Counted from the first letter of the stretch, positions 1 to 45,872 are shown. The stretch: 45,872 bases of DNA from Alphaproteobacteria bacterium (GCA_017642585.1 JAGCOR010000009.1:1-45872), one strand, 5' to 3'. Numbers and translations are program-made. The notes: a model not told the origin generated them from the letters alone.

Positions 1-191
1 AATTTTGTGAAGGGAGCTGAATTAACAAACACATTAAAGGATTATGCGACAACAACAACATTGCAAGATTACGCATTGTCTTCCGAGATTCCAACAAGAT
101 TTGATCAATTATCAGGTAAAGTGAGTGATTCACAACTGGAATCTAATTTTGTGAAGGGAGCTGAATTAACAAACACATTAAAGGATTATGC
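1..191 (+). repeat. Direct repeat, 144-nt period, inside the coiled-coil gene
   Basis: Bases 1-47 recur exactly at 145-191, an offset of 144 nt (48 codons). The rest of each unit is more diverged at DNA level but similar at protein level. The repeat is in frame, as expected for a repetitive fibre protein that can gain or lose units by recombination. Confidence 0.9.
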
Positions 192-558
192 TTTGTCTTC
201 CAATGTCCCAACAGATATTTCACAGTTGAATGGACAAGTAAGTGATGCCCAGTTGCCGAATTCTGTGCCTAAACTTAAAAATGGGGTGTTAGAATCAACA
301 GTGATACCTACAAATTTGGCAGCATATGCACCCGCATCTTTGACAACTACGGTGTCTGGATTACAAAACACGGTGGGCGGTTGTTCGGATGATGGTAGGG
401 GTGGCACTAATTGTACTGGTATGGCAGCTAACGTGGCAACATTACAATCAACTGTTCAACAACAAGCAAATACAATTAGTCAGTTGAGTGCAACTGTTGC
501 AGAATTGAGTAGTCAAGTTGAACAAATGACGAACCAACAAACACCGGCAGATAAATAA
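1..558 (+). CDS. 3' end of a repeat-containing coiled-coil surface or fibre-like protein (partial)
   Basis: The reading frame is open from base 1, so the true start lies upstream of the window. At least 185 residues are visible. The N-terminal visible part has two copies of a 48-residue unit containing KGAELTNTLKDYA, then a proline-threonine step, then SQL/DQL and VSD(S/A)QL. A Cys-containing turn (GGCSDDGRGGTNC) follows, and the last 50 residues are a heptad-like coiled coil (LQSTVQQQANTISQLSATVAEL) ending in TPADK. No enzyme motif is visible. The architecture resembles trimeric fibre or adhesin stalks, but I do not recognise a named family. A strong terminator follows directly. Export cannot be judged because the N-terminus is missing. 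Confidence 0.75.
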   Translation, partial: NFVKGAELTNTLKDYATTTTLQDYALSSEIPTRFDQLSGKVSDSQLESNFVKGAELTNTLKDYALSSNVPTDISQLNGQVSDAQLPNSVPKLKNGVLESTVIPTNLAAYAPASLTTTVSGLQNTVGGCSDDGRGGTNCTGMAANVATLQSTVQQQANTISQLSATVAELSSQVEQMTNQQTPADK

Positions 559-573
559 AAAATGTTGTAAATT

Positions 574-603
574 AAAATCGGCTCTGTTGGGCCGATTTTT
601 TTA
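574..603 (+). terminator. Rho-independent terminator after the coiled-coil gene
   Basis: The inverted repeat 574-582 / 591-599 (arm AAAATCGGC, loop of 8) is followed by a T run, 15 bp after the stop codon. Confidence 0.85.
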
Positions 604-622
604 ATGTTTGATATTGGTCTGC

Positions 623-650
623 TTGCTTTTTATTCGTGTTTGTGTAATAT
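623..650 (+). promoter_or_regulatory. Promoter of the helicase gene
   Basis: A -35 box TTGCTT (623-628) and a -10 box TAATAT (645-650) are separated by 16 nt. The -10 ends 7 nt before the ATG at 658, so transcription probably starts at or next to the initiation codon (leaderless). Confidence 0.55.
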
Positions 651-657
651 TATTTGC

Positions 658-1929
658 ATGCCTGATTTAATACCAGTTTTGAATAAAAATCAAATGGATG
701 CGTTCAATACTATTGAACACACAAATTCTAATATTTTAATTCTGGGACAGGCGGGAACTGGTAAATCTACATTTGTAAATTATCTTAAATCTGCATCTTC
801 TAAACGTATTGTTTGTGCATGTCCAACGGCGGTTTCCGCGTTAAATATTGGCGGACAAACTATACATTCTTTGTTTCAAATTCAACCGCGTGATTTTATT
901 TTGCCAGAAATATTAAAATTAAAGGCTAAACCACGTAATATATTAAATGCTACTGATGTTTTGGTCATAGATGAAATATCTATGGTTGCGCCTGATTTAT
1001 TGGATGCGGTTGATATTTTGGCGCGAATGGCACGACATAATAATGCACCTTTCGGTGGAATTCAGGTTGTAGCAATTGGCGATTTATTTCAATTACCACC
1101 TGTGATAACAAATGATGCCAAGGAATATTATAAACAAGCATACGAATATGAAAACGCATATTTCTTTGATGCAAATGTATATAAACGCGCAGATTTTATC
1201 AAATATGATTTTGATACAGTATATCGTCAAAACGATGCTGAATTATTGAATAATTTGATTAAATTAAGAAATAATGATGTGTCTGCATTACAATTTTTTA
1301 ATTGTTGTCATATTGATGACGAAGATATTCGTAAAAACGCTGTTATAATCACTCCATTTCGCGCGGTAGCAGAACGTATAAACACAGACCGTCTCAATCA
1401 AATAAATGCGCCAGAGATTCAATATAATGGTGTTCTGGAAGGTATGTTCAATGAAAATGATGTGCCTGCACCTATGAATTTGAAATTAAAGCAGGGCGCT
1501 TTGGTTATGTTTGTGAAAAACAGCGACAAATGGCATAACGGATCTATGGGAATTATTGAAAGATTGGGAACAAAAGATATACTGGTGCGCCTGTTGGATG
1601 ATAATCAAAATGATTTAGTCGTTGTTAAACCTGAAAAATGGGAAAAAATCGAATATTCCAGAGATGAAAACGACAGAATCACAGAAAACGAAATTGGCAG
1701 TTATAAACAATTTCCCCTGATGTTGGGCTATGCCATGACAATTCATAAATCCCAGGGTAAAACGTTGGGCAAAGTTGTTATTGATATATCACGGGGCGCA
1801 TTTACACATGGTCAAACATATGTTGCATTGTCCAGAACCAGACACGCAACCGATATGCATATTGTTAAACCTTTGAATCAACGTGATGTTATCTTTGATA
1901 CCAGAATTTTAGATTTTGTTGATAAATAA
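658..1929 (+). CDS. PIF1/RecD-like superfamily 1 DNA helicase (AAA ATPase)
   Basis: This is a 423-residue ATP-dependent DNA helicase-like protein of the PIF1/RecD2 group. Visible motifs are Walker A GQAGTGKST near the N-terminus, Walker B VLVIDEISM, motif III GDLFQLPPV, and a C-terminal UvrD_C_2-type segment (GYAMTIHKSQGKTL, then YVALSRTR). The family unwinds 5'-3' and acts in replication or recombination-linked repair; this copy has no extra domains. An upstream in-frame ATG at 604 would add 18 hydrophobic residues and would lie before the predicted promoter, so 658 (MPDLIP) is preferred. No Shine-Dalgarno is visible. The gene stands alone, between the terminator at 574-603 and the bidirectional terminator at 1929-1952. 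Confidence 0.85.
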   Translation: MPDLIPVLNKNQMDAFNTIEHTNSNILILGQAGTGKSTFVNYLKSASSKRIVCACPTAVSALNIGGQTIHSLFQIQPRDFILPEILKLKAKPRNILNATDVLVIDEISMVAPDLLDAVDILARMARHNNAPFGGIQVVAIGDLFQLPPVITNDAKEYYKQAYEYENAYFFDANVYKRADFIKYDFDTVYRQNDAELLNNLIKLRNNDVSALQFFNCCHIDDEDIRKNAVIITPFRAVAERINTDRLNQINAPEIQYNGVLEGMFNENDVPAPMNLKLKQGALVMFVKNSDKWHNGSMGIIERLGTKDILVRLLDDNQNDLVVVKPEKWEKIEYSRDENDRITENEIGSYKQFPLMLGYAMTIHKSQGKTLGKVVIDISRGAFTHGQTYVALSRTRHATDMHIVKPLNQRDVIFDTRILDFVDK

Positions 1930-1952
1930 AAAACGCCCAAACGGGCGTTTGT
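1929..1952. terminator. Bidirectional terminator between convergent genes
   Basis: Stem 1931-1938 / 1943-1950 (AAACGCCC), loop AAAC, flanked by A and T runs. It serves the helicase gene and the leftward gene ending at 1953. Confidence 0.85.
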
Positions 1953-2306
1953 TTATCTGACGATTGTTGTTTTTGCGTCTTCTACAACTTTTTTATTTCT
2001 TTTCTTAAATAAAGCCAATTGTTTTTTCATTTCTTCCACTGGTTCTAAAATTTCTTGTAATGCTTTCGCAATACTGGCCAAAGAAGAATTAGTGGTAATC
2101 TTTTTTAACAGTTCTTCTTCCATTTCTGCGGAAATTTTCAAAGGGCATGCCTGTTCAATGGTGTGATATAAATCTATAACATCATATTTATCCAGACCTT
2201 CCATCCATAATGCAACATGCATATCAATTTTGTCTGGATTCATGAATCCCATTTTTGCAAAAGAAGAACGGACTAATTCTTGAAAGTCGATTTTCTTTTT
2301 TTTCAT
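1953..2306 (-). CDS. Uncharacterised small cytosolic protein, 117 aa
   Basis: I do not recognise a family. The protein is Lys/Glu-rich, predicted mostly helical, has no signal peptide or membrane segment, and ends in a basic helix (KKRNKKVVEDAKTTIVR). The start is supported by AAAGGA 8 nt upstream of the ATG. A terminator shared with the helicase gene lies just past its stop. About 70 bp separate it from rimI, so it may be the last gene of the lon-tsaB-rimI transcript or have its own promoter. Confidence 0.6.
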   Translation of the reverse strand: MKKKKIDFQELVRSSFAKMGFMNPDKIDMHVALWMEGLDKYDVIDLYHTIEQACPLKISAEMEEELLKKITTNSSLASIAKALQEILEPVEEMKKQLALFKKRNKKVVEDAKTTIVR

Positions 2307-2375
2307 ATTTTATTCCTTTGTTGTGTTAATCTGAACCGATTATACAACGGAATATTGAAAAAGCAAGTTTTGACA

Positions 2376-2762
2376 CTAAATATTTTTTGTCATTAAAATT
2401 GCATCAACCCCATCATAATATTTCGGGCGGATGCCTGTCGTTTTATAACCGGTATTTTCATATAACTTTTGTGCGGGAGTATTGGTTGCTGAAACTTCCA
2501 AGAAAATCTTGATAACACCTTGATTTTTAACGTTTTTTTCAACAATCGCCAACATAGCAGATGCGATGCCAGTTCTGCGCATTTCAGGGTTTACACCGAT
2601 TGTTATAATTTCGGCTTCGTCTGCAACAGTACGCCATACAACAAACCCATTTTCAGACATAATAATTTCGCAACCTGATTTTTTTAAATCTGCAAAATCA
2701 TTTGCCGACCAGGGTTTGTTCGGAAAGCATTTTTTATGAAGATCTGCTAATTGTTCAAACAT
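2376..2762 (-). CDS. rimI: Ribosomal-protein-alanine N-acetyltransferase RimI-like (GNAT)
   Basis: This is a 128-residue GNAT-fold acetyltransferase. The acetyl-CoA-binding motif A is visible as ITIGVNPEMRRTGIASAML (R/Q-x-x-G-x-G/A form), followed by the family pattern LEVSATNTPAQKLYENTGY. RimI acetylates the N-terminal alanine of ribosomal protein S18. It is slightly shorter than the usual ~148 residues. Its ATG overlaps the stop of tsaB by one base (TAATG), which implies translational coupling. The tsaB-rimI pairing is common in bacteria and supports RimI over an unrelated GNAT enzyme. Confidence 0.85.
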   Translation of the reverse strand: MFEQLADLHKKCFPNKPWSANDFADLKKSGCEIIMSENGFVVWRTVADEAEIITIGVNPEMRRTGIASAMLAIVEKNVKNQGVIKIFLEVSATNTPAQKLYENTGYKTTGIRPKYYDGVDAILMTKNI

Positions 2763-3292
2763 TATTTTTCAACATAGCTTGGGCGCAAATACATAGGAAT
2801 CGCAGGTTCTAATTTACCGGAATCAATTTTGTTTTTTACGATATGTAATGCGTTTTGTAAATTAAATGGTTTATGACCAACCGTTGCAGGACATTTCATT
2901 TGTTCTGTTTTGACTTCGTCTATGTTCATAATGCAGGGTTCGTGTTTGGGTGATGCAACAAAGAAATCACCGCGACCAGAATCAATCGCTACAAACGCAT
3001 CTGGGTTTTCATATAAATACAATTCAAAGATATTAACAGGAACCACAGGGATATTTAAACCAATACCCAAACCTTTGGCATAGGCGATACCCATACGGAT
3101 TCCCGTAAAACTGCCCGGACCAACAATAACACCAATTGCGGTTAAATCAGACATTTTGGCATTGTTTTGCTTTAAGAAATCTGTAACAGCGGTTGGCAAA
3201 GCGATTGCTTGTTTTTCTGCATCAAAATGCATATATTTATCGTTCAACAATAAATCTACGCCATTACCAGATGTGTTGATAACCAAAATCAT
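2762..3292 (-). CDS. tsaB: tRNA threonylcarbamoyladenosine biosynthesis protein TsaB
   Basis: TsaB is the non-catalytic partner of TsaD in making t6A37 in ANN-decoding tRNAs. The signature VIVGPGSFTGIRMGIAYAKGL and the N-terminal ILVINTSG of the ASKHA fold are clear. At 176 residues it is short for the family (about 220-230): the C-terminal part after the ATPase-like core is reduced to a tail ending in YLRPSYVEK. AAAGGGA precedes the ATG. It sits 17 bp after the lon-like stop and overlaps rimI by one base, so the three are probably one operon. Confidence 0.92.
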   Translation of the reverse strand: MILVINTSGNGVDLLLNDKYMHFDAEKQAIALPTAVTDFLKQNNAKMSDLTAIGVIVGPGSFTGIRMGIAYAKGLGIGLNIPVVPVNIFELYLYENPDAFVAIDSGRGDFFVASPKHEPCIMNIDEVKTEQMKCPATVGHKPFNLQNALHIVKNKIDSGKLEPAIPMYLRPSYVEK

Positions 3293-3309
3293 TTTATTGT
3301 TTCCCTTTG

Positions 3310-5067
3310 TTAAGCACGCACACCAAACCCAATTTTATTAGATGTGTTCGCGTTTTTATGTACAGATAACAATTCATCGATTTTATCGATTGTGAAATCT
3401 GTTTTTACATCTTCACCGTCATTTTGCAATAAACTGCGACGCAATAATGTTGATATTTCGCGTTGTAATTCACGCACACCTTGTTCAGTAGTATATTGGC
3501 GAATTATATGCAAAATCGCATCATCAGATATAATTATGTTGTTTTTATCCCAACCTGTATCATCTGCGGCGCGTTGCAATAAATGTTCGCGTGCAATTTG
3601 CAGTTTTTCTTGTTCTGTGTATGCCGGTATTTCAATGATTTCCATACGGTCTTTCAAAGCAGATGACATATTCAAAGTATTTGATGTCGCAATAAACAAA
3701 ACATTAGACAAATCAAAATCTACCTCTAAATAATGATCGCGGAAAGTTTTGTTTTGTTCTGGGTCTAATATTTCCAACAGGGCAGATTCAGGATCTCCGC
3801 GCCAATCGCGACCCATTTTATCAATTTCATCCAAAACAATCACAGGGTTATTTGTTTTGCAACGTTTCAATGCATCCATAATGCGTCCGCATTGTGCGCC
3901 GATATATGTTTTTCTGTGTCCGCGGAAATGTGCTTCATCAGATATCCCACCCAAAGAAATTCTGCAATATTTACGGGACAGGGCGTTTGCAATTGATTTA
4001 CATAGGGATGTTTTGCCAACACCCGGTGCGCCAACGAAACACAAAATACTGCCACGGTTTTTGCCGGTTTTTTTCATAACCGCAATATGTTCCAAAATTC
4101 TTTCTTTGACAGGAATCATGCCTGAATGTTCGCTGTCCAGGGTTTCACGCGCCTTTTGTAAATCAATTTGAATTTCATCTGATTTATTCCAAGGCATAGA
4201 TAACAATTCATCCAAATATGTTTTTAATAAACCACCTTCTTGGGACATAGGCGACATAGCACGCATGCGTTTGAATTCGGACATTGCTTTTTCTTTTGCT
4301 TCCGCAGGCATAGCAGATTCATTGATTTTCTTTTTCATATCCAACAGGATATTTTCATCACCGTCTTCACCAATTTCTTTTTGAATTGCGCGTAATTTTT
4401 CCTGTAAAATCGCCTGGCGTTGTCCGTGTTCCATTTGATTTTGCACATGACGGGAAATATCAGATTCAATTCTGTCTGTTTCAGTCAATAATAAAACCTG
4501 TTCTAACAAAGCAGCAAATTTGCCGGTCCATGAATTCATTTTCAAAATTTCCACCGCTGTATCAACACTGATATTTGCAATCTGGACAACAGCATCTATG
4601 AACGCAGGCACAGGATAATTTTGAATAATATTCTGCATCTTGTCCATTTTCACTTTATGATACAAAGATAATTTTTGCATATGATTCATAATGCGATCAC
4701 GCAGGGCAATTACCTGGGGTGAATCTGGGCTGTCAATCATCATCACAGGTTCGATTTCTGCGGTAAATAACCCGGCTTTGATGCTGATATTTGATAAATT
4801 AACAATATCTGTCGTTTTAATAATAGTGTGAATTGAATCATCTGGCATACGCAAAACCTGGGCGATTTCGCCGATAGTGCCAACTGTGAAAATATCTTTG
4901 GCACTGGTTGGGTAATTCCAAGTGTGTTGAGGGCACAAAACAACCCTTTGTGTTTCAGCGGTAGCCGTTTCCAAACAAGCCACAGATAACGGATTATCAA
5001 CGTACACCGGTACCGTTTGGCCCGGATGTACAACCAATTCACGAACTGGTAAAACAAATTCTTTCAT
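3310..5067 (-). CDS. Lon-family AAA+ protein lacking the proteolytic domain
   Basis: The 585-residue protein matches Lon through its LON substrate-binding N domain (about 1-195), coiled-coil linker (200-280) and AAA+ module. Walker A is GAPGVGKT at 346-353, Walker B VIVLDEID at 409-416, sensor 1 is near LFIATSN, and a lid helical bundle extends to about 565. Bacterial Lon then continues with a ~200-residue Ser-Lys protease domain. Here the protein stops at NKIGFGVRA, about where the family's first protease-domain strand (IG..TGLA) begins. The next gene, tsaB, starts 17 bp later, leaving no room for a frameshifted remnant. The ATPase residues look intact, so it may act as an unfoldase, chaperone or regulator. 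No Shine-Dalgarno precedes the ATG; a promoter lies 9 nt upstream. Confidence 0.9.
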   Translation of the reverse strand: MKEFVLPVRELVVHPGQTVPVYVDNPLSVACLETATAETQRVVLCPQHTWNYPTSAKDIFTVGTIGEIAQVLRMPDDSIHTIIKTTDIVNLSNISIKAGLFTAEIEPVMMIDSPDSPQVIALRDRIMNHMQKLSLYHKVKMDKMQNIIQNYPVPAFIDAVVQIANISVDTAVEILKMNSWTGKFAALLEQVLLLTETDRIESDISRHVQNQMEHGQRQAILQEKLRAIQKEIGEDGDENILLDMKKKINESAMPAEAKEKAMSEFKRMRAMSPMSQEGGLLKTYLDELLSMPWNKSDEIQIDLQKARETLDSEHSGMIPVKERILEHIAVMKKTGKNRGSILCFVGAPGVGKTSLCKSIANALSRKYCRISLGGISDEAHFRGHRKTYIGAQCGRIMDALKRCKTNNPVIVLDEIDKMGRDWRGDPESALLEILDPEQNKTFRDHYLEVDFDLSNVLFIATSNTLNMSSALKDRMEIIEIPAYTEQEKLQIAREHLLQRAADDTGWDKNNIIISDDAILHIIRQYTTEQGVRELQREISTLLRRSLLQNDGEDVKTDFTIDKIDELLSVHKNANTSNKIGFGVRA

Positions 5068-5076
5068 AGCTATATA

Positions 5077-5104
5077 AATATAAAATAAAATATGAAATTT
5101 TCAA
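5077..5104 (-). promoter_or_regulatory. Promoter of the lon-like/tsaB/rimI operon
   Basis: Reading leftward, TTGAAA (5099-5104) is followed after 16 nt by TATATT (5077-5082). The ATG at 5067 begins 9 nt further on, without a Shine-Dalgarno, which suggests a leader of only a few bases. Confidence 0.5.
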
Positions 5105-5136
5105 GTTATAAAAAAACCCTGATTTGCATCAGGGTA
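5105..5136 (-). terminator. Terminator of the small membrane-protein gene
   Basis: Stem 5116-5123 / 5128-5135 (ACCCTGAT on the plus strand) with a TTGC loop. On the minus strand it is followed by a long T run. Confidence 0.85.
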
Positions 5137-5157
5137 AAATGTAAATTTTATTTTGAA

Positions 5158-5388
5158 TTAACGACGGCGAAAACCGTTGTTGTATTGTTGAGCATTATTG
5201 CTGGATTTTTTAGATAAATATCTGGCAGCAATCAAAACCAACCATTCAACAGACAACAATGCCAAACCAATAACTTGTTCTTTACATCCCTGCAAATAAG
5301 CCAAAACATAAACTAATTGAGCAATATACGATATGTACAAAATACCGAAAATGCCTGTAAAAAATACTTTTTTAATTTTTCCGAACAT
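5158..5388 (-). CDS. Small two-TM membrane protein, 76 aa, unknown function
   Basis: The protein has two hydrophobic segments (about residues 10-32 and 38-58, the second containing VIGLALLSVEWLVLIAA) and a short polar tail rich in Asn, Gln and Arg. I do not recognise a family. The start is backed by AAAAGGA 8-10 nt upstream. It lies immediately downstream of the tmRNA gene on the same strand, with no clear terminator between them, so it may be co-transcribed with ssrA. A good terminator closes the unit. Confidence 0.6.
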   Translation of the reverse strand: MFGKIKKVFFTGIFGILYISYIAQLVYVLAYLQGCKEQVIGLALLSVEWLVLIAARYLSKKSSNNAQQYNNGFRRR

Positions 5389-5404
5389 TTCTTTTTCCTT
5401 TTTC

Positions 5405-5736
5405 TTAGATATTTATATCAATATCGGGTTTCTGGTGCCAGGTACCCGATAGACCCCGCAAAAGCTAAAACGAAATATACTAACAATTGCCAGCATATTT
5501 CAAAGCCGTATTAGGCAGCCATTGCAATGCGAACATTGTCGTTCGCAGCGATTCTATCGCCATTCAGTTTTTATTTTGTTTTTAACGGAACAACCCGGAT
5601 TCAATCGATTTGCCTTTACTTCGCCTGTCGAAACTATGTCAGCCCCGTAACGAATTGGTGGAGCTGTGGGGTACCGCCCCCCAGTCCAAAACGATTATTC
5701 CGCAACGAATTCAGAATCATCACCAACAAAGTGGCA
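5405..5736 (-). ncRNA. ssrA: Circularly permuted two-piece tmRNA
   Basis: Reading leftward, the acceptor piece comes first. It has a T arm (TGGGG, 7-nt loop, CCCCA) and ends CAGCTCC-ACCA at 5656. After a 9-nt spacer (5647-5655) the coding piece starts GGGGCTG at 5646. The two acceptor strands pair over 7 bp with G3-U70, the AlaRS identity element. A long-range P2 helix joins 5602-5611 with 5688-5697 (9 of 10 pairs). The tag frame is 5512-5550. This order (3' half first) is the known alphaproteobacterial permutation. tmRNA rescues stalled ribosomes and tags the product for proteolysis. The outer ends (about 5736 and 5405-5423) are estimates; a nested hairpin at 5423-5450 probably lies near the 3' end of the coding piece. 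Confidence 0.93.
5512..5550 (-). other. tmRNA proteolysis-tag reading frame (AANDNVRIAMAA)
   Basis: The minus strand reads GCT GCG AAC GAC AAT and onward to TAA, giving AANDNVRIAMAA. The AANDN start is typical of alphaproteobacterial tags (Caulobacter AANDNFAEEFAVAA). The C-terminus MAA retains the Ala-Ala degron but has Met rather than Leu or Val at the third-last position. Which Ala codon is the resume codon cannot be told from sequence alone. Confidence 0.85.
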
Positions 5737-5742
5737 ATGTAT

Positions 5743-5759
5743 ATTATAAATATTTGTCC

Positions 5760-5771
<12 letters not shown>
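5743..5771 (-). promoter_or_regulatory. Consensus promoter of ssrA
   Basis: Leftward TTGCAA (5766-5771), 17-nt spacer, TATAAT (5743-5748). It is one of the strongest sigma70-type promoters in the window and predicts a start near 5736. Confidence 0.75.
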
Positions 5772-6826
<1,055 letters not shown>

Positions 6827-6828
6827 AC

Positions 6829-7629
6829 ATGCCAAGATGCAGTATGCAGGAAGCCATGAACAAAGCCAGCGTCTATATCGACAGACGCATAGAAGATGGC
6901 TCTAAGATTGCAATTACTTTGCCCCATGCGTCGCATATATTGATTATGGCCGTATCAGCATATTTAATCGCACGCCAAATCAAAAAACAAACCAAAGATG
7001 AAACAATAGATTTAGAAAAGGCCTTTGTTTGCGGTTTGTTGCACGACATAGGCCGTTATATTGTTGACGAAAGAGAATCTAAATATCCACATACTATCGC
7101 TGGTTATGATCGTTGTAAAAAATTAAAAATCCCCGGTGTTGCGCCGGTTTGTTTAACTCATGCTATTTTGGATAAAGCCACACATGAAGAATACCCAGAT
7201 TACACCCCTGAACAATTAAAATTTGTGAACGACAAAATGTCAAAAATAAATCGTTCTTTCTATGATGATTTGACAATGTTGGTCGATTTACATTGTCGTG
7301 GGGATCAGGTTTTTCATATTCATGACCGATTGGAAAAAAATATAAAAATGTATAACATCCAAATGGATAATTATTATGACAAATATATGGCTTTATATAA
7401 CAAATTTACATCCAAATATAATGTAGATATATACAGAATTTGTCGCTTTGTCGCAGACCACAGAAAAAGCATATTTAAACATTTAATGCCATATTGTCAT
7501 GGATGGTTGCGTTATGTTTGCGGGGATAAATCTGTTGCCAAAGACCACGTAGCATATTCGCGCAATGCAAATATTGCACAATATTGGAAAGACTATTTGG
7601 CACAACAAACCAAAGTAATTACAAAGTAG
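6829..7629 (+). CDS. HD-domain phosphohydrolase-like protein
   Basis: The 266-residue protein has a central HD motif CGLLHDIGRY (His72-Asp73) preceded by His33/His36 and followed by further His residues (HAILDKATHEEYPDY, HIHD), the pattern of metal-dependent HD hydrolases. Substrate is not deducible; nucleotide or phosphoester hydrolysis is usual for the superfamily. It follows obg by 2 nt, with the obg 3' end supplying AGGAAAG as ribosome-binding site, so it is probably translationally coupled. Its 3' end overlaps the convergent MurU-like gene by 11 bp. Confidence 0.75.
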   Translation: MPRCSMQEAMNKASVYIDRRIEDGSKIAITLPHASHILIMAVSAYLIARQIKKQTKDETIDLEKAFVCGLLHDIGRYIVDERESKYPHTIAGYDRCKKLKIPGVAPVCLTHAILDKATHEEYPDYTPEQLKFVNDKMSKINRSFYDDLTMLVDLHCRGDQVFHIHDRLEKNIKMYNIQMDNYYDKYMALYNKFTSKYNVDIYRICRFVADHRKSIFKHLMPYCHGWLRYVCGDKSVAKDHVAYSRNANIAQYWKDYLAQQTKVITK

Positions 7630-8338
7630 ATATTTTTTCTTCCGCTATTTCACGGGCTTTTGGGTCGCCAACATGGAACCATTCGCCATCGTGAATATAA
7701 AATCCCAATCTGTTTTGTTGTTGCAATCTGTCGAATATACCGATTAGCCAATATTTTCCTTCGGGTTCGTTATCAAATACGCGTGGATGACAAATTAAAA
7801 CCCCACCATACAAATATGGAACGCGTTCGTCAGGACTGGTTCTTCTGACCGGGCGATTATCAACTATGTTGTAATCTCCATTTCCAGACACACCATATGC
7901 TTTGTCCATAGGTTGCAACATCAACATCATATCGTATTTATCATCATCCCACACATCCATCATATTTTGTAATAAATCAGAACCTTTTTCATCTAACCAT
8001 AACGCATCACTGTTGATGACAAAAAATGCCTCGCGTTTCATCTTGGGCAGGGCGTGTTTTATTCCGCCGCCTGTTTCCAGCGCTTCTTCTTCGTCTGAAA
8101 AGATAAAATTAAAATCAGGGTATTGTTGTTGTAAATGGTCGCGAATCATATCCCCCAGATAGCATAAATTAACAACACAATTATCTATGCCAACCTTTTG
8201 GATGTGTTCAACATTATAATCAATTAAACATTTATTTGCCACCGTTACCAATGGTTTTGGTTTATCGTTTGTCAAATTCAGCATACGTTTGCCGCGACCT
8301 GCGGCTAATATGAAAGATTGATTTATTTTATTTGACAT
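7619..8338 (-). CDS. murU: MurU-like sugar-1-phosphate nucleotidyltransferase
   Basis: The 239-residue protein is a single-domain NDP-sugar pyrophosphorylase. It has the signature LAAGRGKRM (11-19) then KPKPLV, and the metal and sugar-binding region FVINSDALW. This short form without a left-handed beta-helix matches MurU (N-acetylmuramate-1-phosphate uridylyltransferase, in the peptidoglycan recycling bypass) and related mannose-1-phosphate guanylyltransferases. In many Alphaproteobacteria the gene lies beside the kinase amgK. No kinase is present here, so the precise substrate remains inferred. Confidence 0.75.
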   Translation of the reverse strand: MSNKINQSFILAAGRGKRMLNLTNDKPKPLVTVANKCLIDYNVEHIQKVGIDNCVVNLCYLGDMIRDHLQQQYPDFNFIFSDEEEALETGGGIKHALPKMKREAFFVINSDALWLDEKGSDLLQNMMDVWDDDKYDMMLMLQPMDKAYGVSGNGDYNIVDNRPVRRTSPDERVPYLYGGVLICHPRVFDNEPEGKYWLIGIFDRLQQQNRLGFYIHDGEWFHVGDPKAREIAEEKISTL

Positions 8339-8476
8339 AAAAACACCCCTATATTTTTAGTTTTTATCGGTATTATTATATCACTATATCTGCAATCTGG
8401 CAAAAATTATATTCAATATCAAAATAAATATAAAATGTTGCGTTTTTTGCATAATTTTGATAGCATCGTAAATGAC

Positions 8477-8511
8477 AAAGGAGTAATAACATGACAGAAA
8501 TTGATTTTTAA
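8477..8511 (+). other. Six-codon mini-ORF with strong ribosome-binding site upstream of rubrerythrin
   Basis: AAAGGAG (8477-8483) is followed 7 nt later by ATG at 8491, encoding MTEIDF and then TAA at 8509-8511. The Shine-Dalgarno is as good as any in the window, and the ORF sits in the 222-bp gap before the rubrerythrin gene. It may be a leader ORF affecting expression of that gene. No attenuator hairpin is obvious. Confidence 0.4.
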
Positions 8512-8515
8512 TTGT

Positions 8516-8537
8516 TTGTTATACAAATTGTTTACAA
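8516..8537 (+). promoter_or_regulatory. Two adjacent TTGT-ACAA inverted repeats, candidate operator
   Basis: TTGTTATACAA (8516-8526) and TTGTTTACAA (8528-8537) are one base apart and lie 24 nt before the rubrerythrin start. Paired short palindromes in front of an oxidative-stress gene suggest a repressor site. The binding factor is unknown, and the motif does not match a regulator I can name. Confidence 0.3.
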
Positions 8538-8560
8538 ATGAAAAATAAAAAGGAGAACAA

Positions 8561-9181
8561 ATGGTATCTTTAAAAGGAACTCAAACAGAAAAAAATTTAT
8601 TGATTGCATTTGCTGGTGAATCCCAGGCACGCAATCGTTATACTTTCTTTGCTTCCCAGGCAAAAAAAGATGGATATGAAGCAATTGCAAAGATTTTCGA
8701 AGAAACTGCGGCCCAAGAAAAAGAACACGCAGAACGCTTGTTCAAATATTTGGAAGGTGGCCAAGTTGAAATCACAGCTAATTTCCCAGCTGGCAAAATA
8801 GGCGACACATTGGAAAATTTGAAAGCAGCTGCATATGGCGAACATGAAGAAAATACAGATATGTACCCAAAATTCGCACAAATCGCAGCCCAGGAAGGTT
8901 TCACAGCTATCGCTGATGTGTTGAAAAACATTGGTTATGCAGAACGTTATCATGAATCACGTTTCCGCGCCTTGGCAGAAGCCATCGAAAATGGAACAAT
9001 TTTCAAATCTGATAAAATCGTTATGTGGCGTTGTACAAATTGTGGCAATTGGCACATTGGAACCGAAGCGCCAAAGGTTTGCCCAGCATGTCTGCATACC
9101 CAGGGATACTTTATCAGCGAAGGTATTATTACACGTTGTGATACCAATGAAGGTTTTTGTGAATATACAGTCAAAGATTAA
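8561..9181 (+). CDS. rbr: Rubrerythrin
   Basis: The 206-residue non-haem diiron peroxidase reduces H2O2 in anaerobic or microaerobic cells. The N-terminal ferritin-like four-helix domain (about 1-145) carries the repeated diiron ligand pattern (E in GESQARNRY; EETAAQEKEHAERL; the second half around GFTAIADVLKNIGYAERYHESR). The C-terminal rubredoxin-like domain has CTNCG and CPACLH. AAGGAG precedes the ATG. Domain order and length are typical. Its presence suggests life with little oxygen. It is monocistronic, with a terminator 14 bp after the stop. Confidence 0.95.
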   Translation: MVSLKGTQTEKNLLIAFAGESQARNRYTFFASQAKKDGYEAIAKIFEETAAQEKEHAERLFKYLEGGQVEITANFPAGKIGDTLENLKAAAYGEHEENTDMYPKFAQIAAQEGFTAIADVLKNIGYAERYHESRFRALAEAIENGTIFKSDKIVMWRCTNCGNWHIGTEAPKVCPACLHTQGYFISEGIITRCDTNEGFCEYTVKD

Positions 9182-9193
9182 AATTAAACTGAT

Positions 9194-9221
9194 AAAAAAC
9201 CGCCAAATCGGCGGTTTTTTT
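9194..9221. terminator. Bidirectional terminator after rubrerythrin
   Basis: Stem 9198-9204 / 9210-9216 (AACCGCC), loop AAATC, with A and T runs on both sides. It serves the convergent lipoprotein gene as well. Confidence 0.85.
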
Positions 9222-9675
9222 ATTTATCTTTTTTAATTTCTAATTCATCTAATATTTCATTTAACTTTCTGAGTGAACTGTTTTGACATCCACGTCCGCG
9301 CCACGACAATATTTCTTGGCCTGTTTTTCTGTCTGCGATAGACAGATTGAAATTCCACCACCAAAAACCATTAAACATACACCATACGGGGCGCAAGATT
9401 TCTTCGCGTTCTTTAACATACACGAAATATTTCGCGTTATATGGTATTTCAAAAGTATCGATATCGCCTATGTTTAATGTCTTTTCTGTTTTTAATCTAC
9501 CAACATGTGTTTTATAACCGCGTTCATCCATAACTTGTTTCAAAGATCTTTGCATGGAATATCCACCGCGTGGGGTATAAATTACACCATTTTTATCCAA
9601 AGAGTTTGGTTTCAGGTATATGCTGTTGCAACCAACCAGGGATAAACATGCTAAAAATAAAACCAATAAACGCAT
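9220..9675 (-). CDS. Uncharacterised lipoprotein, 151 aa
   Basis: A lipoprotein signal peptide is clear: MRLLVLFLACLSLVGC, with the lipobox Cys at residue 16. The mature part contains a Trp-rich stretch (FNGFWWWNFNLSIADRKTGQEILSWRG), a pattern seen in small periplasmic-facing beta proteins. I do not recognise the family. AAAGGAA precedes the ATG. Its stop overlaps the bidirectional terminator shared with rubrerythrin. It is probably an outer-membrane-anchored periplasmic protein. Confidence 0.75.
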   Translation of the reverse strand: MRLLVLFLACLSLVGCNSIYLKPNSLDKNGVIYTPRGGYSMQRSLKQVMDERGYKTHVGRLKTEKTLNIGDIDTFEIPYNAKYFVYVKEREEILRPVWCMFNGFWWWNFNLSIADRKTGQEILSWRGRGCQNSSLRKLNEILDELEIKKDK

Positions 9676-9736
9676 ATGAATATATTCCTTTGACTTTCAT
9701 GTTGATTTTAGTCAATAAAACGCATGTAAATCAAGA

Positions 9737-9764
9737 ACAAAAAACCGCCCAAACGGGCGGTTTC
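9737..9764 (-). terminator. Terminator of rlpA
   Basis: Stem 9742-9750 / 9755-9763 (AAACCGCCC), loop AAAC; on the minus strand it is followed by a T run. It lies 20 bp past the rlpA stop. Confidence 0.8.
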
Positions 9765-9782
9765 GAAATAGGTTATTAACGA

Positions 9783-10655
9783 TTAAATGCTGTCTGCATT
9801 AACCCATTCACCTGTCTTTTTCAACAAACCAGGTGCCATACCTTTGTCTTTACGCAAAGAATCTAAGATACGACGGGCATTTGCAGCATCCAAATTGACA
9901 AAGCGAACTTTGTACATATCGCCTTCTTGGATAACTTTGACATCGCCATAGGAAGCCAATTCTTTTGCCAATGCATTTGCGTTATCTTCGCTGTACACTG
10001 CAGCAACCTGAACCATGTAATCGCCTGTTACAACTGGCGCAGCTTGAACTGGTTCTGCTTTTTCTTCTTCTTTGACCAATGGTGTTGGTTCTGTGGCTTC
10101 ACCTAATGTTGCTTTCTTTACAGCAATAGATTGTGGTGCCAAAATTTGAATTTGAACCTTGGATTGATTGGTCAAACCAATTTGTTGTGCAGCAGCATCG
10201 GACAAATCCATGATACGTGTATTTACAAATGGGCCACGTGTATTAACACGAACAACAACTGAATTACCATTGTCCAAATTTGTTACGCGAACAATAGAAG
10301 GCAAAGGCAATGTTTTGCTGGTTGCGGTCAATTGTTTTGAATTAAATGTTTCACCGTTGCTGGTCTTTGAACCATCTAATTCCACAGGAATAATACCTGC
10401 GATACCTGTTTGGTTATATGTTAAATCTTCTGCTGGGATGTATTGGACATCTTCCACTTTATAGGAAGTACCAATCAAATATTTTGGTGCAGCAGCCATC
10501 AAATATGCATCATCATTCAAATTAGCACCAGATGTTTGCAGTTGTTCTTCACCAAAGCCTTCATAGCCATATGAATTGGCGTTGTTTTCATAACCTGTTT
10601 CCATACATCCTGTTACTAAAGCGGATAATACTGCCAAAGATATAAATTTTTTCAT
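9783..10655 (-). CDS. rlpA: RlpA-family septal lytic transglycosylase lipoprotein with SPOR domain
   Basis: The 290-residue lipoprotein has signal SLAVLSALVTGC (Cys17). A double-psi beta-barrel (RlpA-like) domain spans about 60-175, with family motifs NGETFNSKQLTATSKTLPLP, VRVTNLDNG and RVNTRGPF. A Glu/Pro linker follows, then a C-terminal SPOR domain (about 212-285, GDYMVQVAAVYSEDNANALA) that binds denuded septal glycan. RlpA cleaves stem-less glycan strands during cell separation. AAAGGAG precedes the ATG. It is monocistronic, downstream of murJ on the same strand. Confidence 0.92.
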   Translation of the reverse strand: MKKFISLAVLSALVTGCMETGYENNANSYGYEGFGEEQLQTSGANLNDDAYLMAAAPKYLIGTSYKVEDVQYIPAEDLTYNQTGIAGIIPVELDGSKTSNGETFNSKQLTATSKTLPLPSIVRVTNLDNGNSVVVRVNTRGPFVNTRIMDLSDAAAQQIGLTNQSKVQIQILAPQSIAVKKATLGEATEPTPLVKEEEKAEPVQAAPVVTGDYMVQVAAVYSEDNANALAKELASYGDVKVIQEGDMYKVRFVNLDAANARRILDSLRKDKGMAPGLLKKTGEWVNADSI

Positions 10656-10735
10656 GTTCTCACTCCTTTTGCGGGCAATCCCGTTTTGCCTTTCATATTC
10701 TATATTTTATCATAACAAAAGCCGACTTGCAAATT

Positions 10736-12202
10736 TTATTTTATAATGCGTCTGTCGATGATAAATGCGGTTGGTAAATACAGAACGGCAAACACAGCCA
10801 TAGCACCGCCCAACATCCAAATATTAGGAATATCAACCATACATAAAATGCCGCCCAATATTACAGCAATAACAGCGAACATGGCCATAGAAACAAAAGT
10901 TTTTTTGTCTGTTTTGATTAATTCGCGCTTTCTGCAAACCCGACCCAGTAAATAATTTTTTACATATCCACTGACAACAACTCCAACTGGTATTGATAAA
11001 TAACCGATAAATGGGAACAGAGCTAAATAAATCACAGATGCCACACCCAAAGATACCATACTGGTTTTCACGGGTGTATTAACATCCTGGGATGCATACA
11101 GAGTTTTGCTGTAAATCTGGCTGATTAACATTGCAGGCAATACCAAACATTGAATTTTAATAGCCAATGCAACCGCACGGGTTGATTCAGGTGTCCACGC
11201 GCCATGTTGAAATAAAATACGAATAATTGGTTCGGCCAATACGAACAAACCAACCATACATGGAATAATCAACATCATAGATCTGCGAATAGAAGAGTTT
11301 TGTTGAATATAAACACTGCGCATATTTTTATCGGTCAATGCTTTAGATATAGATGAAATCAATACAGTTCCCACCGCCAGACCAATCATGGCAAATGGTA
11401 ATTGAATCATTCTGTCCGAATAATACAGCCATGACACAGCACCTGATTGCCAACTGGCGACCAAAGTTCCAATAATAATGGTTATTTGATAAAAACCTGA
11501 ACCGACCAAACTGACACAGAATCTTTTGAACAAACTTTTAATTTGCCCGTTCCAATGGGGAACGATTAACCGCAGACCAAAATTTTTCCGCCTGATACGC
11601 CACCACAGAGTAAAGAATTGTATAATACCCGATAAAACCACCGTTGCCGCGATTACATAGATAATATATTGATTGCCGTACCATAAAGAACCAGCCAACG
11701 CACCAATCAACATTAAATTTAACATAACCGGCATAAATGCCGCCAATAAGAATCTGGAATGTGCATTTAATACCGCAGATAAAAACGCCGCACCGCATAT
11801 GAATATGACATAGAAGAACATAATACGGGCAATCAACACAGTTAATTGCATCTTACCAGGTTCTGCTGAAAATCCTGGTGCCAAAGCCCATACGACCAAA
11901 GGCATTGCTATTTCGAATATAATTGTCAATCCCAACAATATAACCATCAACCAAGAAAAGACATTTTCTGCAAAACCTTTGTCTTTATCAATATCAGTGT
12001 ACATTGGAATAAAGATAGCGGACAGGGCGCCTTCACCCAATAAATCACGAAACAGGTTAGGTAATTTAAACGCAGCAAAGAAAATATCAGATAATCGGCC
12101 AGCACCCAAGAATCGCGCAATCAACATATCGCGAATAAAACCGAATATACGACTGATGCCTGTCATAACACCGACACCGAATATATGTTTTCCAAGTTTC
12201 AT
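10736..12202 (-). CDS. murJ: Lipid II flippase MurJ (MviN)
   Basis: The 488-residue polytopic protein of the MOP superfamily has about 13-14 TM helices and flips lipid II across the inner membrane for peptidoglycan synthesis. The N-terminus (VMTGISRIFGFIRDMLIARFLGAG) and the DLLGEGALSAIFIPMY motif are characteristic of MurJ, including conserved TM1-TM2 Arg and Asp residues. Length is close to the family norm (about 510). It is divergent from bamD with a 73-bp gap. A promoter is visible (12244-12273), giving a leader of about 35 nt. Confidence 0.96.
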   Translation of the reverse strand: MKLGKHIFGVGVMTGISRIFGFIRDMLIARFLGAGRLSDIFFAAFKLPNLFRDLLGEGALSAIFIPMYTDIDKDKGFAENVFSWLMVILLGLTIIFEIAMPLVVWALAPGFSAEPGKMQLTVLIARIMFFYVIFICGAAFLSAVLNAHSRFLLAAFMPVMLNLMLIGALAGSLWYGNQYIIYVIAATVVLSGIIQFFTLWWRIRRKNFGLRLIVPHWNGQIKSLFKRFCVSLVGSGFYQITIIIGTLVASWQSGAVSWLYYSDRMIQLPFAMIGLAVGTVLISSISKALTDKNMRSVYIQQNSSIRRSMMLIIPCMVGLFVLAEPIIRILFQHGAWTPESTRAVALAIKIQCLVLPAMLISQIYSKTLYASQDVNTPVKTSMVSLGVASVIYLALFPFIGYLSIPVGVVVSGYVKNYLLGRVCRKRELIKTDKKTFVSMAMFAVIAVILGGILCMVDIPNIWMLGGAMAVFAVLYLPTAFIIDRRIIK

Positions 12203-12243
12203 GATAAAAACCTATTTTTTGCTTTTATTTTTTCTTGTGTTTA

Positions 12244-12273
12244 ATTATACTGCGTTTAAGTAAGGAATTTCAA
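12244..12273 (-). promoter_or_regulatory. Promoter of murJ
   Basis: Leftward TTGAAA (12268-12273), 18-nt spacer, TATAAT (12244-12249). The -35 box abuts the bamD start codon (12276) and overlaps its Shine-Dalgarno region, so the two divergent genes share this short segment. Confidence 0.6.
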
Positions 12274-12275
12274 GT

Positions 12276-12995
12276 ATGAAAAAATTAGTTTTGTGTGTTT
12301 GTGTATGTGGAATGTTGGCGGGATGTGGTGGTACAGAAGAAATAGCCCCAGAACGCCCATTGGAAGATATTTACCAATCTGCATACCAAGAATTTAACAA
12401 GAAAAATTATGAAGAAGCGGCCGAATTATTTCAAATTGCTGAATCTCAATATCCTGCCAGTCCATGGGCAGCAGATGCGTTGGTTATGATGGCTTATACC
12501 AGATATATGGACAAAGATTTTGCAGGTTCTATATTGGCAATCGACAGATATATGCGTTTTCACCCAGGCCACAAAGATGTTCCTTATATGATGTATTTGC
12601 GTGGTATGGATTATTATCGCCAGGTCAGTGATGTTCGTCGTGATCCTGGAATGTCCGTATATGCTTTGCAATCTTTTCAGCAACTGGTTGAACGTTTCCC
12701 AAAATCAGAATATGCCGAAAACGCAAAAAATAAAATCTTGATTTTGAAAAACTATATTGCAGGCAAAGTAATGTATGCAGCGCGCAGTGATATGCAAAAT
12801 AAAAATTGGACATCTGCTATAACCAGATTTCAATCGGTTGTAACCACTGCTCAAGAAACAGTTATGACACCCGAAGCAATGTTTCGGTTAACCGAATGTT
12901 ATAATGCGATTGGGTTGCCCGAACAAGCGACCGGTTATGCAGATATGCTGAAAAAGAATTTTCCAGATAATGAATGGACGAAAAAGTTAAAATAA
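12276..12995 (+). CDS. bamD: Outer-membrane assembly lipoprotein BamD
   Basis: The 239-residue lipoprotein has signal peptide MKKLVLCVCVCGMLAGC (lipobox LAGC, Cys17). It then carries TPR-like repeats: YQEFNKKNYEEAAELFQIAESQYPASPWA, a repeat at FAGSILAIDRYMRFHPGHKD, and WTSAITRFQSVV near the C-terminus. BamD is the essential lipoprotein that with BamA inserts beta-barrel proteins into the outer membrane. Length and domain order fit. AAGGAA lies upstream of the ATG. It is followed at once by a bidirectional terminator. Confidence 0.93.
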   Translation: MKKLVLCVCVCGMLAGCGGTEEIAPERPLEDIYQSAYQEFNKKNYEEAAELFQIAESQYPASPWAADALVMMAYTRYMDKDFAGSILAIDRYMRFHPGHKDVPYMMYLRGMDYYRQVSDVRRDPGMSVYALQSFQQLVERFPKSEYAENAKNKILILKNYIAGKVMYAARSDMQNKNWTSAITRFQSVVTTAQETVMTPEAMFRLTECYNAIGLPEQATGYADMLKKNFPDNEWTKKLK

Positions 12996-13018
12996 AAATG
13001 CCCAAATGGGCATTTTTT
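12994..13018. terminator. Bidirectional terminator between bamD and dcd
   Basis: Stem 12994-13003 / 13008-13017 (AAAAATGCCC), loop AAAT. It overlaps the bamD stop on one side and the dcd stop on the other. Confidence 0.85.
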
Positions 13019-13757
13019 ATAATTGTTGTTGTTTTCTAAGAAATTGGATAATGCAAGCATCAACAGGCACAGGTGCAGCAGGTGTCGCATCTTTCTGGTT
13101 TTTGTAATGGCTTGCAGGATTAAGATAATACGGTTTTCGTGCGCCTTCAAATTCTTCGTAATAAATCTGACCGATACGCATACCAGGATAAACAACAGTT
13201 GGATACAAAGTATGAATTTCCAACGTCCAATGTCCTACAAAACCATCATCACCACGCCCTGCGGTGTGATGGTTAAGTATGAAATTGCGACCTGTACTGG
13301 ATTTACCATCTATGTATGGGAATAAATTATATGTTTTTGTATATTCTACTGTTGAACCCAGATATCCAATAAGTGGATTCAAAATTACACCTGATAAAGG
13401 CATTTTAATTTCGCTGATTTCTGTTTTCTTAGCTGGGTCTAACAAAAATTTTGGGTTGCGCTGGTCATAAAGATGCGGTCTTAACGTGTAATCTTCATAT
13501 GCCAGATATGTTTCAAACCAATCACGCATAGAATATTCTGATAATGGTTTGTTTGTGTCGTATTCTATAACAGGTTTCATCCCCTGTGGAATTGTGTGTT
13601 TGTAAACTTTTAACACAGGCGCCAAATGTAAATCATAACTGTTAGACCCCAGACATTCTTCAAAAAAGGGTTCAATAACAATATTTGGACTGTTATTTGG
13701 ATTTTCTGGATTTGGATTTCCCATTGTTTCTTTAATTTTTGGACCAGTTAACTGCAT
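13017..13757 (-). CDS. dcd: dCTP deaminase
   Basis: The 246-residue enzyme converts dCTP to dUTP, feeding dTMP synthesis. It is a trimeric dUTPase-fold protein. The diagnostic motifs are FFEECLGSNSYDLHL near the N-terminus and, in the active-site region, SSTGRNFILNHHTAG followed by GFVGHWTLEI with the catalytic Glu, and MRIGQIYY. An in-frame ATG at 13826 would add 23 residues that cross a Shine-Dalgarno-like tract. The ATG at 13757 (MQLTGPKIKE), preceded by AAGGCG, fits the family start better. It is longer than the E. coli enzyme (about 193) because of extra N- and C-terminal segments. Confidence 0.9.
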   Translation of the reverse strand: MQLTGPKIKETMGNPNPENPNNSPNIVIEPFFEECLGSNSYDLHLAPVLKVYKHTIPQGMKPVIEYDTNKPLSEYSMRDWFETYLAYEDYTLRPHLYDQRNPKFLLDPAKKTEISEIKMPLSGVILNPLIGYLGSTVEYTKTYNLFPYIDGKSSTGRNFILNHHTAGRGDDGFVGHWTLEIHTLYPTVVYPGMRIGQIYYEEFEGARKPYYLNPASHYKNQKDATPAAPVPVDACIIQFLRKQQQL

Positions 13758-13869
13758 TTTTTTACGCCTTTTTGTTTGGTCTCTCCTTTCAGGTAGATAA
13801 TTAACATAAAGTTTTGATTTTATCAAGATTTTTGTTTATTTTTTCAAATCGTGTGCTATTGTATAACTT

Positions 13870-14760
13870 ATGAAGAAAACATATTCAGGTTTTATTGCAA
13901 TTATTGGCCCGACAAATGCGGGTAAATCAACATTGTTAAATCAAATTATGGGACGCAAAGTTTCCATAGTTTCCCACAAAGTCCAAACCACCAGAACACG
14001 TCTGCGTGCTATCAAAATGGTTGGGGACAAACAATTGATTTTTGTTGATACCCCCGGTGTTTTTAAACCTGCACGTCGTTTGGACAGGGCAATGGTATCT
14101 GCTGCTATGTCTGCTATGGATGAAGCAGATGCAGTTTTGTTGTTAATTGATGCACAAAAAGGTATCACCCAAACCGTTCGTGATTTGGTGGAAAAAATCA
14201 AAGACCATTCCAATCTGTTTGTGGCATTAAATAAAGTTGATGCAATTTCTAAAACCGATTTATTACCAATGGTTGCCCAATTAACAAATATGGCCAGTTT
14301 CAACGAGATATTTATGATTTCTGCACTAAAAAATGATGGTATAAACCAGATGTTACAGGCCTTGGCCAATGTCGTACCTGAATCACCATATTTGTTTGAT
14401 GCAACGGATGCCAGTGATGTTCCGGACATGTTATATTTGTCAGAATTGACCCGTGAAAAAATCTATAAATATATTCATCAAGAATTGCCATATCATATCA
14501 ATGTTGTTACTGAAAAAGTAGAAACAGATAACGAAGGTGTTTTGGAAATATATCAAAAAATAGTTGTAAAAAACCAGGCGCACAAAAAAATAGTCATAGG
14601 TCGCAACGGTGAACAATTAAAGAAAATTGGAACTGCCGCCCGTTTAGATATTCAAAATCAATGGGGTGTAAATGCACGGTTGCATCTGTTTGTGCGTGTA
14701 GAAGAAAATTGGGAAGAAACGGCTGAAAATTACACAGACCAGGGGTTAGAGTTCAAATAA
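13870..14760 (+). CDS. era: Era GTPase, 30S ribosome assembly
   Basis: The 296-residue GTPase binds the 3' end of 16S rRNA and promotes small-subunit maturation. G1 is GPTNAGKST (13-21), G3 is FVDTPG and G4 is ALNKVDA. The C-terminal KH domain carries GRNGEQLKKIG, then RLDIQNQWGVNARLHLFVRV. Length is typical. No Shine-Dalgarno precedes the ATG, and a -10-like TATAAC or TATTGT lies within 2-8 nt of it, so a leaderless message is possible. A small lipoprotein gene follows 13 bp downstream. Confidence 0.96.
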   Translation: MKKTYSGFIAIIGPTNAGKSTLLNQIMGRKVSIVSHKVQTTRTRLRAIKMVGDKQLIFVDTPGVFKPARRLDRAMVSAAMSAMDEADAVLLLIDAQKGITQTVRDLVEKIKDHSNLFVALNKVDAISKTDLLPMVAQLTNMASFNEIFMISALKNDGINQMLQALANVVPESPYLFDATDASDVPDMLYLSELTREKIYKYIHQELPYHINVVTEKVETDNEGVLEIYQKIVVKNQAHKKIVIGRNGEQLKKIGTAARLDIQNQWGVNARLHLFVRVEENWEETAENYTDQGLEFK

Positions 14761-14773
14761 TAAGGTCAAATAT

Positions 14774-15214
14774 ATGAAAAACAAGAACTACAAATTATTT
14801 ATTTTAATGTCTTTTTTGCTGTTGGGTGGTTGTACTACGAAGCATAAAAATGTTGTTACGGGCATCGGCACAATCGACAACAGACCAATGTTATTATTGG
14901 AAGATACAGAAAATAATAAAGAAAGAATTTATTATATTCCACCACAATATTTAGATGAATACCGTTATACATTTTTGGATGATACTGTGACAATTGGAAT
15001 AAATCCTATGAGGGCTGGACTCACAGATAGAAAATATCAATTAACCAGCGTATTAAAACCAGATGATTGTACTTGCAGTTTTAACAATGACAGTATTCGT
15101 GCCAGAACGAAAAGGGAACAAATGCACAATGATTCTGTATATGCGACCAACCAATACAAAGAACTTGAATATTTAAAACAACAAATAAAACCATCACCAC
15201 AAAATATTAAATAA
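14774..15214 (+). CDS. Uncharacterised small lipoprotein, 146 aa
   Basis: A signal peptide with lipobox (FILMSFLLLGGC, Cys at residue 20) indicates a lipid-anchored envelope protein. The mature part has an OB- or beta-sandwich-like core around IGTIDNRPMLLLEDTENNKERIYYIPPQYLDEY and a charged helical C-terminus. I recognise no family. It lies between era and queA, 13 bp and 1 bp away respectively, and is probably co-transcribed with both. Confidence 0.7.
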   Translation: MKNKNYKLFILMSFLLLGGCTTKHKNVVTGIGTIDNRPMLLLEDTENNKERIYYIPPQYLDEYRYTFLDDTVTIGINPMRAGLTDRKYQLTSVLKPDDCTCSFNNDSIRARTKREQMHNDSVYATNQYKELEYLKQQIKPSPQNIK

Positions 15215-15215
15215 A

Positions 15216-16237
15216 ATGTACCACACGTCAGATTTTGATTTTGAATTACCAACTGAATTGATTGCATCACATCCACTGCACGACAGGGATGCTTCGCGTA
15301 TGTTGGTTGTTAATGGCGAAAATATACATGACAAACATATTCGTGATTTTTTGGATTATTTGAAACCTGGTGATGTGGTTGTTTTCAATAATTCGCGTGT
15401 TATTCCTGCGCGTTTTATGGCAGGCGATCACGAAATAACATTACATACATCTGTGGATGATAAAAATTGGTGGGGTTTGTGCAAAAAATTCAACAAAATA
15501 AACATAGGCGACACATTAACCACGGAAAACGGCACAACAATATCTGTCATAGATAAAGATGACGACAGTGGTTTATTGTTGCGTTTTAATTGCGATAATG
15601 TTTTTGATTTGTTGGATAAAATAGGCAAAATGCCATTACCACCATATATGAAACGCGAAGAAGAAACCGAAGATCGTGAACGTTATCAAACTGTATATGC
15701 ACAACCTTTGGGTTCTATGGCGGCGCCAACGGCAGGATTGCATTTCACAGATGAATTATTGCAAGAAATAGAAAACCGCGGTGCAAAAATTGTTAAAATA
15801 ACATTACATGTGGGGGCTGGAACTTGGATGCCGGTTAAAACCGAAGATTTATCTCAACATAAAATGCACAGTGAATGGTGTTGTATCACACCAGAACAGG
15901 CGGATATTATAAATAATGCCACGCGTATAATTGCGGTTGGAACAACATCTATGCGAACATTGGAAAGCGCGTCCCAGTTGGCAAAACAAAATGGCGTTAA
16001 TGCACGTGTAATGCCAATATGTCAAACAACAAATATATTTATTACACCGGGCTATAAATTCGGCGCGGTTGATGTGTTGTTAACCAATTTTCATTTGCCT
16101 AAATCAACATTGTTTATGTTGGTATCTGCGTTCGCAGGACTGGACGAAATGAAGTCGGCATATAAACATGCGGTTGATGAAAAATACCGCTTTTTCAGTT
16201 ATGGTGATTGCTGTTTGTTGTTTAGAAAGGATTCATA

Positions 16238-16238
<1 letters not shown>
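15216..16238 (+). CDS. queA: S-adenosylmethionine:tRNA ribosyltransferase-isomerase QueA
   Basis: The 340-residue enzyme transfers and isomerises the ribosyl moiety of AdoMet to preQ1-tRNA, forming epoxyqueuosine. The N-terminus FDFELPTELIASHPLHDRDASRML, the GDVVVFNNSRVIPARF motif and the GSMAAPTAGLHFT signature are diagnostic. The C-terminus LTNFHLPKSTLFMLVSAFAG matches too. It starts 1 bp after the preceding lipoprotein stop and overlaps the next gene by one base (TAATG). It works in the same pathway as tgt, two genes downstream. Confidence 0.97.
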
Positions 16239-17775
<1,537 letters not shown>

Positions 17776-17779
17776 ACTG

Positions 17780-18511
17780 ATGATATTTAATGATAAATTT
17801 GCGCAAGCTTGTGTTTCAGATTCTTTCGTAATTAGTATCAATCGCAAAGATAATATGTTCAATAATTTGGTAACTGTTACACAAATGTATGGGGATGAAG
17901 GTTTTGAACAATTTGATAGAAAAATCAGTAAAGATAAATTGCGTTTCAAAAAACCTTTCGTTGCAGATATGATGTTTGATGTAATGCATGCTGTGATTGA
18001 ATATCAAGATATGTGGCGCCATATGATTGCACCAATCGATTATACAAAACCAACAATAGAAAATGGCGAAAATTATGTTAAAAACAGTATTTATCTGGGA
18101 ACATATTTAAACAGAGAAACAAAAGGCAAAACAAAACCATATGACAGGGATGCAGAATTACAAAGATTACAACAGGATAAACAAATTCCTGTACCTGTAT
18201 CACCAACAAATTTAGATGTTGTTTTGGAAACCCGCAGAATAGATAAACCAAATGGTTTGCATTATGTATATAATTTATTGATAAAACCAGAAGATATCAC
18301 AAACGGATTTAATCCTTATGGGTTTGCTACGGTTGAAATTACTGCGTTTGTTTCAAAAACAGATGCAGATTTTTATGCACAAAGTTCTAAATTCTTTAAC
18401 GAATTCGCGAAAGATAAAAAAGAACAATATGAAGCATACAGAAAGGTTAATCAAACCAGAATAAATTGCTTTAACAAAATAACTGATGCAATTAAAACAA
18501 ACAAAAAATAA
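17780..18511 (+). CDS. Unknown protein, 243 aa
   Basis: No family is recognised. The protein is soluble and basic, without signal or TM segment. It contains an internal antiparallel-looking stretch (RIDKPNGLHYVYNLLIKPEDITNGFNPYGFATVEITAFV) and a helical C-terminal tail. AAAAGGAC precedes the ATG at 17780; an upstream in-frame ATG at 17756 overlaps the tgt end and lacks this support. It follows tgt by 4 bp and precedes a membrane protein by 13 bp, so it may be expressed with either. Confidence 0.65.
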   Translation: MIFNDKFAQACVSDSFVISINRKDNMFNNLVTVTQMYGDEGFEQFDRKISKDKLRFKKPFVADMMFDVMHAVIEYQDMWRHMIAPIDYTKPTIENGENYVKNSIYLGTYLNRETKGKTKPYDRDAELQRLQQDKQIPVPVSPTNLDVVLETRRIDKPNGLHYVYNLLIKPEDITNGFNPYGFATVEITAFVSKTDADFYAQSSKFFNEFAKDKKEQYEAYRKVNQTRINCFNKITDAIKTNKK

Positions 18512-18524
18512 AGGGAGGACAAAA

Positions 18525-19511
18525 ATGGCAAAGAAAAAAGATATCGAAGTTATCGATATGCACGGTGCAAAAACCGTAAAGAAAAAAACATCTGTTATAA
18601 CATGGACTAAACGTATATTTGCAATAATTTCAATTATATGGATTGCGTTTATTGCGTGGTTTCCATTATATGTAAAAAACACATATTCGGCACCAATTAA
18701 AAAATCTATGGTTGTATCTTTGTTCTTTGATTTGCAAAGAAATATTGCGAAACAATATGAACGTATGTTGGATGGAATCAAAGATGCAATAAATCTTGAA
18801 AAACCAATTGGTATTGCGATTGAAAAGGTCAAAATTGTTGAATCTGGTGTTGATAAAGTAACAGACACAACTGCTAAAGCTAAAAATCAAACAAACAAAG
18901 TCAAAGAAGAAACAAACAAAGTTTCTAAATTGACGGGTTTGGTGAATAAATTTGGTGTAAAAACATCGGGTGTAGACAAAGCGGTTGCTGATACAAACAA
19001 AATGGTTGCAGCGGCCGATAAAAACATAGCCAAAGTTGATAATGTTGCGGAAATGGTAAATAAAAAATTAGATTCTGTGAAAACTGAATTGGTCAAAGTT
19101 TCCCAAACAGAAGTTGATAAAATGGTTGATGAAGCAATCAAAAAACAAATTGATAAAAATTCAGGTGGATTGGGTACAACTTTGTTGACTAATTATGGTA
19201 TTAAACACGTTTACCCATGGCGCCCATCTTCGTGGGGTGTAGCAACCAAGATTTACAATGATTTGGAAAAATCAGACGTCAGTGTTGTCAAAGCTTTGAC
19301 AGACATGGTCAATCATAACTTTAACATGGTCGCATGGGTTATGGTTATATTGGTCTGGGTTGTTGGTCTGTTGGCTTGGTTGGTGGCATTCAAAAAGGTT
19401 AAAATGTTCCTGTCGCCATTTATCGTTTGCCCACGTTGTGGACATACATTTGCGGACAGACGTACCGCTATGGGCTTGTTAAAGGTATTTCAACCATGGA
19501 AATGGTTTTAA
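18525..19511 (+). CDS. Two-TM coiled-coil membrane protein with C-terminal zinc-ribbon-like motif
   Basis: The 328-residue protein has TM1 at about 29-50 (IFAIISIIWIAFIAWFPLYV). A long region rich in Lys, Val and Thr with heptad character follows (about 95-210, many repeats of the type DKA..DTNK). TM2 is at about 268-288 (WVMVILVWVVGLLAWLVAF). A short C-terminal tail carries CPRCGHTFADRR. A strong GGGAGG ribosome-binding site precedes the ATG at 18525. The topology places the coiled coil outside or inside as one large loop. I do not recognise a family. A terminator follows. Confidence 0.65.
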   Translation: MAKKKDIEVIDMHGAKTVKKKTSVITWTKRIFAIISIIWIAFIAWFPLYVKNTYSAPIKKSMVVSLFFDLQRNIAKQYERMLDGIKDAINLEKPIGIAIEKVKIVESGVDKVTDTTAKAKNQTNKVKEETNKVSKLTGLVNKFGVKTSGVDKAVADTNKMVAAADKNIAKVDNVAEMVNKKLDSVKTELVKVSQTEVDKMVDEAIKKQIDKNSGGLGTTLLTNYGIKHVYPWRPSSWGVATKIYNDLEKSDVSVVKALTDMVNHNFNMVAWVMVILVWVVGLLAWLVAFKKVKMFLSPFIVCPRCGHTFADRRTAMGLLKVFQPWKWF

Positions 19512-19538
19512 GATAACCTGTTAAATGTCCAAAAATTG

Positions 19539-19568
19539 AAAATATCGCCGATTTTGGCGATATTTTTA
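19539..19568 (+). terminator. Terminator after the coiled-coil membrane-protein gene
   Basis: Stem 19540-19549 / 19556-19565 (AAATATCGCC), loop of 6, then T-rich sequence. It lies 28 bp past the stop. Confidence 0.75.
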
Positions 19569-19648
19569 TAACAAAAATATTGACATTTTTTAATTTTTGT
19601 GTTAACTTTTAGTCTAAACGCGTAGAAATTAAAAGGACAGATACGGCG

Positions 19649-20575
19649 ATGAAACGCAAATCGGGTTTTAGTTTGAACAGCAGACATTTCCCACAACCTG
19701 TATTGCAGGGAAAACTGATAACCGAACAAGAATTGGGTGATATTATGTATTCGCCAACTGTTCGTATGGAAAATGAAGTCAAATACCAAGAAAGCAAACA
19801 GCCAAAAAAATTCACACAAACAGATGTGGAATGTATGCTGTATGAACCGTGTTCCCGCGAACCCGGGTCTGTGTTTAATGATGATTCAAACAGAAACAAA
19901 GAATTATATTCCAGATATGTTCAAAACAATTTTACTAAATCACACCAAAAACAAATTAGAAACACGTTGATTACGCTGTTTTGTTTGTTGGAAACAGGGT
20001 TGAATTTGGGATTGTTTGTTGCAGAAGATACCAACAAATGTCAAATTGTTCGCGATATATGGAATCCTGTATCAAATGGCAATTATTTTACATATACACT
20101 GGAATGGGAATATGATGCAAACAAATGTGGTAAATTTGCGCCAAATTGGTTGTGGTATGTGAATGTTTCATTGTTGTTTATTATTGCGTGTTCATGTGTT
20201 CGTTCTTTGATTATACCGGGAATAAAAAACAGAAAATCTATGAATCACCAAAAACGCGTGATAGATGCAATGCAAGAATTAAAATTATTAGGATGTACAT
20301 ATAAATTGAACGGAAGGGCTTTTGAACATGTAATCAAGGTATGTCCTGAAATCATAGCGAATATGGCTGCAGATGAACGCGCATATTTTGATATGTTAAT
20401 GGATGGAAACATAGATGTTGTTAATAACAAACAATATCGTGATATGGCTGTTCATGTCATGGCAGGCCATTTAAGAGAACATCCAAGAGATTTACAGAAA
20501 ATAATGGATGCAATCAATGATAAAACATTGCCTGCTGAATTATTATCAGAATTCGTTCAACGTGAATATAAATAA
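19649..20575 (+). CDS. Two-TM membrane protein, tandem paralogue A
   Basis: The 308-residue protein has a cytosolic-looking N-terminus (about 1-108) and TM1 around 109-128 (LITLFCLLETGLNLGLFVA). A Cys-containing loop of about 40 residues follows, then TM2 around 170-190 (VSLLFIIACSCVRSLIIPG). The helical C-terminal domain contains CPEIIANMAADERAYFDML, MAVHVMAGHL and EHPRDLQKIMDAI. That domain is clearly homologous to the next gene product. AAAGGAC precedes the ATG by about 10 nt. The family is unknown to me. Confidence 0.75.
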   Translation: MKRKSGFSLNSRHFPQPVLQGKLITEQELGDIMYSPTVRMENEVKYQESKQPKKFTQTDVECMLYEPCSREPGSVFNDDSNRNKELYSRYVQNNFTKSHQKQIRNTLITLFCLLETGLNLGLFVAEDTNKCQIVRDIWNPVSNGNYFTYTLEWEYDANKCGKFAPNWLWYVNVSLLFIIACSCVRSLIIPGIKNRKSMNHQKRVIDAMQELKLLGCTYKLNGRAFEHVIKVCPEIIANMAADERAYFDMLMDGNIDVVNNKQYRDMAVHVMAGHLREHPRDLQKIMDAINDKTLPAELLSEFVQREYK

Positions 20576-20595
20576 GAAAACCAAGGGGTAAAGAT

Positions 20596-21510
20596 ATGAA
20601 AAAATTATTTCCAGGTGTTACAAACCAAGATATAAATAAACAAGACCAAGAAAATACTGCCAGGGCACAATTCTTTGCAACACAAGAAGAAATTGAACGC
20701 AGTATGTTCGATATAGAAGAAAGAGAAAGACAAGAACAAGCAGCTATTTTGGCCAGAAAACGTGAACAACAAGAAGCACAAGCCAAACGAGATCAAGAAA
20801 TCAACGAAGTACAAAGACGCAGAAATAATGCACATTTGTTGTATGGTAATGGAGATACTGATAAATTACCAAAACGCGGCAGAAATTTGAAATTCTGGGT
20901 GGCAGCCAATGTACAAATGAATGTGTTTTTGTTTTTGGCTTATTTAATCATTGCTGGCGAATTTTATGACAGCAGATTTTGGGGTGTTGTCAATGAAGTA
21001 TATGATCCAACCCCCAGAATAAGAACCGAAAAGGGATTGGCCGTGGATGTTGCTCGTGATAAACCTTTCTTCTATGGAAATGCCGCTTTTGTGTGCGCAT
21101 GGATGGTATTTACTGCATGTGTAGCCAACGGCAGAAGAAAAAAAGATAAAGCAACCAGACAACGTGTTAAATCCAGACATGACACCATAGATATGATGTT
21201 GGATATCAAAGACGAAAAAGCGTATGGCAGAAGAGTTCGTTTGAATGACAAATCTATGGAAAAATTAATCAATATGTGTCCAGAAATCATATCAAATATG
21301 TCAGCAGACAACCGTGTGTATTTTGATATGTTGTTAAATGGAGAAATAGAAATAGCCAATAATGAAACATTCAAAAATATGGCAATTTCTGTTATGCACG
21401 GACATTTAAGAGCGCATCCAGAAGATTTGAAGAAAGTCATGTCCACATTTGATGAAAAATCATTGGTTGAAATTTTATCATACATGTACCAACGTGGAAT
21501 AAGACGTTAA
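20596..21510 (+). CDS. Two-TM membrane protein, tandem paralogue B
   Basis: The 304-residue protein begins with a Gln/Glu/Arg-rich coiled coil (about 20-80). TM1 is at about 100-118 (VFLFLAYLIIAGEF) and TM2 at about 158-176 (FVCAWMVFTACV), with a 40-residue loop between. The C-terminal domain CPEIISNMSADNRVYFDML, MAISVMHGHL, HPEDLKKVM aligns residue for residue with paralogue A, 20 bp upstream. The N-termini are unrelated, so the conserved part is the TM pair plus C-terminal domain. AGGGG precedes the ATG. A terminator follows. Confidence 0.75.
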   Translation: MKKLFPGVTNQDINKQDQENTARAQFFATQEEIERSMFDIEERERQEQAAILARKREQQEAQAKRDQEINEVQRRRNNAHLLYGNGDTDKLPKRGRNLKFWVAANVQMNVFLFLAYLIIAGEFYDSRFWGVVNEVYDPTPRIRTEKGLAVDVARDKPFFYGNAAFVCAWMVFTACVANGRRKKDKATRQRVKSRHDTIDMMLDIKDEKAYGRRVRLNDKSMEKLINMCPEIISNMSADNRVYFDMLLNGEIEIANNETFKNMAISVMHGHLRAHPEDLKKVMSTFDEKSLVEILSYMYQRGIRR

Positions 21511-21526
21511 TGGTATCCAAATAAAC

Positions 21527-21553
21527 CAAACCGCCCGTTTGGGCGGTTTTTGT
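21527..21553 (+). terminator. Terminator after paralogue B
   Basis: Stem 21528-21536 / 21541-21549 (AAACCGCCC), loop GTTT, then TTTTGTTT. Confidence 0.85.
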
Positions 21554-21570
21554 TTCCTATATAAACCTTT

Positions 21571-21595
21571 ACAAAAAAACACCCCGAAGGGTGTT
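21571..21595 (-). terminator. Terminator of tRNA-Gly
   Basis: On the minus strand AACACCC-TTCG-GGGTGTT (21578-21595) is followed by a T run. It has an extra-stable UUCG tetraloop. Confidence 0.85.
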
Positions 21596-21601
21596 AAATT
21601 C

Positions 21602-21678
21602 TGGTGCGAGCAAAGGGGCTCGAACCCTCGACCTCAACCTTGGCAAGGTTGCGCTCTAGCCAACTGAGCTACGCTCGC
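21602..21678 (-). tRNA. tRNA-Gly(GCC)
   Basis: The 77-nt cloverleaf has a GCGAGCG/TGCTCGC acceptor (one G-U), D stem GCTC/GAGC, anticodon stem CAACC/GGTTG with loop TTGCCAA (anticodon GCC), and a TTCGAGC T loop. The CCA is encoded (21602-21604). It reads GGC and GGU codons. Confidence 0.95.
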
Positions 21679-21746
21679 ATTGCGGAATGTATTTTGACAT
21701 ACTTTTTTCCATAATGCAAGTATTTTTTATGCCTTTCTTCAAACCA

Positions 21747-23078
21747 CTATAATGTATTTTCTTTCTCGGCCTTGGCTTTGAAATTAAACAGATGGTCAAA
21801 GAAAGATTCTATCGGTTTTTCCGGGTTCTTTTTGATTGGTTTCGTAATTGCTTTTGGTTGTCCAATCGTTATTTCGGGATGGTATTTTTCCACCAATTTA
21901 TCCATATGTGGATAATGTTTCAATATCAATTTCACAACTTTAGTAGATAAATTACGGTTGTTGGCTAATATTGCCTCTGCGACCTGGCAATTTGTCGTTG
22001 AATTAAAGAAATCGGTTTTAATCAAAGCAATTACCACCGGTTCAGTTAAATATTTGAATGAGCTGCTTTTGATTTTGTTATTCAATACGTCATCAACAAC
22101 AGCGATATATGATTTTACAGATTCAAAGGGTGTTGTTAATACACCGCTGGTAAAATCTCTTACAGAACGCGGATTATGAATCAAATACGCAAAAGTATTT
22201 TCCAAATTTAAATTTGATAATTTAAAGAAATTCAAATCATGAAATGTATCTATGGCGATTGGTTGTAAATCACTTGGTATTTGTTTTACAACATTTGGGA
22301 AATAGGTTCTGATATATTGCAAAACATATTTGTTTTTTATAAAGGCTTGTTCAATAACATTTCTTGAAAAATGTGAATTTTTTGTAAACAAAGTATTTGC
22401 AGCTTTTAATACAACCGCTGGTAATTCAGTGCAATAATTTGTGAATAAATTATTTAAAGCATATATTATTTCTTCATCTGTTAATTTAATGTCGTTATTG
22501 CCCATATAATTGATAATTGCGGCCAATACTGCCACAGATTTGTTTTTTTGACGTGTTTTTTGATAATTCATAATTGAATAATTCAAAACATGTCTTGGTA
22601 TAGTTATATAAAAATCAGCCATGCGCTTTGCAAAATAATCAATAGATGTGTTTAATGTAAATTCTTTGAATGTATCATCAGACATTTTGATAAAGTTCTT
22701 TAAAAACAAATCAAAATAATCGCGGGTCATAGGATCATAATTGATTTCATTATGACGTTTGAATATTGCCCGTTGCACATCTGGATTGTTAAACCAAGTA
22801 CCAAAAACGACAGGCAACAAATCTTTGAACAATCTGTATACAGCCAAAGATTTATTAGGGTGTTTTGGTTTAACATTTGTGAATAAATATATTAATTCTT
22901 TGGATGATATATCATCGCCATAATTTTTTATGGCTTCATGGTTTTCTAAAATATAGTCCAAATGTTGTGGGGTTAAAATGCGCGCACCTTCACACATCAT
23001 AAGAGGACTATGATTATGATTATATGTTTTTTGTGTTTTTGGTTCAGGTCCTTCTGGGCGACTGTCACGAGATGTCAT
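21747..23078 (-). CDS. Uncharacterised all-helical protein, 443 aa
   Basis: No family is recognised. After a polar N-terminus (TSRDSRPEGPEPKTQKTYNH) the protein is predicted to be a continuous run of helices with regularly spaced Asn/Ile/Leu, consistent with a HEAT- or TPR-like solenoid, and it ends in a basic tail. There is no signal peptide or TM segment. An ATG at 23114 is in frame, but AAAGGA lies 8 nt before the ATG at 23078, which I take as the start. It is divergent from the RelA/SpoT-like gene with about 127 bp between. Confidence 0.65.
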   Translation of the reverse strand: MTSRDSRPEGPEPKTQKTYNHNHSPLMMCEGARILTPQHLDYILENHEAIKNYGDDISSKELIYLFTNVKPKHPNKSLAVYRLFKDLLPVVFGTWFNNPDVQRAIFKRHNEINYDPMTRDYFDLFLKNFIKMSDDTFKEFTLNTSIDYFAKRMADFYITIPRHVLNYSIMNYQKTRQKNKSVAVLAAIINYMGNNDIKLTDEEIIYALNNLFTNYCTELPAVVLKAANTLFTKNSHFSRNVIEQAFIKNKYVLQYIRTYFPNVVKQIPSDLQPIAIDTFHDLNFFKLSNLNLENTFAYLIHNPRSVRDFTSGVLTTPFESVKSYIAVVDDVLNNKIKSSSFKYLTEPVVIALIKTDFFNSTTNCQVAEAILANNRNLSTKVVKLILKHYPHMDKLVEKYHPEITIGQPKAITKPIKKNPEKPIESFFDHLFNFKAKAEKENTL

Positions 23079-23205
23079 GAAATATCCTTTGTTTTGTTGA
23101 ATAAACTGTAACACGAACTTTTGATTTTGTCAACACAAAGGAAAATATTAAAGTTGCGTGTTGAAAAATTTAGTATATCATAGGGTTAAGCTCAGAAAGG
23201 AATCT

Positions 23206-24603
23206 ATGATGAACGATACAAAACAGGATGTTTTGGAACTTGTAAAATCAAACGAAGAAAAATGTTTAAGTGTTATCAAAAATGCCCAAGAATCAGGGCG
23301 TATAGATATGGTAACGCGTGAATATTTGGAAAGATTATATTCAAATTCTATGGATTCTTTTCGCAAGGTGTTTTTATACATCGGTAAATGTTTTGGTGCG
23401 CCAAAAGCATCTGTGCGTGCATATAATTACGAAACAGATTCTATTATAAACAAAGCAATCACGATTTCAGAGATAAATCCATTATCACCATATTTGGTTA
23501 ATCATAGATTGGATACAGACCCCATGCGTAATCAATTTTTTATGACCGATAACGGCCATAAAATTGATACAGCGGTATCTTCTATCGTTACAGTTATTGT
23601 TGGTGCACAAAAGCATGTAAATCGCGCTATCGATAAAATAACAAATAAATACTATCCAAAATACACAGATGAAGTTTGTGATGCTGTTTACAAGATAATT
23701 GCAGATACGGGACGTGTTGCGTCTGCGGTTGCAGTTTGTGAAAAAATTCGTGAATTATTTGCAAAAACATTTATATCGGATGCTTCTGTGGCGGTGTTGG
23801 GAATTATCGGTACAGAACACAGACAAATTGCTGCAGATTTGGTGCGTGAATTGGATAAAATCAGACCACCATACAAACGATTAAGAGATGTGTGGCGTAT
23901 AAAATGTTTGTTCGATTTGGTTCCCCAGGCGCGCACTTTTATCAGCCGTATTTGCGATACATGGCCTGATAATATTTTAGAGGTTCGTGATAAATTCTTT
24001 GATGTATTAAATCCGCGTGGTTATCGTGATGCTAAATTGATATTGAACATAGGCGATAAAGATAAAATTATTCCAATGGAAATTATCTGCCAAGTGCGAA
24101 CATTTTTTGAATTTGAACATAAAACACACAATGCTTATGAAAAATCCAGAAAAAGTGCAACTACTTTGACCAAGATAGAAGAACAAACCGAATTAATACA
24201 CACCCAAGGTGTTAAAAAATACAATAAAATGATAAATTATTGTGTTGCAGATTTGTTCGACAGAATAGGTTGGAATATTTTATACAGTTCTGGTAATGAA
24301 GATATGTTATTCGAAGGGTTCCCACGCCTGTCTGACATTTATTATCCGCAAAAGGTGGTTGATGACATATTAAAGAAAGTCGATAATGCGGTGAATAACG
24401 AAGTGTTCTTTGTAGAAAACGCACCTTTGAAATTGAACAAAGACCAAGAAATTCGTATTTTCAGATGGATGGCGCGATTTATTTTAATATCTGCAATGCC
24501 TTTTATTGGTGATATGTCAGAATGTTTTGATGATACAATGTCCGGAAAATTCTTCTCGTTTATAATGAACGAATTACAACGTTATTATAAAAACGCAGAA
24601 TAA
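23206..24603 (+). CDS. Divergent RelA/SpoT-like (nucleotidyltransferase-fold) domain protein
   Basis: The 465-residue protein has no HD hydrolase domain and no TGS/ACT domains. Residues about 215-318 resemble the RelA/SpoT synthetase core: RLRDVWRIKCLF (Asp228, the position of the synthetase D-x-x-G-x-R), then NPRGYRDAKLIL (272-280), then MEIICQVRTF (Glu292, Gln296, Arg298) and FEFEHKTHNAYEKSRK (His305, His308). The G-loop is poorly conserved (DVWRIK for D-I-x-G-I-R). Alarmone synthesis is therefore uncertain; other uses of the fold include toxic synthetases. The flanking helical regions are unique. AAAGGA supports the start at ATG 23206 (or 23209). Confidence 0.5.
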   Translation: MMNDTKQDVLELVKSNEEKCLSVIKNAQESGRIDMVTREYLERLYSNSMDSFRKVFLYIGKCFGAPKASVRAYNYETDSIINKAITISEINPLSPYLVNHRLDTDPMRNQFFMTDNGHKIDTAVSSIVTVIVGAQKHVNRAIDKITNKYYPKYTDEVCDAVYKIIADTGRVASAVAVCEKIRELFAKTFISDASVAVLGIIGTEHRQIAADLVRELDKIRPPYKRLRDVWRIKCLFDLVPQARTFISRICDTWPDNILEVRDKFFDVLNPRGYRDAKLILNIGDKDKIIPMEIICQVRTFFEFEHKTHNAYEKSRKSATTLTKIEEQTELIHTQGVKKYNKMINYCVADLFDRIGWNILYSSGNEDMLFEGFPRLSDIYYPQKVVDDILKKVDNAVNNEVFFVENAPLKLNKDQEIRIFRWMARFILISAMPFIGDMSECFDDTMSGKFFSFIMNELQRYYKNAE

Positions 24604-24640
24604 TTATATTGTTTGGGAATAATATCAAATTGTTATTTGC

Positions 24641-24670
24641 TTGCTTTAAGACCCCATTTTGATGTACAAT
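24641..24670 (+). promoter_or_regulatory. Promoter of the cold-shock gene
   Basis: TTGCTT (24641-24646), 18-nt spacer, TACAAT (24665-24670). It predicts an mRNA leader of about 58 nt, longer than most in this window, as is common for cspA-type genes. Confidence 0.5.
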
Positions 24671-24734
24671 ATGGGTAAGGTTATTGATGGTATATGCAAT
24701 AGCCGTAACAAAGTATATTAGAAAGGATTTTGTC

Positions 24735-25079
24735 ATGCGTCAGGGAAAGGTTAAATGGTACAACGGTAAAAAATGTTTTGGATTTATTACACCAGATACT
24801 CCAAATGAAAATGGAAACACAGATGATGTATTTGTTCATTCCAGTGCATTAAAGGCAGCAGATATTCGTTTCTTGAATGAAAACGATATCGTTGAATTCG
24901 AAGAAGAAGTTCGTAACGATAAATTATCTGTTACAACATTAAAATTGATTCAACGTGATGAAGAATCTGCCAGAAGATTTCATGAACGTCGTGCAGAACG
25001 CCGTCGTGCAATAGAAGACAGAAAAAATCGTGAAGAACACAAAGAAAAACGTTCTGGATTTGCTTTCTGGAAAAAATAA
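24735..25079 (+). CDS. Cold-shock domain protein with basic C-terminal tail
   Basis: The 114-residue protein has an N-terminal OB-fold cold-shock domain (about 1-70). RNP1 reads KCFGFITP (usual KGFGFI; Cys replaces Gly) and RNP2 is DVFVHSSAL. It binds single-stranded RNA or DNA, presumably as an RNA chaperone. A 45-residue Arg/Glu/Lys-rich helix follows (ESARRFHERRAERRRAIEDR). An upstream in-frame ATG (24684) has no ribosome-binding site, whereas GAAAGGA precedes 24735 (MRQGKVKWY, the canonical start). Confidence 0.9.
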   Translation: MRQGKVKWYNGKKCFGFITPDTPNENGNTDDVFVHSSALKAADIRFLNENDIVEFEEEVRNDKLSVTTLKLIQRDEESARRFHERRAERRRAIEDRKNREEHKEKRSGFAFWKK

Positions 25080-25093
25080 TAAAAACATATAAC

Positions 25094-25121
25094 AAAAAAC
25101 CGCCAAATCGGCGGTTTTTTA
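25094..25121. terminator. Bidirectional terminator between csp and xerC
   Basis: Stem 25098-25104 / 25110-25116 (AACCGCC), loop AAATC, with A and T runs. It is identical in stem and loop to the one at 9198-9216. Confidence 0.85.
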
Positions 25122-26033
25122 TTATTCGTCAGCCATAGGATGTGCGTGTTTATATACATCCATTATATCTGTCATATTTATCTTGGTATATAATTGTGTA
25201 GTGGACAGCGAAGAATGTCCCAATAATTCTTGGATACTGCGCAAATCTGCACCGCCGGCCAACAACGCAGTTGCGAAAGTATGGCGCAGGGCATGTGGCG
25301 TTACATAATCTGGTAATTGTAAATAATGACGTAAATTTTCAATAACTTTTTCCGCCATACGTGGCGACATAGGCAAACCACGAACACTGCGAAATACACA
25401 ATCGTTTATGTCATTACCACATGGGCGAATTTTTATGTATTTATCCAAAGCGGTATACACCGCAGGCAAGACCGGAATAATGCGTTCTTTGTTGCCTTTG
25501 CCCACAATATGCAAAGATTCTGGATGATTTATAATATCTTGATTTTTAATGTTCAGCGCTTCTGAAATACGCAGGCCACAACCGAATATTAACACAACCA
25601 AAGCCCAATCGCGTGCCGCAATCCATGGCTCTTGACTGTCAATCACACGGATTGCATCATGCATATCAGATATATCAGTTGTTTCAATTGCTTTCGATAA
25701 TTTGCGCGGAATCTTTGGTGAAGATATTAAACCAATCGCATCATTTGGAATATTTTTATGCTTCGCCAAATATTTATAGAAACTGCGTAAAGAAGATAGG
25801 GCACGTGCCGTAGATTTTGCAGATAAATTACGCTTTGCACGATCCGATAACCATGAACGAAATACCAAAGTATCTGCATCTTTTATATCATTGATAGTTG
25901 CAGGTGTGCTATTAAATCTTGTAAAAAAGTTCAAGAAATCGGCAATATCTGTGTCATACGCAGTAACAGTATTTTGCGAATACTGTTTTGTATTCAACAA
26001 GAAATCTGCAAAATCAGCGACATATTCGTTCAT
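25122..26033 (-). CDS. xerC: Tyrosine recombinase XerC/XerD
   Basis: The 303-residue site-specific recombinase carries the complete catalytic set: Arg154 (GCGLRISEAL), Lys179 (GKGNKER), His247 and Arg250 (HALRH), His273 (LGHSS) and nucleophile Tyr282 (LYTK). The N-terminal SAM-like DNA-binding domain spans about 1-95. Such enzymes resolve chromosome dimers at dif. The HAHP ending and operon position favour XerC over XerD, but sequence alone does not settle it. It begins 2 nt after the SIMPL gene stop. No integron or phage genes are nearby, so a housekeeping role is likely. Confidence 0.9.
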   Translation of the reverse strand: MNEYVADFADFLLNTKQYSQNTVTAYDTDIADFLNFFTRFNSTPATINDIKDADTLVFRSWLSDRAKRNLSAKSTARALSSLRSFYKYLAKHKNIPNDAIGLISSPKIPRKLSKAIETTDISDMHDAIRVIDSQEPWIAARDWALVVLIFGCGLRISEALNIKNQDIINHPESLHIVGKGNKERIIPVLPAVYTALDKYIKIRPCGNDINDCVFRSVRGLPMSPRMAEKVIENLRHYLQLPDYVTPHALRHTFATALLAGGADLRSIQELLGHSSLSTTQLYTKINMTDIMDVYKHAHPMADE

Positions 26034-26035
26034 TT

Positions 26036-26770
26036 TTACCTTATTTCAAATACAGCAGAAACATGGACTGTTATTTCTGTATCTTTGCTGACCAAACTGC
26101 CACCTGTATTGATAGATTCTGCCATGTCCATAGATTTTGCGGCCATTAAACGATAATTTGCATATGGACGTTCAACATTTGAAACATTCCCATACGATAC
26201 AGATAATAATTTGCCGGCCTTTCTGTTATCACCAGCAGCCAAAGCATCTGCGCGCACTCTGGCATTTTCCAGGGCAGTGCTTAAACATTTTTCCATAATT
26301 GGTTTTAATGTTTCAGAACTGGTGAACATACGCAAATTTTCAGTATAAACATTTGGTTGACCCGCAAAATTATTCAAAATTGTTTCGATTTTATTCATAT
26401 TATCAGCAGAAACTTCAACCGCGATGCGTGTTTCAAAACCAACATTTTCAGATTTTTGCAACTGACGATTCCATTCGGTTTTTTCATAGGAATTAAATTC
26501 AGTTGTTTGCATTTTTACATCTTGTTTTTTCAAAAAATCAGTAATCTGCGCCATTTTATCGGTGGCTTGTTTCATAGATGTTACCGCGCTTTTGTCCAAT
26601 GTTGTTACGCGCAAAGTAATTGCAATTCTGTCTTTTGGGGCAGATGTCAAACATTCGCCGGAAACACTGATAGTTCTTACGTCTGTTGGCATTTTCATTG
26701 CATCGAAAGCCAAACTCATTACCGCACCAGCACCTATGACTGACGCAACCCAAATAAATGTTTTTTTCAT
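26036..26770 (-). CDS. SIMPL (DUF541) domain periplasmic protein
   Basis: The 244-residue protein has an N-terminal signal or anchor (FIWVASVIGAGAVMSLAFDAM). It is followed by the SIMPL pattern: ISVSGECLTSAPKDRIAITLRVTTLDKSA, then SFNSYEKTEWN-like strands, then NARVRADALAAGDNRKAGKLLSVSYG, the family's hallmark. The family includes E. coli YggE, linked to oxidative-stress tolerance; the molecular role is unclear. GGGAGA precedes the ATG. It lies in the trpS - small ORF - SIMPL - xerC operon. Confidence 0.85.
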   Translation of the reverse strand: MKKTFIWVASVIGAGAVMSLAFDAMKMPTDVRTISVSGECLTSAPKDRIAITLRVTTLDKSAVTSMKQATDKMAQITDFLKKQDVKMQTTEFNSYEKTEWNRQLQKSENVGFETRIAVEVSADNMNKIETILNNFAGQPNVYTENLRMFTSSETLKPIMEKCLSTALENARVRADALAAGDNRKAGKLLSVSYGNVSNVERPYANYRLMAAKSMDMAESINTGGSLVSKDTEITVHVSAVFEIR

Positions 26771-26797
26771 GATATCTCTCCCTCTTGTTTATGTTTT

Positions 26798-26977
26798 TTA
26801 TTTTATTTTTAAACTGGATGCAGGCATTGTGAATACATTTAATATCTTTTCGCCAATCCCAGAAGTTGCATTGAACAGTTTATCTAATAATTCTGTGTTA
26901 TCTAAATCCCCAGACATCAGGTACAATATGCCAAACACACACGCAATTATAAAAATCAAGATAAACAAAGTTCGCAT
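26798..26977 (-). CDS. Small single-TM protein, 59 aa, downstream of trpS
   Basis: The ORF is MRTLFILIFIIACVFGILYL, then a polar amphipathic tail. It is too short for a 60-residue cutoff. Its ATG begins one base after the trpS stop (TAA-A-ATG), preceded by GGGAT, and it ends 27 bp before the SIMPL gene, so it is placed like a coupled operon member. One TM segment (about 3-20) with a short outside or inside tail suggests an inner-membrane small protein. No homologue is known to me. Confidence 0.6.
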   Translation of the reverse strand: MRTLFILIFIIACVFGILYLMSGDLDNTELLDKLFNATSGIGEKILNVFTMPASSLKIK

Positions 26978-26978
26978 T

Positions 26979-27971
26979 TTATCCCAACATTACTTTTTTA
27001 ACACGTTGAATAGTTTTGTTTGCCACCACAGAGGCCTGTTCGGCGCCTTTCTGTAATATGGTATCAATTTCTGCCTTGTTATTCATCAAATATTCATATT
27101 TTTCACGTGCCTGTGCCAATGATGAATTTATCTTTTCATACAAAATAGTTTTTGCAGTTCCATATCCCATACCGCCAGCCAAAAACATTTTTCTAAATTC
27201 GGCTGTTTCTGCTTCATTTGCAAAATGTTTATACAATTGGAATATAGTTGATTCATCTGGATCCTTTGGTTCTTCAGGTGTTTTAGAATCTGTGATAATT
27301 CGCATAATTTTTTTCTTTAATTCATTTTCAGGTGCAAACAGGGGGATCGTGTTATCGTAAGATTTGCTCATTTTACGTCCGTCCAAACCCGGAATAATAC
27401 CGTTATCTTCGCCAATCACTGGTTCTGGCATTTTGAATATTTCGCCATAAGTATTGTTAAAATATCCCGCAATATCGCGTGCAAATTCTACATGTTGTTT
27501 TTGATCCGCACCAACCGGAACAATATCAGAATTATACAACAAAATATCCGCAGCCATTAACACAGGATATGTGTATAAACCCATATTAACACCGCTGTCG
27601 ATATCAATTCCTGATTCTGTATTTTTTTCAACAATCGCTTTGTAAGAATGTGCGCGGTTCATCAAACCCTTTGGCGTAACGTTCATCAACAAATTAGATA
27701 ATTGATATACCGCATTAACATCAGATTGGCGGAACAAAATCGCATTGTCTAAATTCAAACCCAAAGCAATCAACATCCCCGCAATTTCATAAGAATATTG
27801 GCGAATCTTAGATGCGTCTTTGATTAAATTCAATGCGTGCAAATCAGCAATAAAAACAAAGGTTTTGTTTGTTTCAGCACATTTTATCAAAGATTTTAAT
27901 GCACCAATATAATTTCCCAAATGGGGTGTGCCTGTTGGTTTTATTCCTGTTAAAACGATTTTGTTATCCAT
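26979..27971 (-). CDS. trpS: Tryptophanyl-tRNA synthetase
   Basis: The 330-residue class I aminoacyl-tRNA synthetase has the HIGH-type motif TGTPHLGNYIGAL, the second signature KMSKS (GLDGRKMSKSYDN) and the Trp-binding motif GADQKQHVEFARDIA. Length is as in bacteria. Two adjacent ATGs exist (27974 and 27971); spacing from AAAGGA favours the second. It heads a leftward operon with a small ORF, a SIMPL gene and xerC. Confidence 0.97.
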   Translation of the reverse strand: MDNKIVLTGIKPTGTPHLGNYIGALKSLIKCAETNKTFVFIADLHALNLIKDASKIRQYSYEIAGMLIALGLNLDNAILFRQSDVNAVYQLSNLLMNVTPKGLMNRAHSYKAIVEKNTESGIDIDSGVNMGLYTYPVLMAADILLYNSDIVPVGADQKQHVEFARDIAGYFNNTYGEIFKMPEPVIGEDNGIIPGLDGRKMSKSYDNTIPLFAPENELKKKIMRIITDSKTPEEPKDPDESTIFQLYKHFANEAETAEFRKMFLAGGMGYGTAKTILYEKINSSLAQAREKYEYLMNNKAEIDTILQKGAEQASVVANKTIQRVKKVMLG

Positions 27972-28036
27972 CATAAATCCTTTTTAATTTATATAAATTT
28001 TATCATGAAAATATCAAAAAAGCAATCCCCAGACAA

Positions 28037-28062
28037 AGAAAAAACCCACATGACGTGGGCTT
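28037..28062 (-). terminator. Terminator of rpsD
   Basis: Minus strand AGCCCAC-GTCA-TGTGGGTT (stem 28045-28049 / 28055-28059 plus flanking pairs) followed by a T run, 20 bp past the rpsD stop. Confidence 0.8.
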
Positions 28063-28084
28063 TTTCGATTGAAAGTTCCATTCT

Positions 28085-28717
28085 TTAACGTGAATAGAAT
28101 TCGACGACCAATTCTGGTTGCATTTGAACTGGATAAGGAACGTCTGCAAACGCAGGAATGCGTGTAAATGTTGCTGTGAAATTCGCACTGTCCACTGTGA
28201 TGTAATCTGGGAAATTACGTTCGCCAGATTCCAAAGCCAACACAACCAAAGGCATTTGTTTTGCTTTTTCGCTGATTGTGATGACATCACCTGGGTTAAC
28301 GCGATAAGAAGCAATCTTAACACGTTTGCCATTGACATAAATATGTCCGTGGCTGACCAATTGACGAGCAGAGAACACAGTTGGTGCCAATTTTGAACGA
28401 TATACAACTGCGTCCAAACGGCGTTCCAACAAACCAATCAAATTTTCAGGTGTGTCGCCTTTCATATTGTTGGCTTCTGCATAATAAGCATGGAATTTCT
28501 TTTCCCCAATATTACCGTAATATCCCTTTAATGTCTGTTTAGCACGCATCTGTTTTGCGTAATCAGAAGAAGACATTCCGCGGGATGTTGGTCCATGTTG
28601 ACCAGGTTTATATTTACGTTTGTTATATGGAGATTTAGCTTGACCCCACAGGTTAACACCCAATGAACGGCCAATTTTTAATTTACGAGTGTTACGTTTT
28701 GCACCACTTCTTGCCAT
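28085..28717 (-). CDS. rpsD: 30S ribosomal protein S4
   Basis: S4 nucleates 30S assembly by binding the 5' domain of 16S rRNA. The 210-residue product from ATG 28717 (MARSGAKRNTRK) contains the N-terminal S4 domain and the S4 RNA-binding motif LERRLDAVVYRSKLAPTVFSARQLVSHGHIYVNGKRV. An upstream in-frame start at 28789 would add a Leu/Arg-rich extension within the leader and lacks support; AAAGGA precedes 28717. The mRNA leader is about 109 nt. Confidence 0.97.
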   Translation of the reverse strand: MARSGAKRNTRKLKIGRSLGVNLWGQAKSPYNKRKYKPGQHGPTSRGMSSSDYAKQMRAKQTLKGYYGNIGEKKFHAYYAEANNMKGDTPENLIGLLERRLDAVVYRSKLAPTVFSARQLVSHGHIYVNGKRVKIASYRVNPGDVITISEKAKQMPLVVLALESGERNFPDYITVDSANFTATFTRIPAFADVPYPVQMQPELVVEFYSR

Positions 28718-28832
28718 AATTTTTATCCTTTGTTTTTGGTTTTCATTGTGCCGAACATTCAACAGAATCCTTATTTCTAACGGGACCAAAAGACACCGTT
28801 GATTATTCAGTTCTGGTTATCCGGCGGAACGC

Positions 28833-28861
28833 ATTTTATAATGTTTTTTTCAAAAAATCAA
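28833..28861 (-). promoter_or_regulatory. Promoter of rpsD
   Basis: Leftward TTGATT (28856-28861), 17-nt spacer, TAAAAT (28833-28838). The resulting leader of about 109 nt could host S4 autoregulation, but no structure could be assigned by eye. Confidence 0.45.
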
Positions 28862-28881
28862 GTGTTTTTGCTTGATTTAAC

Positions 28882-28912
28882 AAAAAAACACCCCGGGGAT
28901 TTCCCGGGGTGG
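28882..28912 (-). terminator. Terminator of the RNase J gene
   Basis: A 9-bp GC-rich stem, 28889-28897 / 28903-28911 (CACCCCGGG), followed on the minus strand by seven T. It is the most stable terminator in the window. Confidence 0.9.
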
Positions 28913-28933
28913 AATAGAGTTTGAATTTGATAA

Positions 28934-30691
28934 TTATTTCAAAACAAAATGCACACTGTATTGAGGTTTTTTATCTGCCCCCAATGCAGCACGAACGACT
29001 TTGTTTGACGCAACCTGAACCGCTTTATACAGGTTTTGGTGGTCTTTGCGTTCTGTTTTGGTCAATTTATCAATCGCATTAGTGATTTCAATTTGAATTT
29101 GACGTTTCATAAATCCTGTTTCGTCAGATTCAAATATACCGACACTGGAAACTTCTGGCACACCTTTCAAGAACCCTTTCTTGTCAACCGGCAATGTTAC
29201 GAAAATTGCACCGTTCGAAGCAATCTTTTTGCGGGTTTTATATACAGGATCATCAGCACTACGTTCTGTTTCGCCTTCCATAACAACAAATCCAACCGGC
29301 ACAGATTCACATACATATGGTTCTTCGCCGTCGCGCAGGGCAATTATATCGCCATTATGTACAACCATCATATGCTTTGCGCCACCGCGTTCCATAGCCA
29401 TTTTGCCATTCAGCATTTCGGATATGTATTCGCCGTGCATTGGAATTGAAACCTGGGGGTGAACCATATCATAGAAACGTTCAAATTCAGGACGACCTGC
29501 GTGGCCGGATGCGTGAACATTTGTTGTATCAAAGATAGTATGTGTTTTTATTCCCATACGTGCCAATTTATTATACAGATAAGAAACATCTTGTTCGCGT
29601 CCTGGAATAATAATCGCACTGAAAACAACTGTATCAGTTGGCATCAATTTTAATTCTTTCACATTTCCGCCACACAAACGTGTTAACATTGCAAATTTTT
29701 CACCTTGGGAACCTGTTAAGAATATAGCCTGTTTTTCCGCAGGTAAATCTTTGACTTCTTCGTGTAAATAAACATCATCAGGTTTCAAATACCCATATTC
29801 AATACCGATTTCACGGAATTCAGGCAACCCAACATAAGGTACAGGATTTGGATTACTGCGTTCTTTGATTGCAGCAACGCGTCCCGCAGCATGTGCGGCA
29901 TCCGCAAACATTTTAATACGTGCCAGACTGCGTGAATAACCCGTTACAAATACACGACCCGGTGCGGTTTTCATAATTTCAGTCAATGCATCACGAACCT
30001 GAATTTCTGTGGTTTGTGGTGTTTGACGTTCTGTGGATGTAGAATCACATACGCATGCCAACAATTTTGGATCAGAACCAATTTGAGCAAGGCGTTCATA
30101 ATTTGTACCAGGTTCAATAGGGTTATCATCATTGAAAGTCCAATCGCCCGTGTGTAATATTTTTCCGGCCGGTGTTTTTATGATTAACATTTGTGCTTCG
30201 GGGACAGAATGGGACACATGAAATGTTTCAACTGTGAACGGATCCAGGTCTAATTCAGCACCGTTGGCATCAAATTCAACAATGTCAGAATCTGGATCAT
30301 AATCCATTTCTAACCCATTGAAAGTTCTGCGTAAAATTTCGGCAGGAAAACGTGTACAATATATAGGTTTTTTGAATTTTGGCCATATATAACGCAACGC
30401 ACCAATATGATCTTCGTGTCCATGAGTTATTACAAAAGCCACAACATCTTTTTTGTGTTTTTCCAACCATGTTGTATCGCAATATTGAACATCGCCTGCG
30501 CCAATTTCTTCTTCCAGAAATCCCATACCGCAATCTACAACCAAATATTTTCCGCGGTATTTATAAACATACATGTTTTGACCGACGTGTTCCAACCCGC
30601 CCAATGCCATAAAATATAATTTATCGTCATTTTTATCGGATTCATGGGCTGGTTTATCAGATATAGTTTTCTTTTCTTTAACTTTTACCAT
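28934..30691 (-). CDS. rnj: Ribonuclease J
   Basis: The 585-residue metallo-beta-lactamase/beta-CASP nuclease degrades and matures RNA, with 5'-3' exonuclease and endonuclease activity. Visible are the metal-binding motif FVITHGHEDHIGAL, motif II HTGDWTFND, and the beta-CASP features TGYSRSL, FLTGSQGE and HASGHAGRPE. The C-terminal motif is VSIPMHGEY, followed by a C-terminal domain. RNase J is common in Alphaproteobacteria and Firmicutes but absent from E. coli. The first 25 residues are a basic, disordered extension. AAAGGA precedes the ATG. Confidence 0.95.
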   Translation of the reverse strand: MVKVKEKKTISDKPAHESDKNDDKLYFMALGGLEHVGQNMYVYKYRGKYLVVDCGMGFLEEEIGAGDVQYCDTTWLEKHKKDVVAFVITHGHEDHIGALRYIWPKFKKPIYCTRFPAEILRRTFNGLEMDYDPDSDIVEFDANGAELDLDPFTVETFHVSHSVPEAQMLIIKTPAGKILHTGDWTFNDDNPIEPGTNYERLAQIGSDPKLLACVCDSTSTERQTPQTTEIQVRDALTEIMKTAPGRVFVTGYSRSLARIKMFADAAHAAGRVAAIKERSNPNPVPYVGLPEFREIGIEYGYLKPDDVYLHEEVKDLPAEKQAIFLTGSQGEKFAMLTRLCGGNVKELKLMPTDTVVFSAIIIPGREQDVSYLYNKLARMGIKTHTIFDTTNVHASGHAGRPEFERFYDMVHPQVSIPMHGEYISEMLNGKMAMERGGAKHMMVVHNGDIIALRDGEEPYVCESVPVGFVVMEGETERSADDPVYKTRKKIASNGAIFVTLPVDKKGFLKGVPEVSSVGIFESDETGFMKRQIQIEITNAIDKLTKTERKDHQNLYKAVQVASNKVVRAALGADKKPQYSVHFVLK

Positions 30692-30820
30692 AATAAAAAT
30701 CCTTTGTCTTTATGTCTTTAAAAATACCGATTTTTGCCAATAAAATCAAGACAAAAACAAAATAATAATGGACTTTGGGTTTTATTATGCTAAATTTGCA
30801 GATATACAAAAAGGATTAAC

Positions 30821-31678
30821 ATGTCAAAAAAGAAATATGAAATATCAGATGAAGAATTAGCCACAAGATTTGTGCGTGATGAAAAGTTAATGAAGGCAGA
30901 TTTGTTTAACATATTGCCTTTGATGGATAAACGCGAAGCATACAGCCAAGAAATAAATAGTAAACTTGGGCGTTCTTTAAATATTCTTGATGTTCAAACA
31001 GAAGACAGATTAAACAAACAAAAAGACAAAAATGAAAAGAAACAGGAAGCCAAAGGCAATTTGGTCTATGTCTTGATTGTTCTGGGATTTTTGGCTGCAG
31101 GTATCAGTATTTGCAATCATTTTGTGGGCGATATGGAAAACAATCCACCGCGCAAAACAGAAAAAGTAGATGAAATGCCAACTCATCCACGTACTGCGGT
31201 TATTATTACAATCTGTTTGATAATGGGAATAGCATGTGGATGGATATTAAGCGGATCCGTAGGAAATAAAACATGGTCAACAAAAAATGCTGATGAATTC
31301 TATAAACGTTTAGTTGTTCGTTATTTCGACGTGGCCCAAGCAAATAACCCAGAAATAACAGAAAACGGTATTGTCACATTTAATCCTGAAATGTCTAAAT
31401 TGATTTATGGATTATTGGCAATGAATTTATCAAAAAGAGATATGGCTAAATTAGATAATTTGGCTTTAACAATTGAATCTCAATTTGATACACAAGAATA
31501 TGGCTTTGGTGATAATTTAAGAAGAATTGATATTGCTATGCACCAGGCAACACAAATAGTAGAAAAAGCATTAAAGAAGAACCCAGAATTACAACGCGTT
31601 ATAAATGATGCGTATATGGGCCAAATACCAATGTCATTAGTTGTTGCCAAAGGTAACAAACAAAACTCTGGCAGATAA
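30821..31678 (+). CDS. Two-TM membrane protein, 285 aa, possible distant relative of the 19.6-21.5 kb pair
   Basis: It has a charged N-terminus (about 1-75), TM1 at about 79-97 (LVYVLIVLGFLAAGISICNHF), a loop of about 35 residues, and TM2 at about 126-148 (AVIITICLIMGIACGWILSG). A helical C-terminal domain ends ALKKNPELQRVIND. The layout, and the final NP-x-LQ-x-V/I motif, recall paralogues A and B (HPRDLQKIM, HPEDLKKVM), but overall similarity is weak. AAAAGGA precedes the ATG. A terminator follows directly. Confidence 0.7.
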   Translation: MSKKKYEISDEELATRFVRDEKLMKADLFNILPLMDKREAYSQEINSKLGRSLNILDVQTEDRLNKQKDKNEKKQEAKGNLVYVLIVLGFLAAGISICNHFVGDMENNPPRKTEKVDEMPTHPRTAVIITICLIMGIACGWILSGSVGNKTWSTKNADEFYKRLVVRYFDVAQANNPEITENGIVTFNPEMSKLIYGLLAMNLSKRDMAKLDNLALTIESQFDTQEYGFGDNLRRIDIAMHQATQIVEKALKKNPELQRVINDAYMGQIPMSLVVAKGNKQNSGR

Positions 31679-31682
31679 TGAA

Positions 31683-31708
31683 GAAACCGGCCAAAAGGTC
31701 GGTTTTTA
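31683..31708 (+). terminator. Terminator after the 285-aa membrane-protein gene
   Basis: Stem 31684-31692 / 31697-31705 (AAACCGGCC with one G-U), loop AAAA, T run. Confidence 0.85.
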
Positions 31709-31712
31709 TTTA

Positions 31713-31789
31713 TGGCGCACCCAGCGGGATTCGAACCTGCAATCTCCGGCTTCGGAGGCCGACGCATTATCCAGTTGTGCTATGGGTGC
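31713..31789 (-). tRNA. tRNA-Arg(CCG)
   Basis: 77 nt: acceptor GCACCCA/TGGGTGC, anticodon stem TCGGC/GCCGG with loop CTCCGAA (anticodon CCG, reads CGG), T stem GCAGG/CCCGC with loop TTCGAAT, CCA encoded at 31713-31715. Confidence 0.93.
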
Positions 31790-31835
31790 ATGTAAAATAT
31801 GTTATCTCTTTTTATCCCGATTTTCAATTATGATT

Positions 31836-32904
31836 TTACAAAGCCAACATGGCCAACATAAAATCATCTAAATCGCCGTCTAAAACCGCATCAGAATCTG
31901 TTTTTTCTACATTTGTTCTGACATCTTTGACCAGTTGATATGGGTATAAAACATAGTTGCGAATTTGGCTGCCCCATTCAATTTTTTTCTGGTTCGCTTT
32001 GGCGGCATCTTCTTCTGCTGCACGTTTTTGCAATTCCAATTCATACAATTTAGACCGCAACATTTTCATAGCCATATCTTTGTTTTGAATTTGACTGCGT
32101 TCGTTTTGACATGTAACAACTGTATTTGTTGGAATATGGGTTATACGCACAGCACTGTCTGTTTTGTTAACATGTTGTCCACCGGCGCCAGATGAACGAT
32201 ATGTGTCAATTCTTAAATCTTTTTCGTTAATTTCGATTTCAATTGAATCATCAACATCAGGCCACACATCCACAGATGCAAAACTGGTTTGACGTTTACC
32301 ATTTGCATTAAAAGGTGATATACGAACCAATCTGTGCACACCAATTTCGTTTTTCAGCCAACCATATGCACGATCCCCAGATATACGCAAAGTTATGCTT
32401 TTAATACCTGCAACATCACCAAAATGTTCTTCAACTGTTTCCACGATAAAATTATGGCGTTCACACCAACGGGTATACATGCGATACAACATTTGCGCCC
32501 AATCTTGTGCTTCGGTTCCGCCGGCACCCGCCTGGATAAATAAAAATGCACCGTTATTATCTTCTGGATGACGGAACAGGGTAATAAATTTTGCCTTGTG
32601 GGCCTTGGTTGCCAAATCTGCTATTGAATTATTAACATCTTCGTCTTCTGGGAAATTTGCATATAATTCAGTTAAATTTTTGTATTCTTGTTCCAAATGC
32701 TGTAATTCATTTAACTGTTTTTCCAAATTAGATTTTTTCTGTAAAATACCACGGGCATATTCCGGGTTGTCCCATAAATCAGATTGATTTGATATTTCGG
32801 CTAATTTATCTATCTCTGTCTGTAATTTAATTGGGTCAAAGAAACCCCCTGACGGCAGAAATGTCGTCATGAATTTGAGATAAAATATCGGCATTAATCA
32901 ACAT
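31836..32904 (-). CDS. prfB: Peptide chain release factor 2, with programmed +1 frameshift
   Basis: RF2 terminates at UAA and UGA. The 22-codon first frame (MLINADILSQIHDDISAVRG) runs from ATG 32904 to an in-frame TGA at 32836-32838. The slip site AGGGGGTTTCTTTGAC matches the E. coli prfB element (Shine-Dalgarno-like AGGGGG, CTT slip, weak stop TGAC). A +1 shift gives DPIKLQ and joins the long second frame, for about 355 residues. The anticodon-like SPF is in RISPFNANG and the catalytic GGQ in GAGGQHVNKTDSAVR. Reading the second frame alone would give a false N-terminus. A promoter ends 9 nt upstream of the ATG. Confidence 0.95.
32829..32850 (-). promoter_or_regulatory. prfB programmed frameshift site
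   Basis: On the minus strand AGGGGG-TTT-CTT-TGA-C. It is autoregulatory: low RF2 leaves the TGA vacant longer and favours the +1 shift that makes RF2. Confidence 0.9.
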
Positions 32905-32913
32905 AATATCCAT

Positions 32914-32941
32914 AATATATCAATTTTTTGGCTTAAATCAA
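32914..32941 (-). promoter_or_regulatory. Promoter of prfB
   Basis: Leftward TTGATT (32936-32941), 16-nt spacer, TATATT (32914-32919). The ATG is 9 nt further on and lacks a good Shine-Dalgarno, so the leader is near zero. Confidence 0.5.
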
Positions 32942-32971
32942 CTTTTTTATAAATTTAATATGAAAGTTTTA

Positions 32972-33000
32972 TTGCGTTATATTTCAAAATATGATAAAAT
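32972..33000 (+). promoter_or_regulatory. Promoter of the secreted Cys-rich protein gene
   Basis: TTGCGT (32972-32977), 17-nt spacer, TAAAAT (32995-33000), followed by GAGGGAC and the ATG at 33024. It is divergent from prfB. Confidence 0.5.
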
Positions 33001-33023
33001 GTATCTAACGAGAGGGACGTTCC

Positions 33024-34295
33024 ATGAATAAGTTTTTATTAATGTGTTGTGGTTTATGCGCGTGTTTTGTTGGAAATACGGCATTTGGTGTATCTGCGGG
33101 CAGTGTTGCAAATGATGGCGCACGTGCTGGTGTGGTTTATACAAATGCGAATTCAAACTCTGTGTCAAATAACAATTATGCAACAAATTCAAATGCACGC
33201 GGACAAAAGAGTGTGGCTAATGCTTATATCCAAAACCAAAAAAATACTTATTTCATGATAACCCAACCAGATGTGGATACCGCTTGTCGTCAAAAGATTT
33301 ACAACTGTTTGTCTGATTATTGCGGTGATGTGACGGTTGTTCCGGGTAAAACCTCTGGTCGTTGCATGTACGCATCTGAAAGTGAATTATACAATTATGC
33401 TTTGTTATGCTTACAGAAAGATCATTCCATTTTGTTACCACAATATAACACAATTACCAAGAATGGTTCTGGGGGTATGAATACCGCCGCCAGATTATGT
33501 CCATCCTATGTTCAACAGGAATTGATGTCATATTTATCTATGGCTAATATGGCTGATAAATTAACAAAATCTCATTCAGATTTGTGTGTTCAACGCCGTC
33601 GTGAATTAGAGGCTGCAATGGCTTGTCATTCTGTGGCATTGACATATGGTAATGAAACAAACAGCATGTTAAACACAATGTTGACCGATTATTGTGGTGC
33701 GGGTGTACCTGGTGGATCTGCTGAAATGGTTACACGTTTCGCAAATGCTGGTAATGTCGGTGCAAATATTTGGGGATGGGCCGATAAAATCGTGGGATTG
33801 GAATTAAATTCCAAGGGTAAAAATTGGGAATCTGCGGTTGATGCGGTTTTGGCTGGCTATACAAATCGTATGAATTTAGCTTGCGGTGATGATATGCAAT
33901 TAAACACCGTTCAACGTACACCAGAAACAGGTTATTCTAATTTGCAAACCGCTGCTGCAGTTATAGCAAATGTTGCATTCCCAACACAAACGACTACTTC
34001 AGCAAATCCTTATGCAAATCAAAGTGTGTTTATGGAGGTTACGTCATTATCTGAAATATATGATTATGCCACCGCAAACCAGGTTGTCCAGGCTGGTTTG
34101 ACTAACAATGCTTTGACTCAAAACGCATTTTTAAGCAGTGCACAGATGGACAGTATGCAAAATGCCTATAAATTGGGAACAAAAGTATTTATTATCCGCG
34201 ACAGTTCAAGATGTTATACGATACCTGTGGCAACTTTGACACAAACAGAAACATCTTTGGTTGCTCAAACCTTTGCGAACTGTGTGCATAAATAA
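33024..34295 (+). CDS. Secreted Cys-rich protein, 423 aa, unknown
   Basis: A Sec-type signal peptide is present (MNKFLLMCCGLCACFVGNTAFG, cleavage near GVSA). The mature part has several conserved-looking Cys (CRQKIYNCLSDYCGD, GRCM, LLCLQKD, DYCGAG, CGDD, CYTIP, NCVHK), suggesting disulfides in the periplasm or outside. Asn- and Ala-rich stretches follow the signal. No family is recognised. GAGGGAC precedes the ATG. It may be a surface or periplasmic protein specific to this lineage. Confidence 0.75.
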   Translation: MNKFLLMCCGLCACFVGNTAFGVSAGSVANDGARAGVVYTNANSNSVSNNNYATNSNARGQKSVANAYIQNQKNTYFMITQPDVDTACRQKIYNCLSDYCGDVTVVPGKTSGRCMYASESELYNYALLCLQKDHSILLPQYNTITKNGSGGMNTAARLCPSYVQQELMSYLSMANMADKLTKSHSDLCVQRRRELEAAMACHSVALTYGNETNSMLNTMLTDYCGAGVPGGSAEMVTRFANAGNVGANIWGWADKIVGLELNSKGKNWESAVDAVLAGYTNRMNLACGDDMQLNTVQRTPETGYSNLQTAAAVIANVAFPTQTTTSANPYANQSVFMEVTSLSEIYDYATANQVVQAGLTNNALTQNAFLSSAQMDSMQNAYKLGTKVFIIRDSSRCYTIPVATLTQTETSLVAQTFANCVHK

Positions 34296-34310
34296 TAAAA
34301 TCAATATAAT

Positions 34311-34337
34311 TTAAACCGCCATATTGGGCGGTTTTTT
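34311..34337 (+). terminator. Terminator of the secreted Cys-rich gene
   Basis: Stem 34313-34320 / 34327-34334 (AAACCGCC), loop of 6, T run. Confidence 0.8.
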
Positions 34338-34361
34338 GTTGAAAAAAATCTTGTCATATAC

Positions 34362-34390
34362 TTGATACAGGGTTGTTTTTTTGATATAAT
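34362..34390 (+). promoter_or_regulatory. Promoter of amiC
   Basis: TTGATA (34362-34367), 17-nt spacer, TATAAT (34385-34390). The ATG at 34398 begins 7 nt after the -10, so the message is predicted to be leaderless. Confidence 0.65.
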
Positions 34391-34397
34391 ATATCCT

Positions 34398-35585
34398 ATG
34401 AAAATATCCAGAAGACAACTTTTAAAAACGGTCAGTTTTTCCGCATTGGTTATTGGAATTACGCCACGTGTCGCGTTTTCTGCCCCCAATGCATTGAAAA
34501 ATATCAGGACTGGTTTGCAACCTGGTGATAAAACCCGTTTGGTCATAGAAACCGCCAATCGTCCGTCTTATGATATATCGTATGGCGACAAACAGTTAAT
34601 TATCACATTATCAAATACAAACGGTAAATCTGATATTAAACCTGCATTGGCCAGTGGAACTTTGATAAACAGAATCACACAAATTCAAGACGGAACGAAA
34701 TTAAAGATAGTTGCCAATTTATCTGGGTTGATAGATGCAATTGAAAAAAGTCAAATTATGGTATTGGATCCAAATGGTGATAATGATTATCGTTTGGTCA
34801 TAGATTTTAAGCGTGGAACTGGTGTTGGTATATTAGCTAACTCGTCATCAAATACTGCAAAATCTACTAAAACAACGGACAATAACAATACAAATACCGC
34901 AAAGGTCAAACAACATATAATTGTTATAGATGCGGGTCATGGTGGCAAAGATCCTGGTTGCATAGGCAGGGGCGGAACCCAGGAAAAAACAATTGTTTTA
35001 TCTGTGGCCAAGAAATTGAAATCAAGATTGGACGCAAATGGATATAAAACATTTTTAACGCGTTCCAATGATACATATTTGAAATTGGCAGAACGCGCAG
35101 AAATCGCGGAAAAGAAACACGCGGATTTGTTTATATCTTTGCACGCAAATGCGAACCCCAGTCGTGATATGAAGGGTTTTTCAATTTATACTCTGTCTGA
35201 AAAGGCATCTGACGAAGAGGCACAAAAACTGGCTGAATCAGAAAATGCTGCGGATAAAATTGATGTGGATGGGTTTGAACAATTCTCTAAAGATATTCGT
35301 GTTGCATTATCTGCATTACAACAACATGCTGTGGCTCAATTAAGCGAAGAATATGCCACAGGATGCGCAAAAAGTTTGAATCGTGCATCCATAGAACAAC
35401 AACCTGGGCCTGCTGTGCGTCATGCACCATTTGCGGTGTTGCGTTCAACTGTGCCGGGCGCGTTGATTGAATTGGGGCATTTATCCAACAAGAAGGAAGA
35501 AAAATTATTACAATCTGCTGAACATCAAAACAGGTTGGTCGAAGCAATTACCAAATCAGTTAATTCATATGATTTTGATGTATAA
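34398..35585 (+). CDS. amiC: N-acetylmuramoyl-L-alanine amidase, AmiC-type, Tat-exported
   Basis: The 395-residue protein hydrolyses the amide bond between MurNAc and the stem peptide during septum splitting. It carries a twin-arginine signal (SRRQLLKTVSFSALVIG), an AMIN domain (about 40-150) and a C-terminal Amidase_3 domain. That domain shows Zn ligands in IVIDAGHGGKDPG, a second His in FISLHANANPS, and the catalytic Glu in ALIELGHLSN. A longer ORF from 34362 would start inside the promoter, so 34398 is preferred. The Tat signal is typical of AmiC. A bidirectional terminator follows. Confidence 0.93.
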   Translation: MKISRRQLLKTVSFSALVIGITPRVAFSAPNALKNIRTGLQPGDKTRLVIETANRPSYDISYGDKQLIITLSNTNGKSDIKPALASGTLINRITQIQDGTKLKIVANLSGLIDAIEKSQIMVLDPNGDNDYRLVIDFKRGTGVGILANSSSNTAKSTKTTDNNNTNTAKVKQHIIVIDAGHGGKDPGCIGRGGTQEKTIVLSVAKKLKSRLDANGYKTFLTRSNDTYLKLAERAEIAEKKHADLFISLHANANPSRDMKGFSIYTLSEKASDEEAQKLAESENAADKIDVDGFEQFSKDIRVALSALQQHAVAQLSEEYATGCAKSLNRASIEQQPGPAVRHAPFAVLRSTVPGALIELGHLSNKKEEKLLQSAEHQNRLVEAITKSVNSYDFDV

Positions 35586-35609
35586 AAAATGCCCAAACGG
35601 GCATTTTTT
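35583..35609. terminator. Bidirectional terminator after amiC
   Basis: Stem 35585-35594 / 35599-35608 (AAAAATGCCC), loop AAAC. It also serves the convergent gene ending at 35611. Confidence 0.85.
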
Positions 35610-35610
35610 C

Positions 35611-36249
35611 TTAACAACCATATTCACAGCAGGGGTGAAAACAAGACGATATCTCATTTTTATAAATCAAATCACCCATTGCCATGTCTTGTAAATTTTT
35701 GATATTTACGTTTTCTGGTTCAATTTTGTTTGATTGTATTTTTTGAACAGAATCTGCAGTGTTATCAAAATCGCGTTTTGCTTTGATTGCGGTCAATCTG
35801 GCTTTGTCTTTGCCACGAATCAAGACCAATTTCAAAACTTCTAATAAATCAAAGAATTTGGTTTTTAAGCGTTTGTTTTGTTGATGTTGTTCTTTGATTT
35901 TTTGTAAATATTGTCTGGACAAATTCAACAATTCTGCTTTCGAGAATTCTTTTTGTGCCTGGGCTTTTTTAACAACACTTTCAATAACTTGTTTTAATTT
36001 TTTATCATCAAATGATGGGTTGTATCCCATAGAAAAATTGATAAGTTTTTTCAAACTGTCTGAACAATTGATAATTGCCCAACGAATATAACCAGCTTGG
36101 TCTTGTTTTAATATACTTTTAATATCTTCAATTAAATTGATTTCGTCCATATCTGGCGCAGGAATATAATTTTCCAACAAAAACAAATATTGTTTATAAG
36201 GTTTTATCAATTTTACCATTGCTGGACTGGCATCATTTGTAAAAATCAT
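35611..36249 (-). CDS. Unknown helical protein, 212 aa
   Basis: No family is recognised. It has several amphipathic helices, Lys/Gln-rich segments (KKAQAQKEFSKAELLNLSRQ) and a C-terminus with two Cys (SSCFHPCCEYGC). An in-frame ATG at 36369 would add 40 residues, but AAGGAC sits just before the ATG at 36249, which is preferred. There is no signal or TM segment. It is the gene after guaC on the same strand, beyond the guaC terminator. Confidence 0.6.
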   Translation of the reverse strand: MIFTNDASPAMVKLIKPYKQYLFLLENYIPAPDMDEINLIEDIKSILKQDQAGYIRWAIINCSDSLKKLINFSMGYNPSFDDKKLKQVIESVVKKAQAQKEFSKAELLNLSRQYLQKIKEQHQQNKRLKTKFFDLLEVLKLVLIRGKDKARLTAIKAKRDFDNTADSVQKIQSNKIEPENVNIKNLQDMAMGDLIYKNEISSCFHPCCEYGC

Positions 36250-36326
36250 ATTTTGTCCTTTTTTAATACACTTCTTTATTACCAAGATAACACATACACC
36301 GGGTTTGTCAAACATAATCGGCAAAA

Positions 36327-36356
36327 CAAAAAAGCACTGGGGTGCCAGTGCTTTTA
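36327..36356 (-). terminator. Terminator of guaC
   Basis: Stem 36331-36340 / 36345-36354 (AAAGCACTGG), loop GGTG; on the minus strand a T run follows. Confidence 0.85.
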
Positions 36357-36371
36357 TAGATAATGGCATGA

Positions 36372-37487
36372 TTATTTAATACGATTGACTTTGTAAAACA
36401 TGCCTTGTCGACTGAAATTTTTAATATTTCTGGCACCAATATAACTGCCACAACTGCGCAGAGCACCGCATATATCATTGATTGTATCTGAAATAGGGCC
36501 GGTAAATGGCACGTATTTCTTTTCAACGCCTTCGCTGGTACCTGTTTTTGTTGTTTCACCATAGTTTTCTTGTTGGGCACGGAAACTGCTCATACCGTAA
36601 TATTCTTTGAAATATTTTTGTTCTATAATGTTTTTACCGGTATCAACATCAATTTCGTCTGTTTGAATATATTTCGCAACCTTTTGGCTGTCAGATTCTT
36701 CGCATCCCACAAACATAGATCCAGACATACAGAAATCACCACCCGCCACAAAGGCTTTGCAGAAATCGCCGTTTTGTTTGAATCCTCCGTCAACTATGAC
36801 ATAACCGCCAACTTGGTGTGCTGCATTTGCACAATCAATCGTTGCAGATAATTGTGGACGACCACAGCCCGTTTGATTACGTGTCATACAAATCAAACTG
36901 GGGCCTATACCTTGTTTAACCAAATTAGCACCCGCCAGTATCAGTTTTTGTGTTTCATCACCACTGCACACATTACCCACAGCAATAATTTTATCTGGGT
37001 ATTTTTCGCGCAAAACTTTGACACAATCTGTTATTTCTGGAATATAAGCATTTGGCACATCCAATAATACACTGAAACCGGCCTTGGTTTTTGTAGCGAT
37101 TTCATCTAATTTCTTTAATTCTTGGTCCCAATTTCTTTTGCCAACTGTTACAAATAAACGTTTTAATGCCACGCAATTATCCATTCCATCATCTTCAATC
37201 GCGGCCAAATTATCAGGGTTGGTCATAATATCATTGATGAAATCAACTGTTTGGTTCGCAGTATAAAATTTATGTAATGTTGCACACATTTTGTTTTTCA
37301 ATAATTCTTTGGCAACATCAAAAGTCCCTGTTTGCGTCATATTTGAAGACATAATAGGAACACAGCGCAAATTTAATGATTTAAAATGACGAATAATATC
37401 TACTTCACCCCTGTGGTTGATAGTGGTTGTTTGTGGGGCAATTAACACATCATCAAAATCCAGTTGAATATCATTGTGAATAATCAT
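36372..37487 (-). CDS. guaC: GMP reductase (GuaC-like, IMPDH/GMPR family)
   Basis: The 371-residue TIM-barrel enzyme converts GMP to IMP with NADPH. Conserved blocks are LDFDDVLIAP at the N-terminus, the catalytic loop GIGPSLICMTRNQTGCG with the active-site Cys, PQLSATIDCANAAH, and GGDFCMSGSMFVGC. A C-terminal segment with YYGMSS follows. It lacks the CBS insert of IMP dehydrogenase. The TR motif and TGCGRPQ favour GMP reductase over IMPDH. AAAGG precedes the ATG. Confidence 0.85.
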   Translation of the reverse strand: MIIHNDIQLDFDDVLIAPQTTTINHRGEVDIIRHFKSLNLRCVPIMSSNMTQTGTFDVAKELLKNKMCATLHKFYTANQTVDFINDIMTNPDNLAAIEDDGMDNCVALKRLFVTVGKRNWDQELKKLDEIATKTKAGFSVLLDVPNAYIPEITDCVKVLREKYPDKIIAVGNVCSGDETQKLILAGANLVKQGIGPSLICMTRNQTGCGRPQLSATIDCANAAHQVGGYVIVDGGFKQNGDFCKAFVAGGDFCMSGSMFVGCEESDSQKVAKYIQTDEIDVDTGKNIIEQKYFKEYYGMSSFRAQQENYGETTKTGTSEGVEKKYVPFTGPISDTINDICGALRSCGSYIGARNIKNFSRQGMFYKVNRIK

Positions 37488-37550
37488 TTGTTTTACCTTT
37501 CTTTTTACAACAATAAAACCTTAATGAAAATAACCTGGGATGTCAAATAA

Positions 37551-37574
37551 ATAACCCACCACTGTGAGTGGGTG
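37551..37574 (-). terminator. Possible terminator of tRNA-Ser(CGA)
   Basis: A short stem, 37554-37559 / 37568-37573 (ACCCAC), loop of 8, with a T-rich tail on the minus strand. It is weaker than the others. Confidence 0.5.
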
Positions 37575-37580
37575 AATTTC

Positions 37581-37671
37581 TGGCGGAGATGAAGGGGTTC
37601 GAACCCTTGATACAGTTTCCTGTATACACGATTTCGAGTCGTGCGCAATCAACCAGCTCTGCCACATCTCC
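37581..37671 (-). tRNA. tRNA-Ser(CGA)
   Basis: A 91-nt class II tRNA: acceptor GGAGATG/CATCTCC, anticodon stem CACGA/TCGTG with loop CTCGAAA (anticodon CGA, reads UCG). It has the long variable arm expected for Ser, discriminator G, and CCA at 37581-37583. Confidence 0.95.
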
Positions 37672-37794
37672 GTGCGTGAAGAATTATATATAAATCAAAT
37701 TAAAAATCAAATCTTTAATTGCACAGGAATTATTATAAATTGAAAAATATCTGCTTTGTTGTTACAATCATACAAAACCTAAGGAAAAATTTAT

Positions 37795-38133
37795 ATGAAA
37801 AGTTTTTATGACCAGGTTTATGACATAGTTAAAACCATACCGTCGGGCAAGGTTACAACATATGGCGATATTGCAAAATTTATTGGTCGACCACGCGCCG
37901 CACGATTTGTGGGGTATGCAATGTCTGCATCGTGCGAAACAGATGATCTGCCATGGCATCGTGTAACTTTTTCTGATGGCAGATTATGGGACGGGCAATG
38001 GGCCCAGGTTCAACATGATTTATTAAGTGCCGAAGGTGTTGGTTTCACCAAAGACGGCAAAATAGATGTTGAAAAATACAGATGGCACCCAGATATAATG
38101 CCTGTGCCCACGGATTTGCCTTTGAAATTTTAA
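37795..38133 (+). CDS. Alkyltransferase-like (ATL) protein
   Basis: The 112-residue protein matches the DNA-binding domain of O6-alkylguanine-DNA alkyltransferase (IPSGKVTTYGDIAKFIG, then RAARFVGYAMS). The catalytic PCHR motif is PWHR here, with Trp in place of the reactive Cys. ATL proteins bind O6-alkylguanine and hand lesions to nucleotide excision repair; they do not transfer alkyl groups. Length fits ATL (about 100-110). AAGGA precedes the ATG. Confidence 0.9.
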   Translation: MKSFYDQVYDIVKTIPSGKVTTYGDIAKFIGRPRAARFVGYAMSASCETDDLPWHRVTFSDGRLWDGQWAQVQHDLLSAEGVGFTKDGKIDVEKYRWHPDIMPVPTDLPLKF

Positions 38134-38212
38134 TAACATAATAAAAATACTTTATTTTTTGCAAAATGTGATAATATTGTGGTATAATATATATTAACCA
38201 AAAGGGTTGATA

Positions 38213-38491
38213 ATGAAACGTTCAGATATTATAAGAAGTTTACAGGTGCAATTTAAGAATATGCGCACCTCTGATTCTATGGCAATGTTGGACACTGTTA
38301 TGGATGAAATGAAAACAGCTATTGTGCGTGGTAATCGTATTGAAATTCGTGGTTTTGGTACATTTCAACAACGCACTCGTGCAACTAAAAATGGCTATAA
38401 TCCCAGCACTGGTGAAACAATGTTTTTGCCATCGGGTAAAACAATTTTATTTAAACCAAGTCGTGAATTAACCAAGAAAATGAATGGATAA
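38213..38491 (+). CDS. ihfB: IHF-beta/HU-family DNA-bending protein
   Basis: The 92-residue protein has the bacterial histone-like fold. The DNA-binding arm region EIRGFGTFQQRTRATKNGYNPSTGE is clear, and the residues at the tip (NPSTG) resemble IHF-beta more than HU. The start is at ATG 38213 (MKRSDIIRSL), with AAAGGG upstream and TATAAT at 38185-38190. The following accDA start overlaps or lies within a few bases of its stop. Confidence 0.85.
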   Translation: MKRSDIIRSLQVQFKNMRTSDSMAMLDTVMDEMKTAIVRGNRIEIRGFGTFQQRTRATKNGYNPSTGETMFLPSGKTILFKPSRELTKKMNG

Positions 38492-38495
38492 TACT

Positions 38496-40235
38496 ATGTC
38501 GTCTGGAATAAAAAATCGCAACAGAGATAAATATGAACGCGTTCGTAAATTGATGTGGATAAAATGCGAAGCATGCGGTCGTTTGGTTTATTACAAAGAT
38601 TATAAAAATAATAACTATGTATGCCCACGTTGTGGCCGTGCATTTATGATGACGCCAAAGCAAAGATTTGATTTGCTGTTTGATGATATTTATTGGCAAA
38701 GATTTGAATTACCAACATCCACAGACGATCCTTTGGAATTTGAAGATATAAGAACTTACCAGGATAGATTAGATGAAGCACGCAGTGACACAGGAACAAA
38801 TGATGCGATATCAACCGCTGATGGCAAAGTTAATGGTATTAATACAACTATCTGCGTTATGAACGGTGATTTTATGATGGGATCAATGGGACGTGCTGTT
38901 GGTGATGCAATTGTTGCCAGTATTGAACACGCAATTGAATTAAAGAATCCATTTGTCATGGTTACATGCAGTGGTGGTGCCCGTATGCAAGAAAATATTT
39001 TATCTTTGATGCAAATGGCGCGAACAACCGTAGCTGTGAACAAAATACACCAGAACGGATTGCCGTACATAGTTATATTAACAGATCCAACATTTGGTGG
39101 TGTAACGGCATCTTTTGCGATGTTGGGCGATATTCATATTGCTGAATCTGGTGCGCGAATCGGATTTGCAGGTCGTCGTGTAATTGAACAAAATATTCAC
39201 GAAAAATTGCCATCTAATTTCCAAACAGCTGATTATTTGTATGAACATGGAATGGTAGATATGGTTGTTCCACGTTCTGAATTAAGATCTGCATTGGGCA
39301 AGGTTTTGATGGTTTTGACTAAACAACCACACGATGCCAAAGTGATTGATATTAAAACACCAAAATTTGACGCACCAAAGAAATCACGCGACATGGGAAA
39401 AACACCTGAATATGACAAAGTGTTAATGGCACGCAACGAAAACAGACCTCATTTCTTGGATTATGTGGCGGGAATTGTTGATGATTGGTCATATCTGGCG
39501 GGGGACAGATGTTTTGGCGAAGATGCGGCAATGGGAACTGGTATTGGATATTGGTATGGAATACCTGCGGTTATCATTGGCCAAGAAAAAGGTCGCACAA
39601 TTGAAACACGTCAACAGCATCGTTTTGGTATGCCAAATCCAGAAGGATACAGAAAGGCACAACGTATGATGCGTTTGGCTGAAAAATTTGATTTGCCTTT
39701 GATTTCTCTGTTTGATACTGCGGGCGCTTTTGCTGGCGGTGCAGCCGAAGAACGTGGTCAATCCCAGGCCGTAGCTGCAACAATCGCAATGGGATTGAAA
39801 ATGCAGGCACCTTATGTTGCGGTCAATGTTGGCGAAGGTGGATCTGGCGGTGCAATCGCGATTGGAACTGGGGACAGGGTAATGATGCTGGAAAATGCGA
39901 TTTATTCGGTTATTGCGCCTGAATCTTGTGCCAGTATTTTATGGAAAGATAACAAATATAAAACCCAGGCGGCAACCGCATTAAAATTGACCGCGCGCGA
40001 TATGGCGACATTTAATGTGATTGATAAAATCATATCTGAACCATCGGGTGGCGCACAACAAGATTGGCAAACCACAATGGAAATGGTTGCGAAATCTGTT
40101 GCAGATGCAATTACAGACATTAAACAAACGCCATCTGCGGAATTACCGGTACAGCGTGCCAAGAAATTCTTGTCTATGACACGTGATGTGGAAATATATC
40201 AACCGGATCGTGTTCCCGAAGATAAACAGATATAA
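38496..40235 (+). CDS. accDA: Fused acetyl-CoA carboxylase carboxyltransferase beta-alpha subunits (AccD-AccA)
   Basis: One continuous protein of about 580 residues holds both halves of the carboxyltransferase that makes malonyl-CoA. The AccD half (about 1-260) has the Zn ribbon KCEACGR...VCPRCGR and crotonase-fold motifs CSGGARMQE and DPTFGGVTASF. A short linker (about 265-285) is followed by the AccA half with GIPAVIIGQEKGR, FDTAGAFAG and VNVGEGGSGGAIAIG. Most Alphaproteobacteria keep accD and accA separate. An in-frame ATG at 38484 overlaps the ihfB stop by 8 bp; 38496 follows it by 4 bp, and neither has a clear Shine-Dalgarno. A terminator follows. Confidence 0.94.
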   Translation: MSSGIKNRNRDKYERVRKLMWIKCEACGRLVYYKDYKNNNYVCPRCGRAFMMTPKQRFDLLFDDIYWQRFELPTSTDDPLEFEDIRTYQDRLDEARSDTGTNDAISTADGKVNGINTTICVMNGDFMMGSMGRAVGDAIVASIEHAIELKNPFVMVTCSGGARMQENILSLMQMARTTVAVNKIHQNGLPYIVILTDPTFGGVTASFAMLGDIHIAESGARIGFAGRRVIEQNIHEKLPSNFQTADYLYEHGMVDMVVPRSELRSALGKVLMVLTKQPHDAKVIDIKTPKFDAPKKSRDMGKTPEYDKVLMARNENRPHFLDYVAGIVDDWSYLAGDRCFGEDAAMGTGIGYWYGIPAVIIGQEKGRTIETRQQHRFGMPNPEGYRKAQRMMRLAEKFDLPLISLFDTAGAFAGGAAEERGQSQAVAATIAMGLKMQAPYVAVNVGEGGSGGAIAIGTGDRVMMLENAIYSVIAPESCASILWKDNKYKTQAATALKLTARDMATFNVIDKIISEPSGGAQQDWQTTMEMVAKSVADAITDIKQTPSAELPVQRAKKFLSMTRDVEIYQPDRVPEDKQI

Positions 40236-40242
40236 CAAACAA

Positions 40243-40270
40243 TAAAACCGCCGTTTTTGGCGGTTTTTTA
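40243..40270. terminator. Bidirectional terminator after accDA
   Basis: Stem 40245-40253 / 40260-40268 (AAAACCGCC), loop GTTTTT; it also serves the convergent gene ending at 40268. Confidence 0.85.
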
Positions 40271-40786
40271 TTTATATAATTTTTCAATACGTAAATAATT
40301 TTCCCAATTTTCTTTATCTTGAACAAATCGTTGCCATTGTTTTATTTTGTTGGCTAATCCACGATTGTGAATTTTAGGGGCTTTTTCATTGTATTCGTCC
40401 AATGCTTGCAATACCAATTGACTTGTTGCAATACGTTTTCCAAATTGAATTTCATGTGCACCATATTGAGCCAATTTATATTTGTCATTGCATATACCTG
40501 TGGTCACTTCGGTAATTGGGGTTATTTCATAAATCACCATAGGGGGTCTAAAATCTACATATAATTGCTGTTCTTGGGTATCAAAAATTTCATACCACAA
40601 CAATGTATTCAAAGCGCCTTTGCCGAAATGCAACACAGGTGAAGCTGTTTGCAACATGACATCTTCGGGATCTATTGGTTTTTCAGCTACAAAACGAGTT
40701 CCCGGTGCAATACCATGAATATCATAAATATCGTATGTTTCGCTGAATAAACTGTAATAACCAACGATTTTATAATAATGATTCAT
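40268..40786 (-). CDS. Unknown protein, 172 aa
   Basis: The N-terminus YYKIVGYYSLFSETYDIYDIHGIAPGTRFVAEKPID is beta-rich, followed by ITPITEVTTGICNDKYKLAQYGAHEIQFGKR and a helical C-terminal tail with several Trp. No family is recognised. There is no signal or TM segment. AGGAT precedes the ATG. It is isolated between two gene pairs, with its stop inside the shared terminator. Confidence 0.6.
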   Translation of the reverse strand: MNHYYKIVGYYSLFSETYDIYDIHGIAPGTRFVAEKPIDPEDVMLQTASPVLHFGKGALNTLLWYEIFDTQEQQLYVDFRPPMVIYEITPITEVTTGICNDKYKLAQYGAHEIQFGKRIATSQLVLQALDEYNEKAPKIHNRGLANKIKQWQRFVQDKENWENYLRIEKLYK

Positions 40787-40886
40787 TTGTGCATCCTGGT
40801 TTAATGTTTTATAACATTGTTATAATTGCCACCCCACATGATTATAATATAACACACAATTTGTTTTTGTCAATAATTTATAAAGT

Positions 40887-40915
40887 TTGAACCGAACTTG
40901 ATTTTGTGGTATAAT
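40887..40915 (+). promoter_or_regulatory. Promoter of the 636-aa gene
   Basis: TTGAAC (40887-40892), 17-nt spacer, TATAAT (40910-40915). The ATG at 40925 begins 9 nt later and has no Shine-Dalgarno. Confidence 0.6.
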
Positions 40916-40924
40916 TGTCGCGAA

Positions 40925-42835
40925 ATGGGAACAGATTTTTATACATCTTTCAAAGAAAAATCGAATATGTTGGATACATTGCACAAGGTTGTGATATCCG
41001 GCGAATTTCCTATGTCTGAATTATTGAATAAATTTTACGACATATTGGATGACATGGCGGTAAATCCTGATTTGTTGCCGAAAACCATAGATTTATATTA
41101 TTCGATTTTGTCGCGCATGGAATACCCGGACGTCCAACAATCGATAGAATATACATATGACAGATTTCCCACAATTTTCCTGCGCAGTTCATATTTTCTG
41201 GCAACATTGGCGGAAACATTTCCTGAATCTTACGAATACATATTTGATAAACTATCAAAAGACCCAAAAAATTATGGGGATACGGCTAAATCTATAATAC
41301 CAATATTGGCTAAATTAACGATAAACGCCCCCGCAAAACACAAGGATGCTTTCTTGGATAAATTCTTCAAGATTGCATATGCAAAACACCCGACGCATTA
41401 TGCCACGATAAAGGATAATATTGTATCATTGTTTATAAATATGCCGGACAAGCGTGATTTGTTATTTGATAAAGCGGTTAATTTTTTTGATTTGAACAGT
41501 GCGGTTGAATTCACAGACATTATGCTTATGCTGTGTTCCAAAATGAACGACAGGGTCGATAAAACCCTTGATTTTATGGTTAAAAACATGGAAAACCCCA
41601 ACATGAAACCGGAAACATTGGCTGATGTTGTTGAATATGTTGGACGATTCGCACACCAACCAGAATACGCGGAAAAAGTGGAAAGTGCATTACGTGCAAT
41701 TAAAAAATCGAAACACGTTAGACATTTGACGGTTTTGCGTGCATTTGCGCGCCTGAACGGGAACACAGATTTATTGCGCAGTTTTGTTTTCTTTGGTGAA
41801 CGTGTTCCAAAATCGCCTGAATACCCGAACAGTTGGCGTGACGCGTGGTCAATACCACCCGACGAAACATGTGTGTTTGTGTTGGGCGGAAATGGGGCGG
41901 TTTTGCCGAAACAGGCAAACGGGTATTTATCCCCGATTGATTCTTTTTTGCAATCTCAACATGTGCCGGGTGTTAAGTTATATGCAGAATACCATGATTT
42001 TGGCGACCAAAAACGTGATCCGGTGCACGCGTTTAACGATGCAACCGCCCGTATTGCTTTTATGAAACAACACGGACGCCGTGCGAAACAGGAAATCAAG
42101 CCGAATTTTGATGATTTGCACCCACAATATGTCGACCAAATATTCAACAGTGTGTTTTTACCGCGCATATCACGTGACGGCAAAAGATTAGATTTCGAAA
42201 CGGCATGTAAAAACATCCGCAATATCACTGTGGTTGCGCATTGCCATGGTGGATATACTTTCCTGAAAATCGAAGAATTGATGCAACAGGCCTTGAAAGA
42301 TTTGGGATATTCGAATTTTGAACGGCTGGAAATTCAAAAACAGTTATTATGTATCGCGCATGCGCCATATTGCCCATTGGGAATATCTAAATCTACGATG
42401 ATAAGCTTTATATCGGCATCAGATTATAATATGCACAGTTATAATCAATTCGAACAAATGTTGCGTAATTTGCCGAAAATACCGCTGTCTTGGTTTGCGG
42501 GGCAACACGGTAATGTGTTTATCGCGAAAAAATTATATACCCCAAAATATCATACTGATACCGACAGCCCCGAACATAACTTTTATGGATATGATATAAA
42601 AGCAGAAGAATTAACCCCATACGGTGCAATAATGACACGATTTGCCGGAAATGCCTTGAAAAACGGTTTGGCTGGGGCAATGGCGGGCAAACCAATTGGC
42701 ACGGTTCGTGAATTGGTAACTGGTGGCGACCCGGAATTAGAGCAAGAATTTGACACTGCAACCCGACATGGCGAACGCATGTATGGCGATATGGTTGCAA
42801 ATGCAATAGAAAACGCCCATAAATACCACCGATAA
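40925..42835 (+). CDS. Large protein with HEAT-like N-terminus and Cys-nucleophile alpha/beta-hydrolase-like motif
   Basis: The 636-residue protein (from ATG 40925, just after the promoter; a start at 40898 would lie inside the promoter) has two parts. Residues 1-300 are a helical solenoid of HEAT or ARM type. The C-terminal half has a nucleophile-elbow-like sequence VVAHCHGGY with Cys440 where serine hydrolases have Ser (small-x-nucleophile-x-small), and a later His candidate in SPEHNFYGY. The family is unknown to me. Compared with neighbours it uses more GC-ending codons by eye. It lies between two isolated promoters and a tRNA gene, so it is likely monocistronic. Confidence 0.7.
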   Translation: MGTDFYTSFKEKSNMLDTLHKVVISGEFPMSELLNKFYDILDDMAVNPDLLPKTIDLYYSILSRMEYPDVQQSIEYTYDRFPTIFLRSSYFLATLAETFPESYEYIFDKLSKDPKNYGDTAKSIIPILAKLTINAPAKHKDAFLDKFFKIAYAKHPTHYATIKDNIVSLFINMPDKRDLLFDKAVNFFDLNSAVEFTDIMLMLCSKMNDRVDKTLDFMVKNMENPNMKPETLADVVEYVGRFAHQPEYAEKVESALRAIKKSKHVRHLTVLRAFARLNGNTDLLRSFVFFGERVPKSPEYPNSWRDAWSIPPDETCVFVLGGNGAVLPKQANGYLSPIDSFLQSQHVPGVKLYAEYHDFGDQKRDPVHAFNDATARIAFMKQHGRRAKQEIKPNFDDLHPQYVDQIFNSVFLPRISRDGKRLDFETACKNIRNITVVAHCHGGYTFLKIEELMQQALKDLGYSNFERLEIQKQLLCIAHAPYCPLGISKSTMISFISASDYNMHSYNQFEQMLRNLPKIPLSWFAGQHGNVFIAKKLYTPKYHTDTDSPEHNFYGYDIKAEELTPYGAIMTRFAGNALKNGLAGAMAGKPIGTVRELVTGGDPELEQEFDTATRHGERMYGDMVANAIENAHKYHR

Positions 42836-42857
42836 AATAAATTATTGAAAAACTCTC

Positions 42858-42886
42858 TTGCTTTTAACAAAGATTATATATATAAT
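42858..42886 (+). promoter_or_regulatory. Promoter of tRNA-Ser(GCT)
   Basis: TTGCTT (42858-42863), 17-nt spacer, TATAAT (42881-42886), 11 nt before the mature tRNA 5' end. Confidence 0.7.
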
Positions 42887-42897
42887 GTCGCCCATAC

Positions 42898-42987
42898 GGA
42901 GCGTTGGCAGAGGGGTAAATGCAGCGGATTGCTAATCCGTGACCGTAGTAATGCGGTCCGTAGGTTCAAATCCTACACGCTCCGCCA
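42898..42987 (+). tRNA. tRNA-Ser(GCT)
   Basis: A 90-nt class II tRNA: acceptor GGAGCGT/ACGCTCC, anticodon stem GCGGA/TCCGT with loop TTGCTAA (anticodon GCT, reads AGC and AGU). It has a long variable arm, discriminator G, and CCA encoded at 42985-42987. Confidence 0.95.
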
Positions 42988-42999
42988 CTTGAATAAAAA

Positions 43000-43026
43000 C
43001 AACCGACCTTTTGGTCGGTTTTTTAT
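43000..43026 (+). terminator. Terminator of tRNA-Ser(GCT)
   Basis: Stem 43001-43008 / 43013-43020 (AACCGACC), loop TTTT, T run. Confidence 0.85.
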
Positions 43027-43205
43027 TTTAAGTAATCGTGGCAATCCAGGTTAATAATTCACATCAAATAATAGATCGAATCGGCATAGGAAAAATCGAA
43101 AATAAAATCAACAAAAAAATTTATAAAAATATTGTTGACGGAACAGGGAAAAATTTTCTACACTGACACATATACGGATTAGGAAGAAAGGGAAAAATCG
43201 GGAAA

Positions 43206-45872
43206 ATGCTTAGATTTATAAGGTTTTTTGGCACAATATTGTTGTCGGCAATCTTGTTTGTCGCGCCCGTAAATTCCGCAGAAAAAGCTGGTGGTGAACA
43301 GGGCACGGATTACTGGAAAACTTTGGAACTCCATGATATGGGTGCCAACTCGCCTTCCAGTTATAATCTTTTATATCAATGTGAAAATTGCACTTTACGT
43401 GGGTATAATTACTACACGGCCAAAAACACCGACTCAAACCAGGTTAGCAGTATAACTCCACCATCCAGGCTTGGTTATACATACGAAGGGCATTATTTGG
43501 CGGATATGCTTCACCAATATATTAATGCCAGCGGCAGTATATTGCAAAACCTGGACGCATCCTATGTAAATGTGTATGCAAGTTGGACCCCAAATATATA
43601 CGAAATATCATTAAACAGAGGTGGTGCAACCAATGGCACTGCTGGTCCTATCTATGAAAAATTTGAAACGGGTTGGTATTCTAATTCTCAAGCCACAACG
43701 CAAATTACATCTATTACACCACCAACTCTCAGCGGTTATGTTTTTAACGGATATTGGACCGGCACTAACTGTTCTGGAACTAAGGTTATTGCAAATAATG
43801 GTACTTTCTTGCGAAATGACGTGCTGGGGAACGTCACCCTGTATGCATGTTGGCATTCTAATTCTGGTAATACATATCGTACAATAACATTGAACCCAAA
43901 TGGTGGTTCTGGTGTAACGACTAATAAAATATATCAACGCACAGGCGTGGGTTGGTACAGAACAGCGGCATCTTCATATCCTATTACCAATACTATTTTT
44001 GCGGGCATCAATAACGGTGGGGCTGGATTTACCGCTCCAACCAGAACAAATTATATATTTGGTGGATACAGCACGACCAGCAGCGGCGCTCCAAATGTTA
44101 TTGACAAAGACGGGTATATAATCGCCGGCCCCAGCACTTTCTCTGGTAATGCATCAATTTATGCGGTATGGTATCCGGTCACCGTTATTACATTAAATGC
44201 AAATGGTGGAACCGCGTGTTCTACTACATCCATAACTGCATCTTGGGGTGGAACGGTTCCATCATCAATTCCATGTGCACCGACACCGCCGTCTGGTTAT
44301 ATATTTACCGGTTATGTTCCGGACTATGATGCAATGGGGGTTGAAGACTCAGCCGCTGAACTTTATTGTGATGCAGATTTAACCTGTACTTATCCTTATA
44401 ATACATGGGGTTATGCTAATACTCCTTTGCCGTTAATCGCCCAATACATAGAAAATCCGGCCCCATCCAGCAATGTTGAATATTTCTGTGATACAGAAAT
44501 GGAAACAGGTGCCAAAATTGAAGAAACTGCAACCTATGGGGAAACGTATACAGTTAAATCTTATTCTTCTTTAGAGCGTTGTACGGCACCCAGCGGTACA
44601 TCTCTTCATCATTGGAATATCTTAGTAGATACAGGGGTGGGCATACCAGGTGAACCACCAGAGTACGCAGTTTTGGATTCAGTACAACCAGGGGCTATGA
44701 CATGGGACTTTACTGATGCTGCAGTCAAGATGCAACCTGTGTTCAGTATAACGTGTTCCGCCGGAACTTATTACCAGGGATCTACACACACTTGTCAAAC
44801 TTGTCCTGCCGGTTATTATTGCGAGGGTGTCACTGCACAAACAGATATGGAGGCAGACAGAGGTAAACTCAGTTGTGCGGATGAGACGAGAGATTATACA
44901 CAATCTGCCGCTGGCAATACCAGTGTAAATAATTGTTATTTAACAACAACTGCCGGACAATACGTCCCCAGCAATGGTGTTGGTCATGGCCAAACAACTT
45001 GTCCTGCCGGTTCATATTGTAGCGGTGGTACAACCATCTATTATGGTGGCACACATTCATCTTCACATTTAACCTATGGTGGAAATACAGCATGTAGTAG
45101 TTTGGGATACCCAAGTGGATACAGCAGCGGAACATTTAGTTCAGCAGCGGGATCAACAGCAAGCACAGCATGTACATTCACAGCACCGACACCGTCTACA
45201 CCGTCTAATTGTAGTGGTATCACTGTAAACACAGTTACCTATACAGGAAGTACATGGCCAACACCAACATTCCACGTAACATCTGCGGCTGGTAAATATA
45301 TTATATCTAATGATGTAGCAAGTCCAACTTGTGGAGCATGTACAAGTCCTAACTACAGTGCAACCGCAAATGCAACAAGTTGTACTGCATGTAGTACGAC
45401 ACCTGGCTATCCAAGTGGATACAGCAGTGGAACATTCACATCAGTAAGTCCATATAATGCAAGTTCTACTTGTAGATTCACGGCACCAACACCATCTACA
45501 ACACCGACTAATTGTAGTGGTATCAGTTCGAACACAGTATCATACACAGGAAGTGCATGGAACACACCGACATTCCACGTGACATCTGCGGCTGGTAAGT
45601 ACATTGTATCGAATGATGTGGCGAGTCCAACATGTGCGGCGTGTGCGACAGGTTCATATAACAATGCGGCGAACCAGACAAGTTGTAGTGTCTGCGGTAG
45701 TGGAACGACAACGAGTGGAGCAGGAAAGACGAGTTGTGATGCGACTTGTAGCAATAATAATGCGTATGATCATGCATGGGCAACACCAAGTTGGAACAAC
45801 AACAGTCCTACAGGCTTGTGCAAGATAACAAGTTGTAAGGCAGGATCTTATTATACATCTACAAACAGTGGT
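43206..45872 (+). CDS. Large secreted InlB-type and Cys-rich repeat protein (5' part, runs off the window)
   Basis: The frame is open from ATG 43206 to the last base (889 codons, no stop seen on full reading). A signal peptide (FGTILLSAILFVAPVNSA) starts it. Four or more InlB B-repeat-like beta units follow (ITLNPNGGSGVTTNKIYQRTGVGWY, ITLNANGGTACSTTSITASWGG, and partners ending in Y-x-x-W/Y). From about residue 515 the protein switches to Cys-rich units (CPAGYYCEGVTAQ, CPAGSYCSGG, YPSGYSSGTF), with a 100-residue tandem repeat near the end. There is no anchor in view. It is probably a surface adhesin or shell protein. The 218-bp gap upstream holds the tRNA terminator and no clear promoter. Confidence 0.85.
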   Translation, partial: MLRFIRFFGTILLSAILFVAPVNSAEKAGGEQGTDYWKTLELHDMGANSPSSYNLLYQCENCTLRGYNYYTAKNTDSNQVSSITPPSRLGYTYEGHYLADMLHQYINASGSILQNLDASYVNVYASWTPNIYEISLNRGGATNGTAGPIYEKFETGWYSNSQATTQITSITPPTLSGYVFNGYWTGTNCSGTKVIANNGTFLRNDVLGNVTLYACWHSNSGNTYRTITLNPNGGSGVTTNKIYQRTGVGWYRTAASSYPITNTIFAGINNGGAGFTAPTRTNYIFGGYSTTSSGAPNVIDKDGYIIAGPSTFSGNASIYAVWYPVTVITLNANGGTACSTTSITASWGGTVPSSIPCAPTPPSGYIFTGYVPDYDAMGVEDSAAELYCDADLTCTYPYNTWGYANTPLPLIAQYIENPAPSSNVEYFCDTEMETGAKIEETATYGETYTVKSYSSLERCTAPSGTSLHHWNILVDTGVGIPGEPPEYAVLDSVQPGAMTWDFTDAAVKMQPVFSITCSAGTYYQGSTHTCQTCPAGYYCEGVTAQTDMEADRGKLSCADETRDYTQSAAGNTSVNNCYLTTTAGQYVPSNGVGHGQTTCPAGSYCSGGTTIYYGGTHSSSHLTYGGNTACSSLGYPSGYSSGTFSSAAGSTASTACTFTAPTPSTPSNCSGITVNTVTYTGSTWPTPTFHVTSAAGKYIISNDVASPTCGACTSPNYSATANATSCTACSTTPGYPSGYSSGTFTSVSPYNASSTCRFTAPTPSTTPTNCSGISSNTVSYTGSAWNTPTFHVTSAAGKYIVSNDVASPTCAACATGSYNNAANQTSCSVCGSGTTTSGAGKTSCDATCSNNNAYDHAWATPSWNNNSPTGLCKITSCKAGSYYTSTNSG
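45111..45711 (+). repeat. In-frame tandem repeat, 300-nt period
   Basis: The block starting CCAAGTGGATACAGCAG at 45111 recurs at 45411 (offset 300 nt), and the block at 45271 (TCCACGT...) recurs at 45574 (offset 303, one extra codon). Repeat 2 keeps the protein pattern (YPSGYSSGTF, NCSGI..NTV.YTGS.W.TPTFHVTSAAGKYI, NDVASPTC.AC) but shows synonymous drift toward GC-ending codons. Confidence 0.85.

Follow-up and report, generated by a model that had tools for sequence, protein, structure and literature searches.

The window analyzed here is an entire contig of 45,872 nt (G000:C15) from a 968-kb genome, 89 % complete, of Candidatus Enterousia (Alphaproteobacteria, order Rs-D84), a gut lineage with a tiny genome. 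Rs-D84 is a reduced-genome lineage, for which an obligate symbiotic or parasitic life has been supposed (PMC12306168). The window contains a block of six ORFs, designated P1 to P6, with tgt on one side and a cold-shock gene on the other (Table 1), as reported in a preliminary description. The genes had been regarded there as unrecognised, and all six products indeed fell below the cut-offs of Pfam and NCBIfam; scans with Pfam, NCBIfam, PHROGs and PADLOC returned coiled-coil noise for P2 only, and no family for the others. A tRNA-Gly(gcc) gene inside the block, missed in that description, was identified with ARAGORN.

Table 1. Features of the P1–P6 block and of its cold-shock neighbor; positions are counted from the first nucleotide of the window.
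Feature	Position	Strand	Description
P1	17756..18511	+	251 aa; fast-evolving relative of the ca. 115-aa c7 protein, in the same slot
P2	18528..19511	+	327 aa; TM, coiled coil, TM and cytosolic CPRCG tail (predicted); core gene of the genus
P3+P4 stretch	19517..21595		Replaces 2147 bases (c21 and lysS) of L140; junctions from blastn
P3	19649..20575	+	308 aa; two TM segments and a C-terminal domain of ca. 100–110 aa; variable cargo, absent from L140
P4	20596..21510	+	304 aa; paralogous to P3 in part; the C-terminal domain they share recurs in scattered loci
tRNA-Gly(gcc)	21602..21678	-	Between P4 and P5 (ARAGORN); pivot of the patch between P2 and lysS/P6
P5 stretch	21731..23140		L140 has 16 bases here; junctions from blastn
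P5	21747..23114	-	455 aa, predicted all-alpha; two other genomes have very divergent relatives in this position, with equal orientation
P6	23206..24603	+	465 aa (ORF open from GTG at 23158); divergent protein with RelA/SpoT-superfamily synthetase fold
P6 K136..R140..K144	23611..23637	+	Putative pyrophosphate-donor (ATP) motif; nearly invariant; 4+4 spacing as in KxxxRxxxK of L252
P6 D228	23887..23889	+	Putative Mg-binding Asp; invariant in ten aligned sequences including L250–L252
P6 Y273-R-D-A-K277	24022..24036	+	Putative counterpart of the G-Y-x-S-x-H acceptor site; GYRDLK in L252
P6 E292	24079..24081	+	Putative catalytic Glu; invariant; paired by hhalign with the E of ExQ in L252
Cold-shock-domain protein	24735..25079	+	Basic tail; PF00313, 8e-15; usual downstream neighbor of P6

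In the genus, a small protein of ca. 115 aa, c7, is encoded between tgt and P2. A single-query search of 35 other genomes yielded no relative of P1 at blast level; similarity to the c7 family was detected over the C-terminal half of P1 (hhalign E 6.5e-7, hmmsearch 1e-10), and its dN/dS versus the closest relative, L140, was 0.62. P2 was found by single-query search in 21 of 22 genomes of the genus and, at 23–29 % identity, in 9 of 14 genomes from other families. It is the protein whose coiled coil, flanked by two TM segments, and Cys-pair tail had been noted earlier: this tail corresponds to a CPRCG motif that, like a QPW motif, is invariant in the P2 alignment, and a CPxCG tail is retained in the other families. 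With a dN/dS of 0.11, P2 is, as judged from sequence, an order-wide predicted membrane protein with a CPxCG tail. The assignment of both P1 and P2 to a conserved tgt side is the best explanation for these data.

The composition of the central part of the block was clarified by comparison with L140, a locus from horse faeces whose flanking DNA is 93–96 % identical to that of the window. L140 carries P1, P2, the gene for a 100-aa membrane protein (c21), an inverted lysS, the tRNA-Gly gene, P6 and the cold-shock gene, and blastn detected neither P3, P4 nor P5 in this locus. The 135-bp stretch containing the tRNA-Gly gene is 99 % identical in the two sequences, so that the tRNA stays in place and the DNA to its left and right is exchanged. 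The alternation of homologous with non-homologous segments makes a simple misassembly improbable. The same tRNA-Gly gene lies inside the interval from P2 to lysS/P6 in most of the sampled relatives of the clade, with changing neighbors.

P3 and P4 had been taken for tandem membrane paralogues, which holds for their C-terminal ca. 110 residues (44 % identity) but not for the remainder, which is unlike. The shared domain, with the family motif GHLxxHPED, defines a local family of 12 hits that extends to about nine further loci, and a single-query search of 59 genomes returned P4-like proteins in 8. A tRNA gene lies within ca. 0.6 kb of the gene containing this domain in 5 of 10 loci, a small sample in which the proximity is suggestive. 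For P5, a single-query search retrieved nothing beyond the window's own genome; phmmer identified relatives of 458–460 aa and 25 % identity in L146 and L151 (E 6.7e-7 and 2.4e-5), situated just upstream of lysS-P6 and in the same strand as P5, and in L151 the tRNA-Gly gene is on the far side of the P5 relative, as in the window. Divergent relatives in the same slot thus exist for both P1 and P5, whose classification as orphans was withdrawn, suggesting that these slots hold very fast-evolving genes. P5 had also been described as an all-helical solenoid; the protein is predicted to be all-alpha and its AF2 model consists of helices, but with a pLDDT of only 61, which we judged too weak for a fold search. 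P4 and P5 showed no match to phages or viral contigs, so that a phage origin is without evidence. P3, P4 and P5 are best explained as rapidly exchanged genes in a hypervariable patch centered on the tRNA-Gly gene.

Gene maps of 41 loci gave queA-tgt-(c7)-P2-[variable]-lysS-P6-cold shock as the usual gene order. In many relatives P2 and P6 are separated by kilobases or lie on separate contigs, several of them with unrelated neighbors. The proposal that the block is an undescribed module was therefore not sustained: almost all genomes of the genus carry P2 and P6, P3, P4 and P5 are independently absent, and joint gain and loss of the six genes was not observed. Independent absence in the gene neighborhoods of relatives is what the preliminary description itself had named as refuting its proposal. 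The best explanation is a patchwork in three layers, namely tgt-P1-P2, the variable patch, and P6 with the cold-shock gene.

The constant neighbors of P6 are others. Of 80 fetched loci, 78 have a gene for lysyl-tRNA synthetase (LysRS) directly upstream of P6 and in the same strand, the two genes being separated by a median of 14 bases; the enzyme is of class II in 77 of these loci and of class I in one. Only L140 and L141, which count among the nearest relatives of the window, lack this arrangement. Downstream, the cold-shock gene comes next to P6 in 62 of 78 loci. P6 is linked to LysRS and the cold-shock gene, and not to P1–P5. No class II LysRS was detectable in the window genome, whose class I LysRS is encoded on another, short contig (L120, G000:C8:1-3156), so that the customary partner of P6 has disappeared from its locus in this genome. 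In L120, a fragment of a repeat-rich, surface-like protein precedes the class I LysRS. A class I LysRS also occupies the place upstream of P6 in L099, L153 and L237, the last from another genus; this represents an in-place swap of unrelated enzymes, class I for class II, in at least three lineages. Our literature search found no paper on an operon of LysRS and an alarmone synthetase.

P6 was present in 33 of 35 genomes of the genus in a single-query search, and a profile search across 201 genomes of the order identified it in 163, which all come from one family: it occurs in 145 of 156 Enterousia genomes and in 18 of the 27 remaining genomes of that family, against 0 of 18 from other families. 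Its relatives belong to Candidatus Enterousia and to uncultured Alphaproteobacteria of animal guts; outside the family, a profile search of 385 genomes across the class returned only three remote matches, and comparison of P6 with plasmids produced none. By its dN/dS of 0.075, P6 is under purifying selection. Two of the remote relatives, L250 and L251 (465 and 514 aa), are from another alphaproteobacterial family, and one of them adjoins a flagellin-like gene. L075 (genome G019) contains a 249-aa N-terminal piece of P6 and a full copy, with the gene for a 2387-aa protein between them; similar giant proteins are encoded at P2 or at the lysS-P6 junction in L091, L107 and L141.

The resemblance of P6 to RelA/SpoT proteins, already proposed in the preliminary description, was borne out both by its predicted fold and by a sequence bridge. 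The AF2 model of P6 (pLDDT 83.7) retrieved CapRel, SAS1 and SAS2 first in Foldseek, the top matches being all alarmone synthetases or CapRel (prob 1.00), with the CapRel/toxSAS tRNA pyrophosphokinases (7ztb, 9erv) on top (E 2.7e-4). VIA-align gave Z values of 10.6–11.2 with the small alarmone synthetases RelP/RelQ (PDB 6ewz, 5ded, 6fgk; rmsd 3.5–3.9 over 185–191 residues), 9.6 with Tas1 (6ox6) and 9.1 with CapRel/toxSAS. These matches hardly covered the C-terminal part of the model, where a counterpart of the CapRel regulatory region would be sought. At the level of fold, the P6 model belongs to the RelA/SpoT synthetase superfamily.

The bridge is provided by the third remote match of the P6 profile, L252, a 210-aa member of PF04607 RelA_SpoT (E 2.8e-9) from the Tas1-like branch (E 1e-12 versus Tas1). 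Once its helical insert was removed, the P6 core aligned to L252 by hhalign with E 1.6e-10 and a score of 67.5, whereas 100 column-shuffled controls reached at most 20.7. The alignment pairs KxxxRxxxK, D228, NPRGYRDAK (Y273–K277), E292 and THxxYExxR, and the motifs KxxxRAxxK, LxDxxR, GYRDxK, E..QxR and THxxYExxR are common to both proteins. Among ten divergent sequences, D228, R231 and E292 are invariant, and K136, R140, K144 and K277 nearly so. The superfamily residues (donor Lys pair, Mg Asp, acceptor Tyr and catalytic Glu) are therefore present in P6, their positions being placed by sequence and not by superposed coordinates; from family knowledge and spacing, we take these sites to correspond to RelSeq K243, K251, D264, Y308, H312 and E323. 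Two positions depart from the superfamily pattern: the Gln of ExQ is I294 in P6, and the His of GYxSxH is K277, although a Lys at this last position is common to P6 and the PF04607 member L252. P6 itself did not match PF04607, either whole or with the insert removed, and we thus refer to it as a divergent relative and not as a member of this family. There was likewise no profile-profile signal between P6, with or without the insert, and the canonical RSH of the sister families. A match of the P6 core profile to the YwaC structure in the PDB disappeared when L252 was left out of the profile, and was discounted.

P6 shares the synthetase fold with small alarmone synthetases, whose Lys, Asp, Tyr and Glu positions map to invariant or nearly invariant residues of P6; unlike them, it extends to 465 aa, with an additional domain at the N terminus, a helical insert that separates the donor and Mg motifs, and a C-terminal helical region, besides lacking a profile match and showing the changes of Gln and His. 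Unlike Tas1, which is secreted as an effector and has an immunity partner, P6 is the product of a core gene beside that of LysRS. In contrast to CapRel/toxSAS, P6 has no toxin-antitoxin layout: instead of an adjacent antitoxin and a sporadic distribution, it shows LysRS as its neighbor in 78 of 80 loci and presence in 145 of 156 genomes of the genus. The canonical bifunctional Rel/RSH of the sister families (ca. 720 aa, L220–L231) have the synthetase fold of the superfamily in common with P6 but, unlike these long proteins, P6 has no Pfam match to HD hydrolase, TGS or ACT regions.

The distributions of P6 and of canonical RSH within the order are mutually exclusive. PF04607 was not found in 56 distinct genomes of the P6 family, including the near-complete G060 (99 %) and G142 (100 %). 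Of 14 genomes from sister families, 12 were found with this same profile to encode canonical RSH of ca. 720 aa. Loss of the RSH system is known among intracellular and reduced-genome bacteria (PMC3153485). Since absence of RSH and presence of P6 fall on one lineage, they count as one evolutionary event. G067 and G070, two well-assembled genomes of the same family, contain neither P6 nor PF04607, indicating that P6 is dispensable. In the window, an HD-domain protein (6829-7629, + strand; PF01966, 2.1e-7) is encoded directly after obgE; in a lineage without canonical RSH, it is worth checking as a nucleotide hydrolase.

The observed fold, homology bridge, conservation, gene order and distribution of P6 lead us to consider it probable that the block is a patchwork in which P6 is a divergent, putative pyrophosphokinase of the RelA/SpoT superfamily, coupled to LysRS. 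From these observations we infer its activity, product and physiological role, as well as co-transcription with lysS. P6 would bind ATP through K136 and K144 and Mg through D228, and would hold a purine acceptor at Y273–K277; E292 would then move pyrophosphate to this acceptor, and the product would be an alarmone-type nucleotide or, with lower probability, a tRNA modified at its end. Among the relatives, the 14-base gap would tie P6 production to the expression of LysRS, so that P6 would report on or tune translation, a role that would be set in a lineage where canonical RelA/SpoT was not found. P6 belongs to a separate conserved group of LysRS, P6 and cold-shock genes, with the LysRS function being served in the window genome by the class I enzyme encoded elsewhere. 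More tentatively, and as a proposal that we would hold possible but would not bet on, the family may run its starvation or translation signaling on P6 co-transcribed with LysRS, having given up RelA/SpoT, with the pairing surviving the swap of LysRS class.

The main alternative is that P6 is catalytically dead and its pocket senses nucleotides or tRNA, regulating LysRS or translation. The replacement of both the ExQ Gln and the acceptor-site His, the failure of P6 to match RSH or SAS profiles directly, and the precedent of RSH loss in reduced-genome bacteria (PMC3153485) agree with this idea; nevertheless, the catalytic Lys, Asp and Glu are invariant or nearly so in 41 sequences and in the remote relatives, which exceeds what ligand binding alone needs, and we regard a dead enzyme as rather unlikely. 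It is still less probable, to the point that we would be surprised by it, that P6 is a tRNA-directed pyrophosphokinase, acting on tRNA ends like toxSAS/CapRel and kept in check by LysRS as its partner. Foldseek ranked CapRel first and the usual neighbor of P6 encodes a tRNA-binding enzyme, but P6 is core, slowly evolving, usually single-copy and without an antitoxin-like neighbor, unlike toxSAS, and its Z value is higher with small alarmone synthetases (11.2) than with CapRel (9.1). A single functional module, in which P1–P6 would work jointly at the membrane, is hardly credible. In its favor, the six genes are neighbors in the window, and P2 and P6 often lie within a few kilobases of each other in the genus, but every gene between these two is independently present or absent, the constant partner of P6 is lysS and not P4 or P5, and L140 refutes the module unless its contig is misassembled.

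If P6 is indeed an active pyrophosphokinase coupled to LysRS, it would represent a previously undescribed alarmone (or tRNA-modifying) system coupled to an aminoacyl-tRNA synthetase. Stringent-response chemistry would have been kept after loss of the standard gene, in a form that no current profile detects, and alarmone-type chemistry would be tied to a single aminoacyl-tRNA synthetase. Calls of reduced-genome bacteria as 'RSH-free' on the basis of PF04607 may miss divergent synthetases. P6 is an expressible protein, with named residues for testing.

The rest of the block is an example of how a tRNA-centered variable patch can mimic a module in one genome. Elsewhere in the window, a two-TM protein without known family (30821-31678, + strand) converges on a tRNA-Arg gene (31713-31789, - strand), in a layout like that of P3-P4 and tRNA-Gly; tested as a possible paralogue of P4, this protein showed no significant similarity to it. 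Likewise, a gene adjoining tRNA-Ser(gct) (40898-42835, + strand) codes for a 645-aa protein without a Pfam match, with apparent helical repeats and a distinct C-terminal half.
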